Origin: Polytrichum commune
Lineage: Eukaryota > Streptophyta > Polytrichopsida > Polytrichales > Polytrichaceae
NCBI GenBank assembly: GCA_950295325.1
Contig: OX485807.1
Span: 23,533,666 to 23,597,665, forward strand
Direction of reading: 5' to 3'
DNA length: 64,000 bases
In this document: positions 1 to 64,000 of the stretch, one piece after another
Layout: each line of letters starts with the position of its first letter
How positions within the stretch are numbered: position 1 is the stretch's first letter
Program-made: the position numbers and the translations under genes
The notes under the pieces: generated by a model
The model's input: only the letters and a program-made list of their open reading frames with translations
The model's database searches: none
What the model was told of the DNA's origin: nothing

Positions 1-2807
1 AAATTATACAGCTAGGTTTTTGGTATTGGCTAACGCATTGAGCATATTGAGCTAACACCAAGAGTGGAAATTTCTGAACGAGTTTGCATTATGGAGAGGT
101 CTTTGCAGAGAAGAGTGTAATTGTTGGGATGGATAGCCATGTGGAATCTGCCGAAGGGAACAACGCAACTAATTAGTGAGGGCTTTCCTCGTTTCTGTGC
201 AGGGCTATTGCTAGCTCCGCCCACACGCACGGAGCAATTCCAGCTCAATCACTGATGGCTCTTCTCTTCACATATCTCCTAACCTATCTTGTCTTGTAGC
301 CGAAGAACAAAATATTGATTAGCTAACGAAAGACAAGGTACTAACCTTTCCTCCCGAAACACCAAAACACGAAACTTCATGTTGAAGAAGATGTCATGAT
401 TGACAGTAGTGCACATTCAATCGGCTGCTATGAATGTCTTAGGTGTGGAGTTTGTGAACCTCCCATATGACCTTGTACCTGGGTGACAATTGAAGTCAGT
501 CCTTCTATTTAAGCTGCACAATGGAGGATTCTCACCCAAGAGAAAATTCACAACGGCGCTAAAAAATTTCCCAGATATCTATTTAACATGTGCAAAAATG
601 GGAGAGAGGAGGAGGACTTGCTGAACATACAGCTGCACGAAGTGCATCCTTTGTGGTCCGAAAACCAATTTTGATAGGATTATAGTTTAGTACAGTGTGG
701 TTTACATACAAGATGGATTCAAACTTGACTGCCATGAGTAGATTGATACTAGTGGAGGTGCTTGTAGATTATGATCATACACTAGGTATAACATTCATTC
801 TTCAGAGAGTAGCTATACCTTCACTAGCTCTTGTTAATACTGGTTAGAAAGGTCTGAAGAGGCTCATTAAGCTAGGTAGGGAGAACCAATTGGACCTTCA
901 TGGCCCCTTGGAGGTTTTTTACTTTTATCTTTATCTAACAGACCCCAATTCTTGTTCCTTCTTTGAGGCTGACAAAACTTGTGCCAAAGGTTCTGCTGAG
1001 CTTCGATTTTACATTCATTTTGTGCTTGCAATGAAAAAAAGTAGCCTCTTGTCTACTGTCGGTAGGCTGCCTTGACTCTGTGAAATGCTTCACTTCCATA
1101 CTATACTGAGTTACATCGGTGTTGATTATGATTTGAAAGTAGGCCCTTACGGAGGATTTACATTCAAGACACTCAAAGCCAAAGTTAAATATAATTTGGG
1201 TTATCAGATAGAATAGTTTTGGCCACACCAATTTTATAAAACGTTGTTTACTTGTGGCACACCTCAACAAAATTTGTTTGTGTCAATCGGTGGGCATGGC
1301 GCAGTGGGAGTAATAGGAAGGCAGGCCTATAGTTTGTCTTTTGTCAATTATTGTGTGGTATGATATTGGGATGTTTAGGAAACAGTGCTTGACTTTTGAC
1401 GATGCTAATTGCCTGGCCTAAATCATTGACTTGGTTGTACTGACAATGTCCTTTTGAGGTTCCAATGCCAGTAAAAAGCTCTGCAAATGCTTTTGTTACA
1501 CACGGTCAGCTGCATGCAGTGATTAATAGCGAGTATATATGTTAGAATTTAATCTAGGCCCCTGTGCCAGTAGATTAGAGAGCTTGAGATGTTGGGACCA
1601 GAGTTCAGGAAGTTTTTGAAGCCTTAGTGGCTAATTGCCGGTAGTTGGTACGAAGGGTCGGATTTCATTGGCCAATATTCGATTAAATGAAATTCATATC
1701 AGCACTAATTGTTTAAAAAATGCATGAAAAGTTGTTAGAAATCATTTCTTAGTACAAAATCTTGAATAAGTGAAAAGTAAGGCATGTTCAAAACTTTGAA
1801 TTTGAAGAGTTAATATCCTTGGCAGGAATTGAACCGCCTTCACCGCTTGAAGGCCAAGGGTCCCCCAATTCTTCATAGAAGCAATTGGATTTGGTCATGA
1901 AAATGTTGCATAATTCAAAAAGTTTAAGGTTTAGGGTACTTCCTCAAGTGCATCATTAGATGCCCCAGACAAATAACGCTATGGATGCTTCCGGCTGAAA
2001 TCCAGTAACTCACAAGAAGAATCAGCTACATTTTCTGGTCCATCGGCTAATTGCCGGAGGATTGAAATTACAGTCGGATTGCCATCCGATGGTTGAAAAT
2101 TTGGACCGGCCATGAGGGGAAATCCATCAGCTGATAATGAACTAGCCGTCGGTTTTCCCCGAACATAGATTTAGACCCTCTCGAGTCTTATTAAGCTTGT
2201 TGACTTCACTCCACCTTACACTTGCGCTATCAACTCTTGAGCTTGAACTTTTTCGGTGGCTTGCAAGGCTTATTTGAATGGCGGCTTGATGGATTCCATG
2301 TGGAACGAACGATTACGCTTCAGCCATTTCATTTGGGATGTTTAAATGTGCTGAGAATTTAAACTTTTGGTTGTGCGGGGGGCCCCAAGCCAATGATCAT
2401 TTCAAGTGTACTTATTTATTTATTTATTTACATTTCTCGCCATGAGTTAGTTGCCTTGGGTTTAATATCCCTTAACTCTTGATACCTCACTTTGACCATG
2501 GCCACATTACACTAGTTGCTCAATTTCTTAATAGCTTTTAAGATTGATCAAGTTCTTAATATATTGACCTTCGGATGAAGGCTTGTCAAATCCAAGTATG
2601 AAAGTCCCCAAAAATTCCCAAAAGTTCGAGCTCTAGCGTGATAGGGGTCCTAACTTGTAGTACATGTGGTATTATTGTATAGTTGCAGATTGGATCGCAT
2701 GCTTTGTAAGATAAGGTAGACATATTATATCCGAGCACCTACTTTTAGATGCAATAGGGTCCAATATTCTTCTAAAAACTTCTAGTATTAATGCGGCGGC
2801 TCTCACC
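1..2807. other. Intergenic, no gene recognised
   Basis: No open frame here resembles a protein family that I know, and none is long. The only structure I see is a 13-base direct repeat, GGCTAATTGCCGG, at 1629-1641 and again at 2045-2057, inside a stretch with several CCGG and CGGCTAA motifs. That could be a decayed repeat element. I see no RNA gene. Confidence 0.6.
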
Positions 2808-2809
2808 TA

Positions 2810-3116
2810 CACTAAATAGTCCTATCAGTGTGGGAGCAAACTTAGTGTGAAAATAATGAGCGTGGGTTGCACTACTTTTCTAGTCAAGGTGAAAATAATG
2901 TGGGCTTGAAGACCCTGGCTCTTCCCCTAAGTCTTCATGAAGATTTTCAACAAACACATTAACTACTATTTATAGGGAAAGGTAGCACAAAACAAAATTA
3001 AAAAATGCATTTTTTAAAATAAAAAAAATCAATGTGGCCCATGCTCATTTTTGTTATGAGAATTAGTGTGGGCTCTAGAAAATTATTGTGGCCCATAGTA
3101 ATAGGATTATTTAGTG
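2810..3116. mobile_element. Stowaway/mariner-like MITE with TA duplication
   Basis: The left end starts CACTAAATAGTCCTAT and the right end, read on the other strand, starts CACTAAATAATCCTAT. Terminal inverted repeats of about 16 bases (one mismatch) are therefore visible, with weaker similarity further in. The dinucleotide TA flanks both ends (2808-2809 and 3117-3118), as expected of the Tc1/mariner superfamily. At 307 bases with no coding capacity it fits a non-autonomous MITE. The family assignment is inferred from the TA duplication and size only. Confidence 0.72.
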
Positions 3117-3118
3117 TA

Positions 3119-6100
3119 TTGACATAGTAAAAAAGTCCATGTTCAACACCTTCTTAGCACTTATTACTATATACACACCTATATAAACACTTAAGAAGGT
3201 TGCATATGTTTTTTGAGAAGTTGTCACAAATTGAGCTTAAGTCACTTCAATCTCATTTTCATGGCATTGGATCTTTACAATATTTCTTATTTAACTAGAG
3301 CTCATTTTTTGGGATTTTTGGGACATCACAAGACACCAAACCTCTTGAAAGTGATCATAATAGACTCATCTACCTTTGATCACCTCATTTTGTAGAAGAT
3401 TATGATGCTTGTCATTCGTATTCAAGGAGAAGGGGTGCAACTTTGGTTTATCATTGAACATGTCAAACAAATTTCACAAAAAAGGCATATTATAATTTCA
3501 TGTTCATTTGTTAGGGAATGAATATGTCGTGTATCTCGGTCTGAGAAATTAAGATATAAGATATAAGAATGGTGCACAAGAGAAATTTTCTTCAACGTAT
3601 GCGAGAAGTTGGCATATAGGCACATGAACCTTGCACAAGACCAACTTTTGTTGACTAAAGTGATTTGGTCCACACACTTATAAGCATATGAGTCTTGGGT
3701 AATTGACTCGCGTCACTCAAAATTGTCCTACATTAATATGTATTTTGAAAATCTACCACTATGATAGATTTGCATAATTCTTCTAGTGACGATAAACAAT
3801 CGCTAAGGACTCATATGCTAGTTGTGTCACTGTAGGCTTCTAACGTGAGCGAATCTAATTTGTCACTTATCTTAATCGGACACCTACATGTATATAGTGG
3901 TGTGTGGTTAGATGTGGATCTTAGAGTGAACTTTAAAAAGGACATGGGTTTAATTTCTTAAGATTTTTGATCGGGTTTGTACTGGTTGTATAAATTTGTG
4001 CTATACAAATGCAAATAGCGTTTCGTACACACACATGGTCATTTATTCTAGACTTCACTAAGCCATTCTCCATAAGAACATGGTCATAACATGATCTTTT
4101 TTTCATCCCTTAATTGGTGAAATTTCAAGTGCCTTCAGTACAAATCATCTTTGCCGTTTCCATCTTTCATGATGGCTATATATGAAAGAACTCTAAGTCA
4201 ACCATACAAGGGTGACATTGACATGCATGTGCAAAATTTCTACATTGGGTACAAGAACAACAACATGATTTTGGACACTTAGGTTGTCTTTCACCTGCTT
4301 GGAAGGTGAAATATGATGTCACCCAAGGACAATAATGCGGCCCCTGGCCAATGGAGCTACCATACTATGGTGATCTTGTGACCGATACAACTACGTAGTC
4401 ATTTTACATACAAATTAACATATCCAATATTTAGCCATACATCCATAGGGATTGAGTGGAATGATGACTTCATATATATAATACCATGTTCTAGAAAGCC
4501 CCATGGTTGGGTTTAGAGAAAACATTCTTACTTAAGAAATTAGGAGGACAAATGACACTTATGCCACATTATCATGATTTGGAATTGTTTCAAATAAAAT
4601 TGCCCAACACATCCAATATTTGGAAACCCACAACCAATATCGGAACGTATTAGCCTCTAGGGATTGAAAGAGATTGAACTACATGCTCACAATTTGATAA
4701 AAAATTTAAGCTATATTGTCAACATAATTGGGAGGACTTTTAGGATATGAATTTTGGGGGGGGGGGGGGGGGGAGACTTCCTTTTGATAGAGAATAAGGT
4801 ATTTGTTTGTCTTAGGCCCACTTCCCTTATGATTCCCGGCAAGTTGAAGTGCAATAAATTAAGGAACCCATGTGTTGAATATTTGGATTACAATAAATTT
4901 TTATGTTGGTGTAAAATTTGAAATCAAGGTTAATTTTTTGTGGTATTGGGGCTTTATTTAGGATTGTGAAGTTTATTTTTTAGAATGTTGAACCTTGTTT
5001 CAACAAATTTTATAAGGTTGTATCTCCAAGATGGCATTTTAGGAGGCAAGTTGCACATAGGCTTTGATTCATGGACCTGTTCAACCACCCATTCTATTGT
5101 ACATACACGAGAGCAGTGGTTGGATTTAGGGTTATAAATTAATGTCTTTAACCCTATTGTCTACAAGGTTTTGTGCATATCAAATTTGGTTATAAAGTGG
5201 AGCCTGGAAAATCTTTGATGGAAATTGAATTAAACAGTTTCTAACATACATATACATACATTTCCAAGTTGAACACATTCAAAAGGATACCATTTATAGA
5301 GCAACGCTGCGAACATTCAAAGGATACTCATCTTGACTCCAAAAATTGTAAGCTCAACATCGATCCATGTTCCTCACACTTGAATTTGCTCATGTCTTCA
5401 TTCAATTCTAACTTTGTTCCAGGTTTCATATGCATGTCGAATTGCAAAAAGTGGAGTCCATTTAATTACAATTCCCCGGACTTTAAAACCACTTTCATTT
5501 CAATCATTAACGACCTCATACCTTAAGCTTGTTGGAAATAAACATTCTCAGCAAGTTCAAGTGAATTTTGAAATTTGCATGCTTGGGATGCTTGCTTTGA
5601 AAATTTGATGTACACACTTGAGTTTGATTGGTGGACTTTTAAATTGATGGATGAAGCTTACTCTCGAAGATGTCTCTTTGGCTTGGCAGTATATGAAAAT
5701 GCCTGAGGTCGATATAGCCTTGGGCCAACTCTGCGTAGTTTCTGTAATCAAAAGATTGAATGATTGATGGCATTATTGAATCCTTTTGCTCCGGGCCACC
5801 TTTCATGTACACTTTAGGAGAAAATAGAGTCTTTTGGATGGGATACTAGGCACAAACGTTGAGATTTACCTATGAGGAAGACGAGCACCCTCCACACAAA
5901 AAAAAGACTGTCCCTTTTTGTCTTCTCCTCAATCATACATGAGCTATTCAAGGTAATGGAAATGTCAACAAAAATTGAGAGCGGAATGTCAACAAAAAGC
6001 TAAAATAACGGCCTAAAAGGATGGAAAAACTTGCACCCTTTAGTGTACAAATTGATGATACCTAGCAGAGGTTGAAGAAATGATAATAGTACATAGAGTT

Positions 6101-6274
6101 GCATCAATCGATGCAGAAAATGCGTGTAATCCCCGTCCCCTTTTCCTAGTCTTCACCTCTCGGGGCAAAAAATGTTAGTAGTGAATCTCCTGGAATAGAG
6201 ATTTTCCCTCTTAAAAATGGCCTCTCTAACTGTGCAATGAACATCTATAGTACAATGCTGGACTAGGAATGACT
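3119..6274. other. Intergenic, no gene recognised
   Basis: No recognisable coding sequence. There is an 18-base G run at 4756-4773. The segment around 4630-4755 resembles repeats at 30943-31470 and near 51900-52040 through a shared phrase about AACATAATTGGGAGGAC. The 3' untranslated region of the minus-strand formin gene must lie just below 6275, but I could not place a poly(A) site. Confidence 0.55.
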
Positions 6275-9200
6275 CTACACTTTTGGAGGTCGTGAGGGTT
6301 GCCCCGTACTTTTGGCAGCTTGAGCATTTGCTTTGATGACATCTTTACAAGCTTGCTCGAGCATCCCTAGAAACTGCTTCACTACTACAAAAACTTTGAG
6401 AGGCTCAGACTCGTGCTTTACCGCATCCCCACCATAAAAATATACACTAACCTTTTTCAGTTGCACCAGTACTTGGCCGATTTCATTTTGAACCGCCGTG
6501 ACTTCAGCTTCAGCATTCATCACAAATTTCTCCATAGCTGACTGAAACCTGTCTTCAGAAAGATCTATGGAACGCTCTAGACCCCTTACTCCTGGTTCTG
6601 GAGTCCCGTACTTCTTCTCACGAACTTGGGCTCTGATCCCTTGTAATCCATTCACCAATTTCTGACAAGACTGCTTCAATGAGTTCAGGTCTAACCCACC
6701 TGCCCTTTTTACATTGGACAATTCTGCTGGAAGCCCCATCACCATCTCCATCCCCATTTTCTTTGAATCTTCTTCATTCACAGTTTGCGCATTTGGATTC
6801 GCCATTGCTGCTTCTAGTTTTGCTGAGAAGTTGGATAAAGTTGGAGAGCCTGGAGTATTGGGAGTACTAGGTACAGTGTTTGCCAGTCGAGTGAGCCTTG
6901 AAGATTCTGATCTAATGATTTCCTGTATGACAAAGTGAAGAAGAGTTGTTTTGTTGTCTGTTCCTTTCACATCAGCAAGTTTCAGGAGGGTGTCCAACTT
7001 AAAAGCTTGCGCATCGCCCCGCAAGGTACCCATGTTCAGGCGATTTCCAGTCTTTAACACAGCTTCTAAGAGCTTTCGAAACGTCCTATTTCCCTTCAGC
7101 TCCTTGGAGGCTGACTGTATTAAACAAGAGAAACTTGGCGAATCAGGATTCCAAACTATTTACAGTTGATGAAACTGGGAATACATACTGGCAATGAGAA
7201 AGATGAAGTTCCTTTCATTGAAGAGTCGTAGTGGTTAAATAGGGCAAAGATGAACCCAGCCAAACGTACTAAAGCGTGTATGCATTAAAACAAACTTTTC
7301 TATACACCAGAAGGTTGAAGATCAAAAAAGGTTGAACACGGGTTCTCAACTTACCTGAAGGACATGAAGTGCATCTTGTACACTACGTACTTCTTCTTTG
7401 TACTGAGACTGATACAGCATTGCATTAAGTCTTGACCAAGCATTCGGAACTTCCAGTAGTGCATGGAAGAACCGATCTGCAGGACCAAGATCTGTAAGTT
7501 TGCCATCGAATTTTAGAAATTTCCTCTTCTCGTCATCTGAAGGAGCCACCTTGACCAGCGTCTCCAAGACTTCAGGTGCTAGGCCTTCACCTGAATGGAG
7601 TGCGAGAAATAAGCAATCATACATAATAAAGCTGGAGGTCAAGACAGACACTGCCAATATGATTTCCGCAGGTATAAAAATAGTACGGCTCACTTGAACA
7701 GTTTAAAAAAGTCCATCACTAAGGAACAGCAATTTTGTCAGTGTAAACTTTACCCTCAAGCAATGCTTCACAAACTTCATGCCTTGCAAGTCCTAATGCA
7801 CGGAGTTGGATTGCAAAATTGTGAGCCTTTCTTGGATCCAATATAGTCACAGTTTCTGCCTTCTGTGCTGCGGGTTTCTTCATGGCATCTTTCTTAGGAG
7901 CAACTGGCTGTATTCCAAATAGAACCTCCAACATTTGTGGATCGACCCTGCATCCACACGACCAGATCATTCCCTTGACGTTAACTAGTATGTTATCATA
8001 ATGAGGGGTGTGGCAACAGAAGGCACGTTGTTAATGTAATTCTGTCAAGGCTATCATAATTACTTATTTGTTGAATTTGCAATACTAGGAGGATACAACA
8101 AGATTAGCTGGTAGATGTTTTAGCTTCCACGGCTAATATATTGGAATTCAAGCAATTGCTGAAGCTCAAGGAGCAGAGCACATTGCCAAGAGTTTCGAGT
8201 TGGGTATACTTACTCAAAAGACTTGCACACAAACCATGTTATTCATATAATTCAGTCAAGGCTACCATAATTATGATTTGTTGGATTGATACACTGCGAG
8301 GATATCGCAAGATCAGCTCGTAAATATATCAGCTTCCAAGGCTATATTGGAATACAAGAAATTGCTGTAGCGCATGGACTTCACCGAGAACATTGCCAAA
8401 GAGTTTGAGGATGTGTATACTTACTCAAAAGACTTGCTCAAGTCGTCCCAAACCATGGACTGATCTGGAGCTGCCTTCACTTTATCCCAATGTAGAGGCT
8501 TCAGCTTCTGCTTCGGTGGCGAAATCACCTTCTCTCCCTTCTGGAAGCTATTTCCAACTGCTGAAGGTCTTTTGACATTCAATGGCTTCAATCCAGGAGG
8601 CGGTGGTGGTCCCTTACCACCTCTACCACCAGGTGGAGGTGGAGGGGGCGGTCCACCCCGCGGTGGAGGGGGAGGTGGTGGACCCTTTGCACCAGGAGGA
8701 GGCGGTGGTGGTGGTGGTGTTCTACCTTTTGCACCAGGAGGAGGCGGTGGTGGTGGTGGTGGTGGACCTTTTGCACCAGGAGGAGGAGGTGGTGGTACAG
8801 GAGGATTTCTTCCTCCTGGAGGTGGAGGTGGAGGCGGAGGTGGGGCTGGGGGCTGGGGACCTCGAGGTCCAGGAGGTGGAGGCGGAGATGATGCACTTCT
8901 TTCCTCAGGAGAAGGGCCTCCTGGATTGTTTGCAGAAAGAGGAGATGAAGTTGAAGGATGGGGAGCAATTGCAGGAGAATTTATACAGGTATTATGATGA
9001 GGGGCATCATTTGTATGCAAGGAATTAGTTGGAGCATGAGGTCGAGGGGGACTTGAGGAGAGTGTAGGGAGTCCAAGACCCGATGACGACCTGAGAGTAG
9101 CGATCGAGCTGTTTGTAGACATGAAGCCAAGCTGATCACCGAAGGAAGATTGTAAGGATTGATCTCCAACTTCACCAAATGGATTCAAACTGGCACCAAA

Positions 9201-12192
9201 TGGGTTTGTTTTGGCAAAACCTCCTTGCCTGCGGTCGTCAATCCCAACCACATGAGTTGGGGGAGACTGGTGCAGTACTGGGCCAGACGAAGGATAAGAC
9301 CCTGTCTGATCTGTACTAGCACCACCAAGTTTGGTGTGGCCACTGTGTGCAGTTTCATCAATTCTATGGGACCCCCTCCTGGATGGATGCGAGACGAGGT
9401 TCGTCCGATTGAACGTGCCAAGTTTTGGGGGTTGGATTATTTGGGCATGGGGTTGGATTCGGACACCCAGTTGCGCTCTGGGCGATGAAGGAGAGTCTGG
9501 TGAGGACCAGCCTTCTCTGCTTGAATCAACACCCAACGAACTGCCTGCAAATTGGTGCATGTAGTCTTGGAGATTTGGGAATATGACATCTGGAGCTTCT
9601 GCAGGCACAATTGGCAAAGCTTGAATGGTGGCTGGAGCTGGAAGAGGACGTGGTGCTGGAGAAGGAGCACTAATGTAGCTTGACCTGAGAGGAGCATCCA
9701 GCTTCTCAGCTTTCTTCACTAAAAAAGCACTTGGTTGACATCCAACTGGGTATAGATCCACAGTTTCCTCAAACTTCGTGTATCGGTTGTTGTGTAAAAT
9801 TTTCCCAGAAGTGCGAGGCTTCAGCACCTTTGGTTTGTCAGGTTCTTCTTCGAGGTTTGATGATGGGGGCTTCAAGGGAAGTGGAAGAGCAGGGGGCGGA
9901 GTAGGGGCCATCACAAAGTGGCTCTTAGTTTGTGCTCCTCTGAAGTAATTGTTCAGGCCGTCTTGCTTTGCTGCCTCTTTATGTGGCAAAGCAGCGCCAT
10001 GATGGGGAGGGGCATTTTCTTTTAGTGCACAAGGAGAGGGCATAGCTGAGGCCGATTTGAGCCTGCACATTTTATCCTCTGAATCTGCTTGCTCTGAGTC
10101 TTCAGGATGGTCTTCAGAATAGCACCCCTTCTTTGTACAAAAAGGAAGGGTAGAACTTCGCAATAGGTTTGCACTGCCAAGTGCCGAAGGTTGCTCCTCA
10201 TCAGACTTCAGACGGTTGCGCCCACCTAACAGCGTCACCTCATCATCTTCACGCATTGGTGCACTTCTAGGTTCGTCTATATCGTCAGAATCACATGTGG
10301 ATGCGTTATGCTGATATTGGTCCACGTTCACTTCAACCTCCTCACATCCAGCCCACTCTGCAGCAGCATTCACAGAAGGAACTGATGGAGGCAAACTCTT
10401 CGTCTGTGGAGAAGACATATGTGGCTCCACTACAACTGAGCTCAGTTTTTCGTCTTTGCCATCCTCTTGCATATGATGTGACATAAAACTTACACGCCTC
10501 TCCGATGGTGTATAACGTACACTATTGCTGTTATTGTACAGTGGATTGAAGGAAGAAACGTCCCCGGACACATAACCGGTTACAGAATTCTTATCACTGC
10601 CATATCCCCAAGGCTTCTGTCCTGATGCTGATTTAACCGGACTTGGATACAGGAGCGGTTTTTCTCCTACCAAGTGTTTCCTGATCCGCTTATGGTAAAT
10701 ACATAGAAATGTCAACACTACAGCGAGAGTCACAAAAACGCTCACTAAGACCGCAGCTGCTATAGTTGAAGAGGATGTCACTGTTTCTGCACCCACTACC
10801 GGTCCAGCAAGTGGCGAATACACAGGGGAGTCAAGATTTGGAGATGATATTGGGGATGTGGCAGCAAGAAACCTTCTAACAGGACGGGAAGTTCCGTGAT
10901 CAAGTTGGGTGTGATCCATTGAGAGAACCCTTGATATGATCTGTTTGTGTCCTTGGCGCTGTATCGAACTGGTGGTCTCTGAAAACACATGAAAAAAGAG
11001 AGAGGGGATGAAAAACAGCCAAGACAGAGAGAGAAAGCTCCATAGGACACTTCCGACATCACATTTGAGCCTGAAGCTTTAGAAACAGCTCTATAAAGCA
11101 GCCTAGCCAATAAACCCCAGCCTACAGCAAGTCTCCAAAAATAGAAACTAAAGCCATATGAAGGAGTTTCGAGCCATACCAACATATTTATGCATGTAAC
11201 TTGATGGATCAGTTGCAACTTGCTCCTTGTAGCTCTCTAAGAGCTCAACAATCACCTGAAAGACGGGGAATGACAGATTCTGAGATCCTGATATCTTAGT
11301 GGTAGCAGAGGACTTTGTTTACAATTTTCGATTAACCAGCTATATTGATCACAAACAGCCCATTACATCCTGGGAGTTACCAGCTATATTGATCACAAGG
11401 CAATCCCTTGAATTCTTTGAATAAAACCAGTTAGAATGGAATCCTGAGGTTAGGATTTTAATCCCTTGGGTCACTGACCTAACATTCTCTAATTATTGAT
11501 TTCTATTGAAACGGTCACAATGCAACCGGTACAACAAAGCCTTCATAAAGCAGCTCAATCAAGACTTATTATTTGGTTGGTAAAGTAGGATGTCTGCGGG
11601 AAAGCTACTTCAAGCAGGCCCTCATGTTCGCACAGACGAAATGCTGTGTTAATTCATCAGGAAGGCGAATGCTTAGGATTGTGACTTTGAATGGGTCAAC
11701 AAATACCAGGCTGAGATGTTCCACTCTACATCTTCGTGTGTTGTGGCACCACTAACAGGCATATAAGTCTCGCAAAAACGTCACAAGGTTGGGAAAGATC
11801 TGTGCTCCATTCCTCAAACTGCGAAGGGGGATTCCATAGCCACCTTCTACTTGATGAGCTCGTATGATGGATAACAATATGAGATGACGACAAAGTGACA
11901 TGATGAATCCGGTACATATTTCTAACAATCTAAACAGACCATCTCCAAAACAAGGAGCAGATACTGTCAACACCAACCCAAAGTCGTGATGAGATGTAAA
12001 CACTACCGCTGTATGCTAAGGTCGTTAGGTTAGAAACAACCGAAGAGAAGCAAGTGCTCATATTTTGAAGGAATAGCTGAGATGTGCATGTCACAAAGGA
12101 CAATCTCGGTGTTGGTAAATAGGAATTACTTGCAGCTGGTTAAGGGTCATACAGCTATTATCCTCTTTCGAAGCATTCACGCTAGATTCCTC
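6275..12192 (-). CDS. Class I (transmembrane) formin, 5' end unresolved
   Basis: Actin-nucleating formin. Exons read on the minus strand are 12192-12130, 11255-11180, 10978-8425, 7947-7754, 7590-7355 and 7114-6275 (TAG stop). All junctions are GT-AG and all phases join, giving 1320 residues. In order, the protein has a short predicted outside-facing part, a membrane helix coded at about 10763-10695 followed by a basic stop-transfer stretch (HKRIRKH), a long Ser/Pro-rich cytoplasmic region, an FH1 domain of oligo-proline blocks (about 8890-8597), and an FH2 domain starting at KPLHWDKV. The FH2 hallmark GNRLNMGTLRGDAQAF is in the last exon. Known family role: class I plant formins anchor actin nucleation to the plasma membrane or cell wall. 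The first two exons listed are inferred from splice sites and phase. The start codon and signal peptide must lie further upstream and were not found. FH2 exons are very certain, the 5' exons less so. Confidence 0.93.
8043..8440 (-). repeat. Tandem duplication across a formin splice donor
   Basis: Two copies of a unit of about 200 bases lie side by side with a period of 211. One copy (about 8256-8440) contains the real end of the large formin exon and its donor GTAAGT at 8424-8419. The other (about 8043-8228) lies inside the intron and carries the same exon end and a second GTAAGT at 8213-8208. The segment shared exactly around the donor is 8204-8226 and 8415-8437. The intronic donor is therefore a ready-made decoy. 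Confidence 0.85.
8597..8890 (-). other. FH1 proline-rich coding segment
   Basis: This part of the large formin exon encodes repeated blocks of 5 to 10 prolines separated by short GAKG, GGR or RGG linkers. Known role of FH1: binds profilin-actin and feeds it to FH2. The DNA is an imperfect triplet-like repeat (GGTGGAGG on the plus strand) and is prone to length change. It also generates long glycine-rich open frames on the plus strand that are artefacts. Confidence 0.9.
10695..10763 (-). other. Formin transmembrane segment
   Basis: Encodes about 23 hydrophobic residues including AAAVLVSVFVTLAVVLTFL, followed at once by basic residues. This is the single-pass helix that distinguishes plant class I from class II formins. 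The orientation, with the short N-terminal side outside and FH1-FH2 inside, is inferred from the basic residues that follow. Confidence 0.85.
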
Positions 12193-12639
12193 CTAAAGAG
12201 TCAAGCTCTGAATTGGCTTCAACGTAATGATAGGACACGATGAATCTAGTCTCCAAGGGAACATTTTTTTGTGTAGGAGTCTGGAATCCATACACAATGG
12301 ATGCTGGCAGTTCCAACTGCAGCATTCCATCTACTTACCAGAGGATTGGAAAGCACCACTTGAACTGGACCTGATCAGAAGTACCAAAGCCATAGTATTT
12401 CAGGAAAAGAACCAGAAATTAAATGGTCAGAACTCAAGGTAGTTTCTCTGTTGGGACTCAAAAACACGTGGCATTTCTTCGCATTCTACTCGTGTTGGGA
12501 AATGTAGCTAGCTATGAAAAAGTTAACATTGAGCGCCAGCAATGAAACCCTTCAGAAACCTGCAAACTAAAGCCTAGAATGCTGAGAGTCTCCAATGTTG
12601 TTATTGCTATAACGGCTCCAAGACAGGATGAGCAACTGC

Positions 12640-13318
12640 GTGTAGGTGATCCATTCTTCCTTAACCGCCTCATTGCTTGTATTGCTTGTTCGATGTATAC
12701 ATTTCCAGTATAACTAGAGGCACCCTTCTTATTCCCAGGCCTTCCCGAGTACCGCAGTGACATTCTCGGTTGCCAACTGATAAACAAAGAGTAGGTATGC
12801 TCCACACATAACGCACCTGCTTGATATACATTTTGGCAGTGCTGAAGGACTCTAATACCCCTCACGGAAGTCTCCGCAGCTTTCAATCGACATATTATTA
12901 CTCCAACTCGTTCAAGGTAGCCTGATATGCGACTGCATGTCCTCGATCCACATTTCACTGAAAACCCCTAGTATCGCCGCCTCCTTGCGCTTGTCCGCCA
13001 ACATTTTCAGCACACTAGAGGCTCTAGTCTTATTTCCAGGCCCCGTGTACCGCACCGAAATTTTGGATTGGCAACTGTGAGAAAACGAACACACAATAAA
13101 ATGTTCAAAAGCACAACACCGCTTACGGAACTTCTCCACGCCCTCCTCCAATCGACACGTTCTCACCGCCTTGTCTCCTCACTCTCAACATTCATATCAC
13201 TCTCAAGTGACCTCAAGTTACTCTTAAACAACTTAAGCGTGCACATGAACCACATTTGTCTGACAATCCCTATCATCGCCTTCTTGCGCTTGTTCGTTAA
13301 CATTTTCAATACAGTAGA

Positions 13319-13361
<43 letters not shown>

Positions 13362-13975
13362 CCAGGCCCCGTCCCCGCACTCAAATTGTGGATTGCCAAC
13401 TGTAAGAAAAGAATAATGAAGAGAAAACGGGAAAATTTTCAAAACTCGCCTGCTCGATACACATTCTCTCAGCGCTCACGGAATCCAACGTCGCTTAAGG
13501 AATATCTTCACGACCTCCAGCCGACGTGTTCTCACTGCCTAGTCGCCTAACTTTCAACATTCATGGCACTCTCAAGTTTAAGTCACCTTAAGTTACTCTT
13601 AACCGACTTATGCGTGTACATGATCCACATTCCACTGACCAATCTTAGTATCGCCTCGATGCCGCTTGCTTGTTCGACACATCCTCACACACTTGAGGCT
13701 CTCTCTCATTTCCAGTCCCCTCGGAATACGGCACTGAAAATTTGGATTGCCAGCTGTAAGGAAAGACCACAAGACGAGAAAACAAGAAAACGTTCAAAAT
13801 GCACCTGCTGCTCGATGCACATTCTCCCACCGCTCTAAGGAATGAATCCAACACCGCTCACAACACTTCTCCACGGCCTCCACCAATCGACGCGTTCTCG
13901 CACCTTTGTCCCCAGACTCTCAACGCTTCACAACACTTTCTTAAAACTCTTTGAGTCACCGACACAATGCTGGAG
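12640..13975. repeat. Four-unit degenerate tandem array upstream of formin exons
   Basis: Four diverged copies of a unit of about 300 to 350 bases. The shared core TTTCCAGGCCCC (variants) occurs near 12734, 13033, 13359 and 13709, and the shared phrase GGATTGCCAACTGT-like occurs at matching positions in each. Read on the minus strand, each unit places a pyrimidine-rich tract ending in CAG just before a conserved TTGGCAATCC-like segment; the possible acceptors end at 12777, 13075, 13400 and 13754. Two units keep similar translations around PGNK and VLKML, but indels shift the frames, so coding use is doubtful. Position suggests the formin 5' intron, 5' UTR or promoter. Confidence 0.8.
13321..13356. 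repeat. (CT)n microsatellite
   Basis: An uninterrupted CT run of about 36 bases sits inside the third unit of the tandem array and is absent from the other units, so it expanded after the units were duplicated. Confidence 0.95.
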
Positions 13976-14389
13976 CAACGAACGGCAACAATACCTCACA
14001 TCTACCGCCCTCGGTCACGATCGGAGCAGCACAAAGCCGGTTGAATGCCAAATGTGACAGAACGCTGCAAGCAAGGGTTTGAATCCAGTCTCCGCACCGA
14101 GCGCTCTGCAACTTGTGGGAAAAACAACCAACAACAACAACTCCGAAGTTACTAACTCTTTTCCCACTCTTGAATCACGATCTTTTGTTCTGCGAAGTTC
14201 TAATTCGGCCACAGTCTGGTAACTGTTGCCTTGAATTGTTGCGAACTCCCTCCCTCACACTCCGCTTGCTTCCCTCTGTGGCGTTTTACCTTTCTTGCAT
14301 TTTGAATCTAAGCTTTTCACATGAACGTTAGTGAGCGAGGGAGGCAGGCACCAAGTGCACAGGTGGCAGCCGCTGGATGGTTATCATCC

Positions 14390-14995
14390 CCTAGTCGTTG
14401 GAGTGGATGTATTCTGGATGCCCAACCAACTTTCATCACAAGTCTCCGAAGCCTGCGAACATGACAACATGGATGAAACGCCCCTATTTCCGCACGAAGC
14501 TCGTATAGGGTGCAGTATTAGGCCACGAAGGCCCCGGAAATAGGTGTCCAGATTCCTGAAATTAGAATCATCCGCTCATCCACGTATGTATGGAATGGTA
14601 TAATAATGGTATGGCACAGTTGGCAGTATCCAGATGACTCTCATTCTACGTTTGCTATATAGTGGATGAGTATGGAAAGCCCAAATTCAACGATGGATGA
14701 AAAATATTATTTCCGCACAAGACTTCCAAGGCCGCAGAATTAGGGCACCCTGGAAATAGGTGTCGAGATTCCTGAAATGATGAATCATTTGTCGATCTCA
14801 TGCCTCCCCAGGTACAAATGTATGTTAAGTGGATGCATTTGGAAAAAGCCCAACAAGCTCCCCCACCTGTGAGCTGTGCGCACATGAACACATGGATGAA
14901 AAGCCTTGATTTCCGCACAAAACTTGGTATTAGGCCACCATAAGGTATCTAATGCCCAAAATAAGTAATCATGTGCTGATCTCATCCCTCCCGTG
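14390..14995. repeat. Three-unit tandem repeat, period about 200-220
   Basis: Three copies of a unit recognised by ATGGATGAAA followed by ATTTCCGCAC, at about 14470, 14691 and 14890. Each copy continues with a GGCACC/GGCCAC-type phrase, then GATTCCTGAAAT and a CTCATCC/CTCATGCC phrase. No coding role is visible. The array is distinct from the one at 12640-13975 and lies upstream of the formin gene. Confidence 0.78.
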
Positions 14996-15074
14996 AAATG
15001 GAATGAGATTGATTTTAGAGTCCAGGAAGTCGAAAGGCTTATTATGGGACTAAAAGTACGTCAAGACAGTGTCA

Positions 15075-15970
15075 AATTGGCTAATTTTTTAGAATGGCAG
15101 AGTGCAGTAGTCTCCGTGAGGGAGAGGTTGATTTCAACTTGATGGTCCAATTGAAAGAAAGGATTGAGGTTTCCTGATACTACCTTCTCGAATAATGATT
15201 GAAACGTATCTCTTTTGGAGTTATACAGGGGCACTCCAACACAAAGTGTGCCTTGTTTTCAACTACATTATAAGAGCAACAATGGCATAATCTATATTAT
15301 CTCTGGAGATAGGGATAGTTGACCACCGTCCACTTTTGATGGCAAGTCTGTAATTTGAGGTGCGGTAAGCAACAACGACCTTGCATTGTGGTGGTGTCAA
15401 TGGTTGCTTCAAGTACAATTCACGTTTGTAATTGAGAAAATCCTTGAGATGTAGGCAATCTAGTTTCTTCCCTGAGAGATGGAAAGAGTTGCACTCTTTA
15501 GCAACAAAAAAAAACATGTACGATGTTATCAAATGTGAATTTTGATGTTGTTGGGTTGCCCCCATGGTGAGATAGACCCCCCCCCCCCATCCCCGTGAAG
15601 CTTTCCACATGGTTGTAGATTTATGCTAGGTGTTAGCCTCTTGTTTGGCAAGGTGTTGGGGGAGTGATGTTGTTTGACTTACTAACCAAGAGGAGGGTAG
15701 GTGGGCAAGGTGTTGTTGAAAGCTCATAGTTAGCATAAGAGCATATAATTCCATGGGAAGTTCTCCAAATTCAGCCAACTAAACATGATAGGTTGTCGAA
15801 GAACACACTTTAATGTGAGACATCATATGTATCTTCATGCCCTTCTTAAAAACCTTCTCATGAGAGTTTTTCAAGTCATCTCCCCAAGTTTCAATGCCAT
15901 ATGTGAAAGTTGGGAGCACAACAACCTTGAATAGATGTGATTTGAGTTCCCAACATGTGACTCCAACCAT
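15075..15970 (-). pseudogene. LINE-type reverse transcriptase, C-terminal remnant
   Basis: Minus-strand frames carry phrases typical of the end of plant LINE/non-LTR polyproteins. FKVVVLPTFTYGIETWGDDL with a following HEKVFKKGMKIHMMSHIKV lies at about 15970-15790. An LAEFGELPMELYALMLTM-like stretch follows, then at about 15290-15200 a zinc-knuckle-like region reading CHCCSY then HFVLEC (C-x2-C ... H-x4-C). The pieces lie in different frames and contain stops, so it is dead. The upstream endonuclease and RT catalytic core are absent from the window, consistent with 5' truncation. Family recognition is from memory of such sequences. Confidence 0.72.
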
Positions 15971-16059
15971 TGTGTTCTTTCCTTAAGGTGCCCATGAATA
16001 CTTTCACACTTAGAGTTCTTTGCCTTTTACTTGATGGTTCAAAGTGGCCACCGAAAGAT

Positions 16060-16735
16060 CTATGAAGCAATGTTCATCCTAGCACTATTCACTAAAAACA
16101 CTATTTATAATAGCACTATTCACTAAAAGTATCAACAATAATAATCACTCTACAAGCATCTTAGAGCATGCACTAATTTTCTTTAAATGAATGGTAAATG
16201 AGTATGTATTCATGAAATTAGTAAACATAATAAAAAGTTCAACCCTCAATAGCTTTGAGATTTGGCTAACTTAGCGTGTGCTTCGGGAATCACTACCACC
16301 CTCACTAATTGGAATAATCAATGTGGTAACTCACGGGATACAAACCATGTAAGAATATAAGTTCTCAATGTGCCTTACTTATTCCCAACTTTTATAATTT
16401 CAATAGATAACTACACTAAATATAAGAATTAGTGAGAGTGGGAAAAGTGAAGGTGATATAAATTTCCTTTACCCTATGAAATTTGTGCTAGCAAAAGATT
16501 TAGGGAGCATTGTTCATCCCAACACTTGACACTATTCACTGACAAACATGTGACACGCACTAATCACAAGCAAGCACTAAGTTTCATGAAATCTATGATA
16601 ATCGAGCATGCATTCATAAACTTAGTGTCACTCAATAAAAAATTCAACCCTCAATAATCTTGAGATTTGGCTAGATTGTGTATGTGACTTGACCTAATAC
16701 CACCCTCACTAATTGGTATATTTAGTGTACCTTGT
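16060..16735. repeat. Direct repeat pair, about 440 bases apart
   Basis: Two diverged copies, about 16060-16330 and 16500-16735. Both contain an ATTGTTCATCC-like start, CACTATTCACT, TTCAACCCTCAATA, GAGATTTGGCTA and ACCACCCTCACTAATTGG in the same order. No coding role seen. The CACTATTCACT motif recurs near 47.2-47.6 kb. Confidence 0.7.
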
Positions 16736-17238
16736 TTACTCTCTAGCCCTTACTTTGATTGCAAGTCCATTGGAGAATTTTGGAGCCGGTGTATTCCAAC
16801 CCTCCACTTGCCCAACACCAGAGTCAGTGCAATTCTTAATCGTTCCATAATGGTGACTTGGATGCTTTAAAGGTGTGTGAAAGGTGCCAATCGAAGAGTG
16901 AAACAAAGTATTAGGTCGCAATATATATGATCGATCACATTCAAATTACCTTTCAATTCAACAGGACTTTATGTCCAGAGTCGGTTGGGTTTCATATAAC
17001 ACTTTCCATGGCACGTCAGTAAGTGCTCAGTGCATGCTTGACGTTGATGCATGTGGAGGTTTGAACAAAGAATATCCTCCAATATAAAATTAATGTTCTC
17101 TGAACATGCACCGAAAACCACTGAACATGGGAAGTGTTCGCTTGCACAACAGTCAAGTCCCCTTGAATTGAAAGATAACTCATTCATGGCAATATGATAT
17201 GTGATTCTACCATGAGGAGTTGCATCGCATCCAATGAT

Positions 17239-17460
17239 CGGGGAGAACCGGCAGTTAGTTACAGATGAACCAGTTGAGTTTGAGAATTAACCGGTTGAAG
17301 TTGTTCAAGACTTCAGGAGAATTACCGATCACTTTAGAGGAATCTTATGGAATATACCTCGAAATTAATAACGCAAAACCGGAAGATGTCAACATGAAAC
17401 CAGTTGGACTTGCAAACACTAGGATCTCAACCGATTGTGCCCAAAAATCTCCCCAATCAC
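17239..17460 (+). repeat. Dispersed CCGG-rich repeat, copy 1
   Basis: Member of a repeat of about 200 bases recognised by GGGGAGAACCGGCAGTTAGT, an ACCGGTTGAAG motif, ATTACCGATCA, GGAAGATGTCAACATG and a closing TCTCCCC. Other copies are at 17754-17945 and 32675-32866 (same strand) and 48697-48905 (opposite strand). No coding capacity. Class unknown; no convincing terminal inverted repeats. Confidence 0.75.
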
Positions 17461-17753
17461 TAATCTCATCGAACTAATTAACTTAGTGCTACATTCGTCA
17501 TCATGAAACTTGAAATGTCTGTGTTAGTGTGGGTATACAGAAGGTTTAATTTACTCAGCTGATACGTGACACAGTCTCCGAGTCTGTCATTGGGTCAACT
17601 GAGAGATTTGAGTACTAGCATTCAAATCTCATGAGGTCATTAAGTTAGATTAGCCTCGCATAATTATAAGCGGCCCATGGTAGACGACCATTGATTACAG
17701 GCAGTCTTCCATAGGAATTCAGTCAAGCCTTATTTGAGGCTCCACATCACTGC

Positions 17754-17945
17754 TCGGGGAGAACCGGCAGTTAGTTACAGATCGATGAACCGGCTGAGTT
17801 TGAGAAATAACTTAACCGGTTGAAGTTCGACGATTCAGGAGGATTACCGATCATTTTAGAAGAATCAATAGAATATACCTCCAATGAACAAAGCAAAACC
17901 GGAAGATGTCGTCAACATGGAACTGGTTGGATTCAGAATCACTAT
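17754..17945 (+). repeat. Dispersed CCGG-rich repeat, copy 2
   Basis: Second copy of the repeat at 17239-17460, in direct orientation about 515 bases further on. It shares the opening GGGGAGAACCGGCAGTTAGT exactly and the AAAACCGGAAGATGTC phrase. Confidence 0.75.
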
Positions 17946-18084
17946 GTTCAAAAACTTCCTGGGCACTGCTCCACATCTAAGTTACATAACGAACCCTCTG
18001 TTCACTTATCTACAGCATTCAAGCTTAATTAAGGTAAGCGGGCTGCTCTGGACCGGGCACTGTGTGTAGCTATGCAGTCTGCAC

Positions 18085-18765
18085 AATATGAAACACGTGA
18101 TTACTAAGTATGAGGTGGTTAGCAAATCCAAATACTCTGGCAATAGCCACTTTCCTTCTAAAATTTGGAGCTCATATGATTATCTTGTCCATCGTCAAAG
18201 TGAAGATTACATTGTTTATCAGATTATCAAACACGTTCCTTACTTTCAAGAAATTAACGAATTGAAATGGCACTTGGTCATCATCTGCCTCTTATGCTTG
18301 GTCATGAATAGTTTAAGACATTCGTTGTCCAATCGATGAGTGCAGAAGAGTCTGATCATGAAAGCGGTTCAACTTATATTGCCGGTGTTCAGAAGGAAGA
18401 AAATTTAATGTGGGAAGGGGTGATGCTATATAGGTTCTCATGTTGGCAAGGTGCAAGACAACTTGTCATCACCATCCTCAATGTTGCAATCTTTGAGCTT
18501 GGTCAAATAGACTACATTGAAATGTGAAAAATTAGGTTGCCTTTGATGCAAATAGGTTGCCTCTTTATCCATGCAATTCATCTTGGGTCAAAGCCATAGA
18601 AAATAAGTATATATAACTTCTTTTTATTTATACGTATAGCAACCACATTAAAATAGTAATTAATGTGTTGTTTTTTTTCTTACTGCTGTAAAGTTTCAAA
18701 ATGGTGTGTGGAATGGCGATATATTAGCGTGGGGCAACAGAATTGCACACATCAGTGTAGCTCTA
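18085..18765 (+). repeat. Dispersed repeat shared with 29.0 and 30.1-30.4 kb
   Basis: The first part (about 18085-18200, phrases TTAGCAAATCCAAAT, TAGCCACTTTCCT, AGCTCATATGA, CAAAGTGAAGATT) matches 29022-29125. The second part (about 18530-18765, phrases ATTAGGTTGCCTTTG, CCTCTTTA.CCATGCAA, GATATATT, GGGCAAC) matches 30140-30360. The two parts are only about 330 bases apart here but about 1 kb apart at the other site, so that copy contains extra DNA. Confidence 0.65.
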
Positions 18766-20329
18766 CTTGTGGGGCTTACAATTGATGACAAATATTAATG
18801 TGCTGCGTCACAATACGAGGTGGTGCAGCTCAAATTTGGAGAGGAGAAATTGAAATGGTCGAGTCTATGAACGTTTATAGGAGCACTTTGAAGTCTTTTC
18901 CTCTCCACTTCATAAATGATTCATAAGCTATGTATGATTGGGGTTGAGGGTTTTGGTGAGGATGTGAAGGTAGGATAAAAGTATCAACCGAATGTATGAG
19001 GAGAGATTTGAAGCCATTTTGCAAGTGGAAGTAGGGTATCATCACATGATTTCAAGGGAGAATCTCGAAAGAAGACATGAGAACACAATGATTCTGAACT
19101 ATGCTAACATTCACAAGCCTTACAGAATTTCACGTCGGTAGACTTAATTAATTATGTAGTGGCAGCTAATTCCAACCTCATTGATAAGGTAGAGGAGGCT
19201 AATGTGGACACCTCCAGCCTTGTGGAATCATCTAGCCAATGGATTCGGGCATCAGAAGCTTGAGCAAATTAGCAATTGCAAATCATGAGCAAAGAATTTG
19301 AAATTTCTAAAATCGGAGTTGAGGAGGTGTTGATCTAGGTTTTGGAATCAAAGATTCATTGCTCCCCAATATGGTGTTTACATGGGGGAACTTTTCCATC
19401 GTTCAGTGTTGTGTACGACATCACTAGTAAATTCTACATGGGTCATTTGCCAATGAAAACCAAGTTCAATGCCAATATTGATTGTGTCATGTCTCTAAAG
19501 TGGTAACGGGTAAGATAAACTGTTGTCAAAACTAGCTCTCCATTATCCAATACCCATCATAATACAAGTTTGTCAGCACCTCACATCCACTTGTTGCCTC
19601 CTAATTTGCCCACCTCAACACAAAAATCAAGTGTGTCGCGTCATAGCTCGGTGGATAACACTCCTAATTATGGAGGATGGTGGATGCAGTTTGAATTTCG
19701 CGAAGGTGACTAACCCAAATATCATCTAGGTGGTAGCTAAATCAACATGCACTACTCATCCACCAAAATTAAAGCGATTATATTGCCTATTAGGAGCCAA
19801 AAGATTTGACTAATTAAGGAAGTTGGCCGAATTGACCTCATTTACCTTAATTGTAGTAGGTGTTGAGTACCAAGTTGTGGTAGCATCAAGGTAGGTGTTG
19901 GGTGCCTACTAAACCTCTACCAGGGTGATATGGGGGCGACATGTTTTCATTACCATACCCAAACTTTGGTCCTAGGGACATATCCCCGCCTCCTCGTAAG
20001 TTACTGTTACCACTCACTAACCTCGGGACTTTCACTTGGAAGTTTGAGACATGCCTATACTGTGAGGGTAATTAAGGAGCCCAAATGGCTTTACTTACAC
20101 TACATAGCCACATTAATCTTGGGAATGGGGGAGTCTCAAGACACCACCCTGTGACTTTGCTATCATTTCCCATATATATAAGGTTTTGGTCATTTGTGCA
20201 AAGTCCCGACCTCACCGTTGAAAAATGGAATGTCCACCCCCACAATGAGGCCAACAACCACCTTTGGGGCACGGGTCATGGTGATACATGAATAGCATTA
20301 TATAACATTGAGTAATGACATGCATTACC
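18766..20329. other. Intergenic with a tRNA-like segment at 19637-19711
   Basis: No gene recognised. At 19637-19711 the plus strand has an A-box-like ATAGCTCGGTGG and, 40 bases on, a B-box-like CAGTTTGAATTT, with a sequence that could fold loosely as a tRNA. It is too degenerate for a functional tRNA and is better read as a tRNA pseudogene or a SINE head. Short open frames nearby match nothing that I know. Confidence 0.4.
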
Positions 20330-20745
20330 ATGAGTAGCATAGATAGCAACCTTGAAACACATTTACCCCGTCTATTCCAAAATAAAAGGAGTTTGCTTGC
20401 CACTTTATAGTATGAGAAACCCCCCATTTTTCATCAAATTCTCCATTATAACATTGGTGAGATTATCATAATTGCTACCTTTCAATATTTTCTCCAATCC
20501 CAACAAAACAAACACCCCAACCTAATTGACAATATAGTAGCCATGCACACAAAGCCAACTACCATTATCTACCGAGGTTACCTCATCACAAAAGAGTGCA
20601 ATGTAGGGGGCAACATGCACTCTAACCATGGTTGCATCTTTCTCCAAATTGAACATGCCATCTGCCAAGATCCACCTATTAAAGTCACTCCAATGCATGG
20701 AGTGGCAGGAAGGTATCTTCAAATGTGCAAGCACGGGATGCAATT
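20330..20745 (-). pseudogene. hAT-superfamily transposase fragment
   Basis: Minus-strand frames contain ALFCDEVTSVDNGSWLCVHG, then SNYDNLTNVIMENLMKNGG and ASKLLLF, continuing in a shifted frame as FGIDGVNVFQG. These are, in order, landmarks of the catalytic region of a plant hAT-type transposase group (DUF4371-like). Stops and frameshifts separate the pieces, and both ends of the protein are missing. The pseudogene at 57050-59396 shows the same landmarks on the other strand. Confidence 0.72.
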
Positions 20746-21217
20746 ATTCCTAAACTCCTCATACTGGAGCATGCAACACCCATGGGTGAAGAGGTAGAAA
20801 ATGACACTCACTTGCATTATTTTCCTAGATTGCTTTCCCACGTGGTTATGACCATGATCAAACATTGTCATGGTGCTCATGTTTGCATACAACACAACAT
20901 GTCTAGCATGTTGACAAGAGGGAGTGTTGAACCACTCCCCTTAAGATTCCATCGTTAAGATCTATGGGGCTTTGCAACGCCCCTAATGCTTCTACATGGT
21001 ATCCCATTTCGGCATTAGTATATTATCTATACCCTCTACACATGAACAAGTGGTGCACTTGACAACATGCAACACTTTATTAGTGACAATCATCTTAACC
21101 GAAGGGCACATAGCTACCCACTCAGTTTGAGACTTTTTCTTTTTTTATTATAACACTTTGCATTCTTGTTTGCAGGCATGGTGGGTGATCCAAAAGACCC
21201 CCCACTATCATGACTAA

Positions 21218-22595
21218 GGGCCACTTTATACACGGCCTGGGGCCGGCCGGAGCACCGGCCCGATTGAGGCCTCAAATCAGGACGCACTTTATGAACTTTT
21301 TCCCGGCCCAACCTTGTCGCATGTAAAGTGGTGAGGCCCGATGGTCTTGAGGGTTAAGTTTCATGGAACTTACCGTGGTCAATGCCCGGTGCTCTTGAGC
21401 ATTAGTTACACGGCTTTTACTATGGGGGATGATCTCTATAGGCTTATGGTTAGGGGGTCAACCTTGGGTCCCATTAGACTATATCGAGCCCTTTGAATCT
21501 AATTCCGGTGTCAAAATGCTCATATAAATTTACCTACCATGTACAATGGAATAACCGATGTACCCGGTAACAAAAAAAAAACCAGAGTTGCAATGATACA
21601 ATATTCATTATAGAGTAATCTATGTTTGTAGATATTAATTGGCTTCGTTCCGTTCGGGAACATGACGACATTGAGCATATATTTTGGTGTGGGTTACTGA
21701 TTGTAAGTAGGCATTGCGTCAACATTGTTGTCGTGCTTTTTATTTTTCAAGCTACATAAATTTATAGACTTAATCAACCTTTCTAAAGGCTCAATTAACT
21801 TTCTCTTTATAGATAAGAGATTTTATTTAAAAAATAATAATTCTAACCATAGTATAAGTTTACATTATTGTTGGATCTAAGTGCGTGTAAACTTTTGAGC
21901 ATGGTTCCACTTGGAAACTATCTTTGGCTTATTTTTGGAATGTGTTTGTTATGGTTAAAATTGTGGAGTCACTACACTAAACATGATATTTAGTGTGAGA
22001 TACTATAAATACGATCACTAGACTAAATATCACTAACCCTATGAAAGTAAGTAACATTAAATGTAAAATCAAACACTAAATATCATCCATGGTAATATGT
22101 GAAAGTTACATGCACGAATTTAGTGTTAGGAAGGATATGAAAAAAAATTAACAATGAGAAAAAGAGAAGGGACATGGTAGTAGGGAAGGTGGTGGCGCAT
22201 TTATGTCTAACACTAATTCTATGAAAAAATAATTAAGGGGAAGGTGGAAGGTGACAAGGGGAAGGTGGAGGGGAGAGTAGTAAGGAGGAGAGGAAATGCT
22301 TTTACCCCTCCTATTGATTGACGGACAAGATTGGAACAATCCAACGGAGGAGCCCCATCCGGCCCTAGATGGGAGTTCGGGACGAGGAAAAGCTCGTCCC
22401 GAAATCTCATCTAGGGCCCGATGGTTTGGCGCCAAAATTGTGCCACCTAAGACGCCACATGGGATAGGTGAGTGTTCGGGCCGGCCCCAAGTATAAAGCC
22501 CTTGGGCCCGATTTGATGAAATCGAGCGATCCTATTGGTTCAAATTTTGAGAGTTCCGGCCGGCCCTCAATCCGGCCCCAAGTATAAAGTGGCCC
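21218..22595. mobile_element. PIF/Harbinger-like element with TAA duplication
   Basis: The left end starts GGGCCACTTTATAC and the right end, on the opposite strand, starts GGGCCACTTTATAC as well, followed in both by GGGGCCGG-type sequence. The trinucleotide TAA flanks both sides (21215-21217 and 22596-22598), matching the 3-base TWA target duplication of PIF/Harbinger elements, whose termini also often start GGG. At 1378 bases with no transposase recognised it looks non-autonomous. Additional GGCCGGCCC palindromic patches near 22480 and 22560 suggest internal rearrangement or nesting. Confidence 0.75.
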
Positions 22596-22598
22596 TAA

Positions 22599-24289
22599 GA
22601 TCAATAACCTCATATGGGAGGGTGATCACCGGGATTGGGTTGCAACTCTATGAAGATGTGCTTTTGGTGGGAGTGCCATATGGCAATTGACTAGGGGAAG
22701 GGGGAGAAGATGGCCATGGGCAGGGACAAATTGGGGCCAAAAGATATTAAAAGCGATGAGAGTGTTGAATCGGGAGTGGCCATGGAGTCACAAACCAAGA
22801 CCAAAGGCATGCCACAAGACGGGGTTTTGAGAAGAGGAGAAATACACGAACAATTGGAACGGTATCTCCAAGTTGGCAACCTATCTTTTGAGGACCTTGA
22901 TGCACATCAAACAATTGAATTTGTTCCACACAGAGAACAATTGAGCTTAAATCAACACCATCATTTACCTCCGCTACATGATTTACAACATTCTTTGATG
23001 CATGATACATTGGGATGCTTTTTGCTTGGACATAATGACCTTCCAAATTTTGATGTTCATTGAATGGTGCATAAGCCATCTTCACATGTGTCAAGGAAAC
23101 ATCTTCAAAATTGGGAAGTGTCTTGTGTCCATTATGAATTGCAGCAACATCATATGATTGGACAATTTTTTCAATTTGTCAAAGTTCCCAATCCACAATT
23201 TTGTCTTCTACAATTCAATTTCCACAACCCAAGGATGTTTGCATTTAGGGCACCAATGAACTCCCTTTTCTCGATCCATCCCTTGTTTTAACTCCAAACA
23301 TGTTTTGTTTATATTTGTCCATTTTTAGTTTCTGTTCCTAATCATCTTGATGATACATATACTACTATATTAAAAAACTAGTACAAATAGGAATTTTCTT
23401 GTGAATCAATTAATTTAATATTTTGTAAATTTTTTATTAAAAAATCACTATAATTAATTCATTTGCATGAATAGAGAAAATCAATTCTATTGTTTCTTCT
23501 TTGGATAGACACACACCGTTCTAGGATTAAAAGTCAATACTTTCATGAATACAATGATCTCGTTGGGGAGATTATTCACATGTTGGGAGGTTGGCTATGA
23601 GTCAATGAAGAATTGTAAATAATATGGCAAACTCAAATCCACTTTTCAAAATTTTATTATGAAGTAAACCTTGAAGGAGCCTTGAACACTCCCTTTCCCC
23701 TAAAATTTTCAAAAAAAGACCTCCAATTGGTGCTAAGGGGGTTGGAGGAATGACATGGCAACCGCAATGTGGTATTGAAAAAATATTAACCCCTATTGTC
23801 ACATGTGGATGATTATGCCCGAACAATAAGTTTTGAAAGGGTTGGACGAGGATGTAGATGTCATCATTATTTCTTCATTTTTTGTATGATAATCTATGGC
23901 ATATGTACCTACTTGTGTCAATTTGTATACATAATTCCAATATAAGGAGCCATCCGTTTGTAATTAAAATCCTTTTATATACTTATTCATTTATTTTACC
24001 TTGTAGAAACTTTCAAAATCCCAAATCCAATGATTCTTGTATTTCAAATCTTCTTTTAAACCGGACTTGAGGTTATCCAAAATTAAAAATTGCTTATATC
24101 CAGTTCACCAAATTATTTATGAACACCAAACATATATATAACACCTTCAAATCAACATCAACAAGTTTGCTTCACAAAGTGCTTACTTTCTAGCCTTCCA
24201 ACCTTCATTTATAGCACATGAAGAATATGTCTTAATACTACCTATATATGAAGAAAAAGGCTTGGATAGCCTTGAGGGGTTAAAGGCTT
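22599..24289. other. Intergenic, unassigned
   Basis: Two overlapping frames occupy 22710-23094, 117 codons on plus and 115 on minus. The minus one reads smoothly (phrases NEHQNLEGHYVQAKSIPMYH and VDLSSIVLCVEQIQLFDVHQ), but I do not recognise it. It could be a fragment of an unknown mobile or host gene. The rest shows no structure. Confidence 0.4.
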
Positions 24290-24327
24290 AAACCCTAAAC
24301 CCTTGACCCATCAGCCTCAAACCCTAA
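24290..24327 (+). promoter_or_regulatory. Two telo-box motifs upstream of BCCIP
   Basis: AAACCCTAA occurs at 24290-24298 and again at 24319-24327, about 230 to 270 bases before the BCCIP start codon. The telo-box is a known plant promoter motif found upstream of many translation, ribosome and cell-cycle genes. Function here is inferred from motif and position only. I could not identify a TATA box with confidence. Confidence 0.55.
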
Positions 24328-24557
24328 TCCAAGTTTCAGAGAACCAGTTTCTACACTCTCGGATTTGCGACCTCCAAAATTCGCACTCACATTCACAATC
24401 TTAGCTTCCACAAAAACTCAACAACAAATTGTCTCACTGATTGTAAAGCGACATTAAAAACAAGCATATGGAATTGGAGAAGTGATCTGAAGGTTTTGAA
24501 GGAAATGTGTTGGTGGGAGGGTTTTTAAATTTCGAGGGACTTGGAGATTGGAGTTTG

Positions 24558-27500
24558 ATGGCGGCTCTTGGGAAGAGGAAGGCTGTGAAATCTCCGTCTC
24601 CTTCATCTTCTTCGGGTTCTTCGAGCGGTGAAGAATTAGAGGAGGAAGAAGCTGTTGTGAATGGACATGAAGGTGGAAGTGGCTCTGAGGAATTGGATTC
24701 AGATGTGAGTGGTTCAGAAGAGGAAGAAGAGGATGGAAGTGGTGAGCTTAATACCAGCAGTGACTCAGATCATAGCTCCCAACCTTCTCAGGTATTTTTT
24801 CGTTCCAATTGCGATGGGTTTAGGGTTTAGGTTCAGCAAAATAAAACGGTGTTCTATCTTAAGGAAGCTCCCTTCGAAGTGGCAATTGATGATTCCTCAT
24901 ACTGATGTAAATGCAGTCTTTGAGTTGAAATGCAGTAGTTTGAGGGGGTTTTATAACTTTTGATGATTATGAAGCATGATACAACATCTTGTCACTTCTG
25001 TCTGGTTTGAATAGAGGTTAGGATAAAGTGCAGATTGAATTTCAGGAATCAAGATTCTGCTCTGCTTCATTATTCATGCTGAAAAGTTAAAAAATATTGT
25101 GAACATTGTTGTCCTAAAAGAGAATCTAGAGCGCAAGTGGTGAATAGTGTGATAGAGTTGATGTTGATGATGAAATTAGCGTTTTGGGGGGTTTTGTTAC
25201 TACAAGGAGAGACCATATGTGTTTGTCAAAACGGAATTTGAAGTTCAAATGGTTTCTGCTGGTTATGGTTCACTCCCTGCTCTGCTCTGCTCTATTGGAA
25301 TGTAAAATCTCTGCAAAATCCAAAAGTTTGTGAACTTTGTTGTTCTATAAGGGAATTTAGAGTGCAAGTGGTGAGTTTGTGTGATAGAAATGATGTTGAT
25401 GGAATTAGGGTTTGGGGGTTTTGTTACTAGAAGGAAACAAGGATCTCAAATGTTTTTCCTGGTTAATTTTGACGGTGCAGGAAATTGTGAATATCAACTT
25501 CGATTTTTTTGATCCAAAACCAAATGATTTCCATGGAATCAAAGCGCTTCTGCGGACGTATCTTGATGATGAAGTGTGGGACATTAGTGGGTTTGTAGAT
25601 TTGGTGTTGGCACAGACGACTGTGGGGACTGTCATCAAGGCTGGTGACGAAGGCAATCCAATTGCACTTCTTACTGCACTCAATCTTGGCCGTTACCAGG
25701 TTGTGTTCTCAAACTCATGTCATCAAGTTTTAATTAAATCAATGCCTTCCCTAATACAGATTCCGATCATGAAGTATGATTCAACAACATGTTGTCAGTT
25801 CTGTCTGATTTGAAGTGAGGTTAGGATGATAGTGCAGAAGGAATTCTAGGAATCAAGAATCTGAATTCCTTATTCTATGCTGACTAAAACAGTAGGCATG
25901 TTCTGAACTTGGAATTATATTTCCAGTTGATTCCTGGTACTGATTGGCTTTTTCTGTGAGCAGAAGTGCTGTAGTATGCTGGAGCTTCATAATTGTTTAT
26001 GAGAATAGATTTACTTTTTAATCCTATGGGACTTTTGGTTGGGAGTTGGTTATTTTGCATAGAACACCTTCCATGTTTGGTAAGTTTTTGGTCCATGCTC
26101 AGAGATGGTGTGGAGGCTTGCATAAAGAGCATTCTATATTGGTTCATTGAGGGTCAAACTCGTTTGGGCATGCCAAGAGGTATTAAAATGAGTTTGGCCC
26201 TTAATGTACCAAAATAGGTTGCTCTTCATTCAAATTCAAACACTACCTCCAAGGATGCAACACAAGTGGAATGAAATTACTGATTCAGTATGCAAAACAA
26301 CCAATAAGAAATCATTGGGGACTAACTCTTTATGAAAAGCCTATGGAATGCCGATTAAAGGATAAGTGATTAATACACATGGAATCCCTCAAGCCTATGT
26401 CAGCTAAAGCAGTACAAACCCATGTTGTGAACTTAAATTCAAATTTCCAGTTAAATCCTGACACAATGTATTTGGTCTGTGAGCAGAAAAGCAGTAGTAT
26501 GCTGGAGCTTCATAAGTTTTTACGAGTTAAGAGTGCACATAAGCCTGAGTCAGGCTTATTGGAGGATTTATGGGGCAAGGAAGTGAATGAGGTTGCATTG
26601 CTCGTCAGTGAACGCCTTGTCAATGTTCCCATTGAACTGGCCCCTCCTCTTTATAAGGGATTGTTTGAGGAGGTCATGTGGGCCACAGAAGATGAGGTAG
26701 GGGCAACATCCTTTTCTAACTTACATTTGACATAAGGTAGATGGGCCTTATTTGGGTACTTTCTGTTGTTTGCTATGTTATACTACTCAGATCCGTGAGT
26801 TTGAAATTTCTGTGCTCCCTCAAATGTATTTGAAGTAGCCAGGATCAATCCCCATAAGTTTTGGAGCTGATCTTGATTTGTTATGAATTATGAAAGTCTA
26901 ATGACAGTGAGCCATAAGAAGGCCACTTAGGTCCCTTAGGTCCCTCCAATGAGGTTGACTGTTGAGCCTAGAATGGTTACCTAATCTTAAGCACGTAGTG
27001 CAATCTTTTTTAACCTAGAAAGGATAAAGAGGGTATACCTCATATCAAAGATGTGCTATAAAGTGTGGTTTAGTGACCTAATTTGGAATGACCATACAAA
27101 AGGTAGTTGTTAAGGTTGGTTGTTAGACTACATTTATAAGGATGAAATCAAGATAACCATGAACTATTGTCATAAAAATTTAGAAATTCATAATCATTTT
27201 CTTTCCAAAAATAGCAACAAATCTGCATATCATCAAAATTATATGACATGTGTTTTGATTGGTTAAAACCTTGAGTTCTATCATATGATAACGAACGGCA
27301 AGAAATATGAATGACCAAATTTTTTTTTTGGATGTTTGAGGGGCTTCAAAATTTAGAGAGAAATGTTGGTAGTAAACTCTTAGAAACCAATTGACAAGGT
27401 GGTTTGGAACTTCAATAGCTATAAGTGGGAAAAACCTCAACTCAAGAAAGACTTGTTCAATACCTCTTAAGTTGCTTCAAAAACACCTGCAACCCACTTT

Positions 27501-29616
27501 GGCTTGATTCGTCCTTTTAAGGGTTGAGCATATGTCTTTTTGGTGTCCGTTCTTAGATGTGCACTTAACCACCCACCACTCAAATATAGGTGTTTGATCA
27601 AGATAAGTAACTGAATTAGGCCTGCTTACCTTACTGTGTATGCTTATGCAAGTTTGCTGTTGATGAAAAGGCCAGAAATTAGACTTTGAAGAGCATAATA
27701 ATATTTGTGGTACATATGCAGCCAACGCAGGAGCTGCGCGACTCCTTCAAGTTGAAGAAGTACCTATACCTGACACGAGTTTTTCAAGAGTTGGTAAAGG
27801 AGGGTGACAATACTGAACTGAAAAAAGTGAGTGACATACCTATCACTATTCTAGGTCATTTATTCACGTCTAGATAGTACTTCACTGAAACTAGGAATTC
27901 GTACTTCTACTTGATAATTATGTGCCTCATTGCAAAGCAGCTTCCATGTCAGAGGTTGCATTGTTGTCTTCAGAATCTCGAAAGTTTTGCACCAGTTCAG
28001 TGACAGTGAATATTAAACTCTTTGTAGATCGCATCATCTTCTACCAGTATTGGGTTTTGAAGTATGATATAGAGTTCTCTTTATTGTCATAGAAGCAGAA
28101 AGCAGAGTTGCAGAACAATGGAGAACTTATATACATCAAACCAGAGGATGAGATCCTGCACCAGGTATGTTTGCATCAAGCTTTGTTGCCACAAAATTTC
28201 CAACTTTTGCACAGAAAAAAACCTACATTCTGGGAATTGATGCAGGTTTTATATACCATCGGAGTGAGGCTAATTTATCTCTGGAAAGATGAAATTTTTA
28301 ATTTTGTATGTTCAAATGATAACTTTTTATAAGGCTAATTTGGTAATTACAATAATTTCAACCATCAATTAGTGAATGTATTGAAATAGGGAATGTTATG
28401 TACAAATAATGGAGATAGCATGACATTGCACATGTTTGTTGCTCCTAGGTCAAAGGTGTAATTTTTTTTAATAGTTCATTGTCATGCTTTAAGATTTAGC
28501 ATGTTTACATATTTCAAAAATATATATTAATTAGTGACAAAGTAGCCTCACTGCTACGGTAGTAGGATTCTTATTTCTGAATGTGGTTTGGTGTTTGTTC
28601 TATGACTCTAAATAATTTTCAAGTGCGGTGTCTGTTATTTTCTGTCAATCTTCATTGTTTTAACACTCTATTTGGGGACTGACAGGACTGGTCACTTCAT
28701 TCAAGTAACAAATAAAATTATTTGTAAGTACTGGGTATTTATACATTGAGTGTGCCATGGTGATATGCAGTTGAGTTTGTGGTCTTTTTCATTCCCAGTT
28801 ACTGGAGAATCAGCAGCAGCCCGCCAGGTGCAGTACTGTTTTTTTCTTGATTTAATGCACTCTGTTGTGTCCATGTTGGAGGAATGTATCCTATAATTGC
28901 TGACTGGGAAACCTTCATTTAATGGCTTATGGTGTGCTTCACTATGCTGTGGTCAATACTTCACTGTGCTGTGGTAGATGGGTTCTAAATGGGTACTTTT
29001 CCGATGAGCCCACTTCTCTAAGGATATGAAACATGCAATTAGTATGAGATGCTTAGCAAATCCAAATTGAGGCCGTAGCCACTTTCCTCATAATTTTTGA
29101 AGCTCATATGAATATGTTATTTCTTATCAAAGTGAAGATTCTTGTGCTCATTCAATGGTCCCTGAATTATGATGACTCTTGAGTCTTGAATGGTAAGCAT
29201 ATTTTGAGCATGTAGCCCAATCTTTTTTGAACACATGTGTTCTTGGTGTCAACTCTTGGATCCACACCTAAGAGCACACCACTCAAATATAGGTGTCTGA
29301 TTAAGTAACCAAATAAGCCATGTATATCCTAACAGAAACTTTTGAAATTAAATTTTTCTTTTGTTCATTCAAAGGATCTATACTGATTGTGCTTTTATTA
29401 AAAAAAATTTCACTTGCACACGGTGTGCTCTTAAAGTAAGAGGAGTATGATATTCTTTTAATGTGGACTGGCAGCTTCTTTAGTTGACTAATATTTGAAG
29501 AGGACATTTTTGTTGCTTTGCAGTCAAAAGGGTTACATGAGTTGCGGATAGTGATGGCCGTGGAAGCAAAGCACATTGAGAAGTTTCAAACACAGCTCAA
29601 GGAACTAGCTGAGTAG
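24558..29616 (+). CDS. BCCIP family protein (BRCA2/CDKN1A-interacting homolog)
   Basis: Seven exons, all GT-AG and all starting in phase 0: 24558-24791, 25481-25699, 26487-26696, 27722-27826, 28099-28164, 28771-28827 and 29524-29616 (TAG). They give 327 residues, close to the usual family length. The N-terminal exon is Ser/Glu/Asp-rich and acidic, as in other members. The BCCIP fold begins at IVNINFDFFDPKPNDFHGIK and includes DEVWDISGFVDLVLAQTTVG, a GNPIALLTALNL stretch, VALLVSERLVNVP with VMWATEDE, and LWSFSFPVTGE near the end. Known roles: BCCIP in animals links to p21 and BRCA2; the yeast relative Bcp1 acts in nuclear export and as a ribosomal-protein chaperone. An in-frame ATG at 24507 would add 17 residues. 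I prefer 24558 because it begins MAALGKRKAVK directly before the acidic tract. Confidence 0.92.
24960..25895 (+). repeat. Duplicated segments within and between BCCIP introns 1 and 2
   Basis: Intron 1 contains two copies of a segment of about 113 bases (about 25100-25215 and 25330-25442; shared phrases GCAAGTGGTGA, GTGTGATAGA, GATGTTGATG and GGGGTTTTGTTACTA). In addition, the intron 1 segment at about 24960-25095 (GAAGCATGATACAACA, TCTGTCTG, GTTAGGAT, GGAATCAAGA) is matched by intron 2 at about 25762-25895. Exon 2 therefore sits between paralogous flanks. Confidence 0.75.
25926..26520 (+). repeat. Duplicated acceptor and start of BCCIP exon 3
   Basis: The end of intron 2 and the beginning of exon 3 (CTGTGAGCAG then AAAAGCAGTAGTATGCTGGA) have a partial copy at about 25926-26000 reading CTGTGAGCAG then AAGTGCTGTAGTATGCTGGA, 520 bases upstream. 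The upstream copy keeps a good AG acceptor but runs into a TGA after about 12 codons, so use of it would truncate the protein. A foldback MITE lies between the two copies. Confidence 0.82.
26022..26365. mobile_element. Foldback MITE, copy A (BCCIP intron 2)
   Basis: The sequence folds on itself. CATTGAGGGTCAAACTCG at about 26146 and AAAATGAGTTTGGCCCTTAATG on the other side of a centre of about 22 bases are inverted repeats, and TTGGTTATTTTGCATA near the left end mirrors TATGCAAAACAACCAA near the right end. The arms are about 165 bases each. The outer limits and target duplication are not sharp, so coordinates are approximate. A related copy lies in the NDUFAF3-like gene at about 42680-42925. 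Confidence 0.7.
27480..27620 (+). repeat. Short repeat shared between BCCIP introns 3 and 6
   Basis: The phrase CCACTCAAATATAGGTGT followed by TGATCAAG and a TAACT.AAT-like stretch here (intron 3) matches 29225-29315 in intron 6 (CCACTCAAATATAGGTGTCT then GATTAAGTAACC). An ATCTTTTTT-containing segment precedes both. Origin unknown. Confidence 0.55.
29022..29125 (+). repeat. Dispersed repeat in BCCIP intron 6
   Basis: Diverged copy of 18085-18200, sharing TTAGCAAATCCAAATT, TAGCCACTTTCCT, AAGCTCATATGAATAT-like and CAAAGTGAAGATTC phrases in the same order. It lies wholly inside the last intron. Confidence 0.65.
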
Positions 29617-30139
29617 AAAAGAGCCTTACTTGATGACAATATTAATGTATCCAGGATTGATTGTGCATATTGGATCCAGTCTCCCAGTGATCTTCAGTTT
29701 GAAGGTTGCTCTTGAATGTTTGGCAATGTGCAATGCAGACACTTTGTCGCTTTTCAGTAACTTAAAAGAATTGAGAATAGAATTGCATCTACTTATGAAA
29801 ATATACACTTTGTGTATGTTGTATGTATTCTTCAACAATGAGGGAAGTTTCAATCGTGGTACATGGTGGTGTACTTACCCTAAGATTAATACCCATGGTT
29901 TTTTTGGGTCTTTGTTGCAAACTTATCTGACACATTAAATCCACATATGTCATATAGTGTACCTTCATTGCCCACCAATTTTTGAGAGTGAGAGGATCCT
30001 TTAAAACCTTTTGACCACTCAATTTTTGAGTGTGGGGGTTTACAAGGTTGCCTCTCTCAACAACCGGTGGGCAATAAGGATTTGGAAAACATATGGGCTT
30101 TGTGGGTGGAATGAACATTCGGTCTTGCCTTGAAAAATC

Positions 30140-30360
30140 TTCACTTACATGTGCAATTAGGTTGCCTTTGTGGATTGGTTTCCTCTTTACCCATGCAAAT
30201 TACCATGGGTCAAAATCAGATCACACAAACTTATAACTTTGTTCATCAATTCGTATGATAACCACACAAAAAAACTTATTTCCTGTATTTTGTTCGTGTG
30301 GTCACAAATATCCAAAGTAGTGTGGAATGTCGATATATTGGCTCAGGGCAACCTAATTGC
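30140..30360 (+). repeat. Dispersed repeat downstream of BCCIP
   Basis: Diverged copy of 18530-18765, sharing ATTAGGTTGCCTTTG, CATGCAAATT.CC.TGGGTCAAA, and a later GGAATG.CGATATATT..C..GGGCAAC phrase. With 29022-29125 it forms a split copy of one longer repeat. Confidence 0.65.
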
Positions 30361-30942
30361 ACATTGTAGTGTAGAAAGCAGAGTGTTGAGGAGATTATCT
30401 TCCAGGGATCACAGGAGTTGCTCTAAAATGGGAACCAACGTGCATTCTTGATCTCTTTTGGCAGAGGTATTTTTCAGGTCCCTCAAAATGGGCTCCAGGA
30501 CTTGAGGTTGACACCAGCAAACACAAACTTGGGATGAACTTTCCTTGGCCTTTAAAAGTACACTGGAACTCCCCATGTCTTGCAAGTGGAATATGAAGTG
30601 ATGCAATTTGGATTTCAAAATCATGCCATCATGTGCACATCTTTAACCCTAGATTGAAAAACCATGTCTATTACACATTTTGGAACTTTGGAATGGTGAG
30701 GGTGCATGGGTGTTGATGTAGTTGTCAATTTAAAGTTTCAAATCGGTTTGTCATTGATAACAACATGTTGAGCACACGGTGCAGGAATGCTATGAGACAT
30801 TAAATCATATGCACATGAACAACATATCAGAATTGCATGTGTAAACTAGTAAGGTATGTGGGCTTTTCATGATTTTTTTTTTCATCGGACATTTATATTT
30901 AAGTGTTGTGTGATTAGGAATAAATTTGAGTAATGGGCACCC

Positions 30943-31640
30943 AAAAATATATGTTTTGAAAAGAGATTGGACTACGTGCTCAAAATTTGTTAACCATTCT
31001 AGGCTTACTAGTCAACATAATTGGGTGGACCCATATGGTCATTTAATAAGCTCATGAATTTTCACTTTGATAATGAATAAGATGTCCATATGAGCTCCAA
31101 AATTATAAGGTGAATGGCCACATACATGATTTGACAATCACGTCTTACATCACATGCATGTTTTGCATCCTAGGAGAAGTGGATGCATAGCTAAAACTGT
31201 CCATTTGAAACATGCTTACGTTAAGGTGCATGCACTTATTTCGGTTACTTATGTTAGTTGGACACCTAAAATTGAGTGATACAATATGGGGTTTGGTGTG
31301 GCTACAAGAATGGATATCAAAAAAACATATGCTGAAAAGAAATTGAACTGCGTGCTCAAAACATGAAAACCAATCTAGACTCAATAGTTAACATAGTTGG
31401 GAGGACCTTCATAAGTCATAATTTAATGAGCATGAAAAATCTTCACTTTCATAATGACTAAGTTATTCATATGAGCTCTGAAAATTGCGTCGAAAATCGC
31501 TACAACCTCGACTTGGATTTGCTACCCATCTTGTACTAATCACATGTTTCATATCCTAGGAGAAGTGGTCCACTTAGACAATGTCACCATTTAAGACCCA
31601 CCTACCTTTTACGTACATAAATCACAACCAAATCTCACTT
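30943..31640 (+). repeat. Two-unit tandem repeat, period about 375
   Basis: Two diverged units. Each has GAAAAGA.ATTG.ACT.CGTGCTCAAAA, then CAACATAATTGGG.GGAC (AACATAGTTGGGAGGAC in the second), a CTTCACTTT.ATAATGA phrase, and then ATCCTAGGAGAAGTGG about 200 bases on. Related single copies occur at about 4640-4755 and 51900-52040, so this is a dispersed family with one local duplication. Confidence 0.68.
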
Positions 31641-31918
31641 CATGTCAAACACTGATTACAATAGAAGTAAGAGATATACGTTAGATAGGTCTACTTTATC
31701 ACGAGCCTGAATCATATTACCCTCATATGATAGAAGTTCCAATACCCAGGATTGTGATCTTATTCAGAGCCAAAACCAAGAGATGGAAAGCCACATTTAT
31801 TCAAAAAAGGCACGAGCAAATTAGCACAGAGGGTTAAGGGATTGGCATGTTCTTATTCATTAGTGATTAAAGACACATATGTATGCTTGCATACATGACA
31901 TTATTAAGAACGCACTTT

Positions 31919-32026
31919 GCTTAATAATGTTATGTGCTTGCGTTGTTTTGTTTTTTTGAGGTGATCCACTTTGTAGTAGAATAACATCTTCTGTTTTAAT
32001 ATTGCAAGCACATAACATTATTAAGC
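31919..32026. repeat. Perfect 23-base inverted repeat, 62-base loop
   Basis: GCTTAATAATGTTATGTGCT and three further bases at 31919-31941 are the exact reverse complement of 32004-32026. A third, imperfect relative (ACATGACATTATTAAG) lies just upstream near 31893. Transcribed, this would fold into a long hairpin. No microRNA name is claimed. Confidence 0.9.
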
Positions 32027-32674
32027 ACTTGAACTTACATGAGCCACGATCACATCTTGCGTTTGGTCTGGCAAATGTCTACAAATTTGTGGTGTGCTCT
32101 TCTTCTTTGGTTCCGGCTTTGGCTTTGGCTTCGGCTTCGAGGTACTACACTGATTAAAGTACTTAAATGTCATGTGATATTTTATGTTGAAATTCGGGAT
32201 GATATTCATGTCAATTACTGAAACAAAGTTTGGTATACTCTGCACCCTAATAATTATGTAATGAAATATTGCTATGGATGATTGAGGTTGGGATGAAAAT
32301 TCAATTAATAAGTGACAATAATTGCAATATTGTAAATCTATAATGCCCAAACTTTTTTTAGAGGGCTATAAAATAATGTTAGGTTTGCATTTAGTGTCAG
32401 TAACACTACATGGATAGTTAACAATTAGTATTGAGCAAGACAAATAGAATTGGTGATACTAAACACAATATTCAGTGTAGTATTGGTGAATGGAAACTCC
32501 GCTTTCTTGCCGTCGGATCTTGTCAAAATGAGCGAACCTTAAAAACTGTTGTTGATGAAGGTGTGGCGCGTTGCCGAGAAAGACATGAGTTGTTGGAATT
32601 TCAAGGCCTTTTGGGGATTTGTTCCTGACCTTGCCAATGCTGAATCACGCCACAGGAATCAGCCCAGCAATGGA

Positions 32675-32866
32675 ATGGGGAGAATTGACTGCTCATTGCA
32701 GATGAAACCGGTTGAAGTTCAGGACTTCAGGAAAATTACCCATCATTTTAGAGGATTTTATAGAATGTAATACCTCAAATTGATAAAGGAGAATCAAAAG
32801 ATGTCAACATGTAACCGGTTGGACTTGGAAACACTAGGATCTTGACACAAAAATCTCCCCAGACAA
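32675..32866 (+). repeat. Dispersed CCGG-rich repeat, copy 3
   Basis: Copy of the repeat at 17239-17460. It keeps AAACCGGTTGAAGTTCA, AGGACTTCAGGA, AAGATGTCAACATG, GGTTGGACTTG, AACACTAGGATCT and a closing ATCTCCCCA. Confidence 0.75.
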
Positions 32867-33875
32867 TGTTAGCCCATGAGCTTTGCAGCAGGAGTGCGTA
32901 TAGATGATAATGAGGAAGACGAGTGAAATATAAAACTTTTTTCTTCTTTTCTTTCCACTTTGTTATTGTGATGTCACCAAACTTGTAATTGAGCTTAAAT
33001 TCGTGACCCTGCATGTGATTGTGTTAGTTGGATTCAAGAGACTCAACATTTCAACAACACTATACAAATTGCACATTAATATTTTGAATTCGCTAGAGGA
33101 AGAAAGAGGGAGCAACTGGAACGATGAACTTGACACATCACCTGGATTGTGCTCACCTCCGTGCAAGCAATCACAGATAAGCATTGATGCGGAATCAATG
33201 TGTTAGAGAAGGAGTCTTGAAAGATTGAATTGTCATGTCCGAGCACTCCAGTGCCAACACGAGCGTCTGCTCGGTTTATGTGGACGGATTTCACCATAGT
33301 TGTGAACGACTTGAAAGCATTTATTGTAGTTGGGCTTGATAAAGAAGAAGGATGGCTAAGTGTTTAGAGAGGATGTGGGAGTTTGGTAAATTTTGCTGAA
33401 GATAGAGGACCCCAAGCGAGAGAAGTTGAATTGCATGAACATGGGACATTGAACTTGAACTTCCCACTAGTAAAGCATGTGCCACTGGCACTGGTGCGTG
33501 GTAGAGGGAAGGGTACCGTAGGTTCATAGCTGGTTCGACACATGTTAGCCGAATAATTAATTAAAGTGGAAAATTTGCATTCGGCTAAAAAAAGAAAAAT
33601 AAAATAAAATTTCAACTTTTGCTACAATTTTTTTTAAAATCGGCTATAAGTAAGAATGTACATGTGAAATTTATTCAATTAATACAAATGAATGTTTTCT
33701 CATTCTCAAAAATATTCAAATGCCTTAAAATTTGATGTCTTTTAACCTAATTGCAGAAGAGGTGATGGCTTAGTTGAACTTAACCTAAACCTACTTACCC
33801 TAATCAAGGTTTGAGGCTCCTTTGAACACTCTTTTCATGTGTTTGAGCTTTGAAGTGTGTTTGGTGAAATTTTGA

Positions 33876-36240
33876 GTGTTCCCGTTGCTTTGCTTGTTTG
33901 AGCTTTTAGTTCAAGTCAAAATGATAAAGTCAAAGACTTTGAGTAGTATTTTCATGTCACTTTTCAAAGAAGAGATGCAACAGTCAGTGGCACGTGATTT
34001 CGAGACTCTAAAGACTAAGATGGATGAGGAAGCGGCTTTGCAAGTAGAAGTGGTGAAGCGTCCAGTTGGAAGGCCACGAGGCACATTGGGGGCAACGTTG
34101 TTGACTCCTAAAGTGGAAGAAGAGGAGCTAACTTCCAAAAAGCTCAAGGTTAGGGGTCATTACACTAATTGGTTTGAGCCTTCTCTTTGGGATCCCATTT
34201 ATGCTGCTGTTAGAAAACATAGAAACATCAACAATGCATGTAAGTACTTGAAGATGATGTACAAAAAACCAGGAGAAAGCTATGGCATTTACGAGAAGCT
34301 TGCTAGAAGCAATATGTATGAGTAGTTCACATCTACAGGAGAACTCAAAGATGCTTACAAAAAGTATGTAGATGAAGGATCTTCCCATTTCCATGGAGAA
34401 AACCAACATTGTCCTATTTTATCCAATCATTAAGAATTAAAGGAAGCTATCATTGAGATGCTACATGCACATAGGAAGGCGGGACAACCTCTCTATGCAA
34501 GATCAATCCGCAATCTCATCATCCCCTTTATTCAAAAGAGGGCTCCAGATCTACTTGTTCAAGAAAGCTCAACTTCATTCAAGGTATCACTACAAATGTA
34601 TAGCCTACAGACTCAAACAAATAGAGACTCTTGGACTCCCCATCCATACTCCTCTTATTTGGTTGATTAACTGCTGGTCCGTTCATACCTCTACAATGTT
34701 TCTTACATGGTTGAAATTGACTCATCCCTTAGTGAAAACAATATTTGTTCCTGCCAATTGCATAAATGTTTTACAGCTAGCAAATGTTATCCTCCAACGA
34801 CCTTTCAAGCATTGTCGCAACCCTTGCTAGGTCCCTTAATAATCTTGCCAATTTTCAATTCTAGCAAAGGTTACGAGTCGCTAACCCTTCGCATTCCGCC
34901 ATGCTAATGGATAGCTCCTCTTACCCCGGACCAATAGTTCATAGGAGGGAACCAACCCTCCTACTTTGCTTTCGGGACTCACCCCTTAATCGGTAACCCA
35001 TTTCCCCAATGTGGACTTCCATCCATGGAAGTCCAATCCTATGTTGATCATCGCATTGCCGGAGCAACACTACAACAACCCGAACCATACTAGGCAACTA
35101 TGGCCTCACAATGGGCCAATGCCCATGGAGGCCGTGCCGTTCGGCCTCGGGTGGGTGAGGCCACACCACCTCACCCATATAAGCCTCTAGGACTCTACGC
35201 GGGGCCCCTACCCCACCGTCAACCAACCTCTTGTCTCTCTATCAAGAGTTGGGGCCAAGTGGACATTTTCCTTTAGCTGCTGGGCCTAGAACCCTACCCC
35301 CCCGGCAGCTTCAGACCATCATAACTTCCTTGTATGATGTCCGATCATAACAACCAACCACTCCATCTTCATCTACGCTTCACGTAGATGAAGATGGACT
35401 CCTCACTTGCCCCATTCGGGCAAGTCTTGAGGAAGTTATGCCTGTTTGAACCTTGGCAGTCCCGGGAATCACTCCCAGGCACTGCTGTACCAGGGCGCTG
35501 TCCCGGGACAGCGCCCCACTCAAATGGCCATAACTCCTAGCTCACACCTCCGATTGAGGTGTTCTTGAGCATTCTAGAATCACCACGCCATGAGCTACGC
35601 ATAGCTCATGGCCTTACCCTTGTGCCTCCTAGTCTCCGTGGGTGGGAGGCGTTCCCAACGCCCGGGGCCCTCACCCACACTAGGATCACTTGGGCCCTCT
35701 CACCAACGGCGCCACAAGTCCCGGGTGTCACTCCGGGGTCCCCCTTGTGCCCATGGTGTTTCGGGCACTCATAATGGAGAGGTGCGCGACAAGCATACCT
35801 TTCGGAACCAATACGACAAATGGAGCATGAATCAAATATCTCAACAATTAGATTCAGGGGAGGAAAAAAACATCAAACTCGATTCTAAGCTAAGTGTTTT
35901 AAAACCTCTCCTATGTTCATGGTTGTATGAGGCTTGACTTAGCATTTACAAAAAACAAATGGTACAAATTGGATGGAAACAATGTGACATTGTTAAAGCT
36001 TTTCAACATGATTTTCAAGAGGTTGCCTTATGCGCAAATTTATCAACACCACTTTTCAAAGAGGAAGCAACCCAAATAGAAGAAGTTACAAACAAGGATG
36101 ACACAATAGAAGACATAGAGCCAGATACTTGCATTACAACAATCATGCAAGAGTCATTAGAAAGGGCAGCTGAGATCAGCTGTTTACATGGAGCTCGAGT
36201 TTCATCTCTAAAAAACGCAACTAGAAAAAAATATGCTTAA
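33876..36240 (+). pseudogene. pogo-like DDE transposase, broken
   Basis: From 33876 the frame encodes an AT-hook-like KRPVGRPRG, then a predicted DNA-binding segment (YAAVRKHRNINNACKYLKMM), stop codons near 34323 and 34434, and ELKEAIIEML...ARSIRNLIIPFIQKR. After a frame change at about 34590 comes LINCWSVH and VPANCINVLQLANVILQRPF, equivalent to the family's LIxDxWSVH and VPANC...QPADVxxQRPFKH blocks. The catalytic Asp is Asn here, and the block with the first catalytic Asp appears deleted. The solo LTR splits the gene just after RPFKH. Behind it the frame resumes with NQYDKW and KLSVLKPLLCSW, has a TGA where the family has Trp (near 35935), and ends at 36240. Function is lost. Confidence 0.8.
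34813..35791. mobile_element. Solo LTR, 979 bases, with AGCAT duplication
   Basis: Starts TGTCGCAACC and ends GTGCGCGACA, so it has the TG...CA ends and short inverted TGTCGC/GCGACA termini of an LTR. The flanking 5 bases AGCAT are identical on both sides (34808-34812 and 35792-35796). It contains no gag-pol coding sequence, so it is a solo LTR left by recombination between two LTRs. It is clearly more GC-rich than its surroundings (CCCGGG and GGGGCCC patches at about 35460-35720). A CATATAAG at about 35178 could be a TATA box in plus orientation. Confidence 0.9.
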
Positions 36241-36760
36241 TCTGCACAAAAAGGTAAGTCTTTTGGAAGGTTCCGATGTACAAACATCTGCAAGATTTAA
36301 TGGAATGTTTTGGGGCTGATTGCATTAATGATGTTTTTGATGTACAGAGGCTGTGCAAACCCTAACGAACACATTCCAGGGCCAAACTTCATATCCCAGA
36401 TGGCCGAATCCCCACCACCACCACCACACCAATAATAATCTGAACCTCCGCATCAACAATAACTCCTCCTCCACCATCACAACCACAACAATCTTTAACC
36501 TCTGTAGCATCTGCAAGTTTACATGGATCTGCAACAGTTTCATCTCTTACAAATCTCACACAAAGTACTGTAACCACATACAACCTCGGTGGTACTGCTC
36601 AAACCACATCCCCAAGTGCGACCTGGAATATGCAGAGTCCAAGTTTAACCAGGTTAGTCAGATGAAGCAATAATCACTGAGTTAGTGCAACCTTCCTCTG
36701 TAGATTCATTACCATCTGTGGCACTTCGGAATACTACCCTAGGTGTACATGGCTGCGAGA

Positions 36761-36890
36761 TCGAGCTGCGGAGGAGGAGGATCGAAGACCTGCGGAGGAG
36801 GAGGAGGATCGAGCTAGATTGAGCTACGGAGGAGGAGGATCGAGCTGCGGAAGAGGAGGAGGATTGAGCTTTGGAGGAGGAGCTGCGAGA
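36761..36890. repeat. GAG/GAGCTGCGGAG-type minisatellite
   Basis: About seven imperfect repeats of an 18 to 24 base unit built from GAGCTGCGGAGGAGGAGGATC variants. It lies within the 3' part of the pogo-like element, after the transposase stop. The Ser-rich frame on the minus strand here is a by-product of the repeat. Confidence 0.8.
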
Positions 36891-37086
36891 TTCCTCAGCT
36901 CTCACAGCCGAGGCTCCCCTGATTTCGAGGCGTTCTTTAATTCTGTGTTGTGATTCCGAGGTGCTTATGCTCAAAATAGAGAAGCTCTTACATATTCGTT
37001 TGTGACCAGGCTGTTACATTTGTTTTTAGTGTGGAATGTGTTTCACAAGTGCAAAGTACCTTTTGATGTGACTTGGTGTCTTTTAA

Positions 37087-37495
37087 CACGGGGAGGTCAC
37101 TTCATTGTCAAGTTGACACCACGTGCGGACAAAGTTTGCTACCCCTATATTACATGCCATATATAATTTTAAAATTTATGATATTTTTTCTACATATACA
37201 TAACCATTGATAGTATCTTTTGTATACTTTTTTGAAAATTTTAGTCATCTTCATTTTTTTTAGTAATTGTTTTAGTCCAATTATGTGTCATTCTAGTTAG
37301 AAATGGTATGTTTTATGAAAAAATAAATCATCAAATTTCGTTACAAATTTTAACCATGTCATAGGTACTGTGTATATCTATTCATGAAAAAAAATTGATA
37401 AAATTTTGACCCATTTTGGTGGTGCAACTTACCAAAAGAAGATTTTTTTTGGGCGCACGTGGTGTTCAACTTGACAATGGAGTGATTTACCCGTG
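37087..37495. mobile_element. hAT-like MITE, copy 1 (409 bp)
   Basis: Begins CACGGGGAGGTCACTTCATT and ends in the inverted form, with terminal inverted repeats of about 41 bases. The flanks are TCTTTTAA (37079-37086) and CCTTTTAA (37496-37503), an 8-base duplication with one mismatch. It sits inside the right part of the pogo-like element. The 8-base duplication points to the hAT superfamily, although such long inverted repeats are more than hAT elements usually have. Confidence 0.88.
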
Positions 37496-37669
37496 CCTTT
37501 TAATTTATTATGGCATCAAGAACATAAATTTATGTATTTATAATTTAGTTCGTCATATGTTGACTTTGATTTCAAAGGATTTCAACAACATTAAGTGATA
37601 ATTTCCAAAAAAAAATCGACTTCTTTTTTTTGAATTATTTAGTGTCGGACCAGCTATGAACCTACGGTA

Positions 37670-40600
37670 TATCCAAAAACAAATATTGCCCCGACGAGTA
37701 AATGTGAGGGCAAGGGAGTGGGAAGAGGTACGGGTTGTGAAAAATGACCTCCTCTGGTGAAACCACGATATCACTTGTCAGTTAGTTTTCTAATCATAAA
37801 AAATTGGAATGCATTAAAGGTGATTTGACATTGTTGTCCATAAGAATCGGAAAGGGGTGTGGGAGTTTGTTCACAAACTAACTTTCATGGCCCCACTCGA
37901 ATTAGGAGTTTGTTTGAGTTGGAGCGGAATGTTGGGTGTTCTATCCCGAGAATGGAATTAAACATGTGGCAAAAGGAATTCTTGGAAGTTTGTCCCTGCC
38001 GCAGGACACCAAAAGCGGCATTGATTGGAACTTCTTAATGTCATTATGCGAGGATGGGCTTCAAAAGGTCACAAAGATGCACAAAAATATGTTGAATTAA
38101 CACAGAAGAGACTCCCACAATTCAATTCTTGGATCAAGTTGTGACACCATCCGCTCCAATCAACATTGTTGTGAAGTGATCTATATGCTATATAGTGGTG
38201 AAGGAGAGTGAAGCTTGAGCGAAAAAAAACACTTTCCAATAAGGTTGATATTAATAAGGAGTAGGAAGGTTGTCATTTAAGTTACAATATAGTTACAAAT
38301 ATGGCGTCCAATGTTGTTTTGATGAAATAAACACTATCGCAAACTGTAATCTTATATATTATTTATATATATAAATGTGAAGTGTATTAGAAAAACTATA
38401 CATGCCGAGTACTACAAACGATGAATACATACATATTGTTGATGATATGCCTTGTTCAAAGTGTGCACAAAAAATACTAGGAAAGATACTATAGAAAGTA
38501 AAATCCTTAACTATGTAAACTCCTATGTTTACCTGGAATAACTAAAATACAACAAAGTTGGCCACTACAATCCTCCCAAAAAGCATATATGAGATTTAGA
38601 CTCCAATATTTTGGTGTGATTATTGAAAGAAATTTTTTAACAAATCAAATTTAGTAATTAAATTTAATTAATGTCAAAGGCATCAATTAGTTATGGAACA
38701 CCTGACAAACTTTTGACACCCTACACCAATGTATACCCTGTCAAGGTTTTGATATTCCGTTTATTGAAAAGAAAAAAAAGGACATGTCCAAGGTGACATC
38801 ATTTACATAGTGGTTGCGACCTCCTAGCCACTTTGCCACATGTGTGGTGGTTGGTGAAATCTATATGTTCACTGTCCCTTTTGGTGTGGGAAAGCACCCT
38901 GCTTCTTGTAGCACGCCCATGAATAAGCCTAAGCCTGGTATATTCTGACCCCATTGACCATAAACCCCAAGACAAATTATTTGAGGCAATGGTTGATATG
39001 GCGAACAAGATGAAAAAAAAACTATTTTTTAATTAAATAAAGCCTCAAGTTGGAGTTCTGTGGAGGTCGAGTTTATTGTCCATGGATTTGATGTTGTCCA
39101 AGATACATGACCTCTGGAGAACTTCCTTAAAGCAAAAAATGCTATCATATTGACAACCATGTCATTTGGTCATTCATGCTTGAAGTTCTCCACCTGAGAA
39201 GTCTTGGCCGTCATGCAAACTTTGATAGGCGAAGAACCCATTTTATAGCCAATTATATTACTCCATTTCCCTTAATTTTTGAATGGTGCACTTCTTCACC
39301 ATAGTCTAACCGGCCCTAAGCCTCCACTTGGTTTTATTTATTTAAATCCACATACCATAACCTATGTGTCCCAAATATATGTCCAAAATATCTCATAAAT
39401 CGATATAGGTGCACCCACCTTTACTCTTCATTGCAAGAGGAGCACCTTCTCGACTTTTTGTTGGTCAAAATTGAAAACCACCTTACAAATGATTTGGATT
39501 GTTTATGAGCTCACCTAATAAAAAAGGAGCTTCTTGAAGTCTACAATCTATTCCAATCTACATAAATGAATATTCCAAATAATTAAGTTTTTTTTACTAC
39601 ATTTATAAACTCTATGGGTCTAAGGATTTCAATTACGTTGCATGGCATGTTTCTATCAAAAATATGTTACAACTGGAATGTGCATTTGAAAACTTTAGAA
39701 CAACTTATCTCATGGAAGGCAATAAATCATTATTTCGTCCCTTTTAAAATGAAAAAAGTCATGTTATAGGTAGATTTACTTCAATATGAAAATGATAGAG
39801 TATTTGTGTGCATAACTCTTTTTAGATAATAATCTTGGTTGCTTTCCATTTTTGTAAGCGAGTGGGTCTAGCCTTGTGCAACCAACACATAGTATGTTGG
39901 CCAAGCAACTAATTCTCTAGTGTGTTGTAACCAAAAGTTTCAAATTTAAATAAACTTGTCTCTTACGTCAACCTGCTTTAGGGGGCTAGCTCGGTCAACT
40001 GGTCAACATCAAACCAAGTTAATAAATCAATAAAATCTAAATGTACCAGTTAATTGATTCCCCTCCGCATCTCAAGCTCAATATGAGATGGAAGAGTATA
40101 TTGAATGTTGTGGTTTAGTTCAAGCATTTGGGGGGTTAGATGCCGGACTCGCCAATCTAACCACACCCCCTAGCTGAAAAATGGTATGTGATTTATGGGA
40201 ACAAGAGCTTTTTGCACGAGTTGTGTCCTACTAGAAGACCTGTGTCTCCATAGTTGAGTACATGGAAATTGGAAATAAGCCAAATTAAGAATTACCATAT
40301 GGCCAACCCATACCACCCCAAAGCCATGTAGTAAAGAGATAAGTTAGATAGTGTATGGGGCATTGGAGATAGTGTGCCCTACACCACACAACAAAGATGA
40401 TGTATCATAGAGGGCTCTCTATTCCAACACAAAGCTCCCCAATAATGGCCACGTGTCACTACTACATTTAGTCTACTTAAATCCCAAGTGGAAATAGATT
40501 GTTCTCTACAATACTTCTGCATGTGAAACCGACTTACTTTCAACTTTACTTTGGATCTCGAAGTGGACTTTGCGAGTTGCTTGTGGTGGGTTCAGGTTGT

Positions 40601-40876
40601 AATCAGAGCTGGAGATTGGATTCAGGTTTTGTGGGTGTCTGAAAATGGGTACTGAAGATGGGATGAGTCGGAGTTGGGTGAGAAGGGGAAGGTTTTGAAG
40701 TAATCTTTGGTTTTTGACATGGCTGCAACTAGCCCATTCGGTTCTCGCAGGCCAAGGAAATGGCAATAGGCCATCCCTGACATCAATGCATTGTTGAGAA
40801 AGGAAGGGAGGCAGAAGGGAGCAGCTCAAGTTTTGAGTAACAAGGAAGATTCGAGCAATTTTTTTACCTCGCAACG
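37670..40876. other. Intergenic, no gene recognised
   Basis: No recognisable coding sequence or RNA gene. A 69-codon minus frame at 38799-39008 and a 125-codon minus frame at 40506-40883 match nothing that I know; the latter overlaps the NDUFAF3-like 5' region and is probably a shadow. The promoter of the NDUFAF3-like gene should lie at about 40.3-40.87 kb, but no clear motif stands out. Confidence 0.5.
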
Positions 40877-43800
40877 ATGGCAAGGATTGGGAGCTTCGTC
40901 ACACGAGCTGTCTCGCAGCGAGGAAATTGGCCTGCTCCTCTCAGGTCTCGGAAAGTACACCTAAAACTTTGTGTTTTGGGATTGCCATTCGTTTTTAAGA
41001 GCTACATGGATTGCTGTGTCACTAAAACTTTTAGGGATTTTAGATATTTGTAATCAAGTTGGGTTTAAAAAACAGAGTTGCACTTATTGTCGTGCAGTTC
41101 ACTAAGCTCTCTTGAAGTATATCCAATAAGTTGTTTTTTGTATTTCCTTTCTTTTTAAAGAGCTACATGAATTTCCGTGTCACTACAACGTAGGGTTTTT
41201 AGGGCATTTGTATTCAAGGTAGTCCAAACAACGGAGTTGCACCAATTGTCCTGCAATTTACTAAGCTCTCGTGGAGTATACCCAACAAGCTGTGTTTTGT
41301 ATTGCCTTTTGTTTTTAAGAGCTACAGTACACGGATTCCAGTGTTACTAAAATTTTAGGGTTCAAGGATTTTTGTTATCAAGATGAGACTAAAAAACAGA
41401 GTTGTACCAATTGTCCTGCATTTCACAAAGCTCGTGAAGTATACCCAATATGTTGTGTTCTATGTTTCCATTCGTGTTTAGGAGCTACTTGAGTTTCAGT
41501 TCTACTGAAACTTAGGGTTTAGGGTTTTAGGATATTTGTTATCAAGGTGGGTTCAAAGAATGGAATCGCAGAAGGTGCTATCAATAGTGCCTTTTGTGAC
41601 TTGTTTGCTTGTCCTGTAATTCACAAAGCTCTCATGAAGTTTACCCATTAAGTGATGTTTTGTATTGCCATTCGTTTCTAGGAGCTACACGGATTTAAGT
41701 GATACTGAAACTTAGGGTTTAGCGTTTGCGTGAGCCAATTTTAGTACCTCATGTGGTCACTTTTTGCTGGAATTATTTGCACAGGCGAGCATATGGCAAC
41801 TATGAAGAGTTTGACGTTTTTGCTGGGGCAGACTCAGCTCAAAAAGTTCGTTTAGATGGGTTTGTTCTCTTTCTACCTACATATCCTTGTAGCATGAATT
41901 GGCTGATTTTTAACCATTTTGTTCCCATTGTACATGCCAATTGCCTACTTTCAAACTAGGAAAAATGTTTCGAAGATGGTGAAGAAATTATGTTGAGGTC
42001 GGTAGGCTTATGATGCTTTTTGGTCTGTGATGGCTATATTACAGGTATGATGAGAAAGGTTTTTTTGCAAATGGAGTTAACATTGAAGGCGGAATAATAT
42101 GCCTGAGCAGACTCACCTTGAAATGGACTCCAAGGACTTTTGACGAAATTACCCCTGAAAGGTACTTGTCCAGATTATTTGAAGCATGTAATCATATGAT
42201 AATAAGTGTTTTTACCTGTAGTCTTCTTCTGAAGGGGTCCTTGTAATCTAAAGACTGAAATTTTGTACATCACAATTGAAAGAGGGCCATGAACTATGCT
42301 ATCAATAGATAAAATCTGTGCACATTGATTTTGTGACTTTTCAAGCATAATGTCTTCTTAGGACTGGTAAACTATCCATGAAACGTGCAAACCATTTTCT
42401 TTACTGATCTCAGAAATTGGGTCAAAACTTAGTGAATTGTTTAGACTGTGTGACTACTCTCTTTTGTCAGTATCTTGAAAGTTCTGTGGGTTCGACGGCC
42501 TACACCAATTCTATTCTCTTACTAACACCTCCTCTTGTGGCTTTTTGGCTTTTTTTGTGACCAGTTTGGCAATATTCAAGCTTCTTCGGCCTGCTCCTGG
42601 TATGCATTGGGACCTGGGAATGGTGGCATGTTGAATTGCCAAAACATGCTAAGTTTGAGTGTACTATTTGAGTTACCCTTCAACTCGATGGGACTTTTTG
42701 TATGGAGTTTGTCTCTTGTGATTTCTATTGGTTGTTTTGCATACAAAATCAATTTTTTTTTTGTCACCTGTGGTGCATGCTCAGAGGTAGTGTTTGAATT
42801 TGAATAAAGAGCAACTGATTTTGTTCCATTGAGGGCCAAGCTCATTTTAGCACCTCTTGGCATCGCAAAATGAGTTTGACCCTCAATGAACATATATAGA
42901 GTGTCTTTGCTCAAACCAGTGTTGACCTTGTATCATCTTTTTCTGATACCATTTGGGTATGTATAATGTATAATGAGGATCTCACTTTTGTTCTATACCA
43001 GTAGGGTGTGGGAATTTTATGGTATTTTTGATATTTCAATATCATTCGGGGTCATATACCATGTAATTATCTTCATACCTTGGTAAAGTTGTCCAAATGT
43101 CTATATGGTGTAGAATGGTATTGACCTAATTAATATTTTGGGTATACAAAGATTCTCTATGATTGAATCAAGAGGCAACTTATAGTTTATGAATCAAGGT
43201 TTTAGTTTTGTTGATTGATGTTTTAGTTATTAGATACAATTATTTTTTTGATTCTTATTATCTGTTGTATTGTGTTCCAGAGATACTAGTACTTGGTTGC
43301 GGCAAAAGGATTGGTCGTGTCGGCAAAGAGTTGCGTGACTTCTTACACTCAAATGGCATAAAAATAGAAGCAATTGACACGGTACATGATTTTAAAGCAC
43401 TCCTCTTCTTTCTTTTTGATGTATCAACAACCTTAGGCATCTGTATTGAGCATTTTTTTTTGCCTTCCATATCAGCCTTATGTACTCTGAACAATATTTT
43501 TGTGAAACAGGCATTAGAGTGTGATAGGCACTTCAACTACTTGAGTGGTTGTGGTTGTGGTCGTGGTCGTGGTCTGGACCCACTTTTCGCCACAACTATG
43601 CATTTTTTCGTTTTCAAAATAGGGTACATTTTTAGTTAAAGAATAGATTGACCTCAATTATCATCCCACGTATTGGTGCAATCCGTGGAGTGGAGACTGA
43701 CAATTTATGGATTCTTAGAGTAATTGCCTCCTACAAATTCACTTGCATGCTTTGAAGTTCTCTCTGGTGCCACATAGATTGGGCGAACCAACCCATACAC

Positions 43801-44742
43801 TCGTTCCTTGTTGGATGCCTAAACCCTTGCCTCCAAGGAACCAGTGTACGAGTTGGTTTGCCCCAGCCGTGCCACATGGTAACTACAAACAAAATAGAAC
43901 TGAAGCAAGTAAACTACAACCATTGCAAAACACTCCCAACTACACCTTGTATCATAGTCGGGCAAGCAATTGTAGTTGTGGTTGTAGTTGTCATCAATGC
44001 ACCTTATCCCTCCTTATCCTCTAAAATTAGAACCAAAGAAATTGAATTTTAGTTGAATTTTCCTACACTGAATGAGATGCTAAGAAGCTCTGCAAATTTT
44101 TGACAACAACCATCGACAACTTGTAAGGGTGGTTGTGTGTACACCAATGTTGGACTAGTATCGTTTTTTTTTTTAAAAACAAAATTTTTTTTTTAATTTC
44201 TCATAACCATTCGGATATCTATATAGAGGATTTCACATGTTTCGATAACAGTAGGATATGGGTACTCAACGTCATATGTGTTTTCGATATCATTTGGGTC
44301 TATATACCATGCATGAAACCTTCATCATACTTAGGTAAAATCGCTGCAGTTTTAATATGGATTAGAATGGTATTGATCCAAATAATAACTTGAGTAACCA
44401 AAGTTCCTCTCACCTTGACATACCCACCAAATATCAATATTTGGCTGGTGTTGCAATTTTGATACTCATGGGTAGGTTCTTCAATACCATTATTGATGCC
44501 CATGCATTAACTTATATACTGTTCCAACATTGGTGTAAACACCCCTTGAGGAAGTATTGTCCAGTACATAGTGAAATCTAGTGAAACACTCCCTGTGAAT
44601 TGTTGATTTGCAGTCCAACATTGGTAGGAAAAGGCTTTAATTACATTGGATGTGTTTGTAGGCAAATGCAACATCAACATTCAATATTTTGAATGAAGAA
44701 GGGCGGCAAGTAGCAGCAGCAATGTTACCACAAGGAGCTTGA
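40877..44742 (+). CDS. NDUFAF3/Mth938-like mitochondrial protein (DUF498)
   Basis: Six exons: 40877-40944, 41785-41859, 42045-42161, 42471-about 42507, 43281-43381 and 44662-44742 (TGA), about 160 residues in all. Exon 1 reads MARIGSFVTRAVSQRG, Arg-rich with no acidic residues, as expected of a mitochondrial presequence. Exons 2 and 3 give YDEKGFFANGVNIEGGIICL and LKWTPRTFDEITPE; exon 4 ILKVLWVRRPTP; exon 5 ILVLGCGKRIG; exon 6 ATSTFNILNEEGRQVAAAML. These blocks match the plant DUF498 proteins in order. Known role in animals: NDUFAF3 assists complex I assembly in mitochondria. All junctions fit in frame except the end of exon 4, where a GT donor is missing. The gene may be broken there, or the base sequence may be wrong. 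Family identity is firm, function less so. Confidence 0.87.
40945..41735 (+). repeat. Five-unit tandem array filling NDUFAF3-like intron 1
   Basis: A unit of about 160 bases is repeated five times. The marker GAGCTAC occurs at about 40999, 41160, 41319, 41482 and 41682, giving periods near 160, 160, 163 and 200; the last interval contains an extra 40 bases. Units share GTGT.ACTAAAA.TTTAGGG, AACAGAGTTGCACCAATTGT, CACTAAGCTCTC and TTTTGTATTGCCATTCG. The first unit begins at the exon 1 donor, so the exon border may be the source of the array. Telomere-like TTTAGGG appears twice in tandem near 41512-41530. Confidence 0.88.
42680..42925. mobile_element. Foldback MITE, copy B (NDUFAF3-like intron 4)
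   Basis: Its left arm (ATTGGTTGTTTTGCATAC, then GGTAGTGTTTGAATTTGAAT, then CATTGAGGGCCAAGCTCATT) is the reverse complement of the right arm of copy A at 26022-26365. A short right arm follows (AAAATGAGTTTGACCCTCAA), after which the similarity ends, so this copy is truncated. The two introns thus share a mobile element. Confidence 0.7.
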
Positions 44743-47218
44743 TGGTAGCAATCATACCTCGATTGTATGTTTCTCTACACATACTGATGGATGATTCTCA
44801 ACCTTTAACCTGTTCAGTGTGTTCTTGCAGTCATTTAATCCTTTCAAGACAAGGGAAGAATCTGTATCATAAATAAAGACCATGTTAGTTGTTGTAATTC
44901 TTGGTAGGGAGGTGTAGAGCAAGGGGTGTGAAATTGTTGTAAAGGCACACATGTAGTTATTATTTGAAACTGAGCTTGACTTAATCTTTTGATACCTCCA
45001 CTTTTGACGATTAATGCATAGGTTTTTTAGTTCAATGGGACTTTAAACTAATCTGTGCAAGAATTAGATCTGCACACAATAACCGTGAAAAAAACTGTCT
45101 TATCTAGAACTTTGGGATTAGACTATGTACTTCCAGTTATTGTTCTTCTATCAATCCAGAATATTGTGAACTGGTGGACCATTAGATTTTGGAACATTCA
45201 AAGTTCACATGGTCGATGGTAGACCTTTTGGTACACCATGTGACACATAGGCAAGACTTGTTGTACTGGTGGTTGTCACAGTTGTTGCTACTTTTTATGT
45301 TGTAAACACTACATAGTAAAAGAATATAACCAAGGACAGAGTGAACCTTGAACTTAGTGTGGATCACAGTAAGTAATTTAAAAGAACTTGGTGTTTAACA
45401 AAAACATGAAAGATGAGAAGCGCTCTCAAGGGACAACCTTCTCACGGGCCATGGGTCTCTAGATCCTTTCATTGGGTTGACGAAAAGCTTTTCGGTGCTA
45501 ATGCCTGTTTGCCCATGCTAGGGTTTCACAAGCTCATGGCTGCATGCTTCAGGACAGCCATGGGAAATTGTGAAATGTAAGTGTATATCATTCATACAGA
45601 AGAAATCACTCACCCTGTGTTTGTGGTAGTTTTATTCCTAGTGAGTATGATTAGGCCAATTTGAGGTCTCTTGATAATTCTGGTGCCAAATTGGTTCTAA
45701 AAGTGATTTCCAAGTTGTATATTATTGATGCATAGCAATGTTTTTGTTGGATGGATGAGATGCATAACATTATTCAGTTGCGATCAACCGTCTCATTCTA
45801 ATAATATCAATGAGAGTGCTTCACTTGAGTTTTTAACAATCTAGATCTGTCGGTAAGGAAGAATAAGCAAGGTAGTAGTTTAGGATACTATTTGACTTAT
45901 TCCCAGCCCCACCTAGCTGTAATGAGTGTTGAATAATCTTATGTGTACCTTTACTCATATGCAACAATTTACTATGTCTTAGAGGGATAAACTCTACAAA
46001 AGAACCATGGATAAAATCTTATATTTTTAGCACAAGAAGCCAAATTAGGAAAATTGTATCAATGAGCTAAGAAAATATGTCAATCTTAGGCTGATGCGAA
46101 AGGCACATGAGACTGGTTAAATTGCATCTAATGTAACATAACTTGGAGGAGAATGAACTGGTATGTCATGTTCATTTCTGACACTTCTCAAGTGGATTTA
46201 TCAGTTAAATTCAAAGAATTATTCTCCAAATTGGAGATACACTATGAAACATATTACTAATTGCACAAATTTTTTTTTATTGCTATATTGCAGATGCTTG
46301 GCACACTTTTCAATCCAATTGTGGTAACTTACCTCATAATGTTCAACCACTAAATTGCTCGTATTAACTGTGCAGTAGTAGTTGTGATGAATAATATATT
46401 GACTCGTGTTATTGAACTGACACCCATCCTGTTTCAATGTCTTGTGTAAGTAAAACATTGACTAAAATACAGCAACATATTCAGTGTTGGTGCTGTTTGA
46501 CTTGGATAAAAAAACATGGAGATCTGTAACAAGGACACTCTACTACACTGATTATCCAATTTGGTGTGTGTGGTACTAATTCCAGAAACTGTTGTGCCAA
46601 ATCTCAAAATTAGTGATGGCTAATTTTTTTACAAGGTGATACTAAATTCATGAATACATCTTCATTTACCATATTCAAGATAATTAGTGCTTGTTCTAAG
46701 GTATTTATAGAGTGATAAAAAAATAAAAAAATAAAAAACATGCTTGTCAACATAACATTATTTAGCCTTGTGGTCGTGTTCAATTTCTATATTTAGCATC
46801 TGACATGGGCATCCACCGTCTAATCTTTTTGGGAAGAAAATTAGATAATAGGAAGAAATTGACGTTAATATGAATAGTAAGAATATATTGAATAGTGCCG
46901 GTACACTTTAAACTCCATAATATTATGCTTGTGGCAACCAAAGTGCATGTGATATTAAGGAATTTTACAGTGTTAGCATGGATGCATGATAATAGAGAAT
47001 TAGTGCAACATGTGACATTATAGAATAACACAAGCTTAACTTTGCAATAATGACAATGTGATGCGTGTGAGTGTGTGGTTTGAATTATGTGGTGGTTTAT
47101 TTTGATGTCAAAACCCATGATATATGGGAGGGAAATGTCACAACATGGAGTGAGATTGAGAGCATCCGTTCTGTAGGTTTTCCAGATATAAGAGGAGTGA
47201 AACTAAGGAATTTAGTGT
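44743..47218. other. Intergenic, no gene recognised
   Basis: The 3' untranslated region of the NDUFAF3-like gene comes first. Beyond it I see no family-like coding sequence. Minus-strand frames at 45182-45367, 46219-46458 and 46780-47118 are short and unlike anything I know. No RNA gene recognised. Confidence 0.5.
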
Positions 47219-47590
47219 CTACTTTTTGTTAATAATGTTGCTATGAATAATACTTTCAGTGAATAGTGTTAGGATGAATAGTACCAATATTTTTTTTCCT
47301 TTTTTTTGGGAACACAGGAGCTGCTTGGCCACCTGGCTAGTTTCCATAAAGTAGAGAGATGATTTCACAGCCAAGAATTGAATCGCCAACCACTCTGTTC
47401 GGTTTGCGTACCTTTCCAGTATCATCCGGTAGTTTAGGGTCATCTCGGACCAATAGTACCAACACTTTCAATGAACAATATTTTTAATGAATATTGCCAA
47501 GATAAATAATGCTGGTACTTTCAGTGAATAGTGTTGTTGTGAATAGTATTTTTAATCGAATACCGCTGAGATGAACAATGCTTCCCAGAT
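47219..47590. repeat. Short clustered repeats around GAATAGTG
   Basis: Several diverged copies of a unit containing CTTTCAGTGAATAGTGTT and GATGAATAGTACCAA occur on both sides of an unrelated block at about 47290-47440. The last copies read CTTTCAGTGAATAGTGTTGT and GAATAGTATTTTTAA. Related motifs occur at 16060-16560. Confidence 0.6.
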
Positions 47591-47627
47591 CTTCTGGCCT
47601 CACTATTTAATAGTGTAAAGAAATTTA

Positions 47628-47817
47628 GGGCCGGTTCACATGGGGTCCCGAGTTCCAAGTCCCAAATCACTTGAGGTCAATTTGTGCAATCTTAGCCGTT
47701 GAGAGCATGGAAGTTAGGACTTACTACTTTAGTGGGGGGTCCCAAGTCCTAAGTCCCCAATATGCCTACATGACAACACTTCTAGAGGTGAGGCTTGAGA
47801 ATTTTGGTGAGTTGGGT

Positions 47818-47857
<40 letters not shown>

Positions 47858-48048
47858 AGACCCAACTTTCAACACAAGTCCCATTATTTTTTTGCATAAA
47901 AATAATCAAGATCCCACTTTAATGACAACTAACCATATTTTAATGGTGTCTTTGAGGCTCAAAAGTTGGGGCTTTGCGTCCATGTCGTGACTTGCTAACA
48001 TGAGTGGGACTTGGAACTTGGGACTTGGGATTGCAAGTGAACCGGCCC
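47628..48048. mobile_element. Tourist-like (PIF/Harbinger) MITE with TTA duplication
   Basis: Both ends start GGGCCGGTTCAC when read inwards, followed by related CCCAAGT/TTCCAAGTCCC blocks. TTA lies directly outside each end (47625-47627 and 48049-48051). The element is 421 bases and non-coding. It contains a 37-base A run at 47819-47855. Termini starting GGG and a TTA duplication are typical of Tourist MITEs. Confidence 0.85.
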
Positions 48049-48696
48049 TTAGTATCACCTTCAGTAATTTCCCATATGCACTATTGGCCCGCCCTCATTT
48101 AAATGGGTTAATCAGTGCAGTTGTGATACTTATACTCACTCATGAAATTGGAACTAACTGACCCCCATGTTGTTTATGTGTAAACAACCTTGTGTGAGTG
48201 ACACCTTGATTAAGGTTCGGTGTAGATCACAGAACGGACACTAGAAAGACATGCGCTTCATAGAGATTGTGCAAGTCTACTACAACAATAGATTTTCTCA
48301 TATTTCTTCCAGCAACAAAGTACAATTGCCAAGGACTCATGTGCTGTGTAAGTTAGATGAAGACATCACCACATGTGGCAGTGTTTTGGTGTTGTTTGAG
48401 GGTTAAATACAATAATGAGATCTGTTACGAGAAAGAGTACCTACCTTCGAAAACACACTGAGTTGTCCTATTAGTGTGGATTACCATTTAGAGTTCCGTG
48501 TTGCTCTCAAAGTTTACCAACATTGTCCTTTTTTTTTTTTACCAAGTGAGTTAAATCATGTTCTTCGATGTGCATGCTACCTAATTCCGTAGCTCGAGTA
48601 AGAAATCACATGCTCAGTAAAGCGTTATAGCAATGCATAACTCCAAATGGTAACCTGCACTAATAGGACCAACTCCGTGTAGTTGTGAGCAGCAAT

Positions 48697-48905
48697 CAGG
48701 GAGATTTTGGGGCATAACCAGGTGAGATCCTGGTGTTTGCAAGTCCAACTGGTTACATGCTGACATCCTTCGGTTTTCCTTTAATGAACTGGGGGGTGTA
48801 TTCCTCTAAAACGATCCTTACATTTCCTGCAGTCTTGATGAACTTCACCCCGTGATTTCTCAAACTCAACCGGTTCCTCTGTAACTAACTGCCGGTTCTC
48901 CCTCA
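48697..48905 (-). repeat. Dispersed CCGG-rich repeat, copy 4 (inverted)
   Basis: Reverse-complement copy of the repeat at 17239-17460. It starts with GGGAGATTTTGGGGC, contains AAGTCCAACTGGTTACATG, CTCAAACTCAACCGGTT and TGTAACTAACTGCCGGTTCT, and ends in CTCCCTCAT. Confidence 0.75.
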
Positions 48906-51900
48906 TCATAGGTCGCGAGACACACATTTGCACTCGTAACACTGGACCTGACACCTCATCCAGGCTGTTAAAAGGCACTCGTTGGAATGGCCCTTCAGTG
49001 TGGGAGTGATACGTTGATTAAAACACATGAACCTAACAGGGCCGCTGGCAGAACAGCACAGCATCCACAAGGAGACTTCACCTGTTCTGATCTGCTCCGT
49101 TCCGTTCTGTTCCATTTTGTTTTGCTTTGTTTTTGTCAGCAGCCTGCTGCCTATGAAGATCTAAGTAGGCTCATGCATCAGATGAGCTCCTCAGCCGCCC
49201 TGTGAGTGGAATTAGGTGGCTCCAAACGCACCCCAAGGCGAGGAATTGGGGTTACGAGTAACAGGCTAGCTAGGAACTGGAAGGGAAGCGTCCGTGGGTG
49301 GTACAGCATGCAGTGGTGCTTCAGAGAACAAATTAACTAGCTTGTGGTGGTGGTGGTGTAGTAGTAGTACTACTACTACTGCTCTCCTCTATGTCCTCCT
49401 CCCACAGGTTTATTGCAATTCCATCGTCCAAACATGTTAGGAGGGAGAGAGCATGCTTGGAAGCCCGAGTTTGTACTGTCCTGCATGGAGCCATGCTTGA
49501 AGGTGTGTATTTAAGTGAACTTGGCTTGCAAGTCCTGCTCTGACCCGGTTACCAGAACTCTGGCGGTAACTAACAAGTTAGGACACAGCTGCCTCACTTG
49601 AAAACACTTTATCCTAGCCGGCGTTTCGAAGTAAAATAACGTTTTCCACCTCAAGTGAAATGTTGATCAAACCGAATCAAGTACTTCCTCGCTCGCAAAT
49701 TTTGGGTCAATGGAGCAGCTATGGTGGCAGGAACTGTGTGGTGGCTGCAATGATTAATGTCATGCAGTGCCAAGGTTTTGATTCCTTCCATGGTAACAAT
49801 AATCTGAGAGTTATAGGTACACACACACATGATGACAAAAGCCTAAGAACATCACACAACATGTGATTTTGCATAACATTACTTAACGACATGGGCCCTC
49901 GAAATATCACAATGGGATGTTGGGAGCTCAGTCTAAATTTGAGTCTCCTTGAGCAGCTTTTCGAGCATCCCATTGCTATATTCTTAGGGACCACGGAACG
50001 AGAGTTGCATGCTTTGTAATGACGTGTGAGTTCAGAATAATGTAGGGTGTTAAAAATTCCATGAAATTAGGTTTATATTATTTCTAAGATATTATGTATA
50101 ATTTTTTTGCAAAAGGGTTATAGTGTATGCATTCCCCCGTCCCGCCCATAGTGGATGAATATTTGTCTATAGATGAAAAAAATGAATTGAAGAACGTTGG
50201 TTGATGGGTTAAGGTAAGCAAAGTGGAAGAGATTGGCTTAGGCCATGGCGTTGCATTATGAGAGTTTGGTGTTTTGTTGGCATGTACTAACTATATACCT
50301 TTTTAGCAATTTGGTGTTGGCACATTTGTTTTTTTTCTTTTTCAAATGAATAAAAATGCAGTAGGATTTCCGGCACTGTGCTTGGGGGTGTCATTTATTT
50401 ATGCTTCCTCAATTTATGCATTTCTTGTTGCTCTTGAGTGCATATCAATTTTTGTGTATGTATGTTTTGTATTGTAGCTTTATGAAATTGCTTTGAGGCT
50501 AAACCGCATTGCAATGAATTATTGGCTCTGCCTTTTGAGATGAGCCAAAGTTTGGCCTCGGTTGGACAACTAGCTAGAATTGGCCACGTGTGGAGGATAA
50601 TCATGGGGCATAGCACTCTTCCAACCAACCACTTGTTGATTTATAATAAACATATGGTACATGAAAATTATTAACCTCAACCTTTCAAAGTAATTGAAAG
50701 GTACTACAAAATATGCACATTTAAAAAATTACCTAATTGAACGGGTCATTTGATTATTTGTGAGCAAGATAATACCCCCCAAACAATTATACCCTCACTG
50801 CACATGGTTCTTGTAAGTCACACTAAGTGTGTGCCCCGGGAAGCCAACATGGATATCTACACATATAGTCTACCCTCTATATCTATTAGCACTATAAGTG
50901 TTAACATTCTAACTGGGGATTTATATTTGCTCCCAATTAGAAATGTTAACGTTTATAATGCTAACAGATTTAGAGGGCATATTGTAGACACATGAGCCAT
51001 GCAATTTGTAAATGATTAGAATGTGGGAAAAAAAATATAAAAGTGGGAAGTGGTCATGTTTTGGTTGTGTTGGGAGCTCATTTGAGGATGTTGACTCCAA
51101 TCAATAGATGCCACTTTAATGCAAACTTTGCATGAACATCAAAGATGATTATTTTGGTAAAAATGAATTTTTTTGGATGGTCATGTAAAAACGGCCTTTA
51201 TGCTCACATCGGTCATTTAATTTAACATTTAGACACTCTCAAAATTTTAAAGAATTCTTTGCATGTATGTGGTTAGAAATAAGGGACAATATCCATCCTC
51301 CAAATACCAAGGTGGCTAGCCTACTGTGATTTGCACATTTTGGCATGAGAATTTGTGGAGATGCTCAACTATTGACTTGTTCCCATCTAATGGATCACAC
51401 AAGCCATCTGCTCATTTTCCATGTGACTTTGATTGGTCAAAGGTCTTTTTGAGAGGATAAAACATGGCATTTTCTTGTGCATCCCTTCCTTCAATTATTA
51501 TAATCTAAAAACCCCAAGGGTTTTTTGTGCCCATTTTTATCCTCATTATAGCTCATCTCTCATGTTTCGAAATCCTACATACAAATCCCATTTTAGCCTT
51601 AAAATTTGTCCATGTAAATTTCACAACCAACATTGAATGACATGGACTCAAAACAACCTTTCATAGGCTTGGGAAGTTAAGGGTTAAGTATGTATTGGGG
51701 CAAATGGGCACTATCAAAGTTTTTGATGACGCGCCATCCATGAGTACCTAGCCTTCAAACCCCGGCCAATTCTAAGTGGGCCATTTTTAGGTATGTTATT
51801 GTATGGACCTCATGTAGTCACTCTTCTTAACCAGACGCATTTTGAGTAGTGTATGGCATGAAATATAATTAAAAATGGCCCAAGAACGGACATTATGGAT

Positions 51901-54855
51901 AAAATGAAATAGACACGCATTGGGATGAAATTGGGCTATGTGCAAAAAATATAGACATCATTCGAAGTTCAAAACATGATATAATTGGGACGGTCCATGT
52001 GATCACTAAAAGAGAACGAGAATCTTCACTTAGATTTCTTATGGATTTTTGCATCTCAACTCGAATGGTCCAAAATCCTAAAATGAATATCTTCACGACT
52101 TGTACATGCTAATTGAACAAGACAAATCTCAAGCTAAACTTATATAATTGTGGAGCAGAAAGTGTCTATTCAACCAACATGTTGGCCGTCACTGCCAGCT
52201 CAATGAGGCTAGGGCTTCAACAATATGCAACAAGATATGAAAACATGACAAACTTCTCTAACCTCATCAAAGGAACAACAATAATCAAATGACATGTGAC
52301 ATCAAAACTTATTGACTAGTCTATCATAAAATTGAAATCTTTTGCATCTTGAGGAACTCTACAAGGGACCAATTTTTGGAAGAACAATCGCCTGTTTTTT
52401 TACCACATTGATTCCATCTTATCAAGTTCGGCACACATCCTGCTAACACTATAGTAATTGCTCAAACTCACATTTCTATATCTCAACCCACAATTAATAC
52501 CAGTAATTGAAGGTTTCAAAACATGTCATCCCTGTAGATACATGATATATTCTTCTATTTTATTTTATTTTAGTTAATCAACATCATCATTGTTTTTTGT
52601 GTTTAACCTTGGCGATCAAAAACACCCTTCTTAAATTTCACCAAATTATCCAATTACAAGGATCAACTTATTTTCAATAAGGAAATGTTTTATTCCAAGT
52701 AGGTATGGTCGTAGCTTTTGCCCAATCTTGATCTATCTAGGAGACAAAGCTAGTTTTCTTTTCTTATTACAATATTTCATGCCTTGGCAATGTGTATTGT
52801 TTTAATCGTGTACTCTACTTCATCAACGATATTGAGAGATATACCATCATCTTTACCATTTTTATTCAAATCAAGAGGTATTTAAAGAAACAAAGGTATA
52901 TGCTATGACAATGAAATATTGAGTATATGCTATGACAACAAGTTCATCAGGGTTTATGCTATGACGATGAAATATTGAGTGTACATCCATGTAAGTTTGT
53001 TGATTCCGAGTGATTATTTGGAAATCCCATTCCTATTGGAGGGTATCTTCACCTGCTCCTTTATAAAGACATAACCATGAATACACGAGATATGCCAAAG
53101 AAAAAATGTGTCAGGTGTATGCGGATTTGGACGATTGCTATCACTGTCACATTAAAAATGAGATTGTTAGAGATTGAATCAAATTTTTTCATCAAGAACC
53201 AGTTTTTTAATCACATAGATATCCATTTTTGGAGGCTTCATCATGCATGTTTGTGTTGATTCCAAATAATAATGCTTATTACTAAGAATATATTTTTTTC
53301 TCACCCCTTTGGCAACTATGTGTGCTTTCTCTGCAAGGAGTGTTCATGGTGTTAGATCTACAACAAGGCGTTGAGTGATGGTCTCATCCTCATTGCACTG
53401 GTGCTTTTCCTCTAGGATTGCTTGGATACACCTTGATCTATTCATTGTTTTGTCCAAGGGTATTCACTACGACCCAATTTTGGTGGTATATTAGAGACCA
53501 CAAAGAGTTTCGAACCCTTAGAGTTACCCATGATCAATATGCTCCATATCCACTCAAGTTGACATAGTTTTTCTCTTTTATATGTAAACCAATAGATATC
53601 TACCTCATACGTTTGTATGGTTATTTGTAGAGTAACGAGGGAGAGAGAGATAGCTTTACTTGATTATATTTTCTTTCATAAGCACAAGGGGAGAATACAA
53701 ACTTGAAAAATGAAATACATGAACAACTATGCAAACGACACACATGTATGATTTTTCAAAACTTGGTCTAGACAAAATTGACTACTACTTCAATGCTTGA
53801 AGTGTCGACACCTTAAGGCCATAGCCACTTATAACCTTTTTGTCACAAAAAACATGCCCTCTGTCTTGCAACATGTATGGTTATGTCAATGGCTTTTGTT
53901 TCCAACATTTCATGCTTGGTTCCTTGGTATTCCCCTTTAAATTTACTTTGGTGCTAACTTTGACAAACCTATGTACATATGGGATCATGCTTAACCACCT
54001 TGTTTCAACATTCCCCATGGTTTCAAAGGCCCTTTGTATCCATCATGTAAACATTTTAAGTACACAATATCCCCATAATGTGTACGCCTTATTTTCTTAT
54101 GGGACTTGGAAATCAATTGGAGGACATCAAGCCTTTTGGTCTACATATTTGTGAATATTAACATTTTGAATTACCAATGCTTCCAACTCAAGGGGGTCAT
54201 GAAACTCAACTTTACTGATGCCATGTAAATATCCATATACTTGACAATTGTCAAGAGATTTGTCCATTTCTATGCTCCTCTGCCAACATTTTGGGGAGTG
54301 CTAAATAGAATAGATATGTTGGTTTCTGGTTTTGTTGGAGGTGAATGCACAATTTCAACTAAATACTTCTTTATGTAGACACTCGCAAATCGGCTTGCAA
54401 CGGTTGTGGTCCAGTACATGTGTAGAGTTTTTCCACATAAACTAGGATTTAGGTACATTTGGATTCATGTAAAGATTTTGGACAATTCTAGTTGCTAATA
54501 TAATATGACATATAAGAAATCGCAAACTCACAAATATAGTGGTTGGTTGTGAGGCCAAACCACCCACCCTTAAGCGTCCTAGTCCGGGTGAGGGAATGGG
54601 GATCACATTCATGTTTACATAACTCCCTCTTCCTAATTTCGTAAAAATCCACTACAATTCCCATCCATCATTGCACACCAATCCATTCCACGATAATATT
54701 ACAAGCGTTGACAAACGCTCTTCTATTAATGAACTAATTATCTAAATTAATATTAGGTCATAACCTACTTAACTAACTAGCACCTAGTCTAGTGTAACAC
54801 TACGGCTCCCCCCCCCCCTTATATCACCTCGGTCCTTCAAACAGCTGCCCTTCAA
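48906..54855. other. Long intergenic stretch, no gene recognised
   Basis: Almost 6 kb without a gene that I can name. Small structures: a perfect 22-base palindrome GTAGTAGTAGTACTACTACT plus two bases at 49358-49379, directly after a (GGT)n run; a dispersed-repeat fragment near 51900-52040; and a short tandem repeat at about 52893-52980. A 104-codon plus frame at 53840-54154 has no family-like motifs. Confidence 0.5.
52893..52980 (+). repeat. Three-unit short tandem repeat
   Basis: TATGCTATGACAATGAAATA followed by TTGAGTA occurs, in variants, three times: TATATGCTATGACAATG..., TATATGCTATGACAACA... and TTTATGCTATGACGATG.... The first and third units share the ATGAAATATTGAGT continuation. Confidence 0.75.
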
Positions 54856-55090
54856 ACCAGCAGGCTCCTTAGTTCGCAACAGTTCCCCAAACCAGCAGGC
54901 TCCTTAGTTCGCAACAGTTCCCCGAACTAGCAGGCTCCTTAGTTCGCGACAGTCCCCCAAACCAGCAGGCTCCTTAGTTCGCAATTGTCCCCAACTAGCA
55001 GGCTCTTAGTTCGCTGCAGTCCCCAACCAACAAGCTCCTTGTTCGCAACAGTTCCCCAAACCAGCAAGCTCCTTGTTCATCCCACTAAGC
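54856..55090 (+). repeat. 35-base minisatellite, about seven units
   Basis: Unit ACCAGCAGGCTCCTTAGTTC plus GCAACAGTTCCCCAA. Units start at 54856, 54891, 54926, 54961, 54994, 55026 and about 55060. The first four are spaced exactly 35 bases and nearly identical; the later ones are shorter and more diverged. There are no spacers, so it is not a CRISPR array. Non-coding. Confidence 0.92.
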
Positions 55091-55170
55091 CCTATCTAAT
55101 TCCACTAATTCCCCTATGACCCCCTTACCTAATTCACACATTTTCTTCTAGCTCTAAGAGCTCAAAATCT

Positions 55171-55172
<2 letters not shown>

Positions 55173-55200
<28 letters not shown>
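55173..55200. repeat. (GA)n microsatellite and flanking purine tract
   Basis: An uninterrupted GA run at 55173-55200 continues into a purine-only stretch of A and G to about 55235. It lies between the minisatellite and unassigned DNA. Confidence 0.95.
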
Positions 55201-55205
<5 letters not shown>

Positions 55206-55235
55206 AAAAGAGAGAAAAGAAGAGGAGGAGAGGGC

Positions 55236-57049
55236 ACCCAAGACCACAAACCCCTTAACCTTCTCCTACTTAATAGGACCTTATCCTATCCACTAAACCC
55301 TCACCCCCTAAACCAACAAGAACATGTTCTAAATCAAAATTTAAATCCAAGGCCCTTCCCCTTGATTCATCAAACACTACTCACTTAACCAAAACACTCC
55401 CTAATGCCACTAAGCTTCTAATTAACCACACAAAATAGGCTTAAGGCCTAAAACATAAACCACACCAAGCCTCACTCTTTTTATACTTTTGATTGTTTCC
55501 ATAACACTCCAAATGCAATTCTAAGTAAATTCTAAGCATTAAACAAATATGAGCAACCATTTTGGGCTCATATTGGTGAACCTGAAATATAAACGTTTGA
55601 AGTTGTGGTAGTTGTGTTGTTGCTTTTGTTGTTGCCATTTGATGTTTTTGTTGCCACAAGTGCACATCCCTTATTTTTGGACAAGTGTTTTGTCCAAAGA
55701 TACTCAAATCTCAGTTCACATGAAAAAAATGCTTTTGACAAGGTTTACGGGGAATAACATGCTAACCGAACCACAATAGTAGATGATCCATGTATGGAAG
55801 GGTATGTTAGTATATTTATTTTATATATGTCCATGTGGAAGGGGAGTAGTTCACAAGCAATTGCAGTGTCATGTCTTTGAGTGGAGTGACCTAACACATT
55901 GCTTGCGGGGGTGGACCTTGAGGCAACACCCAAGTCCTGCAAGGCAACAAAGCAATGGCCACCCATATGGAAGGGTGTCTAAGCATATGTCTAGAGCTAA
56001 AGAGGCGTTTAAGAATTTTTATTTTGTATTGACAAATTTTTGCCAATTACTTACTTGTGTTTCCAGTGTTGACCCCCAATGTTAAAATAGGGGTAAGAAA
56101 CCAAGGCATGTAGCCAATTACTTGCCCGACCCTTGCTCCAAATAGCCAACTTCCTTGCCCAACATTTTGGGTATCACGAGCATTTGTGATGATCAATAGG
56201 ATTAGTGGATTCGCCACCTTGACTCCCCTTAGTATTGACATGATTCATATTTGATGGATGCGACCTTGGATCGCCTACACAAGTCCACTACGTACATTGA
56301 GCGTCCCATTGCCAAATATGAGCCTTGCCATGTTGTTTGAAGTCGCCATTTGTTGGACGCAACATTCATTTTCTTGCCATTCATCTCTTCTCCAATGTGT
56401 TTATCACCAATTAGGGAATTAATCTATGCATGTTGCTTTGCGTTTCCTCATTTTGGTGTCTTCAACGATGATTACATTATACTGACTTTGACCGCATTGC
56501 ATTTTGCAAGTGTAAGCTGCGAACGGGATGAGCAAAGGGATGAGCATTATAAATAAAGAGTCATTGGAGCTTGTAGGAGAATGGTGAGCTGCAAGGTAAG
56601 TGCAAGTACAAGTCTCTTCCTTGCCTTTGCTTCCCAACATTCAATTATTTTGCAACATTTTTTTTTTGTATGAGTTGTTTGTCAAATTCTTTGCATGTTG
56701 CATTTGTGTAACATGCTTTCCAATTCTTAAATATGGCTCCCCTCTTAGAGTGCCCACCAATTTCATGTGTAGGCATTTCTTTTCGCATGTGGCCAGTTTC
56801 TTTGCTTTTCTTCCTGAGTACCTTCGGTCTTCTATCCAGCTTGATCCAACTTTGGTAGTTGCCCAAATTGAGAGGAGATAGAGGTATGAGAGGAATAGGA
56901 CGTCCCAAAATGCCTAAGCAACAAAGCTTCCCTTGGCAAAAAGTGTACTAGGTGACGATGGGAAAGCCATCAAGTTCATTGCCTAATATGCATCAAAATT
57001 GAAGGCCGTGACAAACTCTTAGTGTTGACACTCAACATTTCATGGAAGC
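55236..57049. other. Intergenic, no gene recognised
   Basis: No recognised coding sequence. Open frames at 55783-56085 (plus) and 56645-56908 (minus) are unlike families that I know. Part of the region just before 57050 could be the decayed 5' end of the hAT element that follows, but I could not find its terminal inverted repeat. Confidence 0.45.
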
Positions 57050-59396
57050 ATGCCGGTAGAAGAAAAGGCTAAGGTCACAATTATAGGTGTGCGTGTTAAA
57101 GGGCAGTGGTTTATTGGTGGGAAGTGTATTCACATGAAAAACAAAGCGTTGTTCCTTGCCTTGGAAAACATCACCTTCATTGAGCGAATAACATATGTGG
57201 GGACTCTCACAAGGGGGGAAAAAACTTTAAATTTAAATATAAAAAAAATGTTCAATTCGTTGCCATCATTGTCGTCCCATGAGTAATCTACCAAGTATGA
57301 TTGAGGTTCTTGATTTTCTATGTGTACCTATCCCCAAAAACATTGGTATGTATCTATTGTTTGGGGAGTAACCAATTGCTTGAATGAGGTTGTGTTGGCA
57401 AAGACATCATTGTTGATGCAGAAGACCAAGTATATATTGATTTCATGTGACAAGGCTACTTCATTATATTCCCGGTCTTGGATAAGTGTGCATGCTAATG
57501 TCATTAAAGATTGGGATTGGTTTCCTTTGCTTATGGTATTGAAGAGGATAGTTGATGGCTCATCTTCAGACAACATGAAGCTTGAGATCGTAGAGCATGT
57601 CATGGAGATTGGGGGCCTAAGTCGAGATGAGCTAGGCAACAAGGTTGTGATCTTCGTCGTTGATGATGTGAGCATCTTCTAGGGCATGTGCATGAGTGTA
57701 ACCGTGCAATTGAAAAACAAGGACTGCCCTTTTGTCATAGGCATCCACTCACGGGGAGGTCACTTCATTGTCAAGTTGACACCACGTGCGGACAAAGTTT
57801 GCTACCCCTATATTACATGCCATATATAATTTTAAAACTTATGATATTTTTTTCTACATATACATAATCATTGATAGTATCTTTTCTATACTTTTTTGAA
57901 ATTTTTAGTCATCTTTATTTTTTTCAGTAATTGTTTTAGTTCAATTCTGTGTCATTCTAGTTAGAAATGGTATGTTTTATGAAAAAAACAAATCATCAGA
58001 TTTAGTTACCACTTTTGACTATGTCATAGGTACTGTGTATATCTACTCATGAAAAAAATTTGATAAAATTTTGACCCATTTTGGTGGTGCAACTTACCAA
58101 AAGAAGATTTTTTTTGGTCGCACGTGGTGTTCAACTTGACAATGGAGTGATCTACCCGTGCATCCACTACATGTCTCATCGTACTAACCTAGCTATCCAA
58201 ACTCTCTTGAAGCTTGTCATTATGCAGAAGATAAAAGGTCTTCTATAATCTCTCTATGGGTATTTTAGCCATAGTCCTAAATGTTGCCAAGAGCTAGTAG
58301 AAGTGGTTGATGTTGTGGAAATAGGAGGGGGGATGATTTTAAGAAATGTTAAGGCTTGGTGGATAAGCATGTTATAACTAGCCAAAAGAGTTTTAGGTGA
58401 GTACCGAGATCTTGTTTTGAAGATGCATGTCGATAAGAACTCAAACAACCATGGCATGAAGAATTTTGAGCTACTTAATGATTTGCATACTCTGCTAGGT
58501 TTGTCATGCATCCTCCCTATGATGAATGCATTGGATTACCTCATGAAGTTCAGTCAAGATCGGAAGTGCTTCATGGGGGATATGGTTGCAATCATAAAGA
58601 TTTGCCAATTGGATCTTTCTGCTTGGCACGTTGACCCACAATGTGCATACGGCTAGGAGGTGTATAGGCCATTTAAGGCATGTTTCTACAAAGTGGGTTC
58701 ATGACTTGAATGCCAATTCTCAAAACCTTTCCATGAAGGTTGTAGGCTCAAGCATTTTGATGAAAACAAAAGCGATAAAGAACTCCCCTTGTGTGGAGGT
58801 CACCCCTGAGCATTTAGTGTAGTTTGTGTCATCTATGCAACACCAATGTGCTATGGATGCCTCGCAAGTGTGTGATGAGCTCGAGAAATGCTTCTCCTTG
58901 TTTAATATCATCAATGCGCCAATGATTATTTATCTGTTGTATTGGACCATAATATCATGCGTGGAACGTTCTTGAGACATCTAATGATCCTAAAAGAGTC
59001 ATAGGGTGTGGGCAAATGGGGAGTTGACAAGCTAATTGTGCCACCTATGGTTGATGCACATCTTCTTGATGTGTAGATCTCATACTTTAAGATGAGTATG
59101 AAGAACAAATTGGCATGAGCAATGGAACACCACGCTATGGCAAAAACTTAGCATCAATGCATTGCTTGCTTCCAAACTAAATGAGTTTCATAAGCTTTGA
59201 TGAGATTGTTGTAGTTCAAGTCATGGGGAGTGTGGAAAATGAGAGGACTTTTTCCACCCTCACCTTCATGAAAACTCGCCTCAAATACAACTTGAAAGAC
59301 CATTTGGGATCGGTCATGAGGATGTTCTATCAACCTTTTTGGAGGCTAGATAACTTTTCACTTGACGAGGCCTACACCCATTGGTGAGAGGTGAAC
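57050..59396 (+). pseudogene. hAT-superfamily transposase, split by a MITE
   Basis: Plus-strand frames give the landmarks of a plant hAT transposase in order: LISCDKATSLYSRSWISVHA, IVDGSSSDNMKLEIVEHV, VIFVVDDVSIF, CPFVIGIH, then across the MITE MSHRTNLAIQTLLKLV, LYGYFSHSPKCCQELVE, ILRNVKAWWISML, ALDYLMKFSQDRK, and finally the C-terminal dimerisation motif ENERTFSTLTFMKTRLKYNL (59181-59387). Stops and frame changes separate several parts, for example TAG after SIF at 57680 and TAA within the WISML-LAKRVL stretch. It is dead. The MITE at 57750-58160 interrupts the frame right after GIH, and the frame continues on the other side. Related to the fragment at 20330-20745. Confidence 0.82.
57750..58160. 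mobile_element. hAT-like MITE, copy 2 (411 bp)
   Basis: Same element as at 37087-37495. Perfect 8-base target duplication CATCCACT at 57742-57749 and 58161-58168. It is inserted in the hAT transposase pseudogene; counting one copy of CATCCACT, the two halves of the frame join exactly. Confidence 0.95.
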
Positions 59397-60968
59397 GATA
59401 GATATGCTTTGTTGGCGTAATGGCAATTTCAATTGCCTTCTAGAATTGTAGTTACAGAGCTTGCAATAATAATAATTGTAATTGCCAATGTGATTTCAAT
59501 TCTAACCTTGTAATTATGTAGTTATGCAAAAATGATTCAAGAGGAGCATTGAGGTGGTGTTGAATCCTTAGGGTGAGTTGCAAACTTTTTGTAACCCATC
59601 TTTTGGAATATTGGAACATTAATTGTTACCCATTCTATGTTTGCCAATATATCACTCACTCATGCTTGTGTATACATTTGTTGTGGATAGCTTTATCTTC
59701 CCATGATGTCGATCTCCTCTTCTTGGGGTTGTGAATTTTTAAATTGGACCAAGGCCTAGGTAAGCCATCCATTTGTGGTTATTTGTTTTCCATGATACAT
59801 TACTAATCATTTTATGCAGGTTAGCTTGGTGTTGCAACGACAAACTCTTTTGAGAGCGAAGTTCAACCCCCCTATGGAGACTTTTTAAAAACAAATCTTG
59901 AATGTTTTGCTACATACCACATGTTTTTGTCGCCAAAATCTCAAATTCAAGGAATTCAACTTCACTAGTATACAAAGTCATATTGCATGTTGTGTCACCA
60001 TTTAAACCTCTAGCATTTTCTACAATGTCACTATGTCTCCCAAAAAAAGTTTGCCCAAATTTCATGTTAGTGTAAGATTTACCCACATGCTCACCACAAA
60101 CGCTATGTTGGCTTCTCCAATAAACACACACTAGTGCTCAAGAGACCACATTAAGTCTCACGAAGGCTAAGTATGGAGTTGTCCCGGAAGGAGTTGCACA
60201 TATGCCTCCTATGAACAATAACACACAGTTGTATCCAATGTGGGTGATTTAAATACTCTGGCAAGCTATTCTAAAGGGTTTTCTAACAGTGTTAGGAGCG
60301 TTTCTATCTAACAAGGGTTGAGGCATATAAAGCCCATCAAAGTTTGTTGGGGCCGTTAGCCCTAAAAGTCGTTACGGGCTTCACTCTGGGGTGAACATTC
60401 CATTATTTGACTATGAGGTGGGGGCCCTACAACAGAAGATCAAAAGTTAGTATGAGTGGAGAAGCATAGTGAAGTCATAAGGTGGTGTCTTGAGACTTTT
60501 CCCCCACTCCCGAGAGTAGTGTAGCTAGTCCTTGTGGAGCCGTTTGCATAGACTAGTAAGGGCATTCTCCAATGTCCCAATGGAGAGTACCAACGTTGGT
60601 GAGTAATAATGGTAGATTGGGAGGAATTGAGGATGTGTCCCTAGGATCGTGAGTCGGGTGACTCCCGACTCTAAAATATGTTAGTACCAAGGTCCATGGT
60701 ACCTTGTACCATGCACTTTGTACTTAGATTTTTGAAAGAAAGTGGACTAATTTACATATGGCTTTGGTTGTGCAAAGTGGGGGCAATTTAAATCATGGAC
60801 CATGAATTGTCCCTTGCTCCCCTAAAATATGTGATTGGCCATTGAATTTTTTGGGGGACCACTTTAGTTTACATCAAGGAAAAAATGTCAACGTGATCAT
60901 GGAGCTTGAGGTCCCCCAAAGGCTTATTTTCAAGCCCACATTATCTGCTATCATGATCCAACTGGTTT
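59397..60968. other. Intergenic, no gene recognised
   Basis: Probably includes the 3' end of the hAT element, whose terminal repeat I could not locate. A TATAAAG near 60327 within otherwise plain sequence is not enough to call an LTR. No coding sequence recognised. Confidence 0.45.
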
Positions 60969-61365
60969 CACGGGGAGGTCACTTCATTGTCAAGTTGACA
61001 CCACGTGCGGACAAAGTTTGCTACCCCTATATTACATGCCATATATAATTTTAAAATTTATGATATTTTTCTACATATACGTAACCATTGATAGTATTTT
61101 TTGAATACTTTTTTGAAATTTTCAGTCATCTTTATTTTTTTTAGTTCAATTCTGTGTCATTCTAGTTAGAAATGGTATGTTTTATGAAAAAAACAAATCA
61201 TCAAATTTAGTTACCACTTTTGACTATGTCATAGGTACTATGTATATCTACTCATGAAAAACATTTGATAAAATTTTGACCCATTTTGGTGGTGCAACTT
61301 ACCAAAAGAAGATTTTTTTTGGTCGCACGTGGTGTTCAACTTGACAATGGAGTGATCTACCCGTG
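60969..61365. mobile_element. hAT-like MITE, copy 3 (397 bp)
   Basis: Third copy of the same element, with perfect 8-base target duplication ACTGGTTT at 60961-60968 and 61366-61373. It is shorter than the other two mainly through a small deletion near 61137 (loss of the AGTAATTGTTTT segment). It lies about 2.8 kb from copy 2 in the same orientation. Confidence 0.95.
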
Positions 61366-61373
61366 ACTGGTTT

Positions 61374-63255
61374 TTCATTGCAAGAGGCAAAAGAGGTTCT
61401 CTTGTTGCAAAAGTCAAGGGACCATGGCAAAGAAATGATGTTTTAATAATAATAAAATTACTTTAATCTTGTTTTGTTGGCCAAACATTACTAGAGTTAA
61501 GAGGAGGGGAGGGAGAAGGGGTGAAGAAAAAACATGGGAAGAAAAAAATTCCAAAATTTCCCATTTGAGGCATATTAAAAAAATCAATACACCCACGTTT
61601 TGGTGCATGGTCACTCCTCTTGGTCCATGTTTGGTTTACACCTAGTGAGGAGCTAAACGGCTTCAAAATTTGCATTTTTCATAATCCTAACCATGGAAGT
61701 GTGACCATGGAAAAGACCATTTGACATAGGACAACTTCGTGGTTTGTGATGTAAACAACCCTTTTAGTGGCATTGTATATCCGTTGAGTCCCATTTGACA
61801 ACCATCAATATTACAAAGTGGACGCCTTTGAACTAAGTTGTGGGTTTGGGTTGCAACATGCTTAATAGCTTTTGATAAAGCTTGCTAGCAAATTTATCAT
61901 GCTAAGGCAACGTACTTCATTAGGCAAATGCCCCACGCTTGCCAACATTGAGCTTGTGTTCACCTCTAATTAGTTGCGCGCGCGCGTGTGTGTGTGTGTG
62001 TTTTCAAATTACCACTACAATCCTCCCCCAATGCCCATACATTGCAAAATGGCTCAACAATCCCCTTGTAAACTCCAACATTTCCAATTACTTTTGATCA
62101 TCATCCAAATGCAATGATGCCCAAATCACGAAAACACTCAAACTAAGATATAGCCAATGTATGGGTAATTAAAGGAAGCACTCCGTTTGGCCCAACAAAT
62201 TACCCTCCTCCTATGCTGCGCACTACAAGAAGTTGAGTACCGACATGTGCCTCCACCTACTCCCCATGTGCACCAATCCCACAATTGATAGAACTGCAAA
62301 CCTAGACACAAGAAAGCAATCTTGCAAACTTATATGCTCCTCCTCTCCCACTGCAAGACAGTGACACCATGCTAATGAATGGTGAAACCCACCTAGGAGC
62401 CCCACCAAATACGACAATCCCCCTGTGGCTATATCCAAACCTCTATACAATGGGACCATGCCAATGCCTCACTAGACTTAAATTTGACATCCTCATCATC
62501 TTTACCACCTCCCTCCAAACTATCACCCTCTACACCCTCAAAATTATAGTATACACTTCATTGAAATCACCTTCTGCTAGGACCATGGCCCCAACCCAAC
62601 AATACAATGCCAGAAAAATCTTGAATACCAACTACTAGTAGACGCACTAGAGAACATTGATTGGTATGTCACCCTCACCAACCTCACGGCAAGAATCACA
62701 AGAGGAATTCACATAGACCATATCACTAAATATCCCACTCATGCATGCATGCATGCAACAATACAATTAATTGCCATCAAGTACCTCACCCTACTCATGC
62801 TCAATAAAAAAAGACTTGAAAACCACCAACTCCCTATACAACCTAAACCCAACCCCAAAAAGACATAACCGTGAGTACCAAACCCCAAGTCCGAATCATA
62901 CAACAAGGTGCCTAAACTAACAACATTAGCTCATTTAGAGGGATGGACAACCACCTAAGGCCGACCCCAAGAGTTGAACACAACACATGTTGAACCCAGT
63001 AGAGACAACTTGCCAAAATAACACCCACCCTCATGATACCCATGTAAGCATACGCTTCATCAATAATACAAACCCCAACCCTCGGAGGGCACTCTTAAGG
63101 CCTCCTCTCAAACTTGTTTATCAAAGGGGACCACCTCTAACAAGGGGTAGTAGCACTTATCCCTTAGCTCTGCTTTGTAAACCCGTTCCATGTTCACAAA
63201 TGAGCTCAAGACTATGATCAAGTTGAAGAATCCCTCATTTGCACCAACACGAGGG

Positions 63256-63328
<73 letters not shown>

Positions 63329-64000
63329 ACTTAGGCATCAATGATTTACACAGCCTTTAGCACATAACCCCTAAGAACTATTTACTTTAGGGTTCAAAAA
63401 GGTGTGTCCAGAACACATCCACCGTACATCCGGTTGTATGCATCTACGGACAAGGATGTTCACCTAATCCTATATTAAGGGGAAGGAGACATGAGAGCCT
63501 CCTTTCCAAGGGTAAAACGAAATGATTGTTTAACCTAAATAACTTCAAGGATTAGTGTGAAGAGTGTGAGTTTGTGGGAAGTGCATGTATACTTCCTCAA
63601 GTTACGGACACTCAGGCTTCAAATGGCTAAGGATTAGGTAAAACATTCAATGGCAGTATCAAGTATGCTTTGATACAAAATTTATGGTTATGCCGTAGTT
63701 GTTTGTGTGACATAGATAACAATTGGGTTCTGATATTAATCAACTCGTGTGTGTTACTAAACCTCTCTTTGGATTTGGTTGCTGGCATGGGCACATGTGA
63801 GGCAAACCCTTCACAACTTGAATGGCACTCATAGGTTTTATGTATCATCTTTATGCAAAAATATTATGTGTATAATGCTTAAGTGTACAGTGAGATACAA
63901 GGCATTTTTGGTTTGTGACTCAACTTTGAAGTACATTGCAAATATGTAGTCTTTGCGAGTTTGACTTTGTGAATATTGGATATGAAATACCATGCATTGT
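61374..64000. other. Intergenic with microsatellites, no gene recognised
   Basis: Contains a (GC)n(GT)n run at about 61976-62001, a (CATG)n run near 62738-62757 and a (TC)n run at 63258-63324. The part 62340-63200 is rich in CCAAC/CCACC but has no recognised coding sequence. No RNA gene recognised. Confidence 0.6.

Follow-up and report, generated by a model that had tools for sequence, protein, structure and literature searches.

A dead pogo-like DNA transposon with a solo LTR and a MITE inserted side by side

Results

The host element and its outer empty site

The 64,000 nt stretch of plant DNA analysed here (the window) contains a dead DNA transposon of 4.15 kb with two later insertions, transposon nests of this kind being ordinary in plants. 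The pogo-like host element, read on the forward strand as are all features below unless stated otherwise, spans 33516-37667, or 33514-37669 with the TA dinucleotides on either side (33514-33515 and 37668-37669). It is delimited by 26 bp terminal inverted repeats (TIR), the left at 33516-33541 and the right at 37642-37667 on the reverse strand, which pair at 25 of 26 positions with one mismatch; when the TA is included, the arms (33514-33541 and 37642-37669) are 28 nt long and 96% complementary. An outer empty site is represented at two paralogous loci (C2:51.1 Mb and C2:3.4 Mb): the window flanks, when brought together across a single TA, agree with them in length, although both loci read TG where the joined window flanks have that TA. 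The host was compared with 14 other copies from this genome, obtained from a search in which 40 of 5,814 candidates were scored; among the fetched sister copies, those with both ends found have TA at each end, one carrying GATA for GGTA. The initial annotation had described a TA-flanked element with 26-base ends and base-exact boundaries, and the ends and duplications are indeed present, exact to the base for the boundaries.

Remains of the transposase

The transposase frame is broken, and its first piece (33876-34325) ends at an in-frame TAG where sister frames have Trp. Further downstream, a 12 bp filler (34592-34603) replaces approximately 477 bp that are present in the 13 sister copies spanning the site, and the deleted stretch includes the first putative catalytic Asp. 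The second and third putative catalytic positions are both Asn codons: that at 34669-34671 (L-I-N-C-W) is Asp in most of the sister copies shown but Asn also in L009, and that at 34783-34785 (Q-L-A-N-V) is Asp in sister copies. The window copy has thus lost all three putative catalytic Asp residues, one by deletion and two by replacement with Asn, and has in-frame stops besides. The internal deletion, the lost residues and the stops were all overlooked in the initial annotation. The possibility that this copy is functional was rejected, given its broken frame, its partly deleted core and the Asn codons at the two putative catalytic positions that survive.

The original assignment to pogo stands in part. 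The TA flanks and TIR agree with it, pogo TIR being mostly of 40 bp or less, as does a Pfam DDE_1 match just over threshold in a single sister copy, L007, which scores 24.3 bits (cut-off 22; E 2.7e-5) over model positions 96-150 of 177. A DDxD triad can also be read by eye in sister copies, comprising NTDQT in some and IDCW and QPAD in most, with 37 residues between the last two. DDE_1 was not found in the window's own pieces, where the sole Pfam match was sub-threshold and unrelated, nor in the L015 frame; the first 406 residues of the host family, as represented by that frame, gave no Pfam match to a helix-turn-helix (HTH) or CENP-B domain and no match in PDB at E up to 1, and Pfam searches with further frames from the 3' region of the family found no matches. 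A window frame that proved out of register in one alignment was disregarded.

It is unlikely, but worth weighing, that the host belongs instead to another DDE group generating TA duplications. Pogo ends usually begin CAGT, which those of the host do not; the DDE_1 match is barely above the cut-off, and in one sister; and the first 406 residues lack a detectable HTH or CENP-B domain, whereas a second pogo family in the same genome, Tigger-like and with near-identical copies, gives both domains (its member L099, the positive control, has HTH_Tnp_Tc5). Against this alternative, the DDE_1 score does exceed its threshold, the host family shares 30% identity over 69 residues with a family in which DDE_1 and HTH_Tnp_Tc5 are clear (E about 1e-5 in comparisons with single loci), and the D-D-37-D spacing of the sister copies falls within the DD29-56D range that PMC7386202 gives for pogo.

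The solo LTR

The transposase gene is interrupted by a solo LTR, as the initial annotation had recognised; the LTR is intact, 979 bp long (34813-35791) and probably from a Ty3/gypsy-type family. Its termini are TGTCGC...GCGACA, and it is flanked by matching AGCAT target duplications at 34808-34812 and 35792-35796. The site is uninterrupted in 13 of the 14 other host copies, with no gaps in the aligned pieces, the remaining copy (L014) not reaching it; 11 of these 13 sites have a single AGCAT. Compared with either LTR of one two-LTR relative, the window LTR shows two differences in 978-979 positions; the two LTRs of that relative match each other at all 982 positions. Matching outer pentamers were found around three two-LTR relatives (L069/L070, L071/L072 and L082/L083), and one internal piece of a two-LTR relative contains an integrase zinc-binding domain (Integrase_H2C2, E 1.7e-7), integrase being the domain that follows protease and reverse transcriptase in gypsy-type pol. 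An exact 5 bp duplication was seen at five of the 21 LTRs compared, plus two more, many of the others being one LTR of a pair or having unclear ends.

The MITE

Nearer the right end of the host lies a 409 bp Miniature Inverted-repeat Transposable Element (MITE; 37087-37495) with inverted ends of approximately 47 bp. Its 8 bp target duplication today reads TCTTTTAA on the left (37079-37086) and CCTTTTAA on the right (37496-37503), a match at seven of eight positions. The empty site could be read in 12 of the 14 other copies, again with no gaps in the aligned pieces (L014 and L017 do not reach it); its first base is C in all 12, and in nine the octamer is exactly CCTTTTAA, so the left duplication of the window has changed from C to T. 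All three target duplications had been described as readable, which is correct for their presence, TA, AGCAT and the octamer all being found, except that the MITE pair contains this one mismatch. The MITE family is abundant, its inner end giving 505 and 510 genome matches compared with none and none for the reversed control. Of 40 copies, the window's among them, 36 are flanked by an exact 8 bp duplication and the other four by a 7/8 match; these correspond to 37 independent insertions, because L061/L062 and L063/L064/L065 share flanks.

The 8 bp duplication is consistent with the earlier description of this MITE as hAT-like; the target sequences are less so. A pattern associated with hAT insertion, nTnnnnAn, although not general to all hAT elements, is present at both positions in only four of the 37 independent targets and at one position or more in 20. 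This leaves a real, if less than even, chance that the MITE derives from another superfamily making 8 bp duplications, such as P, Merlin or a Mutator-like group. On the other side, ends beginning CA..GG fit hAT, as does the duplication length, and hAT dimerisation domains are plentiful genome-wide (150 of 1,060 candidates scored). The hAT label is accordingly plausible but unproven.

Insertions into the host

Both elements lie within the inverted ends of the host and both are full length, as would be expected had they been original parts of the element family. That explanation is exceedingly improbable and was rejected: the LTR is absent from 13/13 and the MITE from 12/12 sister copies spanning the respective sites, and each family has members at other genomic sites, flanked by duplications of their own. 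An earlier count over shorter stretches had found the LTR site uninterrupted in 12 of 14 copies and the MITE site in eight of 14. The search for empty-site copies proposed in the initial annotation thus recovered them for both guests, and its converse, other copies with LTR or MITE sequence as an original component, was not seen among those examined. The nest is not three-layered as had been suggested, since neither guest is inside the other; rather, one host contains two guests side by side.

Relative ages

This arrangement means nesting gives no order between LTR and MITE, and the 'clear relative chronology' claimed for all three elements reduces, on nesting, to the host being older than each guest. 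Changes private to the window copy number two in 974 positions for the LTR, six in 409 for the MITE and 31 in 2,279 for the host. By Fisher's test the LTR differs from both the MITE (p = 0.010) and the host (p = 0.0017), while the MITE and host do not differ (p = 0.82). The 36 other MITEs compared have zero to four private changes against the window's six, although their being the best-scoring of 2,140 candidates may lower their counts. Terminal branches in trees were 0.002 for the LTR, 0.033 for the MITE and 0.028 for the host, the host branches being poorly resolved with several support values below 60.

The order of insertion was probably host, then MITE, then LTR, judging from these sequence differences. 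The reverse order of the guests, or one in which they cannot be ordered, is a minor possibility. It draws on the silence of nesting and on private counts being upper bounds on age, as changes can predate insertion, having arisen in the source copy; for this reason the precedence of the MITE is not proven. Opposing it are the LTR's two differences in approximately 979 positions from a young relative, the MITE's six private changes together with a changed duplication base, and the Fisher p value between the two.

The cullin fragment

A GGA-rich tandem array in the window copy (36759-36882) marks a further difference between host copies: in long sister copies the array is followed immediately downstream by an antisense cullin fragment, which the window copy lacks. 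Outside the window, four sister copies carry this fragment, a 676 bp exon-intron segment that matches a cullin gene of the host genome at 96% and lies in antisense. A DNA search located the donor, at C2:57.7 Mb, whereas the output of a protein search contained both that locus and another cullin (C3:43.5 Mb; 51%). Trees of the host copies gave no firm answer as to whether those without the fragment form one group.

Discussion

The history of the locus can be reconstructed as follows. A pogo-like cut-and-paste DNA transposon inserted at a TA within a low-copy repeat, and this copy then decayed through C-to-T and G-to-A changes, in-frame stops and the loss of approximately 477 bp; the 12 bp filler gained in its place would be the mark of end-joining repair. 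The MITE, presumably mobilised by some transposase making 8 bp duplications, inserted near the right end. A Ty3/gypsy-type retrotransposon, probably later, inserted in the transposase gene, and recombination between its two LTRs would have left one. As a whole, this account of host insertion, decay, MITE and LTR, drawn from a single assembly and so exposed to any fault in it, seems to us nearly certain.

As an example the locus is of textbook clarity, since each of three insertions has its empty site and its own divergence clock within one stretch of chromatin. The host family is of broader interest. Flowering plants are known to contain DNA transposons that copy fragments of host genes, while land-plant pogo elements have been described as scarce and unamplified. 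The sister copies show gene-fragment capture and pogo amplification in one seedless-type plant genome, such that pogo history in early land plants becomes directly testable. On balance we favour, with some reserve, a joint reading: the host family would represent a divergent branch of pogo in a seedless land plant; it would have captured an exon-intron-exon segment of the plant's own cullin gene in antisense, multiplied together with that segment and afterwards, in some copies including the window's, lost it; with the second, young Tigger-like family in the same genome, pogo would have flourished in a plant group thought nearly devoid of it.

Comparison with known systems

The window LTR resembles solo LTRs of plant Ty3/gypsy retrotransposons in its TG...CA ends, its 5 bp duplication and its relatives that have two LTRs and an integrase zinc-binding domain; in these features there is no notable difference. 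Similarly, the MITE is like hAT-type MITEs of plants in its length of approximately 410 bp, inverted ends, 8 bp duplication and about a thousand genomic matches to its ends, but its family shows no hAT target preference. The cullin carriers recall the Pack-TYPE transposons, including Pack-Mariner, as outlined in PMC8903248, in having a host gene fragment between inverted ends; they differ in retaining transposase sequence as well and in the intron still present in the fragment, and the window copy is without the fragment.

The host family itself shares TA duplication, inverted ends below 40 bp, DDE_1 and a DDxD spacing within the range of PMC7386202 with the pogo superfamily of the IS630-Tc1-mariner group, examples of which include Lemi of eudicots and a Selaginella clade. 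By contrast, its transposase is divergent, with the motifs N-T-D-Q-T, D-C-W-S-V-H and Q-P-A-D, and has neither a Pfam-recognised DNA-binding domain nor the conventional CAGT end. Finally, where the plant pogo elements listed in the relevant parts of PMC7386202 are from eudicots only, and those of PMC7325037 add two Selaginella sequences, the genome described here is that of a seedless-type land plant.

Two insertions in a pogo-like element

The host element, delimited by TA flanks and 26 bp inverted ends, spans 33514-37669 of the window and carries a 979 bp solo LTR with AGCAT on both sides (34813-35791) and a 409 bp inverted-repeat element, or MITE, flanked by TCTTTTAA and CCTTTTAA (37087-37495). 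The initial annotation described these elements and their boundaries (TA and 26 bp ends, AGCAT-flanked LTR, 8 bp-flanked MITE) correctly and well, but its count of three layers fails, the LTR and MITE lying side by side within the host. Such a nest is ordinary in plant genomes; the relatives of its elements are more interesting than the nest itself.

Besides the window, searching the genome with the entire element (40 of 5,814 candidates scored) found 14 other host copies and many LTR copies, with no further MITE copy among the matches listed; a search with the MITE alone (best 40 of 2,140 candidates) found 39 others at 95-97%. All 14 sister copies were fetched, seven being extended, and each was searched with the joined 60 bases from either side of each insert in the window. 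The LTR site is uninterrupted in 13 of the 14 and the MITE site in 12, the aligned pieces being gap-free, while copy L014 ends short of both sites and L017 short of the MITE site; shorter stretches had initially given 12/14 and 8/14. This comparison bears out the LTR and MITE as insertions. The uninterrupted LTR sites include an exact AGCAT in 11 of 13 cases and the MITE sites an exact CCTTTTAA in nine of 12; as the first octamer base is C in all 12, the window's left MITE duplication has changed from C to T. One of the sister copies, L019, has an unrelated insert of ~1 kb (about 1848-2850) 14-17 bp from the position of the window's LTR.

The outer flanks of the host element match two loci on C2, near 51.1 Mb and near 3.4 Mb (76-80%), and so represent a low-copy repeat. 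Both flanks adjoin directly at these loci, which read TG where the window flanks, joined over one TA, give the same length.

The empty sites in sister copies place the host before both guests, but nesting gives no order between two guests lying side by side, and the clear chronology claimed in the initial annotation holds only that far. Changes private to the window among the copies compared number 2/974 in the LTR, 6/409 in the MITE and 31/2,279 in the host (terminal branches 0.002, 0.033 and 0.028, respectively), with Fisher p values of 0.010 for LTR versus MITE, 0.0017 for LTR versus host and 0.82 for MITE versus host. The probable order is therefore host, MITE soon afterwards and LTR much later; it is not proven, because these counts set only a maximum age and the MITEs used for comparison were those with the highest scores.

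Identity and decay of the host element

A 126-residue frame in sister copy L007 matches DDE_1 (24.3 bits; cut-off 22), and a 406-residue frame in L015 has no significant domain. With this match, the family's TA, 26 bp ends and D-D-37-D spacing of putative catalytic residues fit pogo, the latter three being likenesses to pogo as presented in PMC7386202 and PMC7325037. The label is kept at 'pogo-like' because a DNA-binding domain was not recognised in the frames examined.

Judged by its sequence, the window's copy is dead. Relative to the 13 sister copies spanning the place, about 477 bp are replaced by 12 bp of filler, removing the N-T-D-Q-T motif present in several sisters. Where most sisters shown have I-D-C-W, the window's second motif is L-I-N-C-W (Asn also occurs in L009), and where most have Q-P-A-D-V, its third is Q-L-A-N-V; all three putative catalytic Asp are thus lost. 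The transposase frame also contains an in-frame TAG after 34322. Transitions make up 27 of the host's 31 private changes, and 22 of these 27 are C to T or G to A. L014 ends at about 1290, within ~10-15 bp of the start of the window copy's deletion, and the 7.5 kb fetched beyond that point hold nothing more of the element.

Families of the inserted elements

The MITE's target duplication is exact over 8 bp in 36 of 40 copies and matches at 7/8 in four, including the window's; two sets with common flanks reduce the 40 to 37 independent insertions. The inner MITE end, allowing up to one mismatch, has 505 forward and 510 reverse genome matches, whereas its reversed control has none in either orientation.

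Among 21 LTRs with flanks, five have an exact 5 bp duplication and look like solo LTRs, two match at 4/5, and most others either belong to a two-LTR element or have unclear ends. Outer pentamers match in three two-LTR elements, and an integrase zinc-binding domain (E 1.7e-7) in an internal piece of one points to a Ty3/gypsy family. In one two-LTR element the LTRs are identical to each other, and the window's LTR shows 2 differences from them. The family also occurs as a solo LTR in host copy L018 (3859-4831; pentamer TTTAG), at the GGA array inside L017 (from 4635), and 423 bp outside the host copy at L012 (257-1230; duplication TACCG). Within C4:46.2218-46.2318 Mb (L086, L082, L083), identical flanks, CTTC-AATAA ... 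AATAA-GGAT, enclose a solo LTR and, a few kb away, an element with two LTRs; a single insertion has probably been duplicated here and one of the resulting copies reduced to its solo LTR.

Plant context and a second pogo family

The window also contains a formin gene (6275-11078, minus strand), one frame of which encodes an FH2 domain (E 2.3e-47); a neighbouring frame has a weaker FH2 start (26.4 bits, below the 34.8 cut-off) and a long proline-rich stretch, and the 42 bp tandem repeat at 8660-8796 belongs to this gene. Genome matches to NAC-domain genes (28) indicate a land plant, and those to dynein heavy chain (13, on five of seven large contigs) indicate motile sperm, hence probably a seedless plant, which may be moss-like. 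The seven large contigs, C1-C7, make up about 406 Mb of the 407.8 Mb total.

At least 150 DDE_1 loci exceed the cut-off (150/150 of those scored among 984 candidates). Seven of eight fetched (L094-L100; on C3, C7, C2 and C4) form a second, canonical Tigger-like pogo family of near-identical copies with DDE_1 and HTH_Tnp_Tc5, aligned pieces being about 95-99.6% identical. Five of the seven show ends TACAGTC...GACTGTA in the portions examined, and L099 retains a 574-residue open frame with both domains (E 5e-36 and 1.3e-14, respectively). Land-plant pogo is reported from 23 eudicots only, without significant amplification, in PMC7386202, to which PMC7325037 adds two Selaginella sequences; our literature search brought up no report of a comparable family in a bryophyte, though one may exist.

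Capture of a cullin fragment

The long sister copies L012 (4,163 bp including TA ends) and L015 carry a cullin domain (PF00888, E 4.4e-18) downstream of a GGA array, in antisense orientation relative to the transposase, at 602-1279 in L012. A genome search (all seven candidates scored) found nearly the whole stretch in L012, L015, L013 and L017, pieces in L020 and at C5:8.07 Mb, and a 96% match within a gene at C2:57.704-57.709 Mb having cullin exons on both sides. This donor segment, C2:57707685-57708360, is identical to L012 at 651/676 positions and has an exon-intron-exon structure: exons adjoining in the cullin profile (447/448) are separated by 166 bp. Since the fragment retains this intron, the element copied genomic DNA of the plant's cullin gene. 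The captured stretch is absent from the window's copy, L007-L011 and L016, all alignable across the place. In carrying a host-gene fragment, these sister copies resemble the TIR elements, mariner-type included, that capture genes in rice and maize, as described in PMC8903248.
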